Positions 1-64,000 of a stretch of 64,000 nt of DNA are shown in pieces. The notes beneath the pieces were generated by a model. That model made no database searches. It had not been told where the DNA came from and saw only the letters and a list, made by a program, of their open reading frames with translations. Source of the stretch: Paraburkholderia phytofirmans OLGA172 (GTDB taxonomy: Bacteria; Pseudomonadota; Gammaproteobacteria; Burkholderiales; Burkholderiaceae); contig NZ_CP014578.1 of the NCBI RefSeq assembly GCF_001634365.1, forward strand, positions 1,612,001 through 1,676,000. Direction: 5' to 3'. Made by a program: the position numbers and the translations under genes. Each line of letters starts with the position of its first letter. Position 1 is the first letter of the stretch.

Positions 1-1120
1 CGGGGAGCACGCTGGCGACGGCGTTGCTGTATGGGAGTGACGCGTTGGCAAGGTTACCCCCCCACGCGAGGTTGGTCGCATTATCCGGAAACTGAGCGAT
101 GAATTCACTGCGAGGCATCTTGGACAGGTCGACGAGCAATCGGAATATATTGCGCTCGGAGTTCCGCGTTTCAGCGACTATTGAACTCATGTTGGCGCAT
201 AGGCGTTCAATGGTCTTCACGGTTAGCCGCAATCTCCCCAGTTCGTTGCGCACGGCGTTCCTTGCACAGCGGTACGCGTCGGAATCGACGCCTTGCGTTG
301 TATAAGCTAGGTCCATGGCGTCGAAGTGTCGAGCGAGGCACCTGAAGATCGGCAGGCAGCGTTCTTTCAGTTTGGTGAGCCGAGACTCGTCATCCGGCAT
401 CAACTGAGCGTCGGGATCTTCGTTGTCGGTTTCTGCGACGTAGGCACGGGCCTCTTCGGTGGCGGAGAAATCGTGTTGCACTAGACCATCCACCAACTCG
501 TCTATGCCCAGTTCGTTGCGAGCCACGGCGCTTGAGAGTTCGAGAATGATCGCAATGGTTGCGGGGCACACTGAAATTGCGTCAACCATACTACACAAGG
601 AGTTTTCGATACGCTTGCCTATCTCAATCTCTCCCTCGCGGGTCAGCAGCGCGGTCGCCGCCATTTCCCGCAAATAGATCCGCATTGGATCCGTAGTTCG
701 ACCGAACTCGGAATCGACAGTTGAGAGGACACTTTCGGCATCCTCATCCACTTCATCGTCCGAGGAGGTTGTCGTCGCGCCGACGCCGAGCAAGATCAGG
801 GTTTCGGGATCTGGGTCCTGTTCAAACACCTGAATTCCAAGTTCCTCGAACGTACTGACGATGTTGAGCATCGCCGCTGTGCTTAATAGGTCTTCATTCA
901 AGTGATCGTTGATGTCCCGATGCGTTAAATACTTGCGATTTCTTCCCAGTTGGATTAGGGCGTGAAATTGCAAACGACGCTCCGTGGTTTCGCGCGCTGA
1001 ATCGGGACAACCCAGCGTTACGCGATTTTGCCCGGGTTGAACGTCTTGAGTTGATCGGTCCTTTTCATCCGATGAGATGGGTGGCTCTGTTGCCAACGAA
1101 TTTCGTGTGCCGCCTGCCAT
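1..1120 (-). CDS. RpoD-type sigma-70 factor, N-terminal part (runs off left edge)
   Basis: This is the first ~373 codons of a primary-type RNA polymerase sigma factor, read on the minus strand from ATG at 1118-1120. After a ~45-aa leader it has a region 1.1-like segment (LIQLGRNRKYLTHRDINDHL). An acidic linker follows, then a clear region 1.2 (DPMRIYLREM, then LLTREGEIEIGKRIEN). The remainder matches the sigma-70 non-essential region. It would direct core polymerase to promoters. Regions 2-4, which recognise the -10 and -35 elements, lie outside the window. The sequence is divergent from the usual housekeeping RpoD and the acidic block is short, so I infer a second RpoD-like copy on an accessory replicon rather than the chromosomal rpoD. 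Whether it is intact cannot be judged. Confidence 0.8.
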   Translation of the reverse strand, partial: MAGGTRNSLATEPPISSDEKDRSTQDVQPGQNRVTLGCPDSARETTERRLQFHALIQLGRNRKYLTHRDINDHLNEDLLSTAAMLNIVSTFEELGIQVFEQDPDPETLILLGVGATTTSSDDEVDEDAESVLSTVDSEFGRTTDPMRIYLREMAATALLTREGEIEIGKRIENSLCSMVDAISVCPATIAIILELSSAVARNELGIDELVDGLVQHDFSATEEARAYVAETDNEDPDAQLMPDDESRLTKLKERCLPIFRCLARHFDAMDLAYTTQGVDSDAYRCARNAVRNELGRLRLTVKTIERLCANMSSIVAETRNSERNIFRLLVDLSKMPRSEFIAQFPDNATNLAWGGNLANASLPYSNAVASVLP

Positions 1121-1755
1121 AGCTTTCACCTCTGCTGGTCGTGGTCTGCTCTGCGCTCGCCTTAAACTCGCCTCGGTACATGTCGGTCGCTCTGCGTTGT
1201 CTACCCGCTATATCTCCTAATGTCGATGAATATCACCCTGGCTCAGACGATTAAGCGATAATATGGCGCCTGCACATCCGGCCGCGTCGTTTGTTCTTAG
1301 AGGCCGCCGCGTGTTCCACTAGCGACGCGTTACTGATCACTTCAAGTCACGCCGGAATCTGCATTATTCCCCAAGGGGAATGCTCGTCAACGTTCGTCGC
1401 CTATAAAGCGCACACTTTCTGTGATTCAGCAATTTTTCGCGAAAGAGGTGGGCTTGCGATCTGAGAGACGGCGCGATCATTCGGTCTCAATGTGTGGGGC
1501 TCGCCAAGCAACGTCGGGCGCCCGCATCAATGTGTGACTGCTGAGGGCCAATCGTGCTCGGCGGAGAACTTCTCGGACTGTGTGCAGGCTAGCGGGACCG
1601 GCCCGAGTGTATGCAAGCAGAAGTGGCGTTACGGGTAAAGAACGGGCAATGACGGGCTGTCTTCGAACACAATCCGACTATGTACTTCATCGTAAATGTA
1701 GTCGGGAACATTGTGTCGGCCTATCAGCTTGGCGCCAAGCAACCCGGCTGCACAG
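1121..1755. other. intergenic region, no gene seen
   Basis: About 635 bases between the sigma-factor start and the out-of-frame tail of the PucR-like gene. It must hold the sigma-factor promoter, but I see no convincing -35/-10 pair, hairpin or conserved small ORF. Confidence 0.4.
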
Positions 1756-3366
1756 TCAACGAATTTGGTAATTTTTTGCGGGGGCTCTCTGATGGAGGTG
1801 GTAGTCGAGGCAGTCAAGTTCACCGACCGTGGTGGCATAAGCCTGCAGGTGTGCTTCTCCCGACCAGTTGAAGATAATCTTCATCCGCTTCGAGCACGAG
1901 GGTGACCCGCACCACCGGCTAGGAGGTGCAGGTCTAGGATTGACTATCAGCCAATAGTTTGTGCTGCAGATGGGAGGTCGATTCGCTATCACTAGCCAGT
2001 TGGGTGTTGGCAGCAGTTCCTGCCGCGGGATCCTGAACAAATATTGCCGTGGTATGCATACGGGCCCTGTTGAGTCGCCCGAAGCGTTTTGCCGACTTAT
2101 CAGCTTGCGCGACGCAGTTTCACCGCGACGTAGAGTTTCGCTGCCCAGCCTTGGTCGTCGAGCCTGGCACCGAGCAAGCATCTCGATGCGCTCGAGCCGG
2201 TAGTTCAGAGTATTCGGATGGATGTCGAGGACGGCGGCCGTCGTTTTGCGTCGCTGGAGTTGTTCGAAGTAAGTTTCCAGCGTCAACAACAGGTCGGGTT
2301 CGTGGGAAAGTTGCTCGATCAGCGAGACCAGATAGCGAAGGACGTTGTCGGATCTACACACGCTTTCGTCGATAGCGATATCCGAGTACATATGAACCCT
2401 GCTCGCGGGATTGGCGCGCAGGCCAAAGTCAAGGGCCTTGATCGCTTCGTCGACAGATGTCGCCCATCCTTTCGCGCCATGGTTCATGAGGCCGACTCCC
2501 ACGGCGCCGATTTGTGGCAACGCCTCCATGAGCGAGGCGGTTCGATCCGCCATCAGCCGATCGCTGACGGCGACGGAATCGCCTTGCGTGCACGGCACCC
2601 AAATGACCACCCGTCCACGATGTATGACGCGCACCAGGTCGTGGGGCTTTGTCTGCAGATAGCGCGCGATCGAGAGTGCGAAATGATCCAGCTCGCCTTC
2701 GAGCCTGGACGGAGCGATCTCGGCGAGCCGCAGGTCGACGGCGAGCGCTATGCGCGGAACGGTAGGGTCAAGTTCCAGGGTTTCAGCGGCTTTGCGGAAG
2801 CCATCGGCATCCTCGGAAGACCCAAAGACAATGCTGCACAACTGGTAGCGCAACGTGTCGCGCCAGCGAGCCTGTTGATATTGCTCGTCCAGATAAGCTC
2901 GCGTAATGCTTTGGGCGACGAGATCGAAGAAGCCGAGCAGATAGGGCGAGACGACGAACAGCAGTTCGTCGCGCAACGTCTCATCACTTTCGCCTAGTTC
3001 GAGATAACAGCGCCAGACTTCAAGAGAGCCAAGGCGAAACGCACGGACTAACGACAGTAGTGGAATGCCTTGGTGAATACGCCTTCTGCCGAATGCGTCG
3101 ACTGCCTCCATCGCTTCTGGGGAGGGAAGTGCGCCGTTGACAATTGACTGGAACCAAAGCTTTGCGGATAGCGTGATCGAGTCGACGATGTCTCGTCGCA
3201 CGGCCGGGGTGAGGGCTATATAGCCGTCGATATCCGTCAGAACGGAGTAGGTGCGGTCAATAACGCACGAAGGGTCCGCCGCGAGCGTGGCGGTCCTCTC
3301 ACGTAGACGTCTGGTCATCTTCGGGACGTTGATGGTCACAGTCGGCACGGGCCAGTTGACGGACAT
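1756..3366 (-). CDS. PucR/CdaR-family transcriptional regulator with 3' frameshift
   Basis: DNA-binding regulator of the PucR/CdaR type. The N-terminal ~170 residues are helical. The middle resembles the GGDEF-like CdaR domain. The C-terminal PucR-type HTH is at residues ~355-395 (LETYFEQLQRRKTTAAVLDI, then HPNTLNYRLERIEML). After this the frame runs 140 codons into unrelated sequence. In the neighbouring frame the expected family ending (LGARLDDQGWAAKLYVAVKL) follows at once and stops at 2100-2102. So one extra base near 2170-2178 has shifted the true C-terminus, and the ancestral gene was ~2100-3366 (about 420 aa). The HTH itself survives, so the protein may still bind DNA. The start is uncertain: an internal ATG at codon 17 is also possible. 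No target gene is obvious; the nearest neighbours are not divergently paired with it. Confidence 0.7.
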   Translation of the reverse strand: MSVNWPVPTVTINVPKMTRRLRERTATLAADPSCVIDRTYSVLTDIDGYIALTPAVRRDIVDSITLSAKLWFQSIVNGALPSPEAMEAVDAFGRRRIHQGIPLLSLVRAFRLGSLEVWRCYLELGESDETLRDELLFVVSPYLLGFFDLVAQSITRAYLDEQYQQARWRDTLRYQLCSIVFGSSEDADGFRKAAETLELDPTVPRIALAVDLRLAEIAPSRLEGELDHFALSIARYLQTKPHDLVRVIHRGRVVIWVPCTQGDSVAVSDRLMADRTASLMEALPQIGAVGVGLMNHGAKGWATSVDEAIKALDFGLRANPASRVHMYSDIAIDESVCRSDNVLRYLVSLIEQLSHEPDLLLTLETYFEQLQRRKTTAAVLDIHPNTLNYRLERIEMLARCQARRPRLGSETLRRGETASRKLISRQNASGDSTGPVCIPRQYLFRIPRQELLPTPNWLVIANRPPICSTNYWLIVNPRPAPPSRWCGSPSCSKRMKIIFNWSGEAHLQAYATTVGELDCLDYHLHQRAPAKNYQIR

Positions 3367-4120
3367 CGACCGAGTTTTAAAGCGCGGTAATACGCGGCTA
3401 CATTATATGCACTTGGTGAAGCATGATGCTGCAGATTTTTTAAAACACTGTGTTGCGCCTTGCCATGGCTGAACCAGGGAGCTCGTTCTTCAGGACTTTG
3501 CTTTGCCGCCAGCGACGGCGGGTGGCGGGAAATCGTTGATGCGTGGAGAGGTGTTCTGGGCGGAAGGAACAATTGAGCGTTCATGTGAAGACGTGAGGGA
3601 TCTGCGCTATCGTTCTCCGTTGATGGGTATTTCCAATATCTGCAAAATGTGCAAGCCCGGCGACCCTGTGCCACGCTTTCCCTCGATAAATTCTTACAGG
3701 ACGTAGACATAGGCCATTGACATCGGTTGCACAGGGAGCCTGCCAACGCCTCCCCGGGTGGGCATTGACAATCAAGTTGCGGGGTCGTTGCCCGACCGTC
3801 TCGAGCAGGTATACGCTCAGCAGGCGGTTGAGTTTGCGGCCGAAGTCCGGTCCAGCCTCAGGGATTCAATCCGACGTGGCCGGATAAGATTGACTCACGC
3901 TTCCATCCGGACGCTCGAATGTCGGCCCTGCCCAGACAGCGGGCCTTCGCGCGCGGATCACGTCAGTCATGTCGTCGGCCAAAACCGTCCTTCACGTCCC
4001 AGTGCAGTCCGTCGATTGTCGAAGTCCATGGGCAGCTCCCATGAGGGTTGCATTCGTCCTCCATCTCAAACTCCAAGCACCATGCTGGCTTTGGGTCCGA
4101 CTAGCGCCCGCTGCCTTATT
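3367..4120. other. non-coding stretch, no gene recognised
   Basis: About 750 bases between the PucR-like start and the end of the split LysR gene. Six-frame reading gives only unrelated short ORFs. It contains one copy of a dispersed repeat (3629-3685) that recurs near 54.3 kb. Confidence 0.35.
3629..3685 (-). repeat. dispersed ~57-bp repeat, copy A
   Basis: The minus strand reads TCGAGGG-AAGCG-GGCAC-G-GT-GCC-GGCTTGCACATTTT-CAGATAT-GGAA-TAC, with dashes for positions that differ. It matches plus-strand sequence at about 54317-54373 at roughly 80% identity. Neither copy lies in a recognisable gene. Confidence 0.5.
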
Positions 4121-4708
4121 TTACGGCACCGATATGAGTGCAGAGGCGTCGCGGCCGAGACCACCGGAGGACATGACAGAAACAACAAATGCCCGCACAC
4201 AAGGCGAATGCTCGCGCACTCTATAGGCCACCGCGAGTTCAACCTGGTCTTTAAAGTCAGCCAGCGCTTTGAAGACTACCCCGGGTTGTGCGAACGCCCT
4301 GACTGACTGGGGCACGAGTGCAACGCCGTAGCCAGCCGATGCCATGCTGACAGCAGTGATGAAATCATTGACGCGATATTCAGGCTCCGCGTCGAACCCG
4401 CCAATGCGACCGAGTTTAGCAAGTTCCTCCGCGAAGCCTGCGGCTTCGTTGAATTGTGGCTCGATGAACGGTAGTCCGCGCAACTGCGACGCCTTGAGCA
4501 GTTTCGCCCGCGCCAGCGGACTGTCTGTCGACACCGCGATCAGCAAACGTTCCCTCTGAACGACCCGAGCGGTGACCCCCTCAGGATACTGCGCCCGCGG
4601 TCGAATGAATCCGACATCAACCGCCCCATCTGAAAGACGCTCCAGTTGTGTTGGCGTTTCCATAGCCACAATGTGCATGCGAACGTCCGGGCGAGCCGCC
4701 CTGAACGC
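4121..4708 (-). pseudogene. LysR-family regulator, 3' (effector-domain) part, cut off by IS4 insertion
   Basis: This piece encodes the LysR substrate-binding domain (VDVGFIRPR, LLIAVSTDSPLA, VNDFITAVSMASAGYGVALV). It has no HTH of its own because an IS4-family element separates it from the 5' part at 6170-6522. Removing the IS and one copy of the 11-bp duplication joins the halves in frame (NTLRAFRAARPDVRMHIVAM). The result is a 309-aa protein, normal for a LysR regulator. The gene pointed away from glaH-lhgO, so it was probably the glutarate-responsive regulator of that operon. As it stands it should be inactive. Confidence 0.85.
4698..4708. repeat. IS4 target-site duplication, left copy
   Basis: The 11-mer GCCCTGAACGC directly flanks the left end of the IS4 element and is repeated at 6170-6180 beyond its right end. 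Confidence 0.93.
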
Positions 4709-6169
4709 ATCTCGTTATACAGAAGTGTCGTAGCCGTCGCGCAAGATCTGGATGGTGCTCACAGCATCCATGACTCGCTGCATGCCAATCCACAACGTCT
4801 TCGCGCCCGGTTCACCATCGCTCTTGCGCCCGAGGAATCCACCCAGTGACGCGATCATCCGTATCATCTGGTTCAGTGTCGGTGGTTTTTTCGGACGCGC
4901 CTTCTTGCAGAGCACGTGAGCACCATGTATCTCGTCAGCCGCGAAGAATAGCGACGCGTTTAGCTCCGGACACGTTCTGCCCACACGCATGAGCCGTGCA
5001 ATACGCCACGATACGACCATGTACAGCGCAAGTGCCTTCTCTACCCGTTCCATCTGCGAGAGCTGCAGCGCCTCAACCCGGCAGGCGTTCTTCAGGACAT
5101 TGAAGAACATTTCTATTTCCCATCTCGCGCGGTACCAGTCGATGAGTTCGATGAGCGCATCCGCATCACCCGCTTCGCGGTTGGTCACAAGACGCCAGAT
5201 GACTGGCTTTACGCCCGCTGGCGCATCCACCTCATACGCCTCGACGCAGGTGAGCGTGACGCTGACGCGACCGGGCAGCGTAATGCGCTGGCTGCGCAGT
5301 TCCTGCTTCACTTCACGTGCCTTCTGGCCACTGCGCCCGGGCAGCACGAAACTGATACGGCCGAGCACGTTACCCGCGTGCACCTTGTCCCACAGCTTTT
5401 CTTCGTCCTTCAAGGCACGGTTGTGCTGCGAGCGGATCAGCCAGTCCGCCGGTTCACCCAATTCCTGCGCACGCTGCATGAGCGCCGCGATGTCGCCTTC
5501 ACGATCGGCCACATACACCAGCCGCGCGTCTGGCAGGGCCCGTGCCTGTTCGGCCACGATCTCATAGCTTTCGATCCACCGCGCACTTTCCCTGACTCCG
5601 CCACGCCTGCCGTTTGCATCGCGTGACTCGCGCGCCCACATCCAGGCATTCATCACACCCAGCGGCTCCCGATCCGGTGTCACCGCATAAGTCGCGTGAA
5701 GATACATGCCCACCTGTGCTTCATAACTGAGTGGGCCGGCCCCTTCGATGTCCTGACCGTTAAAGTTCAGCTCTGTCGTATCGGCAATGCACAGCACCAC
5801 CGGCAACGCTCCCATGCGCGCCGTGGTGCGATCCCAATGCGGCTGCATCATGTCGCGCCAGTCGATGCGCTCATTGCCTAGAAAGCGATATGCTGCCATC
5901 GTCTCGGCCCAGCCTTCGCACGCGCCCGGAATGCTGGCCGTGGGCCGGCTGGCAAACCGTTTGATCAGTTCCTTCGCGCGCCGGTCTCGCCGTGGATCGC
6001 CCAAATCCAGAGTCTCAAATTCTTCGTCCACCCATGCTCCCGCGTCGTTTCGGATCTTCATGCTGAAAATCCGAGAGTAAACGCGAAATCCGCATTGTTA
6101 ACAACCCCCTTCCGGCTACTTTGCTATCCAACATCGTCTCCGGAACTGTCGATTTGTGTATAACGAGAT
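4709..6169 (-). mobile_element. IS4-family insertion sequence, complete (1461 bp)
   Basis: It is bounded by perfect 13-bp inverted repeats, ATCTCGTTATACA on the left and TGTATAACGAGAT on the right, and flanked by an 11-bp direct duplication. One transposase gene fills it. The clean ends, the duplication and the intact ORF indicate a recent insertion. It interrupts a LysR regulator. Confidence 0.93.
4715..6061 (-). CDS. IS4-family (Tn5/IS50-like) transposase
   Basis: 448-aa DDE transposase, full length for the Tn5-like branch of IS4. The N-terminal Tn5-type DNA-binding domain (WVDEEFETLDLGDPRRDRRA) leads into the RNase H fold. The first catalytic Asp is in VVLCIADTTELNFNG and the second in LVYVADREGD. 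The catalytic Glu is in the YREK-like motif WYRARWEIEMFFNVLKNACR. A Tn5-type C-terminal dimerisation region ends the protein. It would cut and paste its own element. All catalytic motifs look intact, so the element may be active. Confidence 0.93.
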   Translation of the reverse strand: MKIRNDAGAWVDEEFETLDLGDPRRDRRAKELIKRFASRPTASIPGACEGWAETMAAYRFLGNERIDWRDMMQPHWDRTTARMGALPVVLCIADTTELNFNGQDIEGAGPLSYEAQVGMYLHATYAVTPDREPLGVMNAWMWARESRDANGRRGGVRESARWIESYEIVAEQARALPDARLVYVADREGDIAALMQRAQELGEPADWLIRSQHNRALKDEEKLWDKVHAGNVLGRISFVLPGRSGQKAREVKQELRSQRITLPGRVSVTLTCVEAYEVDAPAGVKPVIWRLVTNREAGDADALIELIDWYRARWEIEMFFNVLKNACRVEALQLSQMERVEKALALYMVVSWRIARLMRVGRTCPELNASLFFAADEIHGAHVLCKKARPKKPPTLNQMIRMIASLGGFLGRKSDGEPGAKTLWIGMQRVMDAVSTIQILRDGYDTSV

Positions 6170-6522
6170 GCCCTGAACGCCCTAAGCGTGTTTGGCAGTA
6201 GTCCGGACGTAACCGCTGACCCCACATAGCTCAGCGCGACTTGACCCGCCTCACCTCGCGCAGCCAAACGCCCGACGCGATCTGCGCGTTCCAGTTGGCG
6301 AAGGGCTGCCGTGGCCTCGATCAAAAACACCTCGCCGGCGTTTGTCAACGTTATCGCCGCGCGTTTGTTCCTGTTAAGCAGCCGCACGCCGAGATCGGTT
6401 TCGAGCTTTTTGATCTGCTCGCTCAGCGCTGACTGCGCAATGTGCAGCCGGTCGGCTGCACGGGCAAAGTGCAGATCTTCGGCCAGCGTGACGAACAACT
6501 TGATTTGTCGACTGTCGACCAT
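6124..6522 (-). pseudogene. LysR-family regulator, 5' (HTH) part, cut off by IS4 insertion
   Basis: Starts with a typical LysR N-terminus (MVDSRQIKLFVTLAEDLHFA) and a winged HTH at residues 5-64 (ADRLHIAQSALSEQIKKLET). The genuine part ends at 6170. The last ~15 codons are read from the IS and stop at 6124. The piece keeps the DNA-binding domain and the start of the linker helix but has lost the effector and tetramerisation domain. It is divergent from glaH with a 101-bp gap that carries an inverted repeat, the usual LysR arrangement. A truncated DNA-binding fragment could still occupy the operator, but induction should be lost. Confidence 0.85.
6170..6180. repeat. IS4 target-site duplication, right copy
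   Basis: Second copy of GCCCTGAACGC, identical to 4698-4708. Keeping one copy restores the LysR reading frame exactly (930 bp). Confidence 0.93.
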
Positions 6523-6562
6523 TATTTAATCTGTTTCACAGAACAAAAATTCTCTTTTTATG

Positions 6563-6594
6563 TATTTAACTCATCAAAATTAAAGAGTCAAATA
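6563..6594. promoter_or_regulatory. inverted repeat in the lysR-glaH divergent promoter
   Basis: TATTTAACTC (6563-6572) and GAGTCAAATA (6585-6594) pair at 9 of 10 positions across a 12-base AT-rich spacer, between the LysR start and glaH. Position and AT-rich dyad fit a LysR operator. The link to this regulator is inferred. Confidence 0.55.
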
Positions 6595-6623
6595 GCCACA
6601 CCTCTTAACCCGGACCCCCGTTC

Positions 6624-7559
6624 ATGAACGCTCGTACCGACCTCCCAGTTGCCGCATCCATCGATTCGCAGGCCAAGTTTTCCATCGGCAACCATCCTCA
6701 TCACGCACGCTTGCGTCACGTAACGGTGCGACGCGAGGCGTTGGAGAGTTTCTTCTCCGCGACGAGGAGCATCGACATCCAGAATCTCGAATATGTGCCC
6801 TTCATGCGCTTCATGCTGGCTGACGCGCTGAACCAGGCGGCCGGCGACGGCTTCGCGCCTGCGCTGCGGCAACTCGTACAGAATCGTGCTACCGGAGGAT
6901 TCACGATCGGCGTTCAGGGCGCGGCTACTAGCGGCGACGAGTTCGTCAAGTTCGGAACGGCTGTCGGGCATCTGCTGGGGCCGGTCAACCACGACGCGAT
7001 GTCTGGCACGTACTACGCGAGATTTGTCGTAAAGGACACGGACAGCAGCGACTCGTACCTGCGTCAGGCCTACCGCCTGTTCACGCTCCATACTGACGGG
7101 ACGTTCGTAGAGGAGGCGACTGAATGGCTGCTGATGATGAAGTTCGCGGAAGAAAACGCCGTCGGTGGGGAGTCGCGCTTCATGCATCTCGACGACTGGC
7201 TCGAGCGCGATGCCTTCCTCAACCACCCGCTTGGCACGCGGCCATTTCTCTATAAGGCGCCAGGGTCGAAAAACGTTAATGCGGAGGTTGAACGCCCGGT
7301 CTTTTTTCAAAGCGAGTACGGCCTGGCCATGTCTTTCATCGATCAATTCGTCCAGCCTCGTTCCTTGTCGGAAGCGCGTTATCTGCACGACCTGTCCGCT
7401 TCGGTGGAAGCCTCTTGCGCAACACAGGAGGTACCGCTGCCCGTCGGAGAGCTTGTGGTTCTCAACAACTACTTCTGGCTGCACGGGCGGGCGCCGTTCC
7501 AAAAGAACGCATCGCTTCATCGTGAGTTGATGCGCCAACGTGGGATGTTCTCCAAATGA
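6624..7559 (+). CDS. glaH: glutarate 2-hydroxylase (CsiD/GlaH family)
   Basis: Fe(II)/2-oxoglutarate-dependent dioxygenase that hydroxylates glutarate to L-2-hydroxyglutarate, giving succinate and CO2 from the cosubstrate. The 311-aa length and sequence match E. coli GlaH along its whole extent. Shared blocks include HLLGPVNHDAMSGTYYARFV, SDSYLRQAYR, LLMMKF, DQFVQP and LHRELMRQRG. The metal ligands are visible as H156 and D158 in LHTDGTF and H287 in WLHGR. The stop overlaps the lhgO start by four bases (ATGA), so the two are translationally coupled. The Shine-Dalgarno is poor, but the start agrees with the family N-terminus. Normal regulation was probably through the divergent LysR, now disrupted. 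Function is assigned from the family and the partner gene. Confidence 0.93.
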   Translation: MNARTDLPVAASIDSQAKFSIGNHPHHARLRHVTVRREALESFFSATRSIDIQNLEYVPFMRFMLADALNQAAGDGFAPALRQLVQNRATGGFTIGVQGAATSGDEFVKFGTAVGHLLGPVNHDAMSGTYYARFVVKDTDSSDSYLRQAYRLFTLHTDGTFVEEATEWLLMMKFAEENAVGGESRFMHLDDWLERDAFLNHPLGTRPFLYKAPGSKNVNAEVERPVFFQSEYGLAMSFIDQFVQPRSLSEARYLHDLSASVEASCATQEVPLPVGELVVLNNYFWLHGRAPFQKNASLHRELMRQRGMFSK

Positions 7560-8836
7560 GCACTGTTCATCACCTTCGCGGATATGATGCCGACGTTCTG
7601 ATCGTGGGCGGCGGCATCGTCGGTGTCTCCACTGCCATGCAGTTGACCGCGCGCTATCCCGGTCTGAGCGTGTTGCTACTTGAAAAGGAAGCGTCGCTCG
7701 CGGCTCACCAGTCCGGGCACAACAGCGGCGTCATCCACGCCGGTGTGTACTACGCGCCGGGAAGTTTCAAAGCGGACTTCTGCAGGCGAGGGGCCGCGGC
7801 GACCTATGAGTTCGCGCGGCGCCACGACGTTCCGGTTGAGCGTTGCGGCAAGTTGATCGTTGCGACGAACGACGTCGAAGTCGAAAGGCTGCATGCTCTC
7901 TATACGCGTTGTCAGCAGAACCAGCTCGAGCCGGAAATGCTCGGCGAGGCAGCGTTGACAGAGCTTGAGCCCCGCATCGTCGGCCGTGCGGCCGTGCGCG
8001 TTGCCACCAGCGGTATTGCAGACTATCCGGCCATTACCGGAGCGATGGCTCGCGTGGCGCAGGAGCGTGGTGCACAAATCCTGCTCAACCAGCGCGTCGA
8101 GACACTGCACGAGGACGCAAACGGGGTGAGCGCGGAGACGTCGAGTGGTCGCTTCCGGGCAAAGTACGCGATTGTCTGCGCGGGCCTGATGGCCGACCGG
8201 TTTGCGAGGATGTGCAATGTCGAACTCGACTTTCGCATTGTTCCGTTTCGCGGTGAATACTACCGCTTGCCTGCGTCAAAGAACGACATTGTCAAACACC
8301 TGATCTACCCCGTTCCCGATCCTGATCTTCCTTTTCTTGGTGTGCATCTGACGCGCATGATCGGCGGCTATGTCACAGTGGGGCCCAATGCGGTGCTTGC
8401 ACTGGCGCGCGAGGGCTATAGTTGGGGGGACGTGAATCTGGGCGATCTTTCCGAAATGGCTGCATTCCCCGGGTTCTGGAAAATGCTCAGGAAGTACACC
8501 GCATCTGGCCTGACTGAAGTACGCAACTCGCTTTGGAAGAGGGGGTATCTCGAACTCTGCCGGAGATATTGCCCTGAACTCGTTTTGTCAGATCTTGAAC
8601 CGTATCCGTCGGGAGTTCGCGCGCAAGCAATAATGAAGGATGGAAGCATGGTGCACGACTTCCTTATCCGTTCGTCCCTGCGAAGCCTTCACGTTTGTAA
8701 CGCGCCATCTCCGGCGGCCACCTCCGCTTTGCCAATTGGAGCACATCTGGTCGAGGAGTTCGACAATCGCTTTGGTGTGTCTTCATTCACCGGCTCACGC
8801 TCCCCACGCAAAGCGCTCAGTTTAGCTGCCGGCTAA
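7556..8836 (+). CDS. lhgO: L-2-hydroxyglutarate oxidase / dehydrogenase
   Basis: FAD-dependent membrane-associated oxidase that converts L-2-hydroxyglutarate to 2-oxoglutarate and passes electrons to quinone. The DAO-fold flavoprotein starts with a dinucleotide-binding motif (VLIVGGGIVGVSTAMQL). The family signature HQSGHNSGVIHAGVYY, near residues 55-70, covers the flavin-proximal histidines. The C-terminal SMVHDFLI and ATSALPIGAHL close the FAD site. It is 426 aa, slightly longer than the ~400-aa norm because of a low-complexity tail. Coupled to glaH by a 4-base overlap, it completes the glutarate to 2-oxoglutarate route. Confidence 0.93.
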   Translation: MSTVHHLRGYDADVLIVGGGIVGVSTAMQLTARYPGLSVLLLEKEASLAAHQSGHNSGVIHAGVYYAPGSFKADFCRRGAAATYEFARRHDVPVERCGKLIVATNDVEVERLHALYTRCQQNQLEPEMLGEAALTELEPRIVGRAAVRVATSGIADYPAITGAMARVAQERGAQILLNQRVETLHEDANGVSAETSSGRFRAKYAIVCAGLMADRFARMCNVELDFRIVPFRGEYYRLPASKNDIVKHLIYPVPDPDLPFLGVHLTRMIGGYVTVGPNAVLALAREGYSWGDVNLGDLSEMAAFPGFWKMLRKYTASGLTEVRNSLWKRGYLELCRRYCPELVLSDLEPYPSGVRAQAIMKDGSMVHDFLIRSSLRSLHVCNAPSPAATSALPIGAHLVEEFDNRFGVSSFTGSRSPRKALSLAAG

Positions 8837-9374
8837 TTAGTAGTATCCAAATTTATCTTGGTAGATGCCTTCACGCAAATTACGTCGAAGGAGGCATGCG
8901 CTCGTGCTCGGCGACCAAGGCGGTCCGTCGAGTGGAGCGAAGCGGCCACAAAACAATCGCCGCTTCGGGTAGCTACGCATGCGCCAAACGGTCTGAGGCC
9001 AACATCGTCCGGGATAGCTTGGCCGACACGAGACATTCGTCGGTCGCGCCCAAAGCGGGCATTCACGATCAGCCGCAGCCGTTCGCATTGTGGGCGTCCG
9101 CAACGCACCTGCGGTTTTTTAATGCTGCCGCTGCTTGCCGCGCAGTGGGTCGAAAATCACAGTTTTGCCAATCGTTAGTAACCCTAGAAGAATACGCACA
9201 GACAACGGCCTAGTGACGGGCGCCTCAGCTGAACTGAGCGAGTTGCCCGTGGTAACTCGACGCTTCACCAATGGCACCTGATACCCGTCAGTGTCACGGA
9301 ATGGGCGCAGCCAAGAGGTTGCACCGAATTTAGTGCTCCGCATCTGACTCAACTTCAACGGGTGGGAAAGTACC
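8837..9374. other. intergenic region, no gene recognised
   Basis: About 540 bases between lhgO and the exporter gene. Several overlapping short ORFs exist on both strands but none looks like a known protein or has a good ribosome-binding site. No strong terminator follows lhgO. Confidence 0.35.
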
Positions 9375-10445
9375 GTGTCGAACTTGTACATCCACAAACC
9401 CCTCACACCATTTCGTCGTGCGATCGCGCGCTTTTCGCTGTCTGAAACAGCGAAATACGCGAAGCTTACGCTAGGTCTCTGGATTGGCTTTGCAATCCCT
9501 TCGTATTTTGGCTATCCGGAGGCCGCCGTCTCGCTCGCTGGCTCGACCATGCTGACGCTGGCACTCGGCAGTTCGATTTCCGCTGCGCGCAGCTATTTCT
9601 ATAAACGCGTTGTGTCGAACGTCGTGGCCATGCCGCTGGGCACGCTGCTGATCTGGTTCACCGCGCCACATCTGTGGCTCGGCGCATTCCTGTTGCCTCT
9701 GGTCATTTTCGCTATCGTCCGCATCAAGCCGTCGTTGTTCCAGATGACCAGCGTCACTGTGCCAATGACGCTCGTTCTCTATACCGGCGAGCACATGCCG
9801 CTGCTCGAACAGCGCCTCATTGGTGTGGTGCTGGGCATGCTTCTCGGCTTCATCATCCAGCAGGTAGCCTGTCCGCCAGATCATGGCTACTGGGCCAACA
9901 GCCTCGTCAACGACGGAAACCAGCAAGCGACGGAGGTCATGTCACTGCTAGCCAGCGGGGCGTTGGACAAGCGGGAAATCAGGCCGCTGACCGCAAAACT
10001 GCGAGCATCGAGCACCAATCTCAAGCAGGCGAATACCCTGTTGAAGGCAGATCTTGAGCAGGCGTGGGTGTCTCCGCACCTTAACCGGAACCGTGTTCGC
10101 CTTCCCCTGTTCGGGTGCTATCACGAGGTCTTTGATTCTCTGGTCAACTTTCTGGAAACAATGGATACGTTTCATGACCAGTTCGTCGCGCTCGATGCGC
10201 GATGGAAGGCAGCCTTTCTTGCCGGGCTGGGCAGGCTTGTTTCAGCGCACCTGGAACTGGCTAAAGTAGCAGACCTGAGAATGGAACGCCCGGGCCTGGA
10301 AATGGCTCCGCTCAAGATGGAGGACTTGGGGCCGCTCATAGAAGACCTACCGGTCTCCAGCGTATTCACAAGTGTGTATCTCGGACATCTGACGGGATAC
10401 GGCATCCTGCTTTGCAGGCTCAGCGAACTGCATTGCGAACGATGA
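9375..10445 (+). CDS. FUSC / aromatic-acid exporter (ArAE) family membrane protein
   Basis: Inner-membrane protein of 356 aa. The N-terminal ~160 residues hold about five to six hydrophobic segments (LTLGLWIGFAIPSYFGY, VVAMPLGTLLIWFTAP, LGAFLLPLVIFAIVRI, LIGVVLGMLLGFIIQQVA). A ~190-residue soluble helical domain follows. This is the half-size layout of FUSC/ArAE transporters, which export aromatic acids or related toxic anions. The start is GTG with GGGAAAG a few bases upstream. It stands alone between the glutarate genes and IS debris, so its substrate cannot be inferred from context. Confidence 0.65.
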   Translation: MSNLYIHKPLTPFRRAIARFSLSETAKYAKLTLGLWIGFAIPSYFGYPEAAVSLAGSTMLTLALGSSISAARSYFYKRVVSNVVAMPLGTLLIWFTAPHLWLGAFLLPLVIFAIVRIKPSLFQMTSVTVPMTLVLYTGEHMPLLEQRLIGVVLGMLLGFIIQQVACPPDHGYWANSLVNDGNQQATEVMSLLASGALDKREIRPLTAKLRASSTNLKQANTLLKADLEQAWVSPHLNRNRVRLPLFGCYHEVFDSLVNFLETMDTFHDQFVALDARWKAAFLAGLGRLVSAHLELAKVADLRMERPGLEMAPLKMEDLGPLIEDLPVSSVFTSVYLGHLTGYGILLCRLSELHCER

Positions 10446-10603
10446 ACCGCAATGTAACGGATGAATGCGACCGGTCCTCAACCGACCCGACATCCTGGTC
10501 GCAGTCGTCGCAGCAAAGTCGCCGGATCACGTTAAAAGTCGAGATCAGACCGCTCGTTTTAGTGACGCGGGGTTGCGAAACTCGATCTAGATACTATGAG
10601 GGC

Positions 10604-11140
10604 AGCAAAAGTCCTGGCGTTGATGTCTGGGTGGACTATCCTGGAAGATAGGATGGTTAATCAGGGAGACTCCTGATGACGCAACTGGGTCTTGGTCTGG
10701 ATCTGTCAACGAAACGCACGCGCAAGGGGGAATTCCTGGAAGAGATGAGGCGCGTGGTGCCGTGGTCGAAGCTGATTGCGCTGATCGAGCCGCGCTACCC
10801 GAAGGGTAAAACGGGACGGCCGCCGTTCCCGATTGCCACGATGTTGCAGATTCATTTTATGCAACAGTGGTTTGGCCTGTCGGATCCGGCGATGGAAGAG
10901 GCGCTCTATGAGGTGCCGCTGTACCGCGACTTTGCAGGGCTGGATGGCGGCATGACGCGTTTGCCCGACGAGAGCACGATCCTGCGGTTTCGCCACCTGC
11001 TCGAAGGACATGGTCTGGCTGTGCAGATGTTTGCGCTGGTCAATGAGATTCTGATCGATAAGGGATTGATGCTCAAGGCAGGATCGGTGGTGGACGCCAC
11101 CCTGATTTCAGCGCCCACATCGACGAAGAATGTCTCGGGT
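10604..11140 (+). mobile_element. truncated IS5-family element (left end and 5' transposase)
   Basis: The upstream sequence GCAAAAGTCCTGGCGTTGA and the 5' transposase match the left end of the intact IS5 element at 12671-13843. Homology stops near 11137, where IS4-type sequence begins. The outer terminal repeat is degraded. Confidence 0.7.
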
Positions 11141-11182
11141 GCGCAATGCGCTGGAAAATCGAGACGTTTCACAAGATTCTGA
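10676..11182 (+). pseudogene. IS5-family transposase, N-terminal fragment
   Basis: Reads MTQLGLGLDLSTKRTRKGEF onward and is about 80% identical to the first ~155 residues of the intact IS5 transposase at 12826-13767. It includes the N-terminal DUF772 region (FPIATMLQIHFMQQWF, DESTILRFRHLLE) and the first catalytic Asp region (VVDATLISAPTSTK). After STKN the sequence changes to the C-terminal end of an IS4 transposase in another frame. The catalytic domain is therefore lost. Confidence 0.85.
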
Positions 11183-11547
11183 AGTCCGGATGCAATGCCG
11201 AAGAGTCGAGGCTGCGCTCGGCCGACCGGCTGGCCAACCTGATTTCTGTGTTTTGTATCCTTAACTGGCGAATATTTTGGTTGACCATGATTAATCGATC
11301 CGCGCCCGGTGCACCCTCTCAACTTGCGCTGACACAGGCAGAGATCGAACTGCTCGACCAGGTTATCAAGGACACGGCGCGAACGGCCCAGGCACCGCCG
11401 TTATCGCGCAGTCTTATCAAGCTCGCACAGCTCGGAGGTTACCTCGCCCGTGCAAGCGATCCGCCTCCTGGCAACACCGTCATCTGGCGCGGCTTGCGTC
11501 GCCTAGTCGATATCCAGTTGGGCTTCGAGCTTAAAAATTGTGGGTAA
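11146..11547 (+). pseudogene. IS4-family transposase, C-terminal fragment
   Basis: About 130 residues from the catalytic Glu region (RWKIETFHKILKSGCNAEES) to the end of a Tn5-like IS4 transposase, including LGGYLARASDPPPGNTVIWR. It differs from the intact IS4 at 4715-6061, so it is a second member of the family. It abuts the IS5 fragment with no gap, which points to a recombination or nested-deletion junction. The first two catalytic residues are missing. Confidence 0.85.
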
Positions 11548-12055
11548 TTGCAAGGATGCGCTGACGGATACGAACAGCCGCGTCGCGGACGCACGAGGCG
11601 GCTGTTCGAGGGGCCGCTGTCGGATCGCAGCCAGCATCAGGCGCTGGGCATCCTCTCGGGCCTCATGACGTACCTGGTAAGCGCCAGCTATCTGGCAGGT
11701 AACCCGCTCGCGCTGCGCCGTGGGCGTACGACTTCAGCCAGGCGATCCCGCCGGGTCGAGCGCTACCTCGATCATGCGTTGTGGGATCACGTGCTTTCGA
11801 GCGTCGAGCAGTGGCCGCGATTGACCGAGCGGGACGAGCAGCACTACGAACGCAGCCGCTGGCTGATCCGCCTGCTGTATCACACCGCGGTGCGGGTTTC
11901 TGAAGCCGCGAACGCAAAGGCGGCCGACTTCTATCAGCGCCGCGGCAAATGGCGGTTGCACGTCATCGGCAAAGGCGGCGCCGAGGGCGAGGTGCCGGTT
12001 GGCGATGCGTTGATGGCCGACTTTGCACGCTATCGCGCCTTTCACGGTCTAAAGC
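11548..12055 (+). pseudogene. tyrosine recombinase (phage-integrase family), internal fragment
   Basis: The segment from about QHQALGILSGLMTYLVSASY to YRAFHGLKHR resembles a Xer/phage-integrase protein. It includes the SAM-like core-binding region and the start of the catalytic domain, with the first active-site Arg (RLLYHTAVRVSEAANAK) and the beta-hairpin Lys (LHVIGKGGAEGEVPVGDAL). The C-terminal half with the HxxR and Tyr motifs is replaced by ISL3 sequence at about 12055, so it cannot be active. It is probably what remains of an integrase from a former mobile element. Confidence 0.7.
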
Positions 12056-12666
12056 ATCGAGTTTGTGTGTTCGGACATGTGGAAACCCTATCTGGACATG
12101 ATCAAACTCCATTGCACGGGGGCGCTGAACATTCTGGACCGCTTTCACATCGTCGCTAAACTCAACCTTGCCATCGACGAGGTCCGTGCGGGCGAAGCAC
12201 GCCAACTGGTCAGGGACGGCTACGAGCCGGTGCTTAAGAAGTCACGCTGGTGTTTGCTCAAGCGCCCGGGGAACCTGACCGACTCCCAGCGCATCAAGCT
12301 GCGTGATGTGCTGCGCTATAACCTCAAGAGCGTACGAGCCTACCTCTTCAAGGAATACTTCCCGCACTTCTGGGACTACGAGTCACCCGCATGGGCAGGT
12401 AAATTCTCGATCAGTGGTGCAACGAGGTCATGCGTTCGCGCATCGACCCGCTCAAGAAATTCGCTCGCACAGTACGCAGCCATCGAGAACTGTTGCTCAA
12501 CTATTTCCGGGCGCGAAAGGCGTTCTCCAGTGGCATCGTTGAGGGATGGAACAACAAAGCGAGAGCTATGCGAAAAGCCTATGGATATCACCTTCAATAT
12601 GACAGAACTCTCGCTATATCATGTACTTGGCAAACGTCCTGAGCCAGAACTCGCCCATAGATTTTA
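12056..12666 (+). pseudogene. ISL3-family transposase, C-terminal part, frameshifted
   Basis: Contains the ISL3 catalytic-domain blocks VCSDMWKPYLDMIKLHCTGA, LNILDRFHIVAKLN, DEVRAGEARQL and LKKSRWCLLKRP. Near 12415 the frame shifts, and the continuation (MRSRIDPLKKFARTVRSHRE, LLLNYFRARKAFSSGIVEG) lies in the frame starting at 12430. It shifts back near 12600 for LYHVLGKRPEPELAHRFY. The N-terminus is missing. It is a clear pseudogene, ended by the IS5 element whose target duplication starts at 12667. Confidence 0.82.
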
Positions 12667-12670
12667 CTTA

Positions 12671-13843
12671 GGAAGGTCTGAACAACCCGTTTTCTGCTTC
12701 GGATTTTTAACTGGCACACTCAGAGCGAAGATCGCGCCTTCATTCGCACTGAGTTGAGCCACTACCGGTCGCGTCTTGCCATCGGCGCTGCGCCCGTGCG
12801 GTGCGTTTCCGTCCTTCATTGCGCTTCACAGCGTCTTGCGCGCCATCCAGAGATTGGCCAGCGCGAACTGCGTTTCGATCTGCGCCGTGTTTTTCGCCAA
12901 TCCCCGATACCGTGCCTTCAGATATCCAAACTGACATTTCAGCACCCGAAACGGGTGCTCCACCTTCGCTCTCACGCCCGCTTTGAGCCGCTCGATCTCG
13001 TCGTAAATTTTATCGATTCGTTTGCTCTTGTCCAGCTTTCGCCGCTTGCTCGGCCTCATCGCGACGTGCCACTGAACCGTACCCGTTTCGCCTCGCTTCT
13101 CGATGCCCACATAGCCCGCGTCGGCAAATGCAACCTTCTCCTTGCCGTGTAGCAGCGCGTGCGCCACCGTGATGTCGTGAACGTTCGCCGGCGTGCACTT
13201 CACCGTGTGCACCAGACCCGATTCGGCATCGACTCCGATATGGGCTTTCATGCCGAAGTACCAGCTGCCTCCCTTTTGCGTCTGGCTCATCTCGGGGTCT
13301 CGCGTGCCGGGCTTCTTCGTCGAATTGGGCGCGGCAATCAGCGTCGCGTCGATCGCAGAGCCCACCTTGAGCATCAAGCCCTTCGCCTGCAGGATCTCAT
13401 TGACCGTCGCCAGCATGCTGGCCGACATTTCATGAGCCTCGAGCAGGTGCCGGAACCGCAGGATCGTGCTCTCGTCGGGCAGTCGCGTCATGCCTACGTC
13501 CAGCAGCGCGAACTCCCGATACAGCGGAATGTCGTGCAGCGCCTCCTCCATCGCCGGGTCCGAGAGACTGAACCACTGTTGCATGAAGTGAATGCGCAGC
13601 ATCGTCGCAATCGGAAACGGCGGGCGGCCAGTCTTGCCTTTAGGGTAGTGCGGCTCGATGAGCGCAATCAGTTTCTGCCACGGCACCACGCGTGTCATCT
13701 CGTCGAGAAATTCACGCTTGCGGGTGCGCTTCGTTGACAGATCCAGACCAAGACCAAGTTGCGTCATCGCGTAACTCCTTGAATTCCCCTGCTCCCAGGA
13801 TAGTCCACGCTCACGTCAACGCCAGGACTTTTGCAGACGTTCC
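12671..13843 (-). mobile_element. IS5-family insertion sequence, complete (1173 bp)
   Basis: Its ends are imperfect inverted repeats: GGAAGGTCTGAACAACCC at the left, and GGAACGTCTGCAAAAGTCC read inward from the right. The 4-bp sequence CTTA precedes it (12667-12670) and follows it (13844-13847), a typical IS5-family target duplication. It carries one transposase gene. It inserted next to the 3' end of an ISL3 remnant and just upstream of the acyl-CoA operon. Confidence 0.85.
12826..13767 (-). CDS. IS5-family transposase
   Basis: 313-aa DDE transposase with an N-terminal DUF772 domain (residues ~45-115) and a C-terminal DDE_Tnp_1 domain. Catalytic regions are visible: SAIDATLIAAPNST for the first Asp, KVAFADAGYVGIEKR for the second Asp, and VEHPFRVLKCQFGY for the Glu. 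The length is normal and no stop or frameshift is present, so it is probably functional. The SD before the ATG is AAGGAG, six bases upstream on the minus strand. The same transposase family is truncated at 10676-11182. Confidence 0.93.
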   Translation of the reverse strand: MTQLGLGLDLSTKRTRKREFLDEMTRVVPWQKLIALIEPHYPKGKTGRPPFPIATMLRIHFMQQWFSLSDPAMEEALHDIPLYREFALLDVGMTRLPDESTILRFRHLLEAHEMSASMLATVNEILQAKGLMLKVGSAIDATLIAAPNSTKKPGTRDPEMSQTQKGGSWYFGMKAHIGVDAESGLVHTVKCTPANVHDITVAHALLHGKEKVAFADAGYVGIEKRGETGTVQWHVAMRPSKRRKLDKSKRIDKIYDEIERLKAGVRAKVEHPFRVLKCQFGYLKARYRGLAKNTAQIETQFALANLWMARKTL

Positions 13844-13888
13844 CTTACAAAACAAAAAAGCATGAATTCAAAAAAATCGCAAATGCTC

Positions 13889-13941
13889 GATTGGAAGGCA
13901 CCAGGAACCGTCTATCTTGTAGGGGTTCATTCCCATCTTGA
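13889..13941 (+). repeat. long direct repeat upstream of the acyl-CoA operon, copy 1
   Basis: The core (13911-13941, ending CATTCCCATCTTGA) matches 21441-21471 at 27 of 31 positions. Weaker similarity extends ~22 bases further upstream (GATTG-AA-GCA-CA-GAA). This copy precedes the first operon gene and the second precedes the acyl-CoA dehydrogenase gene, so it may be a shared leader or regulatory site, or the scar of a recombination. Confidence 0.65.
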
Positions 13942-13961
13942 TCGAGGCATCGGAGAACATA

Positions 13962-15827
13962 ATGTCTGTGGACAAACCAGTCCGTCGCATTGCAATCGTT
14001 GGAACCGGCGTCATCGGCGCGAGTTGGGCCGCACAGTATTTGGCGCGCGGGTTCGATGTCGTGGCCACCGACCCAGCCCCGAATGCGGAATCCGACCTCC
14101 GCAAATATATCGACCATGCCTGGCACGCGCTCACCGCACTGGGGCTATCGCCGAACGCCTCCCGCGATCGTCTTGAGTTCGCCGCCAATGCCCAGCAAGC
14201 CGTGTCGGCTGCGGATTTCGTGCAGGAAAACGGGCCCGAGCGACCGGACTTCAAAATCAGATTGTTCGCAGAGCTTGACGAGGCCGCTCCCGCCGAATCG
14301 ATCATCGCGTCGAGCTCATCGGGGTTGACAATGAGCGTTATCCAGTCGGGCTGCGAGCGTCCCGAACGCTGTGTCATCGGCCATCCTTTCAATCCCCCCC
14401 ACATGATTCCCTTGGTCGAAGTGGTGGGAGGCGCCAGGACCTCGCCGAACACCATCGAGCGGGCCATGCGATTCTATGCCTCGATTGGAAAAAAACCGAT
14501 CCATATTCGCAAGGAGATGGTTGGCCATGTGGCCAACCGCCTTCAGGCAGCACTCCTGCGCGAGGTCGTCTACCTCATCGACCAGGGCGTGGTCGACGTC
14601 GCCGACGCCGACACGGCCGTGTGCTGGGGCCCGGGATTACGCTGGGGAGTCATGGGTCCGAACCTGCTGTTTCATCTTGGCGGGGGGGCGGGCGGGATGG
14701 CGCATTTCTTGGAGCATCTGGGCGGTCCGATGGAGAGTTGGTGGAAAGATCTTGGCGCTCTAACGGCGTTCACACCCGAGAGCAAACGGACGCTGATCGA
14801 CGGGACAGCGGAGGAGGCGCAAGGGCGCCCCATCGAGCAACTCGCCGAAGAGCGCGACGGCATGCTGCTGCGACTGCTGAGTCTGCGAACAGAGTTCGAG
14901 AGATCGGCACGTACCGCGGTCGGCGGCATTGGTATCGCCGGGCGCCTGTTTTTTCTCGATCTCAGCGGCGGGCGGATCGCGTCTGTGAACCCGGATGGAA
15001 CCGACCTCAAAGTCATCGTCGAAGGGTTGCGGACACTCCCTGACGGTCTCGCGGTCGATCTCGGGGCTGGCCATATCTACTGGACAAACATGGGCCATCC
15101 GGACGCCAATGATGGTTCCATCCAACGCGTTGACCTCGATGGACGGAATTTCACGACGATCATCCCGGAGGGCGCAACCTTCACGCCCAAGCAGCTCAAG
15201 CTCGATCAAAACAACGGCAAGCTGTATTGGTCGGATCGCGAGGGCATGCGAATCATGCGCGCGAATCTGGACGGCTCCCAAATCGAAACGCTCGTGCAGA
15301 CGGGCGCCCGCGATGCCGATCGCCGAGACGAGAGGAACTGGTGCGTGGGCATTGCCGTCGATGCCGACCGCGGCCAGATCTATTGGACGCAAAAGGGGCC
15401 GCCCAAGGCCGGCCATGGCCGGATCTTTCGCGCCAGTATCGAGATACCGAGCGGCCAGAGTGCAGCACATCGATCCGATATCGAACTGCTCTTCGACAAC
15501 CTGCCTGAGCCAATCGATCTCGACCTCGATCTGGCGAACCGGATGATCTACTGGTCCGATCGTGGAGAACCGCCGCGCGGCGATTCGATCAACCGCGCAC
15601 CCATGGACGCGCTTCCCGGTAATCGCAGGGATCCTGAGATTCTGCTGACCGGCTTGGCCGAAGGCATTGGCCTGTGCCTCGATCTCGCGGGGGGGCGGAT
15701 GTTCTTCACCGATCTGGGCGGCACGGTCTACGGCGCCAAGCTCGACGGGTCGGAGAAGAGGACTTTGCTCATCATGCAAGGGAATCTTACGGGTACCGCT
15801 TACGCCGCACCACTCGGCCGCAACTGA
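13962..15827 (+). CDS. 3-hydroxyacyl-CoA / carnitine dehydrogenase-like protein fused to a YWTD-type beta-propeller
   Basis: A two-part protein of 621 aa. Residues ~8-310 form a 3-hydroxyacyl-CoA dehydrogenase-type NAD enzyme: Rossmann motif IAIVGTGVIGASWAAQY, ENGPE, SSSSGL, GHPFNPPHMIPLVEVVGG and GHVANRLQAALLRE. The GPGLRWGVMGPNLLFHLGGG block is typical of the L-carnitine dehydrogenase-like branch. Residues ~320-621 carry six or so repeats of the LDL-receptor YWTD/SMP-30 type (IYWTNMGHPDANDGSIQRVD, LYWSDREGMRIMRANLDGS, IYWTQKG, IYWSDRGEPPRGDSINRAP). The dehydrogenase would oxidise a 3-hydroxy acid or its CoA ester. The propeller role is unknown. No signal peptide is seen. Start chosen at ATG 13962 (SD GGAGAA at 13952) over the in-frame ATG at 13938. 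It is the first gene of the operon. Dehydrogenase family certain; substrate unknown. Confidence 0.85.
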   Translation: MSVDKPVRRIAIVGTGVIGASWAAQYLARGFDVVATDPAPNAESDLRKYIDHAWHALTALGLSPNASRDRLEFAANAQQAVSAADFVQENGPERPDFKIRLFAELDEAAPAESIIASSSSGLTMSVIQSGCERPERCVIGHPFNPPHMIPLVEVVGGARTSPNTIERAMRFYASIGKKPIHIRKEMVGHVANRLQAALLREVVYLIDQGVVDVADADTAVCWGPGLRWGVMGPNLLFHLGGGAGGMAHFLEHLGGPMESWWKDLGALTAFTPESKRTLIDGTAEEAQGRPIEQLAEERDGMLLRLLSLRTEFERSARTAVGGIGIAGRLFFLDLSGGRIASVNPDGTDLKVIVEGLRTLPDGLAVDLGAGHIYWTNMGHPDANDGSIQRVDLDGRNFTTIIPEGATFTPKQLKLDQNNGKLYWSDREGMRIMRANLDGSQIETLVQTGARDADRRDERNWCVGIAVDADRGQIYWTQKGPPKAGHGRIFRASIEIPSGQSAAHRSDIELLFDNLPEPIDLDLDLANRMIYWSDRGEPPRGDSINRAPMDALPGNRRDPEILLTGLAEGIGLCLDLAGGRMFFTDLGGTVYGAKLDGSEKRTLLIMQGNLTGTAYAAPLGRN

Positions 15828-15872
15828 CGCGAATGCTGCAGCCATCTCATTCTCAACTCGTAGGAGACTCTG

Positions 15873-16676
15873 ATGACTTCTGCTGTGCCAGGCTTGCCGC
15901 TCGAGAATGTCATTTACGAGAAGACCGGCCCGATCGCGTATGTGACGATCAACCGCTCGAAAGTGCTCAACGCTCTCAATAGAGACACCTTAGCGGAACT
16001 GAGAGCGGTATTCGATGATATTCGTGCGGATTCCGTTATCCATGGCGTCATCCTCACCGGCACCGGCGACAAGTCGTTTGTCGCCGGCGCGGATATCGCC
16101 GAGCTCGCCAGCCTTACCCCCGTGCAAGCCAAGGAGTTCGCCCGCAACGGACAGGAGGTTTTCAATCTGATCGAATCCCTCGGAAAGCCGGTAATAGCCG
16201 CGGTCAATGGCTTTGCGCTCGGCGGCGGCTGCGAAATGGCAATGGCTTGCACAATCCGGCTGGCCGTCGAGGACGCTAAGTTCGGGCAGCCCGAAGTCAA
16301 ACTCGGCGTCATTCCCGGTTACGGAGGTACGCAGCGTTTGCCGCGGCTAGTGGGGAAAGGAGCGGCTCTCCATCTGATCCTGTCCGGCGGCATGATTACT
16401 GCGCAGGAGGCCCATCGGATCGGACTCGTCAATGAGGTCATGCCCAGAGCCGAGCTTCTTGCTCGCGCTGAAGCCATTCTGCGACAAATTGGATCGAATG
16501 CGCCTCTGGCCATCAAGTTCGCGCTGGAAGCCGTCAATAAGGGTCTGGAGGGGACCCAGGAGGAGGGGCTGTGCATTGAGGCCTCGCTTTTCGCTCTCTG
16601 TGCCGCGACAGCGGACAAACAGGAAGGTACCTCAGCCTTTCTCGCCAAGCGGGCGCCCAGTTTTCAAGGTCGATGA
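15873..16676 (+). CDS. enoyl-CoA hydratase (crotonase family)
   Basis: Adds water across the double bond of a 2-enoyl-CoA to give a 3-hydroxyacyl-CoA. 267 aa with the complete crotonase signature: oxyanion-hole segments KSFVAGADIAEL and NGFALGGGCEMAMAC, and the two catalytic glutamates E121 (GGCEMA) and E141 (QPEVKLGVIPGYGGTQRL). The short C-terminal helical region ends normally. GTAGGAG lies just ahead of the ATG. It sits 45 bp after the dehydrogenase-propeller gene in the same direction, so its product may be that enzyme's substrate. The acyl chain accepted is not evident. Confidence 0.93.
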   Translation: MTSAVPGLPLENVIYEKTGPIAYVTINRSKVLNALNRDTLAELRAVFDDIRADSVIHGVILTGTGDKSFVAGADIAELASLTPVQAKEFARNGQEVFNLIESLGKPVIAAVNGFALGGGCEMAMACTIRLAVEDAKFGQPEVKLGVIPGYGGTQRLPRLVGKGAALHLILSGGMITAQEAHRIGLVNEVMPRAELLARAEAILRQIGSNAPLAIKFALEAVNKGLEGTQEEGLCIEASLFALCAATADKQEGTSAFLAKRAPSFQGR

Positions 16677-16730
16677 AGCGTTGCAAGCTGCAACTTCGCA
16701 TGCAGGTTCGGAATTATTTGGAGTGATGGT

Positions 16731-17948
16731 ATGTCAACGGACAGTGTGTTTTCCGGTCTGAAAGTTGTGGACGTTGCAAGTTTTATCGCCGGGCCCGCCG
16801 CCACGACGGTCCTTTCGGACTTCGGCGCCGATGTTATCAAGGTGGAACCGCCAGGGATCGGAGATCCATTTCGTAGTACTTATCTGTTTCCGCCGCATCC
16901 TTCCTTGAAGGAAAACTACATGTGGCAGCTCACCAATCGCAACAAGCGAAGCCTCGTGGTCGACCTGAAGAATCCACAGGGGCACGAAGTTCTGGCACGG
17001 CTAGTCCGGTGGGCCGATGTTCTCGTTACGAATTTCCCTCCCCGCGTCCGAAAAGCGCTGAAACTGGACTACGAGGATATTGCCCCGCTCAATGCGCGTC
17101 TGATCTATGCGGACGTCACGGGATACGGCGAACTGGGCCCCGAAGCCGATAAACCCGGTTTCGACATAACGGCCTACTGGGCGCGTTCGGGGCTGATGCA
17201 ATTTACGCGAGACGCCTCGAGTCCGCCAGCGGTGCCGGTCCCGGGCATTGGTGACCACGCGACGGCGATTTCGCTCTACGCCGCCATTGTGACGGGGCTT
17301 TACCGGCGTGAGCGCACCGGCAAAGGCTGCAATGTCTCCACCTCACTAATTGCGGAGGGTGCTTGGGCGACTGCTCTCTGGCTGCAAGCCGGGTTGTTCG
17401 GCGCGAAGTTCAATGGCGAAATCGACCGGAAGAATCCGCCGAATGCTCTCTTTGGAGCAAGTTACCGGACCTCGGACAATCGCTGGCTCCTTCTCTCGTT
17501 CGTTGTGGAAGACAAGAACTGGCCTGTGTTCGCAAAAGCGATCGAGCGTGCCGACCTGCTGGCAGACCCACGGTTCGCTGATTCGACGAACCGTCACACC
17601 AACGCCGGTGCGCTCGTCGCCGAACTCGATCGTGTGTTTGGCGCCCAAACACTAGGGCACTGGAAGACGCTTCTCGACGCCGCGAGCCTACCGTACGGGG
17701 TCGTGCAAATCCCAGAAGAGATCGTGAAGGATCCGCAGCTCTTGGCAAATGGGATTATCGTCCCCATCGACGACGGCAGCACCAATCCGAGATATACGGT
17801 GAACAGCCCGGTGACGGTTAAGGAGTCGCCCAAGGTCGCGCCTCGGGTTGCTCCTGGCCTGGGCGAACACACCGACCAGGTCTTGCAGGAGCTCGGGTTT
17901 GATGCGGATCGGATCGATGGCTTGCGTGCATGCGGTGCCATTGCGTAA
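16731..17948 (+). CDS. CaiB/BaiF-family (type III) CoA-transferase
   Basis: 405-aa formyl-CoA-transferase-family enzyme that moves CoA between carboxylic acids and so activates the pathway substrate without ATP. N-terminal blocks are LKVVDVASFIAGPAATTVLSD and FGADVIKVEPPGIGDPFRS. The catalytic Asp is D145 in KPGFDITAYWARSGLM, and a C-terminal region has PPNALFGASYRTSDNRW. The SD GGAG precedes the ATG by seven bases. It lies between the hydratase and the ETF genes and probably makes the acyl-CoA oxidised by the dehydrogenase at 21537. Succinate-glutarate CoA-transferase belongs to the same family, so a glutarate link is possible but unproven. Confidence 0.9.
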   Translation: MSTDSVFSGLKVVDVASFIAGPAATTVLSDFGADVIKVEPPGIGDPFRSTYLFPPHPSLKENYMWQLTNRNKRSLVVDLKNPQGHEVLARLVRWADVLVTNFPPRVRKALKLDYEDIAPLNARLIYADVTGYGELGPEADKPGFDITAYWARSGLMQFTRDASSPPAVPVPGIGDHATAISLYAAIVTGLYRRERTGKGCNVSTSLIAEGAWATALWLQAGLFGAKFNGEIDRKNPPNALFGASYRTSDNRWLLLSFVVEDKNWPVFAKAIERADLLADPRFADSTNRHTNAGALVAELDRVFGAQTLGHWKTLLDAASLPYGVVQIPEEIVKDPQLLANGIIVPIDDGSTNPRYTVNSPVTVKESPKVAPRVAPGLGEHTDQVLQELGFDADRIDGLRACGAIA

Positions 17949-17983
17949 GCCCACCAACCTCCAATCACGGTTGAGCTCGAATC

Positions 17984-18733
17984 ATGAAAATCCTTGTTCC
18001 TGTCAAGCGCGTCGTCGATTTCAACGTCAAGATCCGAGTCAAATCGGATGGTTTGGGAGTCGATCTAGCCAACGTCAAAATGTCAATCAATCCTTTTGAC
18101 GAGATTGCCGTTGAAGAGGCGGTCCGGCTCAAAGAGAAGGGCCACGCGACGGAGATCGTGTGCGTGTCCATCGGCACAGCCCAGGCGGAGGAAACGATTC
18201 GCGCCGCCCTGGCGATGGGCGCCGACCGTGGGATCCTGGTCAATTGCGATGGCGAGTTGGAACCGCTCGCGGTGGCAAAGATCCTCAAGGCCATTGCGGA
18301 AGAAGAGAAGCCAGACGTGATCATCCTCGGCAAGCAAGCGATCGACTATGACTGCGACCAAACCGGTCAGATGCTTGCGGCGCTGCTTGGTTGGCCGCAG
18401 GGAACCTTCGCGTCGAAGGTCGCCATAGAGGGCACTGACATGATCGTCACTCGCGAAATTGATGGCGGTCATCAGACGGTCAAGCTCAAGCTTCCGGCCA
18501 TCGTCACAGCCGATCTTCGGCTGAATCAGCCCCGCTATGCGAGTCTTCCCAGCATTATCAAAGCGAAGAAAAAACCGCTGGACAGGAAGCCGCTGAATGC
18601 CTTTGGCATCGACGTCGGCCCTCGGCTCGAAATCCTGAAAATGGCCGAGCCACCCCACCGAAAGGCGGGGGTCAAGGTGGCCTCGGTCGCCGAGCTCATC
18701 AGCAAACTCAAGACCGAAGCAGGAGTCCTGTGA
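17984..18733 (+). CDS. etfB: electron transfer flavoprotein beta subunit
   Basis: 249-aa EtfB/FixA subunit that binds AMP and supports the FAD of EtfA. Typical sequence: [20 protein letters not shown] at the start, [20 protein letters not shown], a nucleotide-binding [12 protein letters not shown], and the partner-recognition region [20 protein letters not shown]. Its TGA stop shares a base with the ATG of etfA, so expression is coupled. It carries electrons from the acyl-CoA dehydrogenase of this operon to ETF-quinone oxidoreductase. Confidence 0.95.
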
Positions 18734-19677
18734 TGACAACTTTATTATTAGCCGAACATGACAATGTGTCGGTCAAAGACGCGACGTCCAAAGCCGTGAC
18801 GGCGGCAAAGCTTCTGGGCGCTGAGGTCCACGTTCTGGTCGCGGGGTACGGGTGCGGGGCGGCAGCCGAAGCGGTCGCGAAACTCGATGGAGTCGGCAAG
18901 GTTCTGATCGCCGACGCGCCAGCCTACGAGCATATGCTGCCGGAGCCGCTTGCGGATTTGGTCGCGTCCCTGGCTCCTTCCTACGATGCGCTCGTCGCCC
19001 CTTCGACGACGACCGGAAAGAACGTGATGCCGCGGGTGGCGGCCTTGCTCGACGTGATGCAGATTTCCGACATGATGAAGATCATCGCGCCGGATACGTT
19101 CGAGCGGCCCATCTTCGCCGGCAACGTCATCGAAACCGTGCGATCAAAGGATGCCAAGAAGGTGATCACCGTTCGGACCACCGCCTTTCCGGCAACCGGG
19201 TCGGGCGGCTCGGCACCGATCGTAGCCGTGGACGCCGTCGCCGACCCGGCGATTTCGAGCTTCGTCGGCGAAGAGCTGTCAAAGTCCGACCGGCCTGAGC
19301 TCACCATGGCAAAGATTGTGATTTCAGGCGGTCGCGCGCTCCAGAGTCGAGAGAATTTCACCAAGTATATCGAGCCTGTTGCCGACAGACTGGGCGCTGC
19401 CATGGGCGCATCGCGGGCGGCGGTCGATTCCGGCTACGCACCGAATGACTGGCAGGTTGGGCAGACCGGCAAGATCGTAGCTCCAGATCTCTATATCGCC
19501 GTCGGAATTTCGGGCGCCATCCAGCATCTCGCCGGGATGAAGGAATCTAAAATCATCGTCGCCATCAACACCGATCAAGACGCTCCGATCTTCGAGGTGG
19601 CCGACTACGGGCTCGTTGCCGACTTGTACACGGCGCTCCCGGAGCTCACTGCCGAGCTCGCCAAGCTCGGAAAATAG
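18733..19677 (+). CDS. etfA: electron transfer flavoprotein alpha subunit
   Basis: 314-aa EtfA/FixB subunit carrying the redox FAD. The C-terminal FAD-binding domain is complete: VISGGRALQSRENF, YAPNDWQVGQTGKIVAPDLY, GISGAIQHLAGMKESKIIVA and INTDQDAPIFEVADYGLVAD. The start is ATG 18733, overlapping the etfB stop as TGATG; an upstream GTG at 18730 would add one codon. An ETF pair dedicated to this operon suggests a catabolic role separate from housekeeping beta-oxidation. Confidence 0.95.
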   Translation: MTTLLLAEHDNVSVKDATSKAVTAAKLLGAEVHVLVAGYGCGAAAEAVAKLDGVGKVLIADAPAYEHMLPEPLADLVASLAPSYDALVAPSTTTGKNVMPRVAALLDVMQISDMMKIIAPDTFERPIFAGNVIETVRSKDAKKVITVRTTAFPATGSGGSAPIVAVDAVADPAISSFVGEELSKSDRPELTMAKIVISGGRALQSRENFTKYIEPVADRLGAAMGASRAAVDSGYAPNDWQVGQTGKIVAPDLYIAVGISGAIQHLAGMKESKIIVAINTDQDAPIFEVADYGLVADLYTALPELTAELAKLGK

Positions 19678-19756
19678 TCCGCGTTCGTCGCAACGGCCCG
19701 CCCCCGCGGAAGCGTTTCAGGTTCATGGCCGGATTCACCCCAGAAAGCGAGTTACG

Positions 19757-21409
19757 ATGCCCACCCAATTGCCTGCCCGAGAGGGAATGGATTTCGACGT
19801 TCTCATCATCGGGGCCGGCCCAGCCGGCCTCGCGGCGGCGATTCGACTCAAGCAGATCGCGTCCGATCTTTCGGTCGTGGTTGTCGAAAAGGGGGCGGAG
19901 GTCGGCGCTCATGTCCTCTCGGGCGCCGTCATCGACCCGATCGGCCTGGACCGCTTGTTGCCGGGCTGGCGAGAAGATGATAGCCCGCTCAAGCAACCGG
20001 TCCTGGAAGATCGGTTTTACTGGCTCACCGCGGGCGGCGCCGTGCGTTTTCCGAATTTTCTGATGCCGCCGTTAATGAGCAATCGCGGCAATTTCATCGC
20101 TTCGCTCGGAGAGGTCTGCCGTTGGCTCGGCAAGAAGGCCGAAGCATTGGGCGTTGAAATTTATCCCGGTTTCGCGGCGACCGAAGTCCTCCATGGTGCC
20201 GATGGCGAGGTCATCGGCGTGGCCACCGGCGATATGGGGATCGGGAAAAATGGCGAACCGAAAGAGGGCTTCACGCGCGGTATGGAGCTACGCGGAAAAT
20301 ATACGTTGTTCGCAGAGGGCGCGCGAGGGAGCCTGACAAAAGCGCTGATTGCCGAATTTGGACTCGACCGGGATCGTGACCCTCAGAAATTCGGGATCGG
20401 CATTAAAGAGCTGTGGCACGTCTCGCCTGAAAAGCATCGGCCTGGTCTGGTGCAGCATAGCTTTGGCTGGCCGCTCGATGGGCACACGGGCGGTGGCTCG
20501 TTCCTTTACCATTTCGACGAGAACCTGGTCTCGGTCGGCTTTGTCGTCCATTTGAACTACCGGAATCCCTGGCTTTCACCATTCGAGGAATTTCAGAGGT
20601 TCAAGACACATCCGCGTATTCGAGACACCTTTGCCGGCGGAAAGCGGCTGGCGTACGGCGCCAGAGCCCTCACGGAGGGCGGATGGCAGTCGGTGCCGAA
20701 GTTGGTATTCCCAGGGGGCGCGTTGATTGGCTGCGCAGCCGGGTTCATGAATGTGCCTCGCATCAAGGGCAGCCATAACGCGATGCTTTCGGCCATGGCG
20801 GCCGCAGAACAGGTGGTGGCCGCGATCGCCGCGGGACGCTCTCACGACGAGCTCACGCCCTACGAAGAGAGCTGGCGCACCTCTGCGATCGGACGAGACC
20901 TGCGAAGAGTCCGTAACGTCAAGCCGCTATGGTCAAAATTCGGCACCATCATCGGCGTCGCCATGGGCGGCCTGGACATGTGGGCCAATACGCTCGGCCT
21001 TTCGTTATTCGGCACCCTCCGTCATGGCAAGCCGGATAACGCTACGCTGGAGCCCGCTTCGAACTTTAAGCCGATCCAGTATCCGAAGCCGGATGGACGA
21101 CTCACGTTCGACAGGCTCTCCTCGGTCTTTGTGTCGAACACCAATCACGAAGAGAACCAGCCCGTGCATCTGCACGTGGTCAATACCGACACGCAACGAT
21201 CGTCCGAGCACGACGTCTATGGGGGGCCGTCCACGCGATATTGTCCGGCCGGCGTTTACGAATGGGTCGGGGAAGGGGCAGACTTGAGATACGTCGTCAA
21301 CGCGCAGAATTGTGTTCATTGCAAGACATGCGACATCAAGGACCCCAACGGCAACATCACCTGGGTGCCGCCGGAAGGTGGCGGCGGCCCTGGCTACCCA
21401 AATATGTGA
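19757..21409 (+). CDS. electron transfer flavoprotein-ubiquinone oxidoreductase
   Basis: 550-aa membrane-associated flavoprotein that takes electrons from reduced ETF and reduces ubiquinone. The N-terminal FAD site is VLIIGAGPAGLAAAIRLKQI. The central region includes KEGFTRGMELRGKYTLFAEG and GIKELWHVSP. The C-terminal 4Fe-4S domain has its four cysteines in CPAGVYEW and NCVHCKTCDIKDP, and the protein ends in GGGGPGYPNM as usual. The frame is open from 19616, but the start at 19757 (MPTQLPAREGMDFDVLII) gives the family length. It completes the electron route from acyl-CoA to quinone inside the operon. Confidence 0.95.
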   Translation: MPTQLPAREGMDFDVLIIGAGPAGLAAAIRLKQIASDLSVVVVEKGAEVGAHVLSGAVIDPIGLDRLLPGWREDDSPLKQPVLEDRFYWLTAGGAVRFPNFLMPPLMSNRGNFIASLGEVCRWLGKKAEALGVEIYPGFAATEVLHGADGEVIGVATGDMGIGKNGEPKEGFTRGMELRGKYTLFAEGARGSLTKALIAEFGLDRDRDPQKFGIGIKELWHVSPEKHRPGLVQHSFGWPLDGHTGGGSFLYHFDENLVSVGFVVHLNYRNPWLSPFEEFQRFKTHPRIRDTFAGGKRLAYGARALTEGGWQSVPKLVFPGGALIGCAAGFMNVPRIKGSHNAMLSAMAAAEQVVAAIAAGRSHDELTPYEESWRTSAIGRDLRRVRNVKPLWSKFGTIIGVAMGGLDMWANTLGLSLFGTLRHGKPDNATLEPASNFKPIQYPKPDGRLTFDRLSSVFVSNTNHEENQPVHLHVVNTDTQRSSEHDVYGGPSTRYCPAGVYEWVGEGADLRYVVNAQNCVHCKTCDIKDPNGNITWVPPEGGGGPGYPNM

Positions 21410-21417
21410 CAGCAGTT

Positions 21418-21471
21418 GATTGAAAAGCATCAAGAAGCTTTCTATTTTGTGGGGGCGCATTCCCATCTTGA
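21418..21471 (+). repeat. long direct repeat upstream of the acyl-CoA dehydrogenase gene, copy 2
   Basis: Begins 9 bases after the ETF-quinone oxidoreductase stop and ends 65 bases before the acyl-CoA dehydrogenase start. The core TCTATTTTGT...CATTCCCATCTTGA matches 13911-13941 at 27 of 31 positions. Confidence 0.65.
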
Positions 21472-21536
21472 AGTCGCGTCATGCCAGCCGCGCTGCGCGA
21501 CCTTACCCGCAGAACTTCCGTGTTGGAGGAAAGACA

Positions 21537-23339
21537 ATGACCTATACCGCGCCCGTAAAAGACATGCTGTTCGTGATCAACGAACTAGCCGGCTTCGACG
21601 AGGTCGCCGCGCTGCCGGGCTTCGAGGACGCCGGCGCCGAAACCACGCAGGCGGTGCTCGAAGAGGCCGCGAGGTTCAACGGCAAGGTGCTGGCTCCGCT
21701 GAACTTCGAGGGCGACAAGCACGCGAACGCGTGGCGCGACGGGCAGGTCACGACTACGCCTGGCTTCAAGGAGGCGTTTCGCCAGTTTGCCGAAGGCGGA
21801 TGGCAGGGCCTCATGCATCCGGTTGAATTCGGCGGCCAGGGGCTGCCGAAGCTGGTCGCCACGCCGTGCATGGAGATGCGGAATGCGGCCAACCTATCGT
21901 TCGCGCTATGTCCGCTGCTAACCGACGGTGCAATCGAAGCATTGCTGACCGCCGGCTCCGACGAGCTGAAGCAGCGCTACGTGCCGAAGCTGATTTCTGG
22001 CGAATGGACCGGCACAATGAACCTGACCGAACCGCAAGCCGGTTCCGATCTCTCACTCGTGCGCACACGGGCTGAGCTGCAAGCTGACGGCACCTACAAG
22101 GTGTTCGGCACGAAGATCTTCATCACGTGGGGCGAACACGACATGGCCGAGAACATCGTTCATCTCGTGCTCGCGCGCACGCCGAACGCGCCCGAAGGCG
22201 TGAAGGGCATTTCGCTCTTCGTCGTACCGAAGTTCATGGTGGGCGACGACGGTTCGCTCGGTACACGCAACGACGTGTATTGCGTGTCGATCGAACACAA
22301 GCTCGGCATCAAGGCGAGCCCGACTGCGGTGCTGCAATACGGCGACCACGGCGGCGCGACCGGCTATCTGGTCGGCGAAGAAAACCACGGCCTCCAATAC
22401 ATGTTCATCATGATGAACGCGTCGCGGTTCGCGGTCGGCATACAGGGTGTTGGGGTCGCGGATCGCGCGTATCAGAAGGCCGCCGCCTATGCGAAGGAGC
22501 GGGTGCAGAGTTGCCCCGTCGACGGCTCCACGAAGCAGTCCGTCACGATCATCCATCATCCCGACGTGCGGCGCATGCTTGCATCGATGCGCGCGCTGAC
22601 CGAAGGTGCACGCGCGCTCGCCTACGTCGCCGCCGCGCACTGCGATATCGCGCATCGTCATGCTGATGCAGCTACACGCGCCGGACATCAGGCGATCTAC
22701 GAGTACCTCGTGCCGGTGGTGAAGGGCTGGAGCACGGAACTGTCGATCGATGTCGCGAGTCTCGGGGTGCAGGTGCACGGCGGGATGGGCTTCATCGAAG
22801 AGACGGGCGCGGCGCAGTACTATCGCGACGCGCGCATTCTGACGATCTACGAAGGCACGACGGCGATCCAGGCCAACGACCTGGTCGGCCGCAAGACGGC
22901 CCGCGACGGTGGCGCGACTGCACGCGTGATTCTTGCGCAGGTCGACGAGACGATCGTGGCGCTCGAGCGCCACGCCGCTTACGCGGCCGATCCGGCATTC
23001 AAGTCGATGCATCGGCATTTGAGCGCGGGACGCGATGCGCTCGCGCATGGGGTCGATTTTGTGGTCGCGAATACGAAAAGCGATCCGAATGCGGTGTTCG
23101 TCGGCAGCGTGCCGTACCTGAAACTCGCGGGGATCGTGTTGTCGGGTTGGCAGATGGCGCGCGCGCTGCTGGTCGCGACCGACAAACAATCAGACGATCC
23201 GTCGTTCTACGGCGCGAAGCGCGCAACCGCGCACTTCTTTTCGGATCACATCCTGCCGCAGGCACCGGCACTCGAAGCGTCCATTGTCAGCGGCAAGAGT
23301 GGTGAAGGCGGGCTCGCTTTGAAAGAAGAGCAGTTCTAA
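21537..23339 (+). CDS. acyl-CoA dehydrogenase (DmdC/long C-terminal-domain type)
   Basis: 600-aa FAD enzyme that introduces the 2,3 double bond into an acyl-CoA and hands electrons to ETF. It has the extended layout of the 3-methylmercaptopropionyl-CoA dehydrogenase-like group. The N-terminal helices (DMLFVINELAGFDEVAALPG) come first. The flavin-binding middle has MNLTEPQAGSDLSLVRTRAE and FITWGEHDMAENIVHLVLAR. The C-terminal catalytic bundle has GGMGFIEETGAAQYYRDARI and LTIYEGTTAIQANDLVGRK. An extra C-terminal domain completes it. The start is ATG 21537, preceded by GGAGG at 21523; the frame is open further upstream. Long-chain acyl-CoA or related substrates are possible. Confidence 0.92.
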   Translation: MTYTAPVKDMLFVINELAGFDEVAALPGFEDAGAETTQAVLEEAARFNGKVLAPLNFEGDKHANAWRDGQVTTTPGFKEAFRQFAEGGWQGLMHPVEFGGQGLPKLVATPCMEMRNAANLSFALCPLLTDGAIEALLTAGSDELKQRYVPKLISGEWTGTMNLTEPQAGSDLSLVRTRAELQADGTYKVFGTKIFITWGEHDMAENIVHLVLARTPNAPEGVKGISLFVVPKFMVGDDGSLGTRNDVYCVSIEHKLGIKASPTAVLQYGDHGGATGYLVGEENHGLQYMFIMMNASRFAVGIQGVGVADRAYQKAAAYAKERVQSCPVDGSTKQSVTIIHHPDVRRMLASMRALTEGARALAYVAAAHCDIAHRHADAATRAGHQAIYEYLVPVVKGWSTELSIDVASLGVQVHGGMGFIEETGAAQYYRDARILTIYEGTTAIQANDLVGRKTARDGGATARVILAQVDETIVALERHAAYAADPAFKSMHRHLSAGRDALAHGVDFVVANTKSDPNAVFVGSVPYLKLAGIVLSGWQMARALLVATDKQSDDPSFYGAKRATAHFFSDHILPQAPALEASIVSGKSGEGGLALKEEQF

Positions 23340-23516
23340 TGGGCAGTCGAAATCGTCTTGTCGAAATAGGTGCGTGTAGTAGCGGTTGTCATCCGTGCTC
23401 TGTTTCGATCATGGTCTGTTGTCAAACGCGTTGAAGATCGAGGCCAGTTGCTTACCCGTGAAAAGTCACCGTCGCTCGGCAGACCGCGCACGCGCTGCAA
23501 ACCCGCGGAGCGCAGC

Positions 23517-24530
23517 GTGACTGAGCGGGAGACGGACCTGCTGCACCGGGTTCTACGCTTTCTTTTGACGGTGGGGCTGCCGGTCGCCGCCGCCGTCGAA
23601 GTGGGCGTGCGGCCCTGGCTGGTCTACGCAGTCCTGAGTGCGATCCAGGCGTTCGTGGGCGACGAGGGCGGGACCTCGCTGCGACGCCTCGGCTACATGG
23701 CGATCGGTCCGATGGCGCTGGTGGCAGGCGCCGCGGTTGGGACTGCGACCGTGTCGCTGCCGCTCCTGTTTCTAGCTATCATCTTTGTGCTCGGGCTGTT
23801 CTACGGACTGGTCGAAGGGGGGCACGCCCATCTGTTGCTGCTGGCGCGGTTCATCGGCTACGGACTGGTGATGGGCTACGCGGTGGTGCCGCTCGATTTC
23901 GCGGACTGTGCCGCCGCAGCAGCCGCGGTGGCCGAGGCCTGGACGATCTCACTGCTTTGGGACCTCGCCCAGGGGCGGCTTCGCCCGCTCGGCGTCGAGC
24001 CGGTTTGGAATGCCATGAACATCGAGCTCATGGGCTGGCGGACGCGCTGGACCTTCGCGCTGTGCGCGGGCCTCAGCATTGTCGCCGCGACTTTGGCCTG
24101 CGCGTGGCTCGGTCTCGGGCATCCGTATTGGGCGACGTTGACCATACTGGTAGTGCTGCGCAGCGAGATGACGTCTAGCTCGGACCGGATCATCGAGCGT
24201 GTCCTCGGCACGCTGATCGGCATAGCCGCCGTCGCGCTGTTGGTCAGTGTGGCGCCCGGTCAAGCTCCACTCCTGGCCGGTATGATCGTCGCCGCGGCGC
24301 TGCGCTGGCCGGCGTTCCGCGTGCATGTCGCGCTGGGCACAGCGACGATCACCGCGTTCGTGCTGCTACTTGGCGAGCTTCTGGTCGGCACGCCGCAGGC
24401 GGCGACCCATCTGCTGCAGGACCGGCTGCTGGCGACCATGGTTGGGTGCTGCTTCGCGATGGCCGGGATCGGGCTGCATCGGCAACTCGGGCGCCGACCA
24501 CGGACGGCGCCTGCCGCGGTGGAGCGTTAG
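23517..24530 (+). CDS. FUSC-family membrane protein (aromatic-acid exporter-like)
   Basis: ~337-aa polytopic inner-membrane protein with about ten hydrophobic segments in two sets of five. The second set carries the FUSC hallmark GHPYWATLTILVVLRSEM, SSDRIIERVLGTLIGIAAVA. I chose the GTG at 23517 (GGAG 8 bases upstream) because the 49 codons before it have no hydrophobic or conserved character. It lies 178 bp after the acyl-CoA dehydrogenase and may export a catabolic intermediate, but this is inference. Its 3' end is followed directly by IS110 remains, so downstream genes may have been lost. Confidence 0.65.
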   Translation: MTERETDLLHRVLRFLLTVGLPVAAAVEVGVRPWLVYAVLSAIQAFVGDEGGTSLRRLGYMAIGPMALVAGAAVGTATVSLPLLFLAIIFVLGLFYGLVEGGHAHLLLLARFIGYGLVMGYAVVPLDFADCAAAAAAVAEAWTISLLWDLAQGRLRPLGVEPVWNAMNIELMGWRTRWTFALCAGLSIVAATLACAWLGLGHPYWATLTILVVLRSEMTSSSDRIIERVLGTLIGIAAVALLVSVAPGQAPLLAGMIVAAALRWPAFRVHVALGTATITAFVLLLGELLVGTPQAATHLLQDRLLATMVGCCFAMAGIGLHRQLGRRPRTAPAAVER

Positions 24531-24554
24531 GTCGTAGACCCACACAGAACGTTG

Positions 24555-24795
24555 GCCGGATGAACTGGGCATGCAACAGAACGACCTCGTGCCCCAGTGA
24601 GCGGATCTTGCGGGCCCACCAATGCGCGCTTCGGCAGGCTTCGAGGGCAACGCGGCCGGCAGGCCGTCCCGTCAGGAACACGATCAGGTCATCTCGCCCG
24701 AATCTCCGGTTAGCAACCTCGCCAGTGTCTGCGTCGACCCAGTACATCTGGAGCATCCGCTTCGCAATATCGAGTCCGTATGTCGTAGCAATCAT
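24555..24795 (-). pseudogene. IS110-family transposase, N-terminal fragment
   Basis: Starts MIATTYGLDIAKRMLQMYWV and continues through the DEDD-type catalytic region (GLDIAK for the first Asp, GRVALEACRSAHWWARK for the Glu) to LLHAQFIRP. After this it runs into the sequence next to the FUSC gene. Only ~80 of ~340 residues remain. The ~100 bases upstream to about 24890 look like the non-coding leader of the same element. Confidence 0.82.
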
Positions 24796-25112
24796 TTCGG
24801 GCCTCCGTTCCTCAAGTGGCTGTGTCGAAACCCGACTTTGGCACATTGACGCCGGCCGGTTTCGGAGGCCCCTATGCAACAGGCCTTCGTCCCCGGATGG
24901 GAGGGCGGTGTCCATTCCTACTGGGCCGGCACCGACCAACGAACAGAACAGACCATTCGACCCGGCCGTAAGCTAAGGAAGCCTGACGAAATTGACCGCC
25001 CCTACGTTTGCACGCTCTCGTCTGCGCCAGCCCGCAGGCTTCCGCCACTAATCGTACCTGCGCCCCGAGGCTTCACGTGCTAACACAGACGAAACGTTCT
25101 CGGACAGCCTCT
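24796..25112. other. IS110 leader and non-coding sequence
   Basis: No credible gene. The left part is probably the 5' end of the truncated IS110 element. The rest up to the DUF3579 stop has only short unrelated ORFs. Confidence 0.35.
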
Positions 25113-25439
25113 TCAGGAGGAAGGGGAGGTCAACAGCAGATCGTTGTCTTTGGCGAAGTTCAGGACGAAGTCGAAAGCGTGTGGCTCGACGTCACGCAGC
25201 CGGCAGTCAAGCACGACACATTTCATGTTGCCGATGATCATTGGGCGAACGTAGAGCGAGTATCGAAGGTGACGGTCTTTCTTCCTGATACCGCCGGCCG
25301 CAGGTCCAAAACACGACATCGCTCCGGCAAGACGTTCCGACCAGTCGCTTGGCCGAAAAGTCTTTCCGCTGTTCGTAATGCCATGTATGACATATTCAAT
25401 TAAACGTGCGTCGGTCATGTGCAGATCTATTTCGCCCAT
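25113..25439 (-). CDS. DUF3579-family protein
   Basis: Small soluble protein of ~108 aa of the DUF3579 family, found mainly in Burkholderiales, with no established function. The conserved core is all present: EYVIHGITNSGKTFRPSDW, AERLAGAMSCFG-type helix, YSLYVRPMIIGNMKCVVLD and FDFVLNFAKDNDLL. The frame is open to 25538, but similarity begins at MGEIDLHMTDARLIEY, so I take ATG 25439 (25418 is the alternative). It is a single gene between IS remains and mqo. Confidence 0.7.
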   Translation of the reverse strand: MGEIDLHMTDARLIEYVIHGITNSGKTFRPSDWSERLAGAMSCFGPAAGGIRKKDRHLRYSLYVRPMIIGNMKCVVLDCRLRDVEPHAFDFVLNFAKDNDLLLTSPSS

Positions 25440-26122
25440 TCGCGTGGCGGCGGGCAAGGTATTCCAGAAAAGGCTGTGGCAATTGCGGCGCAGCCCGCTA
25501 TGCCACCGAACTGGACGCTTCCATCCGGAACATCCCAAACGGGATCAATCCATCTGCGGCGGCGCTGAGTGAGCCGAATCAATTGATGCTCTACGGTATG
25601 AAGCGTGTGAATTGTTCAGTGAATGTGCGGGCGAGTGAAGCCCCGCGTTTGTAATGGACTGTTCCTGATGGGGGGCATTGACTTTTCCGGCCGGGCGGCG
25701 CATTTCGGCGAGCAATTTACATGGCCCCTGAGCGAGCCACCTGAAGCTCGCATGGCCCTGCACGGAGTGTCCGGACCGCCGATCGAGATGCGCTCAAAGC
25801 AATTGGGAATGGATTGCGACGCTCTGAAACCAGACTAAGGCCAAATACGCATCTCGCCAGGAACAGACCATTGCGGCTCCGCGACTAAATATAGCAGCGC
25901 CGAGACCGTAACATCGCAGTTCATCGGGACAGATCGCCGAATGGCAGGCAAGTCGTAGAGGCTTTTCACTTCTTTCCTCACCGCATTTGATCTTTGAATC
26001 GCTTTCGTTAGGCCCCCGGGGCGAGCGGAATGAACCCGAGGGATATGAAGGCGTTCGGGCAAGATCGGTCCACGTGAACTTATAGCAAACATTCTGCGTA
26101 TTAGCTAAGGCGGATTAGCACA
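25440..26122. other. region upstream of mqo, no confident gene
   Basis: Several short ORFs. The best candidate is an 85-codon frame on the minus strand (25835-26092) with LYDLPAIRRSVPMNCDVTVS. It might be a small divergent protein, but it has no recognised family and no clear SD. The mqo promoter must lie here. Confidence 0.3.
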
Positions 26123-27769
26123 TTGAGCAAAACAACACGAGAAGCGCTATCGGAGCAGACCAGTTCTGGCACCGCTCGTCCCGGATTTGTTGCTGAGGTC
26201 GAGAAGGTTGATGTTCTCCTGGTTGGCGGGGGGATTATGAGTTCGACACTAGGTATCCTGCTGCACGAGCTCGAGCCCAAATGGTCGATGATGATGGTCG
26301 AACGACTTGACAGTGTCGCCAAGGAAAGCTCCAACGGCTGGAACAACGCGGGTACCGGGCATTCCGCTTTGGCTGAACTCAACTACACCCCCGAAATCCC
26401 CGGTAGCGGAATCGATATCGCAAAGGCGGTCCGGATCAACGAGGATTTCCAAGTGTCGCGCCAGTTCTGGGCGTGGCAGGTGAAGCAGGGTGTATTGAAA
26501 CAACCGCGGACATTTATCAATCCGACGCCACACATGAGTTTCGTCTGGGGAGGGGAGAACATCCGCTTCTTAAAGAAGCGTCATGAGGCACTGCAAGCGA
26601 ATGCGCTGTTTCGATGCATGAAGTATTCGGAGCACCGCGACGAGATCGCGCAATGGGTCCCGCTCATGATGGAGGGCCGGGATCCCCGGCAGAAGGTCGC
26701 TGCGACCTGGTCCTCCATGGGAACCGACGTGAATTTCGGCGAAATCACGCGCCAATTTGTCGGCTACTTGCAGCGTCAGGCCAGGTCCACTCTCCTCCTC
26801 TCCACCAAGGTTCGGAATATCACGCGTAATGTGGACGGCACGTGGCGCGTGTCGTTGGCCGACGCCCAATCCGACGCACAGACGCGGCAAGTCGACGCCA
26901 AGTTTGTGTTCATCGGCGCCGGTGGCGGGTCGCTGTCATTGCTGCAGGCATCGGGCATCCCCGAGGCCAAAGAGTACGGTGCTTTCCCCGTGGGCGGTTC
27001 GTTCCTCGTGGCCGACAATCCCGACATCACGAGCCGTCATTTCGCCAAGGCTTACGGGAAGGCGTCCATCGGTTCGCCGCCCATGTCGGTGCCTCATCTG
27101 GACACCCGTATTCTCAACGGCAAGAATACGCTCCTGTTCGGCCCATTTGCTACGTTCTCGACAAAATTCCTGAAGAACGGCTCGTACCTAGACCTGATCG
27201 CCAGCACCAACGCGAACAACGTCATGCCGATGGTACGCGTGGGACTCGCCGAGTTTTCGTTGGTCAAATACCTGGCTGGCCAGTTGATGCTCTCGGATAC
27301 CGATCGCCTCAATGCGTTGAAGGAGTATTTCCCGCTCGCCCGGAAAGAGGACTGGCGCTTGTGGCAAGCGGGCCAGCGCGTTCAGATCATCAAGCGCGAC
27401 AAGACGAAGGGCGGCGTCCTCAGGCTCGGTACGGAAATCGTCTGCGCGCAGGATGGAAGTATCGCGGGCCTGTTGGGCGCATCGCCCGGCGCCTCGACTG
27501 CCGCACCCATCATGCTCGCCCTGCTGGAGAAGGCCTTCAAGGAGAAATTTCGCACGCCTGCGTGGCAGGCAAGGATTCGGAAGATCGTCCCGGGCTACGG
27601 TACACGGCTCGGGGCGAGCCCAGCCAAGGCTCACAATTCATGGGTCGCGACAAGCGAAGTTCTGCAATTGACGCCACCGCCAGCGATTGATCTGAGCGCG
27701 CCCGCCGTTCAGAACTTCGATACTGCTTCGTCAAAGCCGAGCAAGGCCGAAGTCGAGATGGCGCTTTAG
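26123..27769 (+). CDS. mqo: malate:quinone oxidoreductase
   Basis: Membrane-associated FAD enzyme that oxidises L-malate to oxaloacetate and reduces quinone, bypassing NAD-malate dehydrogenase in the TCA cycle. 548 aa with the diagnostic sequence throughout: [20 protein letters not shown] (FAD site), [73 protein letters not shown] and [10 protein letters not shown] near the end. The start is TTG at 26123 with AAGGCGGA ~10 bases upstream. No nearby ATG fits the family N-terminus. It is transcribed alone. Confidence 0.95.
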
Positions 27770-28541
27770 CAGGCCTCCAAGCTCGCCCCGTTTGCGCTCA
27801 TCTAGGTGGCGCAACATTCTAGCCTTTCCGCAGCGAGAAATGAGGGTGAACTGAGACGGACGGCCAGGCGCGTCTCGGAAAGGCTGAATCAATATGATCT
27901 GGCCAAAAAAAAGCCGACCGCGTAGGGGTTGGTTAAAAAATTCTGACCATTCCGAGGGCCGTGTCAGAACCTGAGAGATGCGCACTATGCCGCAAACCGA
28001 CACAGCAAAGGCAAAGGCTGGTCGGATCAAGCAAGCACGCTGAATAGGTGCGCCGACAAGCCGGCGTACCTTCTTTATGCCAACCGGTCGCTGGTCGACA
28101 GCAGGGGAACTGCGGACCAAAATAGACAGAGCGACGTGCTCTCGCCTTTATAGACCAATTCGCTCGGTTTCGTCTGCACTGGCGCCCGACATAGAGCCGC
28201 GGCGTCGTACCGACCTCGGCGCGCTATAACGTCGTGAGTTTTTGGCAGGATTGCATCATGACACTTGCCCGGCACCATGGCCGGTGCAATAGGCATTCTG
28301 ACTTTCGTCGCGGTTGCGGTTATGAGCGGTACCGTCTTGCCCAACACCTCATCAGCGTTGTCAATTTCCGCCACGCGCAGAATGTCTGCCAGTCCCCAGC
28401 ACCGGTATCCGTTGCGATCACGGTGCCTCTATCTGCGGTAGTTACTAGCGTCGTCTTGGTCAACGTTGCACGAGGGGTCGTGCGCCAGCCTTGGGTGCCG
28501 GCAGTCGCGGGTGGCCCGGTATCGGCCTTTCACGACGTAAA
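27770..28541. other. decayed intergenic stretch
   Basis: No gene can be supported. An imperfect hairpin at about 27908-27936 is followed by eight T residues on the minus strand, so it may terminate leftward transcription. A hydrophobic plus-strand stretch starting with MAGAIGILTFVAVAVMSG at 28277 could be a transporter remnant. Confidence 0.3.
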
Positions 28542-28796
28542 TCAAAAGGTAGCCCAGTCGCGCGAGCCTGTTTGAGCTGCACTCCCCAAGGCGGCAGTTC
28601 TCGGCGCCGCTGCGCGGGACACTGGTGCCTTTGTCTGTGGCGTCGCCGCTCGTTGACGTTCCTTGAGGATCGTCCCAGCACCCTTGAAGACCGCCACCGC
28701 TTGAACCAATTGCTGGGTTCTTGTTTCAAGGCTGTCGGCTACCGCTGCTGATTCTTGCACTAGCCCCGCATTCTGCTGCGCCTGCCTCATGGAACT
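28542..28796 (-). pseudogene. methyl-accepting chemotaxis protein, extreme C-terminal remnant
   Basis: About 85 residues beginning QAQQNAGLVQESAAVADSLE and continuing TRTQQLVQAVAVFKG, the usual tail of Burkholderia chemotaxis receptors after the signalling hairpin. A low-complexity Ala/Pro tail follows. The sensor, HAMP and signalling tip are absent and the upstream sequence is unrelated, so this is the stump of a deleted gene. Confidence 0.75.
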
Positions 28797-29199
28797 TGTA
28801 CCAAACCATCGCCCGCTCTCCACGAACCCCCATTTTCTTGTTGTTGGCCGGCATGAGTTCGGCTATGTGGCACAGCACATTTACCGGACTAAATGGTTGT
28901 CGCCGTCTACACGAGGCACAGATGCAGATCTCCCCGGGTATTGCGCACCCACCGTCACGCTTATGCCTGTTGGATATGCGTCCCGGCGTTCCGTACAAGT
29001 ATTGGGCTTTGATGACTTTCGACATCTCACCCCGCCAGGTCGCCTCGTATCCGCTTCCTGTTCGTCAGGCCAGCGCTTTGCTTCCGGCTTCCTCCAGATT
29101 CGCAGTCACCCGCGACACCCTTGCCATCCGCTAGCTCTTCCCCTTGTCGGGCGAGCAGAGGACTTTCACCTCCAAGTGAGTGCGCCCTGCCGGGCGTAC
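28797..29199. other. non-coding stretch downstream of the porin gene
   Basis: About 400 bases with no supported gene. It ends in a stem GTGCGCCC-TGCC-GGGCGTAC (29180-29199) directly beside the porin terminator. Confidence 0.35.
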
Positions 29200-29230
29200 G
29201 AAAAAAAAGCCCGTCCATCGGGACGGGCTC
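29200..29230 (-). terminator. rho-independent terminator of the porin transcript
   Basis: On the minus strand AGCCCGTCC pairs with GGACGGGCT around a 4-base loop and is followed by eight T residues. It lies ~270 bases after the porin stop. Confidence 0.8.
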
Positions 29231-29501
29231 AAATACTGCGTGAAGTTACTCGGAGAAAGTCGCGTCAGCGCAAGTATCCGCGGACTCTCGCTCCGTATTC
29301 ACTGCGCCATGACCACCATTTCGTCGGGACCCGCGACGAGAGTCCCGACACATCTGGACGCGACCTTTTCAATCAAGCTGTATCGGTCGTGCCATGATGA
29401 ACTTGCGCCGGCGGGTTCATTCGCCGACGCACACATTAGCGGGCCTAAGTATGACCTGAATATTTATCCAGGCATTGACGTAAACGGCGTCCCCTCGGGG
29501 A

Positions 29502-30677
29502 TCAGAAAGTGGTCCGGAGGCCGATTGCTGCGCCAACATTGTTGGTACGGCCAATTTGGTCAACAGCACCGGTGGTCGGGTTGGTTGTGCCCGGGTAGTC
29601 GGCAGCAAACGCTCCGTTGCCGCGCGCGAAGTCCACGGTGCCGTACACTTCCGTGCGTCTCGACAGCGAGTATTCGGCAAGAACGGTCGCGGAGTAGTTG
29701 ATACCGGAGCCGAGCGTGCCATCGAGCCGTTCAGCATTGCGAGTGTGACCGTAGTAGCCGGCGAACGTGAACAGCAGGGGGCCTGTTGCCTGCCAGTTAG
29801 CGCCAACGTAAAGCGTATCGTCGATACGGTTCGGACTGCCGCGGAACAGTTGCGGTGCGCCACCTTGCTGCATGTTGAAGTCCGTCGTGCCAGTGTGATC
29901 CTGCGCGCGCAGCCAACCGGCCAGCAGGCGTACGGTGGGGGTAATCTGATACGCGCCGCTGAGGTGCAGCATGTTGATCTTTGCGCCATTATCAGTCAGG
30001 CTGCCCAAGGTTCCTTGTGAGAAGGGCGTCCCCGAGGTCGACAGCGACGTTTGCTGGAAACCTGCGCCGAGAGTCATGGGACCCTGCGCATACATCAATT
30101 CCACGGCGTACGTACTACCGTTGCCGACTGAGCCGGGCGTGTTGCTGAAGCCGTAGGCGGCATCAATGGTCAGGCCTCTGTAGGTTGCCTTGTACTTGAC
30201 CGAGTTCGGGATGGTCAGGTAACTGCCAATACCGTTCCACATCCAGCTATCTTGCCAGTAGTCGCCCACAGTCAACGGGTCGAAAATATCGCCCATCGTG
30301 TCGTACATCGGCGCATATTGGTTACCGAACGTGAGCGCGCCCCACTTGTCGCTCGACAGACCAACGTACGCCTGTCGACTGAACAGCGTGTTTACCACAT
30401 GAAGCTTCCCAGTGTTGACTTCGAAGCCATTTTCAAGGCGGAAGATGGCGGACAGTCCACCGCCTAGGTCTTCGCTTCCCCGCAGGCCCCAACGGCTGTG
30501 GGTTTCCGGGCCGACCGTCATGCCGATCAAGTCTTTGGCATCCGGGGCAGCATTCGTCTGATATCGGATTGCCGTATCAACGAGGCCATACAGCGTAACC
30601 GAGCTTTGCGCGAATGCCGACGACGCTGCAACAGCGAAAAGTGCACCTACGGCACTGGAAATCAAGACTTTCTTCAT
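29502..30677 (-). CDS. outer-membrane trimeric porin (OmpC-type, Burkholderia family)
   Basis: 391-aa general porin. The signal peptide MKKVLISSAVGALFAVAASS AFA precedes the mature start QSSVTLYGLVDTAIRYQ. Family blocks follow: SRWGLRGSEDLGGGLSAIFR, LENGFEVNTGKL, FSRQAYVGLSSDKWGALTFG and NQYAPMYD (constriction loop 3 region). The C-terminal strand ends in VGAAIGLRTTF, with the terminal Phe needed for Bam-dependent assembly. The frame is open 14 codons further upstream, but the signal peptide fixes the start at 30677. It would allow diffusion of small hydrophilic solutes. A terminator follows at 29200. Confidence 0.95.
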   Translation of the reverse strand: MKKVLISSAVGALFAVAASSAFAQSSVTLYGLVDTAIRYQTNAAPDAKDLIGMTVGPETHSRWGLRGSEDLGGGLSAIFRLENGFEVNTGKLHVVNTLFSRQAYVGLSSDKWGALTFGNQYAPMYDTMGDIFDPLTVGDYWQDSWMWNGIGSYLTIPNSVKYKATYRGLTIDAAYGFSNTPGSVGNGSTYAVELMYAQGPMTLGAGFQQTSLSTSGTPFSQGTLGSLTDNGAKINMLHLSGAYQITPTVRLLAGWLRAQDHTGTTDFNMQQGGAPQLFRGSPNRIDDTLYVGANWQATGPLLFTFAGYYGHTRNAERLDGTLGSGINYSATVLAEYSLSRRTEVYGTVDFARGNGAFAADYPGTTNPTTGAVDQIGRTNNVGAAIGLRTTF

Positions 30678-30719
30678 CAGGTGGATATCCCGGGATGATT
30701 GATTATGTAAGCGGCTCAA

Positions 30720-31221
30720 TGTTTTTGCAGACTTGATGAATCAGACTGCCACCGGAAGCATAGGCCGTCATTTTTTTGACTCATAGCCTTATGCTTTCGT
30801 TGTAGATGTAATCGTTGGATTTATACGACATTTATTTTCGGTGGAATTGAGTGGCCAAATAGGCAGTGAGTCTCGCGTCGAGATTGTCTGAACCCAGGCG
30901 AGGCTTGACGAACCGCAGCTTGATATTGATAGCGGCGCGCGTAGTTCGGATTATCTCCATCGCGATTTGTGCGGTCATCTTGATTAACCTACTCCTGAAT
31001 CAACAACAATCACGCATCCGATTTATACGGCTATCAGGATTAGTCTTTTCCTGAATTAGTAACAATAGGGAGCCGCCGCGCATCTGATTATGTCGTGCCG
31101 AAACCGGTAAGTGCTTTTTGGTAAAACTGTTTGGACTCGGCTACCCGTATTTGGCAACAATCCCTTCCTGACATCGGCCTTAATATTAAGCGCATGCTTA
31201 CCTAGACTGTAGTCACTGATT
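30720..31221. other. porin and DUF4148 divergent promoter region
   Basis: About 500 AT-rich bases with no ORF of note. Two loosely repeated segments (CCTGAATCAACAACAATCA near 30992 and CCTGAATTAGTAACAATAG near 31051) may be regulator sites. The last ~90 bases are the conserved promoter region shared with the second DUF4148 gene. Confidence 0.4.
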
Positions 31222-31241
31222 TACGAACAGGGCTGTTCGTA
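31222..31241. promoter_or_regulatory. perfect 9-bp dyad in the DUF4148 leader, copy 1
   Basis: TACGAACAGGGCTGTTCGTA is a 9-bp perfect inverted repeat with a 2-base centre. It lies ~33 bases ahead of the gene and is identical to 33031-33050 in front of the paralogue. It could be an operator or a small 5'-UTR hairpin. Confidence 0.65.
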
Positions 31242-31273
31242 GCAGGACAAAACCAAGTCTGGAGGTAAGTATC

Positions 31274-31582
31274 ATGAAGTCCCTTATTCAAGCCGTTGTG
31301 GTTGCCGCTGCGCTTGCTGCACCGATCGTGTCGTTCGCTCAATCGAATGCGCCTGTCACCCGTGCACAGGTACGCGCCGAACTGGTCCAGCTCGAAAAGG
31401 CTGGCTACAACCCGGCCCGTGGCGAAGATCCTAACTACCCGGCCGACATTCAGGCTGCTGAGGCCAAGGTGGCTGCACAGAACGATGCCGTCGGTGGCGT
31501 GGCAGGCGGTTCGTCGCAGTCGGGTCATGCGACTGACACTGCGGTGTCGTCGTATTCGCCCCGGATCTACAACGCTCACTAA
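31274..31582 (+). CDS. DUF4148-family secreted protein
   Basis: 102-aa small exported protein typical of Burkholderiales, of unknown function. It has a signal peptide (MKSLIQAVVVAAALAAPIVS FAQ), then the DUF4148 core VTRAQVRAELVQLEKAGYNP and DPNYPADIQAAEAKVAAQN, and a Ser/Gly-rich tail. GGAGG stands eight bases before the ATG. It is a monocistronic unit: its own conserved promoter region lies upstream and hairpins follow. A paralogue with the same upstream region is at 33100-33405. Confidence 0.9.
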   Translation: MKSLIQAVVVAAALAAPIVSFAQSNAPVTRAQVRAELVQLEKAGYNPARGEDPNYPADIQAAEAKVAAQNDAVGGVAGGSSQSGHATDTAVSSYSPRIYNAH

Positions 31583-31645
31583 ACAATCGGGCGTGTAAGT
31601 CCTGAACTCGCTGCGGGCGCCGCGTAGCGTCGCTCCTGAAAAATG

Positions 31646-31690
31646 AAACAGGCCCGTTCTCGCCATGAACCGTGAGAGCGGGTCTGTTTT
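31646..31690 (+). terminator. hairpin terminator after DUF4148 gene 1
   Basis: AAACAGGCCCGTTCTC pairs with GAGAGCGGGTCTGTTT (16 bp with two G-U pairs) and runs into TTTT. The minus strand also ends in a T-rich stretch, so it may work both ways. Confidence 0.7.
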
Positions 31691-31733
31691 GCCAATATCT
31701 GAATACCTCCGCCGCCGGGTTTCCGGTGGCTTC

Positions 31734-31764
31734 GCCCAGCCTCTCCTGGCTGGGCGCTTTTTCT
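31734..31764 (+). terminator. strong rho-independent terminator
   Basis: GCCCAGCC-TCTCCT-GGCTGGGC is a perfect 8-bp stem followed by GCTTTTTCT. It backs up the previous hairpin. Confidence 0.75.
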
Positions 31765-31848
31765 CTCATTCATCGATGGTGGTGCCGTGCGCATGGTGTG
31801 GACGTCAGTGAAGACCTCACTGGGCCGCGCGTCAGTGTCGGCGGTCGG

Positions 31849-32325
31849 CTAGGTCAGATTGCCTGCGAGTGCAGCGGCTACCCGCTTCATCTGTTCATCC
31901 GAGACGCCCGATGCGCCGGCCACGCCGTTGCGCCATACGTCAGATTCGCGAATGGCAAGCTGCGCCTTGAGGGGCTTGCGCGCGCACGCCATCGCCAGCA
32001 GTCTGAGCATCACCTCGAAAGCCGGTGCGCCTCCGCTCCCCGTTGTAGTGGTCCTCAGGTCGCTCAATTCAGCCTCAGCCCGCGCGAGCTGGTTACGCAG
32101 CACCGAAACCTGACGCTCATGCAATTCGCGCAGGATCTGCATCTGATCCACCGGACCTTCATTTTCCGTTACTGTCACATCAATTGAGACCGCACGCCGC
32201 CGCTCCCGGTAGGCGGCCTGCCGCTGCGCGCCGGTCATCGCATCCGGCTTTCGCGGTCGTCCACGTCCCCGCTTGACCTGTTCCGTCTCCGGTGTGGCCG
32301 TCAGATTATTCGTAACGTCACGCAT
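31849..32325 (-). CDS. AT-hook-like small DNA-binding protein, function unknown
   Basis: 158-aa protein. Near the N-terminus (residues ~17-48) is a basic AT-hook core, KRGRGRPRKPDAMTGAQRQA, followed by AYRERRR. Such sequences bind the minor groove of AT-rich DNA. A coiled-coil segment follows (residues ~60-95, LRELHERQVSVLRNQLARAE), then an Ala-rich C-terminus. No catalytic motif is seen. The promoter carries a TTAGTAT/ATACTAA dyad, suggesting autoregulation. I do not recognise a named family. A plasmid- or nucleoid-associated regulator is a reasonable guess. Confidence 0.65.
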   Translation of the reverse strand: MRDVTNNLTATPETEQVKRGRGRPRKPDAMTGAQRQAAYRERRRAVSIDVTVTENEGPVDQMQILRELHERQVSVLRNQLARAEAELSDLRTTTTGSGGAPAFEVMLRLLAMACARKPLKAQLAIRESDVWRNGVAGASGVSDEQMKRVAAALAGNLT

Positions 32326-32326
32326 A

Positions 32327-32380
32327 TTAGTATAGTGTCAAATCGACGCCTCTATTTTACGTCACTGTGACTAATACTAA
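32327..32380. promoter_or_regulatory. dyad in the promoter of the AT-hook-like gene
   Basis: TTAGTAT (32327-32333) and ATACTAA (32374-32380) are perfect inverted copies 40 bases apart, adjacent to the start codon at 32325. A small palindrome, GTCAC-T-GTGAC (32361-32371), lies between them. This layout fits an operator for autoregulation. Confidence 0.5.
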
Positions 32381-32660
32381 AGAGACAACGTGACCGATGC
32401 GTACCGAGTTCAAGGCCGGCGAGAGGCTGGTGGCCACGCCCCGAATTTTCGGGCGGTCAGCTACTTGGCACGGGGTGGATAGCCAAGCACAACACAACAT
32501 AAAGGGAATTGTCGAGCGCCCCTCGCGGGGGCAGACCCGGCGCGCGAGCCGTCTACCTATCAAACAGATACGGTGGGTCAGTTTCGAGCAGAGATTTTAG
32601 TAAGGGTTTATACTTACGTCCGTCTCCTCCATGTCTCTGTCTCCACGGAAAATGGATTAA
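32381..32660. other. non-coding stretch ending in a terminator, possible sRNA locus
   Basis: No convincing protein gene, apart from a 67-codon frame at 32397 without family resemblance. The stretch ends in a strong rightward terminator at 32661-32690, so something is transcribed toward it. No annotated rightward gene accounts for this. A small RNA is possible. Confidence 0.35.
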
Positions 32661-32690
32661 GCCCGCCGCTCCCCCGTGGCGGGCTTTTTT
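32661..32690 (+). terminator. strong rho-independent terminator without an upstream gene
   Basis: GCCCGCC and GGCGGGC form a perfect 7-bp stem around a 10-base loop, followed by six T residues. Confidence 0.75.
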
Positions 32691-32780
32691 ATGGCGCGCA
32701 CCAAGGTAGGCATCGGTGCGGGCGTTGGGAGGGTCGGCCAATCAGACTTGAAATCCGATGCGGCGTAAGGATGTGGCAAG

Positions 32781-32910
32781 CGCACGAAAACGGTCGTTTT
32801 CGTACGCGGTGACAGGCGCATCTGTGTTCGCGACACAGATAGGTGCGGTCGTTTGTGTCGACCGCATTTGGAGTAAGACTCCATCCCGGGGACGGTGGAA
32901 TCTGATTCCA
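32781..32910. other. run of five consecutive short hairpins
   Basis: Five inverted repeats follow one another in 130 bp. 32781-32806 is an 11-bp arm with one mismatch and a GGTC loop. 32820-32840 is 8 bp perfect (ATCTGTGT/ACACAGAT). 32844-32866 is 8 bp perfect (TGCGGTCG/CGACCGCA). 32870-32882 is 5 bp perfect (GGAGT/ACTCC). 32896-32910 is 6 bp perfect (TGGAAT/ATTCCA). No ORF of note covers it. It could be a structured RNA, a protein-binding array or a recombination site. Function unknown. Confidence 0.6.
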
Positions 32911-33030
32911 TTGTTGAGAGCAATCACGACCGATGGGTCACACTAAGTATTTACCCATATTCAGCAACAATTCTATCCAAGGACGGCGCTTTATCTTAAG
33001 CGTCTGCATACCTAAACTTTAGTCACTGAT

Positions 33031-33050
33031 TACGAACAGGGCTGTTCGTA
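33031..33050. promoter_or_regulatory. perfect 9-bp dyad in the DUF4148 leader, copy 2
   Basis: Identical 20-mer to 31222-31241. Similarity extends ~85 bases upstream (GCAACAAT, TTAAGCG, TACCTA-ACT-TAGTCACTGA), so the whole promoter region is conserved between the two paralogues. Confidence 0.65.
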
Positions 33051-33099
33051 GAGCATGCGTGCGGCAAACGGCGGTGTGCAATCTATCGGGAGATGCATC

Positions 33100-33405
33100 A
33101 TGAAGCGGTTCACTTCGGTATTGGCCCACGTGGCCCCACCCATCACAGTCGTGACCCTCGCGGCGACGGTCGCTTTATGCAGCGTACCTGCTTTCGCGCA
33201 GGACGTGGCGCAGCCTGCGTCGCCGCTCACGCACGCTCAGGTGATGGACCAACTGTATCAGCTTGAATCAGTGGGTTATGATCCGACCGCGACCAACTAT
33301 CCGGGCGATATCGACGCAGCGGAGCGACGGCTAGCGCTTCAGCAAGCCGAGCAGAAGCAGGCCAGCGACCACAGCGTGACCATGCGAGCGAACCATAGTC
33401 AGTAA
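33100..33405 (+). CDS. DUF4148-family secreted protein, paralogue
   Basis: 101-aa exported protein. The signal peptide starts at MKRFTSVLAHVAPPITVVTL and cleaves near AFA-QDV. The DUF4148 core is PLTHAQVMDQLYQLESVGYD, NYPGDIDAAERRLALQQAEQ. The start is ATG 33100 with GGGAG nine bases upstream; the frame is open from 33055 but the signal peptide fixes the start. The function of the family is unknown. The promoter region is shared with the gene at 31274, so the two are probably co-regulated. Confidence 0.9.
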   Translation: MKRFTSVLAHVAPPITVVTLAATVALCSVPAFAQDVAQPASPLTHAQVMDQLYQLESVGYDPTATNYPGDIDAAERRLALQQAEQKQASDHSVTMRANHSQ

Positions 33406-33648
33406 TTCGGAATGGCGGCGTATTGGCTGTTGCAAGGCGGCCATGGATTCTCGAATTCAACTGGTTGCAGGTTTCGATCGGAATCAGAGTGGCGCTCCTT
33501 AAGGAAAACGCAGGATTTCTGGAATGGGGTGCAGCAAAGCGTGCGATGAGATGATTGGCGCCGTCATGAGTGGCTTTTCGCCATGCAATGGACGAGTAGA
33601 ATCACGGCGCGGTGCGCCGGAAAGGAAACGCAGCCATCACCTGTGAGA

Positions 33649-33960
33649 TCAGCCTCGACAGTAGTGCCCCAGATTGATCGTATAAGCCAGCGTTTTGAAT
33701 GTGTAGTACAACTTACTGAGACGGTCAAAGCGATGCAGCAGGCGACGGAACTTGTCGTCCCAGGCGAACAGCCGCTCGATGGTACGGAACCGCTCTTCGA
33801 AGATGGCCGGGTCGAACAGCGGTTTGCGTCCCCGCCTGGGTCGCTTTCTACCGCGTGAATTCGGGTTGATGTTCGGAACCATGCCGCGGTTGAAAATGGC
33901 TTTGCGGTTCTGCCGGCAATCGTACACGCCATCGAGACTCACGGCGGTGCCCCGCATGAC
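33649..33960 (-). pseudogene. IS5-family transposase, C-terminal fragment
   Basis: About 100 residues, starting GTAVSLDGVYDCRQNRKAIF and continuing RGMVPNINPNSRGRKRPRRG, FEERFRTIERLFAWDDKFRR and LAYTINLGHYCRG. This is the DDE C-terminal end of an IS5-group transposase different from the other two in the window. It is joined in frame to an IS6 fragment on its N-terminal side. The N-terminal half is absent. Confidence 0.8.
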
Positions 33961-34453
33961 TCGGGCGCTGCCTTTGACGAAAACGTGCTTCACGTTTGCC
34001 AGTTCAGGAATCTCGGCCTGCGCCGCCCGATAGCTGCGCAACTGGTCAGTGACGATCTTGCGCGGTACTTCAGGACAAGCCGCCAGTACACGTTTGAAGA
34101 ACCGTTTAGCCGCGGCCTTGTCGCGCCGCTTTTGCAGCAGGATGTCGAGTTCGACGCCGTGCGCGTCGACTGCACGCCAAAGCAGCTACGGTTCGCCACG
34201 CAAGGTGACGAACATCTCGTCGAGGTGCCACGTGCTACCCGGCTCGCGGCGCGCCGCTTTCACCCGATGGGCAAGCCCGCGCCGAACTTCTCGCACCAGC
34301 GGCGAATCGTCTCGTAGCTGACCGTCACTCCGCGCTCGAACAGCAACTCTTCGATGTCGCGCAGGCTGAGCTGGAACCGTACCGCCGCACCGCATGGCTG
34401 ATGACCGTCGCTGGGAACCGGTGGCCGTGATAAATCGATTTCGTCTTCGTCAT
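33953..34453 (-). pseudogene. IS6-family transposase, broken by frameshifts and a stop
   Basis: From the ATG at 34453 the frames together give an IS6 transposase: KSIYHGHRFPATVISHAVRR, RFQLSLRDIEELLFERGVTV, SYETIRRWCEKFGAG, GSTWHLDEMFVTLRGEP and LLWRAVDAHGVELDILLQKR. It then continues LRSYRAAQAEIPELANVKHV. At least two frameshifts and an in-frame TAG after LRGEP break it. The last ~50 residues with the catalytic Glu are replaced by IS5 sequence near 33955. It is non-functional. Confidence 0.85.
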
Positions 34454-34875
34454 CGCGTCATGTTACGCGAACACCCCGCCAACGTGACAGCGCCCTGGCG
34501 ACGCTTCGTCACCTGGACAAAAGAAACCATCGACGCTGAGCTCGCCGAACTGCTGAACGGATACGGCACGAAATTCCAGGTCAATTTTTCGTGAACACTT
34601 ATCGCTGCGACGAACGCCATGAGCCCAGCGAGCACCGTCGTCCTGAACCCCGCCGCGCCCACGGCAAGTGCAGAGCAACGCGAAACCGCATCGGGCGCGT
34701 GCCATACCGCCATTGCCGCCAGCACGATGATGCAACCAGGCGAAATGCCAAGGGTGTGGGGCAGGTCACCCGTGTTGCGGTGAAAGACGAGGTTCATGAA
34801 GGCCCAGGAATTACCCGGCGGTCGAAATTCGAGCCGCCGGCGAGAGGCTCGCACGGCCCGAATGGCGCGACCCAA
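34454..34875 (-). other. possible membrane-protein remnant
   Basis: A minus-strand frame reads PHTLGISPGCIIVLAAMAVW and FRTTVLAGLMAFVAAISVHE, with two to three hydrophobic stretches but no intact gene structure. It may be the remains of a transporter displaced by the IS6/IS5 insertions. The family is not recognised. Confidence 0.3.
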
Positions 34876-35961
34876 TCAGAACGAATGGCGGATGCCCGCA
34901 GCGACGCCGACGGTGGAACCTGCCACCCCGAAGAGGGCGCCGTTGGTCGACAAACCGGTATTCATCAACCCGTGGTTGTAGACATAGCCGAGTTGTCCGT
35001 AGATCGCGGTCGCTTTGGAGAGGCTATAGGTTAAACCGGTCGCCGCCATGATCGAATGGTTGCTGGTGTCGTTGCCGTCGCTCGTATACCAGACCCCCGC
35101 GTCGATATCTACCGCGGGAGTCACCCGGTAGTTCAGGCCGCCACCATAGATGCGGTTATCGAAAGAGCCGGCGGTTTTGAAATTGACGAACAAAGCTTTC
35201 ATCGTCAAGTCCCCGAAGCGGTAGCTCGCCCCGACGGTGCGTCCCGAGAAAGCGACGGTGCTGGGCACCGGCGTCGTGGCTGCCGTGCCGCCGGAGTTGC
35301 CGCTGTACATGGCAGCGCTGATCTTGAACTGACCGAGCGTGTAGTTCAGACTGGCGGAGTATTGCCGGCCGGCCTGAAAATCGCCCGCCGTGCCGCCCAG
35401 CGCGAGCATCGCGCTGCCTTGCAGACCGGCGATTGTCGGGCTTGTGTACGAAATCGCGTTCGAATTGAATATGCCCGTAACGAAGACATTGCTGATGTAG
35501 AGCGGCACCCCGCTGCCGAAATAAGAAACACTGCGCGGGTCGGTGGCGATCAGCGACAGGACGAACGGCGAATATTGCACACCGGCTTTCGCGGTGCCGA
35601 AGCTGCCGGTCAAGCCGACCCACGCCTGGCGGCCAAAAAAGTTGCCATTCGAATCGGTGAGGCCGCCAGTGGAGAGGTCGATGCCGCTTTCCAGTTCGAA
35701 AATTGCCTTCATTCCTCCGCCGAGATCTTCCTCGCCTTTCAAGCCGAAAAGCGACGGAGCCTGGCCGCCCGTGATTAGCGAGAATTGATGACCGGCGTTT
35801 TGCCCGTTCGCGAGATCGAGGGTTTTGCTTGTGTACAGGATTGCGCTATCGACAATGCCATAGAGCGTCACACTGCTTTGCGCATGTGCAGCCGTCCCGA
35901 CGTTTCCAAGCACGATACCGGCAGCAACGGCAAAGCGTTTGTGGCGATACGATGACCTCAT
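34876..35961 (-). CDS. outer-membrane trimeric porin (OmpC-type, Burkholderia family)
   Basis: 361-aa general porin. The signal peptide MRSSYRHKRFAVAAGIVLGN ends near AHA-QSSVTLYGIVDSAILYT. Family blocks are SLFGLKGEEDLGGGMKAIFE, LESGIDLSTGG, FFGRQAWVGLTGSFGTAKAG and VQYSPF. The protein ends GVAAGIRHSF with the terminal Phe of outer-membrane beta-barrels. GGAGGAG lies seven bases before the ATG at 35961; the open frame upstream to 36246 is chance. It lies downstream of, and in the same direction as, the acyl-CoA synthetase gene, so it may help take up that enzyme's substrate. Confidence 0.95.
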   Translation of the reverse strand: MRSSYRHKRFAVAAGIVLGNVGTAAHAQSSVTLYGIVDSAILYTSKTLDLANGQNAGHQFSLITGGQAPSLFGLKGEEDLGGGMKAIFELESGIDLSTGGLTDSNGNFFGRQAWVGLTGSFGTAKAGVQYSPFVLSLIATDPRSVSYFGSGVPLYISNVFVTGIFNSNAISYTSPTIAGLQGSAMLALGGTAGDFQAGRQYSASLNYTLGQFKISAAMYSGNSGGTAATTPVPSTVAFSGRTVGASYRFGDLTMKALFVNFKTAGSFDNRIYGGGLNYRVTPAVDIDAGVWYTSDGNDTSNHSIMAATGLTYSLSKATAIYGQLGYVYNHGLMNTGLSTNGALFGVAGSTVGVAAGIRHSF

Positions 35962-36115
35962 GAAAATCTCCTCCGTTGAAATTATTCGAGTAGTACTTTT
36001 CTTTTTTTCGAGCGCTCGATGACCCCAATATCGCGCTTGGCTGGGCGCGCCGCGCAGCCTCGAGTGTTTGCGAGCCGCGTCGGATCCGGACCAGGACGGC
36101 GGGGCTCGACCAGCG

Positions 36116-37771
36116 CTATCCGGCGGTTTGATACTTCGCCCGCAACAATTTTTTGTCGACCTTCCCGACGCTCGTCTTGTCGATTGCGTCGACGAACACC
36201 ACCCGCTCGGGTACGGCATATTGCGAAATGACGCCGCGGATCGCATATTCCTTCAAGTGCTTCTGAATGGACTGCTCGTCAGCAAACTCGCCTGCCTTGA
36301 GCACGATCAGCGGCAGCGGACGTTCGCCCCATTTAGCGTCTTTCACGCAGACGACGGCGACTTCGGCGACAGCCGGATGCTGGGAAATAAGATCTTCCAG
36401 TTCGAACGACGACACCCATTCGCCGCCGGACTTTATGACATCCTTGAGTCGATCGGTGATCTGCAGGTAGCCCTGACTGTCAATGACCCCGATGTCGTTC
36501 GTGTGCAGATAACCGCCGGCCCACAACCTTTCGGACGCGGCGGGGTCGCCGACGTACCCGTAGGTGAGCCACGGTGCTCTTGCCACGATCTCACCGCTGG
36601 TTTTGCCGTCGTGCGCGACGTCGTGCATCTGTTCGTCGACAATGCGCAGTTCGACGAGCGGCACCGGCAGCCCCGTTCGCGTGCGCATGTCGAGTTCGTG
36701 GGATGTGTCAGCAGGCGTGGCGGTCTTGACCTGCGCAAGCGTGAGGATGGGCCCCGTCTCCGACATGCCGTAGCCAGTGAAGACGTCGATGCCGCGCTCG
36801 AGCGCCGTCTGCGCAAGGACGCGAGGCAGCGCCGAGCCGCCAACGACGACTTTCCAACCGCGCAAGTCGGCCGCGGCGGCAGCCGGACATGACAGGACCA
36901 TTTGTAAAAGCGTGGGCACGCCGTGCGAGAACGTCACGCGCTCACGCATCATCAGTTCGAGTAGGGAGTCCGGCGCATAGCGGCCGGGATAGACCTGTTT
37001 CAGGCCGAGCATAGTCGCCACATAAGGCATGCCCCACGCGTGCACGTGGAACATCGGCGTCATCGGCATATAGACGTCGTCACGGTGGATACGGCCCTGC
37101 CGCGGCGCACTGGTCAACGCCGCCGTCTCGGCCAGGGTATGCAGCACGATCTGCCGGTGACTGAAGCAGACGCCTTTAGGCAGCCCAGTCGTGCCCGTCG
37201 TGTAGAACGTCGTGGCCACCGTGTTTTCATCGAAGTCGGGAAACGCGAAGTCGGGCGAGGACCGCGCCAGCAGGTTTTCGTACTCGTCGACGAAGTCATC
37301 GGGCACGGCGGTCGAGCCAGTGTCATCGAGCAATACGAAGCGATCGATGTGCTCGAGCTTGTCGCGCATTTCTGCGAGCATCGGCAGGAAATCCGCGTTG
37401 ATCAGGAGCGCGCGCGCACCGGAATGGTTCAGCGTATAGGCAAGCTGCTCAGGACTCAGGCGCACGTTCGCCGTCATCAGCACCGCGCCTGTCATCGGCA
37501 CCGCGAAATAGCATTCGAGGTAGCGGTGGCTGTCCCAATCCATCACCGCGACTGTATCGCCGGGTCCGACGTCGATTTCCAGCAGTCCGCTGGCGAGCTG
37601 TCCGATACGGTGGCGAAAGGTCCAATAGTTATGGCGCGTCTGGTCGCGGTAGACGATTTCCTGCTCCGGGCAGGTGGCAAGCGGCGTATGGAGCAACTGC
37701 TTGATCAGCAGCGGGTAGGCATACGCTGAAGGGGTCAGCCGGACCTGTCGGCTCTCGCTGGCTTTAGGCAT
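36116..37771 (-). CDS. AMP-forming acyl-CoA synthetase (medium/long-chain type)
   Basis: 551-aa ANL-superfamily enzyme that activates a fatty or other carboxylic acid to its CoA thioester using ATP. The P-loop is TTFYTTGTTGLPKGVCFSHR. The A4/A5 regions are PMFHVHAWGMPYVA and VFTGYGMSETGP. The hinge and A8 region is GGYLHTNDIGVIDSQGYLQI, with TDRLKDVIKSGGEWVSSFEL following, and the catalytic lysine lies in KTSVGKVDKKLLR. The start is ATG 37771 because similarity to the paralogue at 61387 begins there; the frame is open to 37903. It is divergent from the MalT-like regulator at 38086, which probably controls it. The acid used is unknown. Confidence 0.92.
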   Translation of the reverse strand: MPKASESRQVRLTPSAYAYPLLIKQLLHTPLATCPEQEIVYRDQTRHNYWTFRHRIGQLASGLLEIDVGPGDTVAVMDWDSHRYLECYFAVPMTGAVLMTANVRLSPEQLAYTLNHSGARALLINADFLPMLAEMRDKLEHIDRFVLLDDTGSTAVPDDFVDEYENLLARSSPDFAFPDFDENTVATTFYTTGTTGLPKGVCFSHRQIVLHTLAETAALTSAPRQGRIHRDDVYMPMTPMFHVHAWGMPYVATMLGLKQVYPGRYAPDSLLELMMRERVTFSHGVPTLLQMVLSCPAAAAADLRGWKVVVGGSALPRVLAQTALERGIDVFTGYGMSETGPILTLAQVKTATPADTSHELDMRTRTGLPVPLVELRIVDEQMHDVAHDGKTSGEIVARAPWLTYGYVGDPAASERLWAGGYLHTNDIGVIDSQGYLQITDRLKDVIKSGGEWVSSFELEDLISQHPAVAEVAVVCVKDAKWGERPLPLIVLKAGEFADEQSIQKHLKEYAIRGVISQYAVPERVVFVDAIDKTSVGKVDKKLLRAKYQTAG

Positions 37772-37948
37772 CTCGTGTACTGTCAGGTAAAGCGGTGGGG
37801 TTGCCACGTCTCGGCGAACGTTCTGTCGCCCGCTCCGACGCGGCGCCTGTTGATCGTGGGCGAGGGGCACTGTCTCCGCGTGCCGGTCGTCCGATAACTT
37901 CATGCGAGCAGACTAGGCGTCCGAGCGAACCGATGCATCCGTTCCGTC

Positions 37949-37978
37949 GGGGAGGGGGCGGGGGGGCGGTTGGGGGGG
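37949..37978 (+). promoter_or_regulatory. G-rich tract with four or more G-runs (possible G-quadruplex)
   Basis: Five G-runs (4, 5, 7, 2 and 7 Gs) separated by 1-3 bases in 30 bp, in the space between the divergent acyl-CoA synthetase and MalT-like genes. This composition can form an intramolecular G-quadruplex. Its role in either promoter is unknown. Confidence 0.55.
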
Positions 37979-38085
37979 ATGCGGCTACGCGTACCGAAAG
38001 ACGGGGCCGCCGCGCAGCGAGGAGGGGGAAACCCTTGGTCACAATCTGAAGGGCGATGCGTAGCATACGCCTCGCCAACACTTGA

Positions 38086-40875
38086 ATGAAATCGACACGC
38101 GTGGGAGTTCAAAGAGACACTGTGGATCTGACCTGGAGCGTGGCCCTGGTCCAGACCAAGATGGCGCCGCCGCGATTACCGCCCGGCATCGTGCGCCGCA
38201 CGGCGCTGCTCGAACGTCTGGGCGAACCGTGTGATCGGGAGCTGGCCGTCGTCATTGCCCCGGCGGGTTCCGGCAAGACGACGTTGCTTGCCGAATGGAG
38301 CGAGGTGCTGTGTGCAAGAGAGCACCTTGTGGCGTGGTTGAGCCTCGACGAGGACGACGACGATCCGCAGCAGTTTGCCGCCTATCTGGTGGCTGCGCTG
38401 GGCCGCACGTCGGAAGACATCGGGCAGCAAGCGCAGCAGCTGTTGCGCGACGACCTGATGGCGCCGGGAAAAACGATCGTCTCCGTGCTGCTCAACGAAA
38501 TTGCCTCTTGCGGTCGTCAGGTCTTTCTTGTGCTGGACGACTTCGACCGTTCGCCCTCGAGACTTATTCGCGCGATGGTGTCGCGGCTATTGCGCTACGC
38601 GCCGCAGAACTTTCATTTGCTGCTTGGCGTGCGCAGCGAGCCTGAACTCGCGCTCGGTCAATTGCCCACCCAGGGCAAACTGCTGCGAATCGATGCGGCC
38701 GATCTGCGGTTTTCCGTCGACGACGCCCAGACGTTTTTCCGGCAGGCAGGTGGGGTGTCGCTCGACCGTTCCAGCGTCGAGTTGTTGAATGAAGCGACAG
38801 AAGGGTGGGTGGCAGGCTTGCAGCTTGCCTCGCTCGCATTGCGCGACACGGCCGATGCGGCGCAGGTCGCGCACACGTTATCGGGAACGCGCCTGGGAAT
38901 CGACCGCTATCTGGACGACACGGTCCTGGTGCGGCTGCCGGCGCCGATCCTGAAATTCCTGCTGCATACGTCGATTCTCGATCGGCTCGGTGCGGGCGTC
39001 TGCGATGCTGTGATGGGAGAAGGCGCACGCAGTTGGGAGAAGCTCGATTGGTTGGAACGGCATAACGTATTCACCCGGCCACTCGACGAGGAGCGGCAGT
39101 GGTATCGCTACCATTCGTTGCTCTCAGACGCGCTGCGGCGTCGCATAGCGCGCCAATGTGCGGCGCAATTGCCGACCTTGCATCGGCGCGCGAGCCGTTG
39201 GTTTGCCGAGGCGCGGCTATGGCCCGAGGCGATCAGGCACGCCCTCGCGGCTGGCGAGATGGAACTCGCGGCACGTTGGATCGAAAACTGCGCAACGGCG
39301 ATGGTAAATCGCAGCGATGTGCTCACGCTGTCGGGCTGGATCGCCAAGCTGCCGCCCGCGCTCGTGCAAGAGCGGCTGAGGCTGCGTCTTACGAAGGCAT
39401 GGGCGCTGGCGCTCTCGTTGCAAACCGCTGAGGCGGCGCGCGAGGTGAAAGCCCTTGCCGCGCAGATCGCGCAATTCCGTGCCGACGGCACGCTTACCGA
39501 TGCCGCGCTGCCCGCAGAGGTCAACGCGGTCAGTGCGATCATCGCCGGTCTCAACGACGATAGCTCGCGCTCGCTCGTGCTTGCCAAAGAGGCGGCGACA
39601 TACCCGCTGCCGAACCTGCCGTGGGTGAGCCGTTTTGCTGAAACGGCGCAAATATTTGGTTTGTTATCCGAAGGAAACTTTGACGAAGTGCGGCGGATTC
39701 AGGCGTCGACGCCGGCCTGCGGCGACGCGAATCAGGTACCGCTCTACGCCGACGTGTACCGGGAAAGCATGTTTGGGCTCGCCGAGCTCGTGCAAGGCAG
39801 GTTGCAGGATGCCGTGCGGACTCTCGAGGCGGCGCTTGCGCGGGCCGAAAGCGCACTCGGCTGCGATTCGGCGGCCGCTGCGCTTCCCGCGGGCTATCTG
39901 GCATCGATCTATTACGAGCGCGACGATCTCGCGCGTGCCCAGAAGATGGTATCGGGCCGCACTGCGATCGCAATGGAAACCTGCCCGCTGGGTTCGCTGC
40001 TGCGTTACACGTGTTCGGCTGCGCGGCTCTACGCGCGCGGCGGCGACGTCGGATCGGCGCACGCCGTACTCGAGGATGCGCGGCAGGTAGCGGCCGCACG
40101 GCAATGGCTGCGTCTGCGCGTGGGGTGCGATGCCGAGGCGGTGCGGTTCTATCTCAGCCAGGGGAGGCTTGTTCAGGCGAGGCAGACAGCTGAGACGCTG
40201 CGCCTTGCCATGCCGCCGGCGTGCTCTCCCCTCACTGGCAGTTTTATAGAAATCTGGGCCAGCTACTCGATGATGCGCGCGCGCCTCCTGCTTGCGCAGG
40301 GGCATGCGGGTGACGCGGTGACACTGCTCGAAACGCTGCGTGACGAGATGGCCACATCAGGCCGATGGTACCTCGATGCGCTCGTCTCGATCCTGCTGAC
40401 GCTCGCCCTTGAACAGCAAGGCGAGCGTGCGCGCGCATTTGCCACGCTTGAGCACGCGCTGGGGATTGCGCAGCCGACCGGCATGATTAACGGGTTGGTG
40501 GATGAAGGCGCGCCGCTGCGCGCGTTGTTGGAGCGCTGGCGGGGCACGGCCGCCAACGTTGCATCGTTCGATCCGACGTACCTCGACCGGTTATTTTCCG
40601 CATTCGATACCAATCATCGGAGTGAGGACGATACGCCGCGTGTCCCGTCGGCTGTGCTCAGCGCGCGCGAAATCGAGATCCTCGATCATATTGCCCGCGG
40701 CTTGTCGAACAAGGAGATCGGCCGGGCGCTGCGCGTTGCGCCCGAAACAGTGAAATGGCATCTGAAAAACATCTTCGAAAAACTAAATGTGAGCTCGCGG
40801 GTGGAAGCTGCGCAGAGTGGTCTGGGCTTGTCGCGTGCTTCTCGCACGGAAACATCTGCGCGAGCCAGTCTATGA
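38086..40875 (+). CDS. MalT-like ATP-dependent LuxR-family transcriptional regulator
   Basis: 929-aa STAND-type regulator. The P-loop is at residues ~58-66 (IAPAGSGKTTLL) and Walker B is VFLVLDDFDR at ~145-155. Then come the NB-ARC/winged-helix part (LLGVRSEPELALGQLPTQGK, then EGWVAGLQLASLALRD), a long helical TPR-like sensor region (~370-830), and a C-terminal LuxR HTH at ~855-910 (LSAREIEILDHIARGLSNKE, VAPETVKWHLKNIFEKLNVS). Such proteins bind an inducer in the TPR region, oligomerise with ATP and activate transcription. GTG at codon 13 (38122) is an alternative start. It is divergent from the acyl-CoA synthetase and is its likely regulator. Confidence 0.92.
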   Translation: MKSTRVGVQRDTVDLTWSVALVQTKMAPPRLPPGIVRRTALLERLGEPCDRELAVVIAPAGSGKTTLLAEWSEVLCAREHLVAWLSLDEDDDDPQQFAAYLVAALGRTSEDIGQQAQQLLRDDLMAPGKTIVSVLLNEIASCGRQVFLVLDDFDRSPSRLIRAMVSRLLRYAPQNFHLLLGVRSEPELALGQLPTQGKLLRIDAADLRFSVDDAQTFFRQAGGVSLDRSSVELLNEATEGWVAGLQLASLALRDTADAAQVAHTLSGTRLGIDRYLDDTVLVRLPAPILKFLLHTSILDRLGAGVCDAVMGEGARSWEKLDWLERHNVFTRPLDEERQWYRYHSLLSDALRRRIARQCAAQLPTLHRRASRWFAEARLWPEAIRHALAAGEMELAARWIENCATAMVNRSDVLTLSGWIAKLPPALVQERLRLRLTKAWALALSLQTAEAAREVKALAAQIAQFRADGTLTDAALPAEVNAVSAIIAGLNDDSSRSLVLAKEAATYPLPNLPWVSRFAETAQIFGLLSEGNFDEVRRIQASTPACGDANQVPLYADVYRESMFGLAELVQGRLQDAVRTLEAALARAESALGCDSAAAALPAGYLASIYYERDDLARAQKMVSGRTAIAMETCPLGSLLRYTCSAARLYARGGDVGSAHAVLEDARQVAAARQWLRLRVGCDAEAVRFYLSQGRLVQARQTAETLRLAMPPACSPLTGSFIEIWASYSMMRARLLLAQGHAGDAVTLLETLRDEMATSGRWYLDALVSILLTLALEQQGERARAFATLEHALGIAQPTGMINGLVDEGAPLRALLERWRGTAANVASFDPTYLDRLFSAFDTNHRSEDDTPRVPSAVLSAREIEILDHIARGLSNKEIGRALRVAPETVKWHLKNIFEKLNVSSRVEAAQSGLGLSRASRTETSARASL

Positions 40876-40917
40876 AGCCCCTGAGCAGCGGCGACAGCGT
40901 GGTAGCGCATGATGTAG

Positions 40918-41330
40918 TCAACGGGCGGCCGTCGATGGCGAATCGGGCTGCCGCGGCACGTATTTCGATTTCTGGCGGACCCCTTCGTCCTTCTTGCCCA
41001 CCCGCAAACAAACGCTGGCGATGAGATCGCCCCTGCGGTATGACGAAGATGGCATTAATGTCCGCCACGGCCAATAATTTGCCGACCGCTCCAGCGAGAT
41101 TGGGCGATCGCACCCCGGAATGACTGACAAACCATGCACAATCCCGGGGCGCCCATAATACGTTGACTCGACCACGACGCCAGCGAACTCCGCTTGCCAT
41201 GGGGCCAAGAAAGCCAGAATCTTCGTCAGGTCGTTGGGTAGGCGCTTCTCCGCCATCACCCGGTCAGTTTCGTCGATCACGGTGATCACGCTGTTGTTCG
41301 AATGCAGGTCAATGCCGCTTTATTTCGTGT
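40918..41330 (-). pseudogene. IS110-family transposase, N-terminal remnant
   Basis: Reads GIDLHSNNSVITVIDETDRV, MAEKRLPNDLTKILAFLAPW and FAGVVVEST, the first ~60 residues of an IS110/DEDD transposase. The sequence then degenerates. The expected start region (AGGAGG followed by ACACGAAATAAAG) has lost its ATG and shifted frame. It lies upstream of the isocitrate dehydrogenase gene. Confidence 0.75.
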
Positions 41331-41704
41331 TGGGCCTCCTTTCGGTTAAAGCGGTTGTGTGCAAACTCACTTTAACCCCGTCGGCTACGTGGGCGACGGC
41401 GGGAGGCCCGCTAGATGATTTTTAACTTTAATTTGGTCTACGGTTGTCGACGTAGCTGTCGCGTCACTTTATACGAACTGCTTTAGTATAGGCCTGCGCG
41501 CGACCGGTAGTCCGGTTGGGCGGCCGGGATCAGCGTATCGTCAGCCTCGCGCGCACGCAAAATTTGCATTTTGGCGATTCCAACGCAAAACGCCAGGTTG
41601 CTGAAATCCCACCAAAAGCAAAATCAGGCAAAATTCAATCACTAACGCCAGTCTGTGACGCAGCCGGTGGCGCCCCCAACCTTTTTCTCGATCTGAGGCA
41701 TGCA
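41331..41704. other. upstream region of the isocitrate dehydrogenase gene
   Basis: About 370 bases. The frame of the downstream gene is open from 41516, but this part shows no similarity to the family. No clear promoter motif or structured leader was seen. Confidence 0.35.
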
Positions 41705-43963
41705 ATGAGTACCCAGCAACCCACGATCATCTATACCCTGACCGACGAGGCTCCGCTGCTGGCGACCAGTGCCTTCCTGCCCATCATCCGCACGTTCACC
41801 GCGCCGGCCGGAATCCACGTCAGCACCAGCGACATCTCAGTAGCCGGCCGCATCTTGGGTGAATTCCCGGAATTCCTGACCGAGGCGCAACGGGTGCCCG
41901 ACAGCTTGAGCGAGCTCGGTCGCCTGACCCTGCTGCCCGACACCAACATCATCAAGCTGCCCAACATCAGCGCCTCGGTTCACCAACTGGTCGGCGCCAT
42001 TAAGGAACTGCAGGCCAAGGGCTATGCGGTGCCGGATTTCCCTGAAGAGCCGAAGACCGACGCCGAGAAAGCGATCCGCCAACGCTATTCCAAGTGCCTT
42101 GGCAGCGCGGTCAATCCGGTGCTGCGCGAGGGCAACTCGGACCGCCGCGCACCTGCCGCCGTAAAGGGCTACGCCCGCAAGAATCCGCATAGCATGGGCG
42201 AGTGGAGCATGGCTTCGCGCACCCACGTGGCCCACATGAAGCACGGCGACTTCTACCATGGCGAAAAGTCCATGACCGTGGACCACGCACGCGACGTGAA
42301 GATGGAACTGCTTACCCAAAGCGGTAAGGCCATTGTGCTCAAACCCGAAGTGTCGCTGCTGGCCGGCGAGATCATCGACAGCATGTTCATGAGCAAGAGG
42401 GCGCTGTGCGACTTCTATGAAGAGCAGATGGAAGACGCCCGCAAGACCGGCGTCATGCTGTCGCTCCACGTCAAGGCCACGATGATGAAGGTCTCGCACC
42501 CCATCGTCTTCGGCCACGCGGTGAAGATTTTCTACAAGGAAGCCTTCGAGAAGCACGGCAAGCTGTTCGACGAACTGGGCGTCAACGTCAACAACGGCCT
42601 CGTCAACCTGTACGACAAGCTGGAAAGCCTGCCCAGCTCGAAGCGCGAAGAAATCATCCGCGACCTGCACGCCTGCCACGAGCACCGCCCCGAACTGGCG
42701 ATGGTGGACTCGGCCAAGGGCATCTCGAACCTGCATGCCCCCAACGACGTCATCGTGGACGCCTCGATGCCGGCCATGATCCGCATCGGCGGCAAGATGT
42801 GGGGCGCCGACGGCCGTCCGAAGGACACCAAGGCCGTGATACCGGAAAGCACGTTCGCCCGCATCTACCAGGAGATCATCAACTTCTGCAAGACCAACGG
42901 CAACTTCGACCCGGTCACCATGGGCACCGTGCCCAACGTTGGGCTGATGGCCCAGCAGGCCGAGGAATACGGCTCGCACGACAAGACCTTTGAAGTGCCC
43001 GAAGCGGGCGAGGCCCGCATCGTCGACCTCGCCACCGGCGAAGTGCTGCTCACGCAGAACGTTGAAGAAGGCGACATCTGGCGCATGTGCCAGGTCAAGG
43101 ACGCGCCGATCCGCGACTGGGTCAAGCTGGCCGTCACGCGCGCCCGCAACTCCGGTATGCCGGCCATCTTCTGGCTGGACCCGTACCGCCCGCACGAAGC
43201 GGAGATGATCAAGAAAGTCGAGACCTACCTCAAGGACCACGACACCACTGGCCTCGACATCCAGATCATGTCGCAGGTGCGCGCCATGCGTTACACGCTG
43301 GAGCGCGTCATCCGCGGCCTCGACACCATCTCGGTCACGGGTAATATCCTGCGCGACTATCTCACCGACCTGTTCCCTATCATGGAACTGGGCACCAGCG
43401 CGAAGATGCTCTCCATTGTTCCGCTGATGGCTGGCGGCGGTATGTACGAAACCGGTGCTGGCGGCTCGGCGCCCAAGCACGTCAAGCAACTCGTGGAAGA
43501 AAACCACCTGCGCTGGGATTCGCTGGGTGAATTCCTGGCGCTGGCCGTCTCACTGGAAGAGTTGGGTATCAAGACTGGCAACGACAAGGCAAGAATTCTG
43601 GCTAAAACGCTGGATGCCGCCACGGGCAAGCTGCTGGAGAACAACAAGAACCCGTCGCCCAGGACGGGGCAACTGGATAACCGTGGCAGCCAGTTCTACC
43701 TCGCCATGTATTGGGCCCAAGAATTGGCGGCGCAAACAGAAGACGCCGCGTTGGCCACACAGTTCGCACCGCTGGCGAGGCAACTGACTGACAACGAGCA
43801 GATCATCGTGGCCGAGTTGTCAGCTGTGCAAGGCAATGCGGCAGACATTGGCGGCTATTACAAGCCCGACCCCGAAAAACTGGACGCCGTGATGCGGCCG
43901 AGCAACACGCTGAATGCGGCGTTCGCGGCGATTCAGGCTCAAGAAAATCGATCTGCCCTGTAA
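41705..43963 (+). CDS. icd: NADP-dependent isocitrate dehydrogenase, monomeric type
   Basis: 752-aa monomeric IDH that oxidatively decarboxylates isocitrate to 2-oxoglutarate with NADP, about twice the size of the common dimeric enzyme. Family blocks run throughout: [109 protein letters not shown] and [20 protein letters not shown]. Blocks near the C-terminus are [14 protein letters not shown] and [20 protein letters not shown]. The start at 41705 matches the family N-terminus. It is transcribed alone and followed by a hairpin. Confidence 0.95.
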
Positions 43964-44429
43964 GTCAAGCCGGCTTGTGCTCGAGCCTCCATGGACCGCT
44001 CCCTCCCGGGCAGTAGCTGGGAGGGAGCATGAACGGTAGGCCCGGTAAGTCTCGCTCCCAACCGATCTTGGTGCAGGCGCACCAAGGTGATTCCGGGCGG
44101 GACATCGCGAGCAGGACCATCGCAGCGCGTCCGGAAGAGAACCCATGTCCGGTTCGCAGGCTTTCCGACTGTTCCGCAAACGCGCGGGCGTTGAGCTCTT
44201 GCATCGCATCGCAAAGACCCGTTCGCCTTGTGCTGTCTCAACGGTCACACGTCACCTGCGAGAGGGAAGGGCAGTGCATGCCGCGTGAATTCTGCCGTCA
44301 GCAAGCCAGTCTCTCGATTCAACTTTTCATATTTGCACCTGAGTCGCCGCTTTTTCCGCGCCAAATCTGCACTGGCAGGCGCCTCCGACTCCGCTGTAGA
44401 TGGGATCCTGTCGGACCCAGCAACTACAG
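43964..44429. other. intergenic region between convergent icd and the response regulator
   Basis: No supported gene. It contains the icd hairpin at 43998-44028 and otherwise only chance ORFs. Confidence 0.35.
43998..44028 (+). terminator. perfect stem-loop after icd
   Basis: GCTCCCTCCC and GGGAGGGAGC pair perfectly over 10 bp around an 11-base loop, 35 bases after the icd stop. There is no T-run, so it may stabilise mRNA ends rather than terminate intrinsically. Confidence 0.55.
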
Positions 44430-45059
44430 TTAGCGAGGCGAGACGCCGTGCGCGAGGGCATATCGAATCAAATCTGCGATGTTCCCAATGCTCAATTTGT
44501 GCATGAGGTTCACCTTGTGCGTGCTCACGGTCTTTGCGCTGAGGTGCAGATCTTCCGCGATCTCATTGACGGTTTTGCCTACCGCCAGCAGCTCCAGTAC
44601 CCGGTACTCCCTGTCAGAAAGGATGTCAGGGAGCACTTCGTCGGGTGAGCTGTTGAAGATCATCGAATTGACCAGCCGCGGATCCATGAACCTGCCGCCG
44701 CTTGCCACTTTGCGGATGGCGTCTGTGATTAGATCCGGATCACTATCCTTCGTAATGTAGCCGGCCGCGCCGGCCCTCAGGGCACGAGAGACGACCTGCC
44801 GCTCGTCGTGCATGCTGAAAATGATGATGGGTACTGTCGGCGCTTCAGTGCGGACGCGTCTCACCAGATCCAGACTGCTGATGCCGGGCATGGCGAGGTC
44901 GAGCAGCACGAGGTCAATATCGTTGCCACGCAACTTTTCCACAACCTCGTTGCCGTTTGTAGCTTCTGCTGCAACCGTTATATCGCTGGTGTCTGCGACG
45001 ACCTGTTTCACTCCATGGCGCACGATGGCGTGATCGTCTGCAACTAAAATGCGGATCAT
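44430..45059 (-). CDS. NarL/FixJ-family response regulator
   Basis: 209-aa two-component response regulator. The receiver (residues 1-120) has the acidic pair in ILVADDHAIVRHG, the phosphoacceptor Asp in IDLVLLDLAMPGISSLDLVR, and the conserved Lys in GYITKDSDP. A LuxR-type HTH at ~147-200 has LSDREYRVLELLAVGKTVNE and LSAKTVSTHKVNLMHKL. The start overlaps the stop of the upstream kinase by four bases (ATGA), so it is the cognate partner of the gene at 45056. Targets are unknown. Confidence 0.95.
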   Translation of the reverse strand: MIRILVADDHAIVRHGVKQVVADTSDITVAAEATNGNEVVEKLRGNDIDLVLLDLAMPGISSLDLVRRVRTEAPTVPIIIFSMHDERQVVSRALRAGAAGYITKDSDPDLITDAIRKVASGGRFMDPRLVNSMIFNSSPDEVLPDILSDREYRVLELLAVGKTVNEIAEDLHLSAKTVSTHKVNLMHKLSIGNIADLIRYALAHGVSPR

Positions 45060-46702
45060 GGCGCCGTCCTCCCGTTCAAAGCGAGGTCGACTGAGATAAC
45101 CGTGCCGCCGCCATGGGCACTCGCGATTTGCAGGGACGCACCGATGAGCCGCGCCCTCTCCTCCATGCCTAGCAAGCCGAACGTACTTCGCTTTATAGAA
45201 TTGTCTCTGGCCAATCCTCGTCCGTCGTCGGACACAAAGAGCGAGACCCGGGAATCCGATGTGACCAAGGTGACGCTAACCTTGGTCGCCCCTGCATGGC
45301 GAGCGACATTTGTGAGCGATTCCTGAGCTATTCTGAATACCGCCGTCGCCTCTGTGTCGTTCAGACTGGGCTCGTTGCCGCGGAGATGGAATCGGCATAC
45401 TGCGGTGTTGTGCTGGTTGAAGTCATCGGTAAGCCATTCCAACGCAGACACGATTCCGAAGTTTAGTGCCGCAGGTCGCAGTCTGCTGGCCACGTTTCTG
45501 ACAGTCCAGACGGCATTTTCCGCCAAGCGGTGCATCATCGCAAGTTTGGTTGAGCTGACCTCATCACCTGCGAGCCGTTTTCGAAGCAACGCAAGGTCAA
45601 GCTTCAGGGCAGTCAACGTCTGACCTAAATCATCGTGAATTTCCCGGGCAATGAATTTTCTTTCTTCCTCACGCGCAGCCTCCAGATATGCGGAAACCTC
45701 ACGAAGCTGCTCCCGGGAGGCGAGCAACTGCTGTTCAATGGATTTCCGCTCCGTGATGTCCTGGATCGTTCCGACTATACCTAGCGTGCGTCCGTCGGTT
45801 GAATATTTGACTTCGCCCTGAGCCTGGATCGTTCGCAAATGACCCCGGGATACAACGATGCGGCAGTCAATGCAGTAGGGGGTCCCGTGCCGGATGAGAT
45901 TGTGTATCGCATGCATTACTGTCTTGCGATCTGCACGATACACAATGCGCAACGCGTTGGGCCAACCTGGCTCGGATATCCCCGGACTTATGTCCATCAC
46001 ATTCAACGCTTCCTCCGACCAATACAATCCGGCATCGACACCTTCCCATTCCCAGTCTCCAATATGCGCTAGCCGTTGCGCGTTCGCCAGACGTGCCTTG
46101 CTGCCTCGGAGTTGTGCCTCGACCTGCTTCCGTTCGAGATTTTCCGACCGTAGAAGGTCGTTTGCCTGTGCTAGCTCAGCTGTGCGCTGTCCCACCCGGT
46201 TTTCCAGCTCGTCGTGTGCTCGTTGTAGTGCCACTTCCACTTGCAGTCGGACCAGCATCTCGCGCTGCAATGTCGCGTTCCGCTCAGCGAGCTGCCGATG
46301 AAGTGAGTGTACGGCAAGGTGATTGTTGATTCGGGCAAGAAGTTCCGGGATCTGAATTGGCTTGGTTATGTAGTCGACCCCTCCTGCCGACAGGCCATGA
46401 ACAATGTCTTCGCTTGCTGACCGGGCGGTCATGAAAATAACCGGGATCTCGCTAGTTCGAGCGTCGAGCTTCAAACGGCGACACGTTTCGAATCCGTCCA
46501 TACCCGGCATTTTCACGTCGAGTAATATTAGATCGGGACGCGTGAGCTGCGCCTTGCGCAACGCGTCGAAACCATTTTGCGCGACAAGAACGCTAATGGC
46601 ACGATCCTCGAGATGCGGAGCCACGACTGCGACATTGACCGGCAAGTCGTCGACGATCAAGACAGTATGCGTATAAGGTCCGTTGGCGCCAGCTTGGTCC
46701 AT
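45056..46702 (-). CDS. hybrid sensor kinase with N-terminal receiver, PAS and NarX-type histidine kinase domains
   Basis: ~548-aa soluble kinase with no membrane segments. The N-terminal receiver (residues ~10-125) has VLIVDDLPVNVAVVAPHLED, phosphoacceptor Asp in DLILLDVKMPGMDGFETCRR, and Lys in YITKPIQ. A coiled coil follows (~140-210), then a PAS domain (~225-320, RLAHIGDWEWEGVDAG to IVGTIQDITERK). The HisKA_3 domain has its phospho-His in FIAREIHDDLGQTLTALKLD. The HATPase_c domain has N-box AQESLTNVARHAGA and G-box DDGRGL. The first in-frame ATG is used; a TTG at 46735 would add 11 codons. It pairs with the NarL-type regulator at 44430. The input may be another protein's phosphate, because the receiver looks functional. 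Confidence 0.92.
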   Translation of the reverse strand: MDQAGANGPYTHTVLIVDDLPVNVAVVAPHLEDRAISVLVAQNGFDALRKAQLTRPDLILLDVKMPGMDGFETCRRLKLDARTSEIPVIFMTARSASEDIVHGLSAGGVDYITKPIQIPELLARINNHLAVHSLHRQLAERNATLQREMLVRLQVEVALQRAHDELENRVGQRTAELAQANDLLRSENLERKQVEAQLRGSKARLANAQRLAHIGDWEWEGVDAGLYWSEEALNVMDISPGISEPGWPNALRIVYRADRKTVMHAIHNLIRHGTPYCIDCRIVVSRGHLRTIQAQGEVKYSTDGRTLGIVGTIQDITERKSIEQQLLASREQLREVSAYLEAAREEERKFIAREIHDDLGQTLTALKLDLALLRKRLAGDEVSSTKLAMMHRLAENAVWTVRNVASRLRPAALNFGIVSALEWLTDDFNQHNTAVCRFHLRGNEPSLNDTEATAVFRIAQESLTNVARHAGATKVSVTLVTSDSRVSLFVSDDGRGLARDNSIKRSTFGLLGMEERARLIGASLQIASAHGGGTVISVDLALNGRTAP

Positions 46703-47188
46703 GACATCGGTCTCATTTCCAGGGAGACTACACAATCGTGAAGGTGGGTTGCGCGTTGCCCGCTTGCCGCACCGATGCGCGGCGCGACGCCGGACGAGAG
46801 CGCAGGCACACCCATCGAGACCCAGTATGATCCTTACTCGCGGTGATGTGTACTGGTTCCACCCTTCAATCGTCGACGCGTGGCAAAAAATGACCCGAAA
46901 CGGTGAGCAGTGGCATGAAACGAAGAGTGGTTAGCTGTAGCGTGCGCGGCGCTCAGCCCAAATTCACAGAAGTAGCTGTGCGCTTAAAATCATTCGGGCC
47001 TAAGGATTTTCTTAAGAAAATACCGGGAGATTCTGAGTCACCGTCCCGGTTCTCGCGAATGTATCAGGTGTAGCATCATCACAGTATTTGATCGGCAGTT
47101 AGGGCGGTGCTCTCAAAATATGTTGGCGTCACACCGACCACATACCGCTCACAGCGTAAGCGTACTCGCCAAAAGAGCGCGAGGTCGA
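46703..47188. other. intergenic region with a tiny AraC-type remnant
   Basis: Mostly featureless. At 47108-47150 the plus strand reads LSKYVGVTPTTYRSQRKR, the usual ending of an AraC-family HTH. It is the tail of a lost regulator. Confidence 0.45.
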
Positions 47189-50140
47189 TTACATCTCGCC
47201 TCGCTCGGGGCGCTCTACCATGCTCAGGATGGCATTTGACTCGTATTCCCTGGCTAACTCATAAATTTTCTCGACGAAGGGGCGATACGCGACATTGCAT
47301 TCGCCTATTTTCTGGGCCCATTGCATGATGTCACGCATGTTTCCTCTTTGCGCGAGTTCTCGAAGAGTTTCCATCTCGTCAACGGGTGGGATAGCGAGCG
47401 GCTTTCTTGATGAAGCGCGCGGACGGTATCCGTGAATCGGATCGGCAGTCCACGTCAGGCCCAGGAGCACTTCGATTTGAGCCAGCAGGTGACATAGGTC
47501 GACGGGTTTTGGGATCACAGTATCGACCGCGGCCGCAACGTCATTCCGCTCTACGTTGGAGGACGAATGGTTGGACACAGCAATGATAGGGGTTGTCACG
47601 AGGCCCGCCCGTTTGCGCAGGGTACGCACAGTTCGCGGCCTGACAATTCCATTGGCGGCGCTCTCGACGAGAACCAGGTCCGGCATGATGGCCTTGGCTT
47701 TTTCCAGTGCCTGCGTACTGGGGGTTCGCGTGACCTCGAAGCCCAGCGATGCCAATGCCTGTGTCACGTTCGACGAATCTTCCGGAAACTCTTCAACAAC
47801 GAGAATCTTCCTACGCGCCCCGGAGTATCCCGTTATCTTGCGTGCCCCCGACAATGCCTCGCCAACGACGTTCATCGGCACGTTCAACTCGAACCAGAAC
47901 GTGCTGCCATGGCCAGGCTGACTGACTACCTGAATCTCCCCCCCCATTGACTGCACCAGTTGGCGGCTGATGGCTAATCCGAGCCCGGCGCCGCCTGGGC
48001 GCCACTGCGGCTCGCTGGTCAGGCCGAACGGTTCGAACATTGCCTGCAATTGATGGGCGGCAATCCCCACTCCTGTATCGCGCACCTCGAAACGAAGTGT
48101 TCCGGCGGGTGATATGGCGACGTGCAGGCATACTTCGCCACTGTCCGTGAAATCGACCGCGTTTGAGAGCAGGTTGATCAAAATCTGCCGTAGTCGCGTC
48201 TCGTCCGCGCGAATACCACACGGCAGCCCGGGTCCGAGGTCGCACACGAACGCCAATCCCTTTTGCTCAGCCTTGACTCCGATTATCTCTGCCACTGTCT
48301 CGAACAAGTTCGCCAGCACAATGTTCGAGATGCGGAGATCGAGCCTGCCGGCTTCAATTCCCGCGTAATCAAGCGTGTTGTTGAGCAGATTCAACAAATG
48401 TTGTCCGCTTTGCTGAATCGCGCGAAGTGACTCGCGTTGCGGATTTTCCGGCGTTGCGCCACGCAATAGGATTTGTGTATATCCAAGAATCACGTTTAAC
48501 GGTGTCCGCAGTTCGTGGCTCATGTGGGCCAGAAGCTCACTCTTTGCCCGGCTCTCAGCATCCGCAGCCCGTCTTGCCTCATGTTCCGCTTCGGCCATCT
48601 TGCGTCCGGTGATGTCAATTACCGTGCCGACGTATTCGTCGGTATCTTCACCGTCCCGCGTAAGCGGGTGGCCTACGGAGTGGAGGTACTTGATGGATCC
48701 GTCCGGTAGAGCAACGCGAAATTCACACTCGAAGCCTGTTCGTTCGAGAATGGCGGACGCAATGGTGTGCCGAGTGGACTTGCGGTCGTCAGGATCGATG
48801 CGGCTCCAGAAAAATTCAATATCGGGCTCTACCGCTCCAGGTTCAAGTCCAAGAATCCGGTAGTACTCGTCGGACCAGACGAGCTTCCCTGTCGGCAGAT
48901 TTAATCCCCAACTGCCCGTATGGCTGATCTTCTGTCCCTCCGCCAAAAGAGCTTCACTAAGATGGAGTTTTTCTTCTGCAAGCTTCTGGTCAGTAATATC
49001 TCTCGTTACGCAAAGCACACACGGTTGAGATCCCACTACCACTTGTGCCGCCGACACTCTTCCCACGCGCGTCTCTCCGCGCTTCGTGCGAAAGCGGATT
49101 ACTTCGGCCTGGGCATCGCCGTCGCGGAGCAGACGCTCCAACAGTTCTCCGTGCTTGACGGTGTCTACAAACAAGTTGAGGTCGTCGGTGGTTTGTCCGA
49201 GAACCTCTTGAGCTGGGTAGCCCGTGATACGTGCGAATCCAGGGTTCACCTCGATGAACCGGCGATTTCCAAGTTCGCAGAGTCCGATGGCGTCGGGGAT
49301 CGAACGAAACATGAGTTCATACTTTTCTTCAGAATGTTTTAGCTCATCTTCTGCGCGCTTACGTAGTGTGATGTCCTCACATACTACAAGGACAACAGGT
49401 ACATTGTGACGCGAGACAGCCTTCGCACTCTCACGAACCCACAGCACGCTCCCGTCCTTACGGATTTTTCGAAACTCCCAGGTCATTGGCTGACCGAGGT
49501 GTGCGAGACAAGCCGCGAAATTGCTGGCCACGGCGTCGCGATCTGGTTCGTAGAAGACGCTCAATAACTGGCAGCCGATCAGCTCGCTAACCTCATATCC
49601 GAGTTGCTCGGCCCCGAACGGATTGACGGCCAGGATTGTTCCATTGGCGGCGACCATGAAACACATCGTAGGGTTATTTTCAAATACGGTCCGCCATTGC
49701 TCGTCGTTGCTGTGTAGCGCGTCTTCGGTCGTGGCTTGCTGTTCGCCGCGGGTTGCCACGCCCCGATCGGTCTGTTTCGACTTTGGATGGCGGCGCATGA
49801 GATCTTTGATGATACTAGCGAAATCACCCAATGCATCTTGCGCCACGAGAAATTGGGACGCGCCAAGGATGACAACAAGTGGGCTCTTTACATCCCGAGT
49901 TCGGCGATACATTCTGCGCCATGCATTGAACTCGTTCGCATTCACAGAACGCCTGTTCAGCATGATCAGGCGCGGCGACACGCGTCTGACGACGCGTGTC
50001 GCCTCCTGACGAGTGGACGCGAATAGAATCTGAAAGCCCCGCGCCCCCAGTTGCTGTACCGTCGACGCTATGCGGGTCAACATATTGCCAACGATGACTA
50101 TAATCGGCCCGTCGGTGAGCCGCGATTTGGTAAGGCTCAT
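47189..50140 (-). CDS. hybrid sensor histidine kinase with three PAS domains and degenerate receivers
   Basis: 983-aa soluble kinase. N-terminal residues ~10-115 have a receiver-like fold but lack the acidic pair and the phosphoacceptor (LIMLNRRSVNANE). Three PAS domains follow (~145-265, 270-395, 400-520). HisKA has the phospho-His in ELLAHMSHELRTPLNVILGY. HATPase_c has N-box INLLSNAVDFTDSG and G-boxes RDTGVGI and GGAGLGLAISRQL. A second receiver (~770-885) has EEFPEDSS instead of the Asp pair and LVLVESAANGI where the phosphoacceptor Asp is expected, though the Lys remains (VIPKPVD). A C-terminal helical domain (~915-975, MRDIMQWAQKIGECNVAYRP) is shared with the kinase at 57650-59645. The SD is GAGG. 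It may be a kinase controlled by pseudo-receivers. Confidence 0.92.
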   Translation of the reverse strand: MSLTKSRLTDGPIIVIVGNMLTRIASTVQQLGARGFQILFASTRQEATRVVRRVSPRLIMLNRRSVNANEFNAWRRMYRRTRDVKSPLVVILGASQFLVAQDALGDFASIIKDLMRRHPKSKQTDRGVATRGEQQATTEDALHSNDEQWRTVFENNPTMCFMVAANGTILAVNPFGAEQLGYEVSELIGCQLLSVFYEPDRDAVASNFAACLAHLGQPMTWEFRKIRKDGSVLWVRESAKAVSRHNVPVVLVVCEDITLRKRAEDELKHSEEKYELMFRSIPDAIGLCELGNRRFIEVNPGFARITGYPAQEVLGQTTDDLNLFVDTVKHGELLERLLRDGDAQAEVIRFRTKRGETRVGRVSAAQVVVGSQPCVLCVTRDITDQKLAEEKLHLSEALLAEGQKISHTGSWGLNLPTGKLVWSDEYYRILGLEPGAVEPDIEFFWSRIDPDDRKSTRHTIASAILERTGFECEFRVALPDGSIKYLHSVGHPLTRDGEDTDEYVGTVIDITGRKMAEAEHEARRAADAESRAKSELLAHMSHELRTPLNVILGYTQILLRGATPENPQRESLRAIQQSGQHLLNLLNNTLDYAGIEAGRLDLRISNIVLANLFETVAEIIGVKAEQKGLAFVCDLGPGLPCGIRADETRLRQILINLLSNAVDFTDSGEVCLHVAISPAGTLRFEVRDTGVGIAAHQLQAMFEPFGLTSEPQWRPGGAGLGLAISRQLVQSMGGEIQVVSQPGHGSTFWFELNVPMNVVGEALSGARKITGYSGARRKILVVEEFPEDSSNVTQALASLGFEVTRTPSTQALEKAKAIMPDLVLVESAANGIVRPRTVRTLRKRAGLVTTPIIAVSNHSSSNVERNDVAAAVDTVIPKPVDLCHLLAQIEVLLGLTWTADPIHGYRPRASSRKPLAIPPVDEMETLRELAQRGNMRDIMQWAQKIGECNVAYRPFVEKIYELAREYESNAILSMVERPERGEM

Positions 50141-50383
50141 ATCGCTGCCTCGCTTGCGTTGATCTGCGACCGGCGGGCAACCCGGTCGTTAGGCTGCAGC
50201 GATGGTCTCCAATTACCTCTATTATTTCCCGATACCACCGATCCGGATCTTTTTTGCCGCTTTGACGACAGCCTTTTGTCAAGGCAGCAAAATTTATAAA
50301 AAGAGGTTTAGCCGTTCGCCAGATCGTGATGAAACGTTCGCTTTCCACGTCGCTCCTATGGTTACGCGGTGCAAATCACCTTG

Positions 50384-51238
50384 TTAGTGTTGGACTCGGT
50401 ATTCTTTTGGCGTAACACCGACGTGCTGTCGAAAAACAGCGGTGAAATGGCTTTGGCTCTGGAAACCTAGTTCATAGGCAATACATGCGATTGACGCGTT
50501 GTCCTCAGCAAGGCGGACGCGAGCGGCGTCCACTCGACGCTCCGTAATGTAACGCTGAGGAGTCGATCCGGTAGCTAGCTTGAACATCCTTGAGAAGTGG
50601 AACGGGCTGATGTGTAACGCAGCTGCGACATCGCGGAAGGATATGGGTTCCGAAATGTGCTCATCAATGTAATCGCTGGCCTGTTTGAGTTTGAAACAAG
50701 GTAAAGCGCCTATGCGCGAGGAGGGCCGTCCCGCCTGGCCGTATGTGGCCACGACGTGGTGACACATGACGAATGCGAGCGATTGTAGATAGGTTGTGAT
50801 TGACCTGGTCGGCGCTGCCAATGCCGCGTGAGCCTTTCGGCCGAGGTGCCACACGATTGGGTCTACAGCGTCTGGATGAGAACTGATGAGAACCTTGCCG
50901 CCTCCCAGTCCTTCACGCACTTCGTCGCACAGGCTGCGGGACAGCGAAAAGGTCGTGACAGCGGTCTCCTTATGCCACGCGATTGAATAGGGATGGCCGG
51001 GTGCCAGTATCGATACGTTTCGGCCAGTAATGCGGCACTGGTCGCGCTCGCGGCTGGGGAGCTCGCAGACGATAACTCCATCGGCACCGTTGGCCGGAAT
51101 GACAATGGTAAGTCCGTCCGGACATTCATCAGACCAGATGGGCGGTGATGTGACCATCGCGACGACGAAGAATCCGGAGCCCACCATCTCCATTCTATTT
51201 TGTAATGGCGCCCTTGATCGTAAGCTTTCCGTACACAT
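50384..51238 (-). CDS. AraC-family transcriptional regulator
   Basis: ~284-aa regulator. The N-terminal ~150 residues look like an AraC effector domain (GRNVSILAPGHPYSIAWHKE). The C-terminal double HTH (residues ~180-284) is intact: KQASDYIDEHISEPISFRDV, AAALHISPFHFSRMFKLATG, STPQRYITERRVDAARVRLA and FQSQSHFTAVFRQHVGVTPK. I chose ATG 51238 because GGGAGGGG precedes it by five bases; in-frame ATGs at 51256 and 51328 are alternatives. It is between the hybrid kinase and an IS5 element. Target genes are unknown. Confidence 0.9.
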   Translation of the reverse strand: MCTESLRSRAPLQNRMEMVGSGFFVVAMVTSPPIWSDECPDGLTIVIPANGADGVIVCELPSRERDQCRITGRNVSILAPGHPYSIAWHKETAVTTFSLSRSLCDEVREGLGGGKVLISSHPDAVDPIVWHLGRKAHAALAAPTRSITTYLQSLAFVMCHHVVATYGQAGRPSSRIGALPCFKLKQASDYIDEHISEPISFRDVAAALHISPFHFSRMFKLATGSTPQRYITERRVDAARVRLAEDNASIACIAYELGFQSQSHFTAVFRQHVGVTPKEYRVQH

Positions 51239-51544
51239 CGCCCCTCCCATATGCATTCCTCTACCGGCCGCCCCGATGCTTGCGACTCGTATGGAACTAA
51301 TCGTAGCGAGCGGCCAGACGCCGATCACTCAGGAAAATCGGATTCGACGCTCGGAAATTTCTTGTTGTGTGGGGAAGGGCCTGGCCTTGCACGGAAGGCC
51401 AGGCATTTGAAAGCTGCATGACGAAACCGTTGGCAAGGTCATCCGGCATTGGCGGCGTTCTGCGCCGGCATGATCCTCAGCTGGGCGACGCTCGGGATTA
51501 TTTTCACAGCCGGTGCTTAGCTGACGATCGGCGTCAGCCTCGTG
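51239..51544. other. region between araC-type gene and IS5 element
   Basis: No intact gene. The plus strand at about 51447-51547 reads hydrophobic (AAFCAGMILSWATLGIIFTA, then LTIGVSLVLA after a stop), suggesting a decayed membrane protein. Confidence 0.3.
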
Positions 51545-52360
51545 CTAGAGGGTGTTAGGCACCTGGACAGCCGGCGCGACATGTACAAGCATGAGCATGG
51601 CGAAGACAACAAAGTGCAGGCCGGCTAACGTTTCGGGCAGACGTTCGTAGTCTCGCGCCAGTCGCCGGAACCGGTTGAGCCAGCCGAAACTACGCTCGAC
51701 AACCCATCGGCGCGGCAGCAGCACGAAGCCCTTCTTTGCCTCTGGCAGTTTGATAATCTGCAGTTCGATGCCTTCGTCATGCGCAGCCTGTCGAGCCGTA
51801 TCACCGGTATAGCCTTGGTCAGCGAATGCAAGCTTTACCGTCTGACCGGTTGCTTGCTGAACCTGACGGGCAAGCTCGGCTACCTGTGCGCGCTCCTGCT
51901 CGTTGGCCGGCGTGATGTGCACCGCCAGCAACAAACCTAACGTGTCGACAGCCATATGGACTTTGCTGCCTCGCTTGCGCTTATGACCGTCGTAACCCGC
52001 GCGCGGTCCGCTCTCGCAGGTGGACTGCAGAGTGCGCCCATCCAGAATCACCGCACTGGGCTGGCCCTGACGCTCCTGCGCGACCCGAATTACGGATCGC
52101 AGATCACTGACCATTGCCTCGAAGCAGCCCGCGTTCAACCAGCGTTGCGTTTGCTGGTAGACCAACTCCCATGGCGGAAAATTGGTCGGCAGCATACGCC
52201 ACGACGCACCCGCCCGCGCCATCCAGCGCAACGCATTGAACATCTCGCGCAGTTCATACCGCCGCTGTGGAGCATCTTCATTCATCAACGTTAGATAGGG
52301 AGCGGCAAAGCTCCACTCTTCATCCGAGACATCTGTCGGGTATGGCTTGCGTTCTGTCAT
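51545..52360 (-). CDS. IS5-family transposase (DUF4096/DDE type)
   Basis: 271-aa single-ORF transposase. N-terminal DUF4096 is YPTDVSDEEWSFAAPYL. The DDE domain has Asp in AVILDGRTLQSTC, Asp in KLAFADQGYTGDTARQA, and Glu in PRRWVVERSFGWLNRFRRL, with the ending LARDYERLPETLAGLHF. The start is ATG 52360 (GGCGGA upstream); the frame is open into the inverted repeat. The TAG stop is completed by flanking bases: the element supplies CTC and the target TA plus a host G supply the stop. Intact and probably active. Confidence 0.9.
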   Translation of the reverse strand: MTERKPYPTDVSDEEWSFAAPYLTLMNEDAPQRRYELREMFNALRWMARAGASWRMLPTNFPPWELVYQQTQRWLNAGCFEAMVSDLRSVIRVAQERQGQPSAVILDGRTLQSTCESGPRAGYDGHKRKRGSKVHMAVDTLGLLLAVHITPANEQERAQVAELARQVQQATGQTVKLAFADQGYTGDTARQAAHDEGIELQIIKLPEAKKGFVLLPRRWVVERSFGWLNRFRRLARDYERLPETLAGLHFVVFAMLMLVHVAPAVQVPNTL

Positions 52361-52403
52361 TCCGCCAGGGTACCAGGTCTGGCGAAAAGTGCCTAACACC
52401 CTC
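51548..52403 (-). mobile_element. IS5-family insertion sequence, complete (856 bp)
   Basis: Perfect 15-bp terminal inverted repeats: GAGGGTGTTAGGCAC (51548-51562) and GTGCCTAACACCCTC (52389-52403). A TA dinucleotide flanks each end (51546-51547, 52404-52405), consistent with a 2-bp target duplication. Confidence 0.88.
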
Positions 52404-52421
52404 TAGCCTAGCTAGTGTCAA

Positions 52422-52733
52422 GTGCGGCGATCAAGGTTTGGAGAGCTGCAGAAAATATATCGCGTGGCACACTGGCTGAACTTTTGCGCTCCCCTCAACG
52501 CCATTCTCGGTCATGCGCAAGCTTTAATGCGCGAGCCTTTCCTCGTCGAACAGCATCGCGACGCATTGAAAGTCATATTGCGCAGCGACGAGGACCTGCT
52601 CGTGCTCATCAACGATGTACTGGACTTCGCCAACATCGAAGCGAGAAAAATCGAGTTAGTCCCGGCTGATGCCGTATATAACGAGCGAGCCGGCGGACTA
52701 TCGGACGGGTTCGAAACGCAACGGCATGCGTAG
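52422..52733 (+). pseudogene. histidine kinase remnant (HisKA dimerisation helices)
   Basis: The frame reads CAPLNAILGHAQALMREPFL, VEQHRDALKVILRSDEDLLV, LINDVLDFANIEARKIELVP. It is the second half of a HisKA domain, about half identical to the same region of the kinase at 57650-59350. The phospho-His motif is gone (WLNFCAPLN instead of HELRTPLN) and no ATPase domain follows. It is a leftover of a third kinase of this family. Confidence 0.72.
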
Positions 52734-53029
52734 CTTTACCAGCCGCTCGTGCAAAACGCTCTCCGTCGCAATCGTTGCGAAGCCAGCCCCCGGCCTTTGC
52801 AGACCGGTTCGGGTTGATCGCCGTTGTGTATCGCACGGCGGACATCACAAATGGCGCAAGGCCGAAGCAGTTCCGCAACCAGCTTGTAGCGTCAGACCTT
52901 GATAGCGGATAAATATGCAGAACGCGCTCGCCAATTCCAATCCGCGTGCCAACGTGCCTTTCGGATCGTGTGATGTTGCGGCTCGCGGTCAACTCTCGGA
53001 GCCGCACGGCGGTGATCAAGGAGATCAAA

Positions 53030-53176
53030 ATGACGGTACTCCTCGAGTATTTCGCATTGTTCATGACAATTCTATTATTGGTTATCCTTGGCATTGATCG
53101 ATGGTCGGAACGTCAGCGAAAACCCACTGTTGATCGGTCATTCGTGGAAGAGGTATATTCGCGCGATGAGGTCTGA
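53030..53176 (+). CDS. 48-aa single-span membrane protein, unknown function
   Basis: Starts MTVLLEYFALFMTILLLVIL, a single transmembrane helix, followed by a charged tail (DRWSERQRKPTVDRSFVEEV). AAGGAG at 53018-53023, six bases before the ATG, is a near-ideal ribosome-binding site, which is unusual in this decayed stretch. No family is recognised. It may be a small membrane regulator or a chance survivor. Confidence 0.5.
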   Translation: MTVLLEYFALFMTILLLVILGIDRWSERQRKPTVDRSFVEEVYSRDEV

Positions 53177-54642
53177 CGCTGATCGGCATCGCGTTCAACG
53201 CTCAACTACGGGAAACTTCAGGTTTATGACGTGGCGCGCATGTTGCCAACGAACCACTCGGACTTGGGCACTATTGAAGAATTAGAGATGCGCTTCATAA
53301 AATAGATGCTTGCAGTAACCAGTTTGGTCAAGACAGCCACGCATGAAGTGAATATTCCGTACGATCCGGCGAATATAGATCGCAAGATGAACGTGCGCCA
53401 TTGAACGGTCGGGTCTTGCACCGAGAGGCCCGACGCCGCTGGTGATGCCACCCATGATGCGAATGGGGGTCTGCGGCAAAGCGCCCTCACATTCACTTCA
53501 TCCGGCCCCGAACGGTAAATGATCGCGCTTTGAACGAACTAGCGCCATGTTTCGCGCCAGCAAGGCCGGACCGCTTGCGACAGTCGCGAAGACCGACCAA
53601 CGCTGTCTTCAATTTTTGCCCGGACTGTACAACGAAGATGATCCGGACTATGTCGCGCCGGACCGATTCGCGAGGTTCGCATGCGGTGAGAAGGCCGCCT
53701 CGATGGCATATTCATGGTCGATCACCGAATTCGTCTGCGCGGCGAGTGCGAGCGTGAACGTCGGCAGTCGTCGCACAAAGGGTTGAAGGGACGGACGTAG
53801 TCGCATGGTAACGACGATTTCTGGCTCGATCCGTCTATTCGTAAGTCCGCGCAGTGATAAAAGCAATTTTTCTACGTTATCCCAAGTGTTCTTCATTTGA
53901 AAGTGTCGCTAGGTGCCAATCCGGCAGGTGCATCATTCAGGACCAGCACTCGAGAGGTGCGCTACCCATTGTCGACAAGTTTGCTTATCTATGGCGTCCA
54001 GAACTATGGGGCGATCTATGCGCTAGAACTCATCATTTCGGGAAGGTAGACCTGTAGATGTCAAAGCGATGTGCGCATTCGTGGCTGCTGTCGAGAAGCA
54101 GAGCTTCACCCGCACTGCATGCGGTTTTAAAGTCAGTTTCACGTGTACGTCGCGCGTGGCCGATGTTCCAAAAATGGGCGCGTTTCGCCGTTCCTGGTGC
54201 TCAAGGCCCTGCTGAATGCCAACGGCTGCAAAGGTCAATGTAACGAATTGCAATTTGTGTCTCTGGAGCGGAAAGTTGGCATTCACGCTAACCTTGGTTG
54301 TCCCTTAAGAATGGGTCGAGGGCAAGCGCGGCACGGCGTTGCCAGGCTTGCACATTTTTCAGATATCGGAAGTACTATTGATCCGGATTGCCTTCTGGAA
54401 ATTGTGAGCTCCGCCGATAAGTACGCCCGATTGGTTTTGCAGCCGGCCGGATGCCACGATTGAATGTCGCCACCCGCTCCCGGCGCCGGCCAGCCACATG
54501 CCGAAGACGTCAATCAAAGCGGTACACGCGCTGGTGAAATCGACTCAAGAAAGCAGAGCGACAACGACCCGGGGCTACAATTGATCATGCATTTACCGTT
54601 CTCGGCAATGTAAAGGCATCCGCGGTGTGTTGATCCGAGTGG
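53177..54642. other. decayed region, no intact gene
   Basis: About 1.5 kb with no gene I can support. At 54067-54170 the plus strand reads MCAFVAAVEKQSFTRTACGF, resembling the HTH start of a LysR regulator that then degenerates. A dispersed repeat copy lies at ~54317-54373. Confidence 0.4.
54317..54373 (+). repeat. dispersed ~57-bp repeat, copy B
   Basis: Plus strand TCGAGGGCAAGCGCGGCACG onward to GGAAGTAC, about 80% identical to the minus strand at 3629-3685. Confidence 0.5.
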
Positions 54643-56040
54643 ATGCACCAACCATCGCGGAAACGAGGCGATGTGCTCCTTGCCGCCAAACTCGCGTTCT
54701 CGGATAGCAAAATGAACTCCACCGTTGCCGCTGAGAATGTCGACCCAACATCGACGTCGCATCGTCGGGAGGTTGGATGGCTGGGTTTGACCGCAATTGC
54801 GACAGGAGGCGCGAATTCGGTACTGTTTTTCCTGGCGGCAATGTTCGTCGGAGACGGCGCTATTCGCGGCCAGGGAACAGCAGCGGTGCTTGTGTTGGGC
54901 CTCGGCGTGATACTCAGCTGCGCCGCCGCGCCGGGATGGCTAGAACTGGTTCTGATGTATCCGAACCGGGTTGGAGGCATCGCAGCAGCATGTTCGGAAG
55001 CATTTCGACCATATAGCCCAATCCTGAGTAGCCTCGTGGGTATTGGCTATTGGTTCGGATGGGCGCCGGTTGTGGGACTTGGGGCTGTTCTCTCGGGCGG
55101 TCTCCTTCACGACTTGCTGTTGCCGCTTGTTTCGGCGACAACTCTGGCGCTCGGCATTATTTTGATATGCACGGTTGTCAGCCTATGCGGCCTTAGATGG
55201 TTAGTATGCCTTTGCGTAGTGAGCGCAGGCGTGGCTACCGTGCTAGCGATGCTGTCGGCCGTCGGTCCGCTGTCAGGTGCCGTTGAATGGCATCGGACAG
55301 TCGACTTTCGGCTAACGGTGCCATTTCCTGGTCCGTTCGGCGCTTTCGTTAGCACTTTGGCTGGCTTGTACCTGGTAGGGACGGTTGCGCCGGCATTTGA
55401 AGTCGCTCTAGGCCTGGTGGGGGTCACAAAGGCGCCCATCACGAATGTCTCCCGTGCGCTCTGGGCCGGCGCATGTTTCGGGGTATTGTACTGCCTAGTT
55501 CTGCCGATCATCTGGGTGGACACGCTAGGGCCGGCAGCGTTGAAGGAAGACCTTTCTATTGCTTTGGGTCCGACATTCGCGCCATTGTTGGGGGGCGTCG
55601 CAAAGACCGCGGCGACCTTGTTCATGTTATTCATCGGGTTAGTCGCGACGATAGTTCCGTTCGCCGGACCGACGCGCATACTGTCGCAATTGGCCGACGA
55701 CGGACTGCTTCCAGCGGTGTTCGCCAAGCGGGCACGCGGCGGTGCACCGTGGGTCGCTATCATCCTGACGTCGGCTACCGGTTGCGTGATCGTCGTCGGA
55801 GGGTATCCGATTTGGTTGATCGCCGCGGTGAGCCTACCGTACGTCCTTTGCATCGCACTCACCAGCGTTGCGGTTTGGCTGCTGCGCCGAACAGCTCCGG
55901 ATATGACCCGTCCGTACAGGGCACCGCGGGTAGCGATCAACCTCGGGATCGTGGCTGCTTTCGGCTGGGGGCTGGCGGTAGTGTTCGGCCTTCAGCAATT
56001 CGGATTGCCTTCCGTCATGCTTGGCATTTCATTTGCCTAG
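54643..56040 (+). CDS. APC-family permease, N-terminal half of an IS-split transporter-kinase
   Basis: 465-aa membrane protein of the amino acid-polyamine-organocation type with about eleven to twelve hydrophobic segments (VGWLGLTAIATGGANSVLFF, GIGYWFGWAPVVGLGAVLSG, VSTLAGLYLVGTVAPAFEVA, FMLFIGLVATIVPFAGPTRI, GIVAAFGWGLAVVFGLQQFG). It ends LGISFA-stop, where the TAG is formed by the target TA and the first G of an IS1182 element. Removing that element (56040-57682) and one TA joins the frame to the kinase as LGISFAYLGAVFYLWRKITD. So this is the transport domain of a fused sensor resembling CbrA in design. ATG 54712 is an alternative start. The permease half alone may still fold. Confidence 0.85.
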   Translation: MHQPSRKRGDVLLAAKLAFSDSKMNSTVAAENVDPTSTSHRREVGWLGLTAIATGGANSVLFFLAAMFVGDGAIRGQGTAAVLVLGLGVILSCAAAPGWLELVLMYPNRVGGIAAACSEAFRPYSPILSSLVGIGYWFGWAPVVGLGAVLSGGLLHDLLLPLVSATTLALGIILICTVVSLCGLRWLVCLCVVSAGVATVLAMLSAVGPLSGAVEWHRTVDFRLTVPFPGPFGAFVSTLAGLYLVGTVAPAFEVALGLVGVTKAPITNVSRALWAGACFGVLYCLVLPIIWVDTLGPAALKEDLSIALGPTFAPLLGGVAKTAATLFMLFIGLVATIVPFAGPTRILSQLADDGLLPAVFAKRARGGAPWVAIILTSATGCVIVVGGYPIWLIAAVSLPYVLCIALTSVAVWLLRRTAPDMTRPYRAPRVAINLGIVAAFGWGLAVVFGLQQFGLPSVMLGISFA

Positions 56041-56208
56041 GAGTGCGTCGGATTTGAGATGAGGGGTGAGTGCGGGCACCAGGTGATGAGTGGGTTTGCG
56101 CGGGTTTGCGGACTCACCTCGGTCGTAAAGCGCTACAAAAGGTATTTGAGCGTAGATCGGGAAGGCAATCTCGGCGATGGGGGGCGGGCAAAAAGCCCGC
56201 TTATCGCC

Positions 56209-57597
<1,389 letters not shown>

Positions 57598-57649
57598 AGG
57601 ACTCTCTCAGCGAACTTGTTGATTCATTAACGCTCAACCCGCCCGCCGG

Positions 57650-59350
57650 ATGACCGCCTATCCCGAAAATCCGACAGGCTCCTATTTAGGCGCTGTGTTT
57701 TACCTTTGGCGCAAAATTACCGACCGGCGCAAGAGGGGCCTGCGGGCAATTTCATGGACACTCCATCTCAAACTTGCCAGCGCGATGCTACTCGTTCTCG
57801 CGCTGGACGCGGTAGGCTATCTGAATGCTGTTTACCATGTCTCGGCCAACGACAAAGCACTTTTGGCGATACTCGCCATCATCTTTACCGTCGTGGCGTT
57901 GCTGACAATCGCGGTCGGACTTATTCTACCGGGCGTGATTTCGTATGCGGCGATTGAGGTCTCCGAAGCCGCGGACCATCTTGCGGGTGGCACGTTGGCC
58001 GATTTTTCGCGTGCAATGCTCGCCTTGGCGGCCTCTGACCTCGAGGAGGCCCGGGTCAAGCTGGACTTCACGCCCGTTGTTGTGCGTTCGCGGGACGAAG
58101 TGGGCGACATGGCCAGTAGCTTTAACAGACTTCAGCAAGAAATCGCGAGAGCGGCGCGTGGCTTGGACGGAGCACGTGAGGGATTACGCGAAGCGCGGCA
58201 CAGTCTTGAACAGCGAGTCGAAGAGCGTACCCAGGCCGAGCGCGAAGCCCGACAGGCAGCCGACGCCGCGAACCGCTCGAAGGATCAGTTCCTCGCAAAC
58301 ATCAGCCACGATCTGCGTACTCCGCTGAACGCCATACTAGGTTACACGCAAATACTATTGCACGACGATAAGCTGACTGAGCGCCAGGTTAGCGGGCTAA
58401 AAGTCATCTCGCGCAGTGGCGAGCACCTGCTCTCGCTGATCAATGATCTTTTGGACTTCGCCAAGATCGAAGCCAGAAAGCTTGATTTGGATCCAAGGGA
58501 CGTTGCGGTGGCGGCTTTCCTGTCTTCCATTGCCGAGATAGTGAGTGTGAGGGCCGCTGAAAAGAACCTTGATTTCGAGTTCGTGTGCGCGCCGAACCTC
58601 CCGTCTGCTATCCGCGCGGATGAGAAAAGACTGCGCCAGGTCCTGCTGAATTTGTTGGATAACGCCATAAAGTTTACGAAGACAGGCTATGTACGCTTCA
58701 GCGTGACCTTTACGCCACCGGGAACGCTCTGCTTTGAGGTTGAGGATACCGGGATCGGCGTCGAGTCGCTCGAATTGGATACTATCTTCGCCGCGTTTGC
58801 GCGAGGGCAGAACGGACGTGTGCCGGCCGCTGGCACGGGCTTGGGCTTAGCTATTTGCCGTGACATCGTGCGATTGATGGGCGCTGAGATACACGTGCAC
58901 AGTCAGGTCGGGCAGGGCAGTTGCTTCTGGTTCAAACTCGAAACCACCGTATCGGCTGCGCCTCTTGCTACCGTAAATCCCTCATGGATCATCACGGGCT
59001 ACAAGGACGAACGCAAGAAAGTCATGGTGGTGGACGACGTACTTGACAATCGCGCCGTGCTCGTCGACATGCTTACCCCGCTGGGCTTCGTGGTGACCGA
59101 GGCGAAGGACGGTGCGGATGCATTAGAAAAGGCATCCGCCCAAGTACCCGACCTCGTCCTGGTTGATTTGGTGATGCCCGACATGGATGGCTTGGAGACG
59201 ATCAGGCGGTTACGCTGCATGCGGACTCTCGAAGGCACACCGGTTATCGTCGTTTCAGCAAGCGCGTCGCGCGACGATTCGATCGTCAGCCTCGCGGGGG
59301 GGGGCGAATGCGTTCCTCGCAAAGCCGATCGTTCTGGACTTGCTTCTTAG
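57650..59350 (+). CDS. hybrid histidine kinase, C-terminal half of the split transporter-kinase, frameshifted in the receiver
   Basis: 566 codons are readable. The first 11 codons are IS1182 sequence; genuine sequence begins at 57685 (YLGAVFYLWRKITDRRKRG). Two further membrane helices follow (LHLKLASAMLLVLALDAVGY and AIIFTVVALLTIAVGLILPG), then a HAMP-like segment (~150-190). HisKA has the phospho-His in QFLANISHDLRTPLNAILGY. HATPase_c has N-box LLNLLDNAIKFTKTG and G-boxes VEDTGIGV and GTGLGLAICRDI. The receiver has MVVDDVLDNRAV and phosphoacceptor Asp in LVLVDLVMPDMDGLETIRRL. Within the receiver a G9 tract (59296-59304) shifts the frame just before the conserved Lys, ending the protein early. 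No start codon with an SD exists, so translation is doubtful. Confidence 0.82.
   Translation: MTAYPENPTGSYLGAVFYLWRKITDRRKRGLRAISWTLHLKLASAMLLVLALDAVGYLNAVYHVSANDKALLAILAIIFTVVALLTIAVGLILPGVISYAAIEVSEAADHLAGGTLADFSRAMLALAASDLEEARVKLDFTPVVVRSRDEVGDMASSFNRLQQEIARAARGLDGAREGLREARHSLEQRVEERTQAEREARQAADAANRSKDQFLANISHDLRTPLNAILGYTQILLHDDKLTERQVSGLKVISRSGEHLLSLINDLLDFAKIEARKLDLDPRDVAVAAFLSSIAEIVSVRAAEKNLDFEFVCAPNLPSAIRADEKRLRQVLLNLLDNAIKFTKTGYVRFSVTFTPPGTLCFEVEDTGIGVESLELDTIFAAFARGQNGRVPAAGTGLGLAICRDIVRLMGAEIHVHSQVGQGSCFWFKLETTVSAAPLATVNPSWIITGYKDERKKVMVVDDVLDNRAVLVDMLTPLGFVVTEAKDGADALEKASAQVPDLVLVDLVMPDMDGLETIRRLRCMRTLEGTPVIVVSASASRDDSIVSLAGGGECVPRKADRSGLAS
59296..59304 (+). repeat. G9 homopolymer causing a frameshift
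   Basis: Nine consecutive Gs within the receiver domain. With eight Gs the frame would read SLAGGANAFLAKPIVLDLLL, restoring the conserved receiver Lys and the 3' domain. Slippage or a sequencing error could each explain it. Confidence 0.8.
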
Positions 59351-59645
59351 CGCGATCGCCGGCCTGCTCGCGTTGCAATGGATCTATGCGCCGGCTCCTT
59401 CTCCGCTCCTCGACGAGATGGCACGCGAGCCGATGCGTTTTCCTTCACCAGAGCGTATGACAGTCTTATGTCGTCTGGTGCAGATCGGCAACATGCGTGA
59501 CGTCGCTCAATGGACTGAGCAAATCGCGGCTCTTGACCCGGGATATCGACCGTTTGCCAATCAGATATTCGCCCTCGCAAAGCGCTATGAATGTCAGGAG
59601 CTTCTAAAGCTCGTTAATCGCTACGTCACCTCGCCTGAAATGTGA
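59305..59645 (+). pseudogene. hybrid kinase 3' end (receiver tail and C-terminal helical domain), out of frame
   Basis: Continues the receiver (ANAFLAKPIVLDLLLSAIAG with the conserved Lys), then a helical domain MTVLCRLVQIGNMRDVAQWT, EQIAALDPGYRPFANQIFAL, AKRYECQELLKLVNRYVTS. This domain closely parallels the C-terminus of the 983-aa kinase at 47189. It is separated from the rest only by the extra G in the G9 tract. Confidence 0.82.
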
Positions 59646-60191
59646 TCGCATTGGCGAATAGGCGCCCCCCATCGTGCGTGACCGCGATCGACAAGCATAG
59701 GGCTAAGTCGGTGTCGTTCTCAGCGTCGTCCCGGTTGAGTCACGCCGCATTCGTCCGTTGAATTGCGGATCATCGTAGGCGTGACACTCATGCCGTGCAT
59801 CAATCGTCTTTGAGTTTGGCTACTTTGATGTCCACCAAATCATATGGCAGCCAACCTGCACAAAAAATCTCACCTGAAATGGACACTCCCGGTGAGTCAA
59901 AGTGCGGTGCATCGAGATCTGAAGAATGCAGCGCAATCCGTACCGCGACCATGGCAGCTCTTCGTCAACTTCGGTAACGGGTCTTCGCGGGTCAAATCCA
60001 CCAGCGTTCGTTTTTTCCAGCTCTCAGTTAGTTAAGCTGGACGCCCAACGCCCAACGCCCAACGCCCAACGCTTCTGCAGTCCGTCCATCAGACATGCGA
60101 CAAGGAACGTGCTTGACTGTAAAACCTGAGGTTGCATCCTGTAAATTTGATGGCATGATGTTTGTCACGTCCCCAGTTCCACGAGTGTGAA
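59646..60191. other. intergenic region upstream of the Crp/Fnr gene
   Basis: No supported gene. It holds a heptanucleotide tandem repeat at 60041-60072 about 120 bases before the Crp/Fnr start. Confidence 0.4.
60041..60072 (+). repeat. heptanucleotide tandem repeat (ACGCCCA)
   Basis: Four and a half perfect copies of the 7-mer in 32 bases, in the promoter region of the Crp/Fnr-family gene. Confidence 0.9.
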
Positions 60192-60884
60192 ATGTCTTCG
60201 ATCACGGATACCTCGCCAGAAATGCGCGCCAACACTTGGTTCGGCTCCTTGCTTCCCGCCGAGCAACATGCTCTGCTCAACTGCAGCGAATCGCTCACAC
60301 TGCAGCCGGGGGATTACTTGTTTCGGCAGGGAGACGTACCAAGCGGTTTTTACGGACTTAATCGTGGGCGCTTCAAGGTTTCCACATTGCGAGCGGACGG
60401 CAAGGAAGCGATTCTCGCGGTCATTGAGGCCGGCAACTGGTTCGGACAGACATCGATGGCGCAACGGGTGCCGCGAATGCGCGACGTCGTCGCCTTGGAG
60501 AGCTCATCCATTTTCGCTGTTAATGCGCACACATTCGAAACGTTGATGAAAAATGATAGCGTCCGTGCGGCGATTGCGGACCTTCAGTTAAAACATATGA
60601 ACTGGCTGTATCGGATGGTCGAAGACGTAACGCTTCATTCCACGCGTGCAAGGATTTCCCGGAGACTTTTGCTTCTTGCTTACGGTGACATAACCATGGC
60701 GGCCGAGATGCGACGCACAATATCCGTATCGCAGGAGACGCTGGCAATGATGTTAGGAATTACTCGTCCGACCTTGGCATTGGAACTGAAGGCAATGTCG
60801 GCAAAGGGCGCAATCGCACTGAGTTATGGACGCATCAATATCTTGTCGGAGGAACTTCTTCTAACGTTTCAGGAATACATCTAA
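60192..60884 (+). CDS. Crp/Fnr-family transcriptional regulator
   Basis: 230-aa regulator. The N-terminal cyclic-nucleotide-binding-fold domain (residues ~15-130) has LLPAEQHALLNCSESLTLQP, GDYLFRQGDVPSGFYGLNRG and EAGNWFGQTSMAQRVPRMRD. A dimerisation helix follows, then a C-terminal Crp-type HTH (~165-225, ARISRRLLLLAYGD and ISVSQETLAMMLGITRPTLA). The N-terminus has no Fnr-type cysteine cluster, so it is not an Fe-S oxygen sensor; whether it binds cAMP is unclear. Start at ATG 60192 (the frame is open from 60162). It sits upstream of and co-directional with the acyl-CoA synthetase at 61387. Confidence 0.92.
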   Translation: MSSITDTSPEMRANTWFGSLLPAEQHALLNCSESLTLQPGDYLFRQGDVPSGFYGLNRGRFKVSTLRADGKEAILAVIEAGNWFGQTSMAQRVPRMRDVVALESSSIFAVNAHTFETLMKNDSVRAAIADLQLKHMNWLYRMVEDVTLHSTRARISRRLLLLAYGDITMAAEMRRTISVSQETLAMMLGITRPTLALELKAMSAKGAIALSYGRINILSEELLLTFQEYI

Positions 60885-61386
60885 CGCGGTCGCCGGCACC
60901 GCCAGTGAGCAGTTGGCATTGCAAAGATTGGCATTCCGCCTATCCACATCGTTAGCTAAATAGGTCAACGGATAGTGCCTACCCGTCGTTGACAAACCGA
61001 GCCTGAAAGTACATCCCTACCTTCGCCCCAGTCGCAGCCCCTCTTGCCGACCTGCTGCGCAGCACAAGCATTTATGTAAATGCAGGGGGCGGCTGAATTT
61101 CATGAAATTACAGCTTGCTCCCGCCTTCAATGCCGCGTCACCGTATGCGCGCTAACACCCTCACGTATTGTTCCGCGAGTCAGGCCACCGGCATCGTCAG
61201 CTTTGAGGTTGGGACTAACCCGAAGATTGCAAAGTTCTTGACAGTTTTCGATCCCAAGTGCCCATAGCATAATCGCAATACATATAGAGCGTGGCGCGTG
61301 TGTCTCACGGAAGCACGATTACGCGGGGGGCGCTGACGACCTGTGTCCGATAGCTGTGCAAGTAATTATCAGAGAAGGAGACGTAG
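60885..61386. other. promoter region of the second acyl-CoA synthetase gene
   Basis: About 500 bases without a gene. A TTGACA at 61238-61243 is the best -35 candidate; no good -10 stands at the right spacing. GGAG is found nine bases before the synthetase ATG. Confidence 0.35.
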
Positions 61387-63036
61387 ATGCTTGACGATTT
61401 GAGGCACTCAACGCCATCGGCTTATAGTTATCCGTTGTTGATAAAGAACTTGTTACACGCGCCGCTCTCCCAAGCCGCAAGTCAGGAGATCGTCTACCGA
61501 GGCGAGCAGCGGTTCACCTATGCGATGCTGCGAGAACGTATTTGCCGGCTCGCGAACGGGCTTTGTCACCTTGGCATGCGGAATGGAAGTACGATCGCAG
61601 TGATGGACTGGGACAGCCACCGGTATCTCGAGTGCTACTTCGCAGTTCCGATGATGGGTGCAGTGCTGCAGACGGTCAATGTGCGGCTATCGCAGGACGA
61701 GATAGCCTATACCATCAACCACGCGGGGGCGGAAATCCTGCTCGTCCACACGGACTTCCTACCTGTGGTCGAAGCAATTAAGGACAAGCTTGAAACAGTA
61801 TGCAAATTCGTTTTAATTAGCGACGAAGGTAGTAACGCAGGCGGGCATGCTGTCCCGTTTTCATGCGAATACGAAAGCATGCTTGCAGTTAGTGCGCCGA
61901 CTTGCGATTTTCCAGACTTCGACGAAAACACGCGGGCCACCACCTTCTACACGACGGGAACTACCGGTCTGCCCAAGGGAGTGTGGTTCTCGCATCGTCA
62001 ACTTGTCCTGCACACGATCACTCTGATGGCTGCGTTGTCTAGCCCGCAGTCCGGGCAGCGGTTCCATCGGGGTGACGTTTACATGCCACTCACGCCCATG
62101 TTCCATGTTCACGCATGGGGTGTTCCCTACGTCGCTACGGCGCTTGGCGTCAAGCAGGTATATCCCGGTCGATACGTCCCGGACCGTGTGTTGAAGCTGG
62201 TCCGCGACGAAGGCGTTACGTTCTCGCATTGCGTCAGCACTGTCCTGCATATGCTACTGGTCTGTCCCGAGGCAAAGAACGTTGACCTGAGCAAGTGGAA
62301 GATTGTTATTGGTGGGGCAGCACTACCGCACGGTCTGGCACGCGCCGCGCTCGACCGAGGCATTGACGTCTTTACCGGTTATGGCATGTCGGAGACCTGC
62401 CCCTTGCTCACGCTTTCACAGTTGCGACCTGGCAGTGAGTCGCTTGATATCGATGAACAGGTTCGCCTGCGCTGTAAAACCGGTTTTCCGGTCCCGCTCG
62501 TTGATCTGCGCCTCGTAAATGAAAGCATGGAGAACGTCGCGCACGACGGCAAGGGCTACGGCGAGATTGTGGTGCGCGCGCCTTGGCTTACGGAGGGCTA
62601 TCTTAAAGATCCGATAGCCTCCGCGCGGCTCTGGGAGGGCGGTTATCTGCATACCCAGGACATAGCCAACGTCGATGCTACAGGCAACGTGCAGATCACT
62701 GACCGAATCAAGGACGTGATCAAGTCCGGCGGCGAGTGGGTTTCGTCATTGGAGATCGAAAGCATAATCTCGCGACACCCGGGTGTTGCTGAAGTAGCGG
62801 TGATCGGCATGAAGGATGAACGTTGGGGAGAACGGCCTGTGGCGCTTGTGGTTATAAAGCCGGATGCTCAGTCGCCAGTTACGGAGGACCATATCAGACA
62901 GCATGTGCTTATGTTCAGTGAAAAGGGGCAGATTTCTAAGTATGCGGTGCCGCAGGTTGTGAAGTTTGTCAATGCACTCGAAAAAACAAGCGTCGGCAAG
63001 ATGAATAAGAAACGGATGCGCGAGCAATTCGGTTGA
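61387..63036 (+). CDS. AMP-forming acyl-CoA synthetase (medium/long-chain type), paralogue
   Basis: 549-aa ANL-family enzyme, closely similar to the one at 36116-37771 over its whole length. P-loop TTFYTTGTTGLPKGVWFSHR; PMFHVHAWGVPYVATALGVK; VFTGYGMSETCPLLTL; hinge TDRIKDVIKSGGEWVSSLEI; catalytic lysine in EKTSVGKMNKKRMREQFG. It forms acyl-CoA from an acid, CoA and ATP through an acyl-AMP. GGAGACGTAG precedes the ATG. It lies between a Crp/Fnr regulator and an SDR gene, an arrangement suited to an inducible acid-degradation pathway. The substrate is unknown. Confidence 0.93.
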   Translation: MLDDLRHSTPSAYSYPLLIKNLLHAPLSQAASQEIVYRGEQRFTYAMLRERICRLANGLCHLGMRNGSTIAVMDWDSHRYLECYFAVPMMGAVLQTVNVRLSQDEIAYTINHAGAEILLVHTDFLPVVEAIKDKLETVCKFVLISDEGSNAGGHAVPFSCEYESMLAVSAPTCDFPDFDENTRATTFYTTGTTGLPKGVWFSHRQLVLHTITLMAALSSPQSGQRFHRGDVYMPLTPMFHVHAWGVPYVATALGVKQVYPGRYVPDRVLKLVRDEGVTFSHCVSTVLHMLLVCPEAKNVDLSKWKIVIGGAALPHGLARAALDRGIDVFTGYGMSETCPLLTLSQLRPGSESLDIDEQVRLRCKTGFPVPLVDLRLVNESMENVAHDGKGYGEIVVRAPWLTEGYLKDPIASARLWEGGYLHTQDIANVDATGNVQITDRIKDVIKSGGEWVSSLEIESIISRHPGVAEVAVIGMKDERWGERPVALVVIKPDAQSPVTEDHIRQHVLMFSEKGQISKYAVPQVVKFVNALEKTSVGKMNKKRMREQFG

Positions 63037-63373
63037 TGTTCGAGGTAAGTCGGCATTTTTGTCATTGTAGGACACGGCCTCGCAATCCTTGCCGACTACT
63101 AGCCCCGAGTTAGGTGTACCGGCCGGAACGTGACGGAATAGGTGAGGGCTGACTATCACGCCCTAGTGCGTCGCGGAAAGCAGAGCGTCGCATCGACGTT
63201 GAGAAGCGGAAAATTTGCGAGCGCTTTCTGCGGCACCCAGCTATGTTTACCTGGCTCTTTACTGCGCACGTTACCGACAATCGACGTCGGAGTAATGGTC
63301 GACAACGAAACGACCGGGTTCAATCGGGTCGACCGCTTAAGGACCTTCGGTTCAGCAAACAGGAGTTCTCCCC
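63037..63373. other. intergenic region between acyl-CoA synthetase and SDR gene
   Basis: 337 bases with no supported gene or terminator. The SDR gene's SD (AGGAG at 63361) is at its right end. Confidence 0.4.
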
Positions 63374-64000
63374 ATGGGTAGGATTAGTCATTTTTTTGAT
63401 CTCACCAACAAGACTGCACTCATCACCGGCGGGTCGCGCGGGCTGGGTCTCCAGATTGCCGAGGCGCTCGGCGAGTACGGAGCGAACTTGGTGCTTTCGG
63501 CGCGGAAGGCTGACGAACTGCGCGATGCGCAGGACCACCTGCAGCGACTTGGTATAGATGCTGAATGCGTCACCGCGGATAGTACTATCGACAGTGACAT
63601 TCATCGGCTTGGGGCCGAAGCGATAGCAAAGTTTGGCAAGGTTGACATTCTCGTCAATAATGCCGGCGCCACATGGGGTTCGCCCGCTAGTGAGCATCCG
63701 CTGGAGGCGTGGGACAAGCTTATGAACCTCAACGTGCGCGCTGTTTTTCTGCTTTCCCAGTACATCGGCAAGCACTCGATGATCCCATGCCGATATGGGC
63801 GGATTATTGATGTCGCCTCAATCGCCGGCCTTCGCGGCAATCAGCCGGGTTCGCCCCCGACGATTGCGTATAACACAAGCAAGGGCGCCGTGGTGAACTT
63901 CACGCGGGCGCTGGCTGGCGAGTGGGGGCAGTTTGGAATTACCGTCAATGCACTGGCGCCGGGGTTTTTTCCGTCCAAGATGACAAACGGGACGATCGCG
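63374..64000 (+). CDS. short-chain dehydrogenase/reductase, N-terminal ~209 codons (runs off right edge)
   Basis: NAD(P)-dependent SDR oxidoreductase of the classical type. The cofactor motif is ALITGGSRGLGLQIAEALGE (TGxxxGxG), followed by VDILVNNAGATWG, the catalytic Ser in RIIDVASIAGLRG, the YxxxK motif in TIAYNTSKGAVVNFTRALAG, and VNALAPGFFPSKM. AGGAG stands eight bases before the ATG. The classical ~250-260-aa form would end shortly beyond the window. It may oxidise a 3-hydroxyacyl or other alcohol intermediate made after the acyl-CoA synthetase step, but the substrate is not evident. Confidence 0.92.
   Translation, partial: MGRISHFFDLTNKTALITGGSRGLGLQIAEALGEYGANLVLSARKADELRDAQDHLQRLGIDAECVTADSTIDSDIHRLGAEAIAKFGKVDILVNNAGATWGSPASEHPLEAWDKLMNLNVRAVFLLSQYIGKHSMIPCRYGRIIDVASIAGLRGNQPGSPPTIAYNTSKGAVVNFTRALAGEWGQFGITVNALAPGFFPSKMTNGTIA

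What the first reader, a model, noticed from the sequence alone, without database searches (positions are those of the whole stretch)
54643..59645. Split APC permease-histidine kinase fusion, rejoined in frame by removing IS1182
The permease ORF stops at the exact left end of an IS1182 element and the kinase ORF resumes at its right end. Deleting 56040-57682 and one TA gives LGISFAYLGAVFYLWRKITD in one frame, completing a last transport helix. Correcting the G9 tract by one base then leaves 3357 bp, exactly 1119 codons, from 54643 to 59645. The ancestral protein would be APC transporter, two extra helices, HAMP-like, HisKA, HATPase, receiver, and C-terminal helical domain. Transporter-coupled kinases are known (CbrA in Pseudomonas uses a sodium-solute symporter domain). 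An APC-type version with a C-terminal receiver is less familiar to me and may sense an amino acid or amine.
Basis: partly seen in the sequence, partly recalled or inferred. Interest (0 to 1): 0.85.

Follow-up and report, generated by a model that had tools for sequence, protein, structure and literature searches.

The report
Broken permease-sensor kinase, widespread intact family
A jumping element has cut in two a gene whose intact relatives, found in many kinds of bacteria, use a nutrient-transporter-like membrane domain as the front end of signalling proteins; this copy is dead but points to a large and little-noticed sensor family.

Summary
An IS1182-type element (56040-57682) interrupts one ancestral gene. 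In 124 of 125 family proteins that match both pieces, the permease half and the kinase half abut with no residue missing. A second lesion shifts the frame inside the receiver domain. I rejoined nothing; intact single-ORF relatives exist in 6 of 143 other genomes of the genus, and relatives in records of about eight phyla. The host is most likely Paraburkholderia.

The relatives share one unit: APC permease, two-helix hairpin, HAMP. In 72 of 73 closed named ORFs it is followed by 240 or more further residues. Of 70 such C-terminal parts scanned, 46 carry HATPase_c, 32 a receiver, 24 GGDEF, 22 EAL, 2 HD_5. The window copy looks like a mosaic: its kinase half is 53% identical to a Paraburkholderia kinase without APC, 39% to the best APC-kinase in my set.

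Most likely mechanism (inferred): an APC-fold transceptor whose ligand binding or transport cycle is relayed by hairpin and HAMP to exchangeable outputs. The nearest named permease model is trimethylamine N-oxide permease; the ligand is unknown. It resembles SLC5-STAC kinases (CbrA) but lacks an SLC5 domain.

The parts
54712..56037 (+). APC permease half (probable start 54712; frame open from 54643)
   Evidence: Pfam AA_permease 26.9 bits; database entry P0121 of 442 aa; 49-56% identity to 125 family proteins
56040..57682 (.). IS1182-family element, terminal inverted repeats, TA on both sides
   Evidence: single DNA-level match in own genome
56209..57597 (-). IS1182-family transposase ORF, 462 aa
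   Evidence: overlaps annotated IS1182 transposases at about 72-73% DNA identity
57683..58177 (+). end of last APC helix, two-helix hairpin, HAMP
   Evidence: up to 68% identity to APC-kinase family over 165 residues, median 55% to 85 units; HAMP
58178..59350 (+). HisKA, HATPase_c and start of receiver, up to the frameshift stop; H, N, G1, G2 boxes and receiver Asp present
   Evidence: Pfam, motif check; 53% to Paraburkholderia kinase L170, 39% to the best APC-kinase in the set
59296..59304 (+). nine-G run at which the receiver changes frame
59305..59645 (+). end of receiver and C-terminal helical tail, in another frame
   Evidence: 17 plasmid records of Paraburkholderia and Caballeronia match; residues 41-147 or 149 of the 59187-59642 frame, 38-44% in the ten listed

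Best explanation
The locus is a disrupted copy of a sensor gene. Shown by sequence: one ancestral ORF coded APC permease, two-helix hairpin, HAMP, HisKA, HATPase, receiver and a helical tail; IS1182 insertion and a frameshift broke it. The permease-hairpin-HAMP unit belongs to a widespread family in which it is nearly always the N-terminus of a signalling protein, with the output exchanged among histidine kinases, hybrid kinases, GGDEF/EAL and HD-GYP-type proteins. Inferred: the permease domain is a transceptor. It binds, and may carry, a small solute in the central LeuT-fold pathway; the change between outward and inward states moves the hairpin; HAMP converts that to a change in the output domain. 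In this strain the pathway is probably silent, because the genome search found no second copy.
For: Exact abutment in 124 of 125. Intact frames in relatives. Of 80 named loci, 77 have a stop-free unit, 73 of these ORFs are closed and 72 continue for 240 aa or more. Domains in 70 scanned C-terminal parts: HATPase_c 46, HisKA 37, receiver 32, GGDEF 24, EAL 22, Hpt 8, HisKA_2 4, HD_5 2. At least 7 switches between kinase and c-di-GMP output on the tree of the unit (71 labelled tips). Residues at least 95% conserved are commoner in TM1, 2, 3, 6, 8 and 10 (84 of 170) than in the other six helices (32 of 125; p 4e-5), and with TM2 moved to the other group 71 of 143 against 45 of 152 (p 5e-4) (helix boundaries and grouping were set by me after seeing the counts). 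Window mosaic.
Against: I found no report of a tested member. In CbrA the transporter domain is not essential for signalling, though it appears to modulate the autokinase, and the substrate had no significant effect on the tested activities (PMC7096432, abstract and passages), so a transporter fold does not prove a sensor. Output type largely follows lineage: 7 switches where shuffled labels need 20.7 on average and never under 14. The window's own permease half has lost 39 of 164 family-invariant residues, so it may have changed or lost its ligand before the insertion. No structure could be predicted.
Confidence: 0.8

Rival explanations
1. The APC domain is a real transporter that the cytoplasmic domains regulate, or a mere membrane platform, and the signal is read elsewhere (PAS or another partner).
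For: CbrA precedent: its SLC5 domain transports histidine but is not essential for signalling. PAS models match 20 of 70 C-terminal parts.
Against: The window and 4 of the 5 relatives have no PAS between HAMP and output. A hairpin plus HAMP is a standard input-coupling arrangement (established knowledge). The same unit precedes unrelated outputs.
Confidence: 0.2
2. The halves still work apart in this strain: a free permease of about 442 aa and a kinase started from the ATG inside the element's right end (57650).
For: The ATG and an open frame exist. Catalytic boxes of the kinase half are intact.
Against: The receiver is broken by a second lesion. The permease half lost 39 of 164 invariant residues. 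In 72 of 73 closed named ORFs the unit is fused.
Confidence: 0.1
3. Two unrelated neighbouring genes happen to flank an IS element.
For: None beyond the present two-ORF arrangement.
Against: Gap-0 abutment in 124 of 125 fused relatives.
Confidence: 0.01
4. The frame change at the nine-G run is a sequencing error and the insertion is the only real lesion.
For: Homopolymer runs are error-prone (general knowledge); only one assembly is held.
Against: None available here: no reads.
Confidence: 0.3

Closest known systems
SLC5-STAC sensor kinases (CbrA, CrbS/MxtR, RpuS)
   Same: A LeuT-fold transporter domain at the N-terminus of a histidine kinase, some with a C-terminal receiver; CbrA is called a transceptor (PMC13022988 and PMC7918813: passages; PMC9100948: start of abstract in a listing)
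   Different: Here the permease matches AA_permease models; a hydrophobic hairpin and HAMP stand where CbrA has STAC; outputs include c-di-GMP enzymes
Trimethylamine N-oxide permease (NCBIfam NF053774, tmoP)
   Same: Best-scoring permease model in the five proteins for which scores were listed (four relatives and the window) and matched by 75 of 75 (two other APC models also match 75, with weaker best E-values). Groups with the units against 11 other APC-family proteins of the own genome (split support 0.998, midpoint root). Shares C..W..W.P in TM3 and FE.A.C in TM6
   Different: 110.7-130.2 bits in four relatives, 76.3 in the window, cut-off 690; TM1 and TM8 motifs differ; the matches over the cut-off are in frames of 536-828 aa
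Ssy1-type APC sensors of yeast (recalled, not searched)
   Same: APC fold used as a receptor
   Different: No fused kinase or cyclase; eukaryotic
LysP-CadC of E. coli (PMC6978683, passage seen)
   Same: An amino acid permease informs a regulator
   Different: Two separate proteins

Membership tests
APC-type transporter-coupled signalling family described here | APC unit, hairpin and HAMP in one frame with an output domain | tested here: met
   Relatives intact; the window's pieces abut in 124 of 125; the window copy itself is interrupted
SLC5-STAC sensor kinases | SLC5/SSF transporter domain | tested here: not met
   Pfam finds AA_permease or AA_permease_2 and lists no SSF at E 0.001 in the window and five relatives
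SLC5-STAC sensor kinases | STAC domain between transporter and kinase | tested here: inconclusive
   No STAC match listed and a hydrophobic hairpin plus HAMP stands there; I did not check whether Pfam holds a STAC model
APC family transporter, LeuT fold | Sequence match to APC models and solved APC structures | tested here: met
   Pfam; PDB profile matches to xCT, y+LAT, LAT1, 5oqt, 6f2g at E 5e-14 to 3e-4
APC family transporter, LeuT fold | Three-dimensional LeuT fold | not testable with these tools
TMAO permease NF053774 | Score over the curated cut-off of 690 bits | tested here: not met
   76.3 bits for the window, 110.7-130.2 for four relatives
Hybrid histidine kinase | HisKA, HATPase_c, receiver | tested here: met
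   motifs; receiver cut by frameshift

The most novel reading that the evidence does not exclude
A widespread and so far unnamed class of bacterial transceptors uses an APC permease as an exchangeable sensor cassette for phosphorelay and c-di-GMP signalling in many phyla, and its ligand is a methylated amine or N-oxide rather than an ordinary amino acid.
Probability: 0.2. Interest if true: 0.82.

Novelty: new variant of a known kind. Interest (0 to 1): 0.6.

Why it matters
CbrA is described as a rare transceptor (PMC13022988, abstract). If the APC version works as proposed, one transporter-derived cassette feeds kinases and c-di-GMP enzymes in several phyla, and the open question of whether transport or mere binding drives the signal can be asked on natural pairs that share an input and differ in output. 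The source names seen for these proteins are 'amino acid permease', 'amino acid transporter/signal transduction histidine kinase' or a plain kinase name, so the coupling is easily missed.

Tried and rejected
Close relatives of the window's own variant: none found. The first scan of genome contigs with the window permease gave no relative. The protein search found the window's own protein, then 55% identity at best (8000 candidates scored, and only proteins of about 256-814 aa could be candidates). Among 398 other genomes of the order, 3 had a match at E 1e-40, all near 50%.

Ligand from gene neighbourhood: no recurrent catabolic or transport neighbour was recognised. Five clusters reach 3 loci or more among neighbours of 82 loci; the largest (17 loci) has a representative that starts like a receiver protein, and I did not name the other four by a family search. 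Of close same-strand neighbours (70 ORFs from 54 loci; 69 given, one very long ORF left out) 19 carry a receiver. Reach was about 6 kb or less on each side in most loci.

Ancestral state: the window's losses are mostly not retained TmoP-like states; 5 of the 28 informative lost sites match the TmoP consensus. Unequal loss of invariant residues between permease (39 of 164) and hairpin-HAMP (6 of 47) is not significant (Fisher p 0.16). The identity comparison points that way: family pairs differ by a median of +9.7 points in favour of the permease (5th percentile +1.8, minimum -10.5), window against family -13.3 to +1.8. Pairs are not independent.

Literature: 10 searches. No paper listed there is, by title or abstract start, about an APC-kinase fusion; one search showed 10 of 28. 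Most subscription journals are not held.

Dropped rows: one search used 74 of 77 stop-free named units plus the window permease (L058, L062, L069 left out); one search used 70 of 77 (L058, L062, L068, L069, L086, L105, L133 left out). The tree used 16 of 77 units and 7 TMAO-permease-like loci. One search extracted a wrong ORF for L044; it stayed in the BLAST set without a match and is absent from then on. An earlier count gave the hairpin-HAMP identity as about 75%; that was an eye estimate and is wrong: the median is 55%, the best 68%.
Full report
What is there. The window lies in an 8.57 Mb genome of 5 contigs, rated 100% complete. Its 16S is 97.8% identical to Paraburkholderia sp. PGU19, 97.4% to a Caballeronia and at most 96.7% to the Burkholderia records listed. 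At 54643-59645 the permease frame stops at the left end of an IS1182-type element and the kinase frame resumes at its right end. Element ends, inverted repeats and TA on both sides were checked against the P. graminis copy, which is also flanked by TA. The element gives a single DNA match in this genome.

Do the halves belong together? I did not rejoin them. Each piece was searched apart against 120 database proteins and six ORFs from relatives, one of them wrongly extracted. The permease piece and the kinase piece both matched 125 sequences. In 124 the residue aligned to the last permease residue is followed directly by the one aligned to the first kinase residue; in one there is an extra stretch of 145. 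Open frames of 1087-1317 aa hold the permease in 5 of 58 other relatives, and of 1193-1324 aa in 6 of 143 other members of the genus, at 44-53% identity; three genomes are in both counts. The receiver match breaks off at profile position 89 of 111, and the rest lies in another frame that matches the C-terminal end of a Paraburkholderia kinase. The gene therefore carries two lesions, unless the second is a sequencing error in a nine-G run. The probable start is 54712.

The family. A search with the unit of one relative gave 1915 proteins at E 0.001 among 7999 scored; the 120 listed are 77-100% identical to the query unit, and two of them (P0093, P0103) carry GGDEF and EAL. How many of the unlisted ones are fused I did not see. 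A profile of five units found 124 relatives in genome contigs, 80 kept. Record titles name Verrucomicrobia, alpha-, beta- and gammaproteobacteria, Myxococcales, Omnitrophota, Herpetosiphonaceae, Armatimonadetes, Actinomycetota and Dormibacteria, about eight phyla; many are metagenome bins, so single assignments may be wrong. Of 80, 77 units are free of stops, 73 of those ORFs are closed, and 72 of 73 go on for 240 residues or more; the exception is L068. Seventy C-terminal parts were scanned: HATPase_c in 46, HisKA in 37, receiver in 32, GGDEF in 24, EAL in 22, Hpt in 8, HisKA_2 in 4, HD_5 in 2. On a tree of the units, 71 tips labelled by motif (46 kinase, 25 c-di-GMP; 11 of 82 unclear) need at least 7 output switches; shuffled labels need 20.7 on average and never fewer than 14. 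Output thus follows lineage but has been exchanged several times.

The window copy as a mosaic. The hairpin-HAMP stretch is up to 68% identical to the APC family and has no match in the two comparison kinases. From residue 166 of the kinase piece on, the best matches are Paraburkholderia kinases without APC (L170, 53%; L167, 54% over a shorter stretch), against 39% for the best APC-kinase in my set. The nearby window kinase 47192-50140 (-) is 45% identical over 348 residues. This is best read as a domain exchange within or near the genus; the comparison kinases were picked as top hits of the plasmid collection. The permease half is unusual: medians of 51% (permease) and 55% (hairpin-HAMP) to the family, where family pairs have 70% and 60%. 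It has lost 39 of 164 residues that are at least 95% conserved, many in TM3, TM6, TM8 and TM10. Controls scored the same way: L135 7 of 173, L101 11 of 172, L066 2 of 169, L119 1 of 166; L055, an intact member of the genus in another clade, 31 of 175. The window sits on a long branch at the base of the family in a tree rooted with TMAO-permease-like proteins (support 0.845 for the other 85 units; 0.877 in the smaller tree), where long-branch attraction is possible.

How it most likely works. Shown: domain order, conservation and output exchange. Conserved residues are commoner in TM1, 2, 3, 6, 8 and 10 (84 of 170 against 32 of 125, p 4e-5; with TM2 in the other group 71 of 143 against 45 of 152, p 5e-4). 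TM1, 3, 6, 8 and 10 line the central pathway in LeuT-fold transporters (established knowledge). Helix boundaries and grouping are mine, set after seeing the counts; hydropathy alone did not resolve all helices. Inferred: ligand binding or the transport cycle moves the hairpin, HAMP relays it, and the output changes. The best-scoring named permease model is TMAO permease: 121.6 bits against 63.1 for the next in L038, 117.2 against 52.2 in L129, 76.3 against 37.4 in the window, all far below its cut-off of 690. TM1 and TM8 motifs differ. A methylated amine is therefore a lead, not a result. The genome has its own TMAO-permease-like protein in a separate 570-aa frame (C1:2824165-2825784, 831.7 bits).

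Compared with the known. CbrA and relatives couple an SLC5 domain through STAC to a kinase (PMC13022988, PMC7918813, PMC7096432: abstracts and passages). SLC5 and APC transporters share the LeuT fold (PMC7918813, passage), but here the domain matches AA_permease models and is followed by a hairpin and HAMP. Ten literature searches listed no paper on APC-kinase fusions; the library lacks most subscription journals, so this is weak evidence for absence.

Verdict. The locus itself is a dead gene, ordinary as a pseudogene. Its value is that it leads to a large class of APC-based sensors with exchangeable outputs, a new variant of the transceptor kind.

Noticed in passing
window 51545-52733: An IS5-family transposase ORF lies next to a HisKA fragment that is 53% identical over 74 residues to the window kinase: probably a second broken kinase close by.
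   Followed up: partly
window 47189-50140 (-): PAS hybrid kinase in one open frame whose HisKA-HATPase-receiver part is 45% identical to the window kinase; where the window receiver has VDLVMPD it reads VESAANG, so the phospho-acceptor Asp seems lost.
   Followed up: partly
G000:C1:2824165-2825784: TMAO-permease-like transporter in a separate frame of the same genome, 831.7 bits against a cut-off of 690.
   Followed up: partly
L055: APC-kinase of the same genus in one open frame whose permease has lost 31 of 175 family-invariant residues: a possible sensor with an altered site.
   Followed up: partly
L100, L106, L121: Three of 80 named units hold stops in the matched frame; real decay or assembly errors.
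   Followed up: no
window 28944-29115 (-) and 27905-27981 (-): Group II intron (RF02001) and a Burkholderia sRNA ncS54 match.
   Followed up: no
L063, L064, L065, L069, L071: Five units with a short C-terminal part are followed directly, with small overlaps, by a related large protein on the same strand; in L063 its sequence contains a receiver-like stretch.
   Followed up: no
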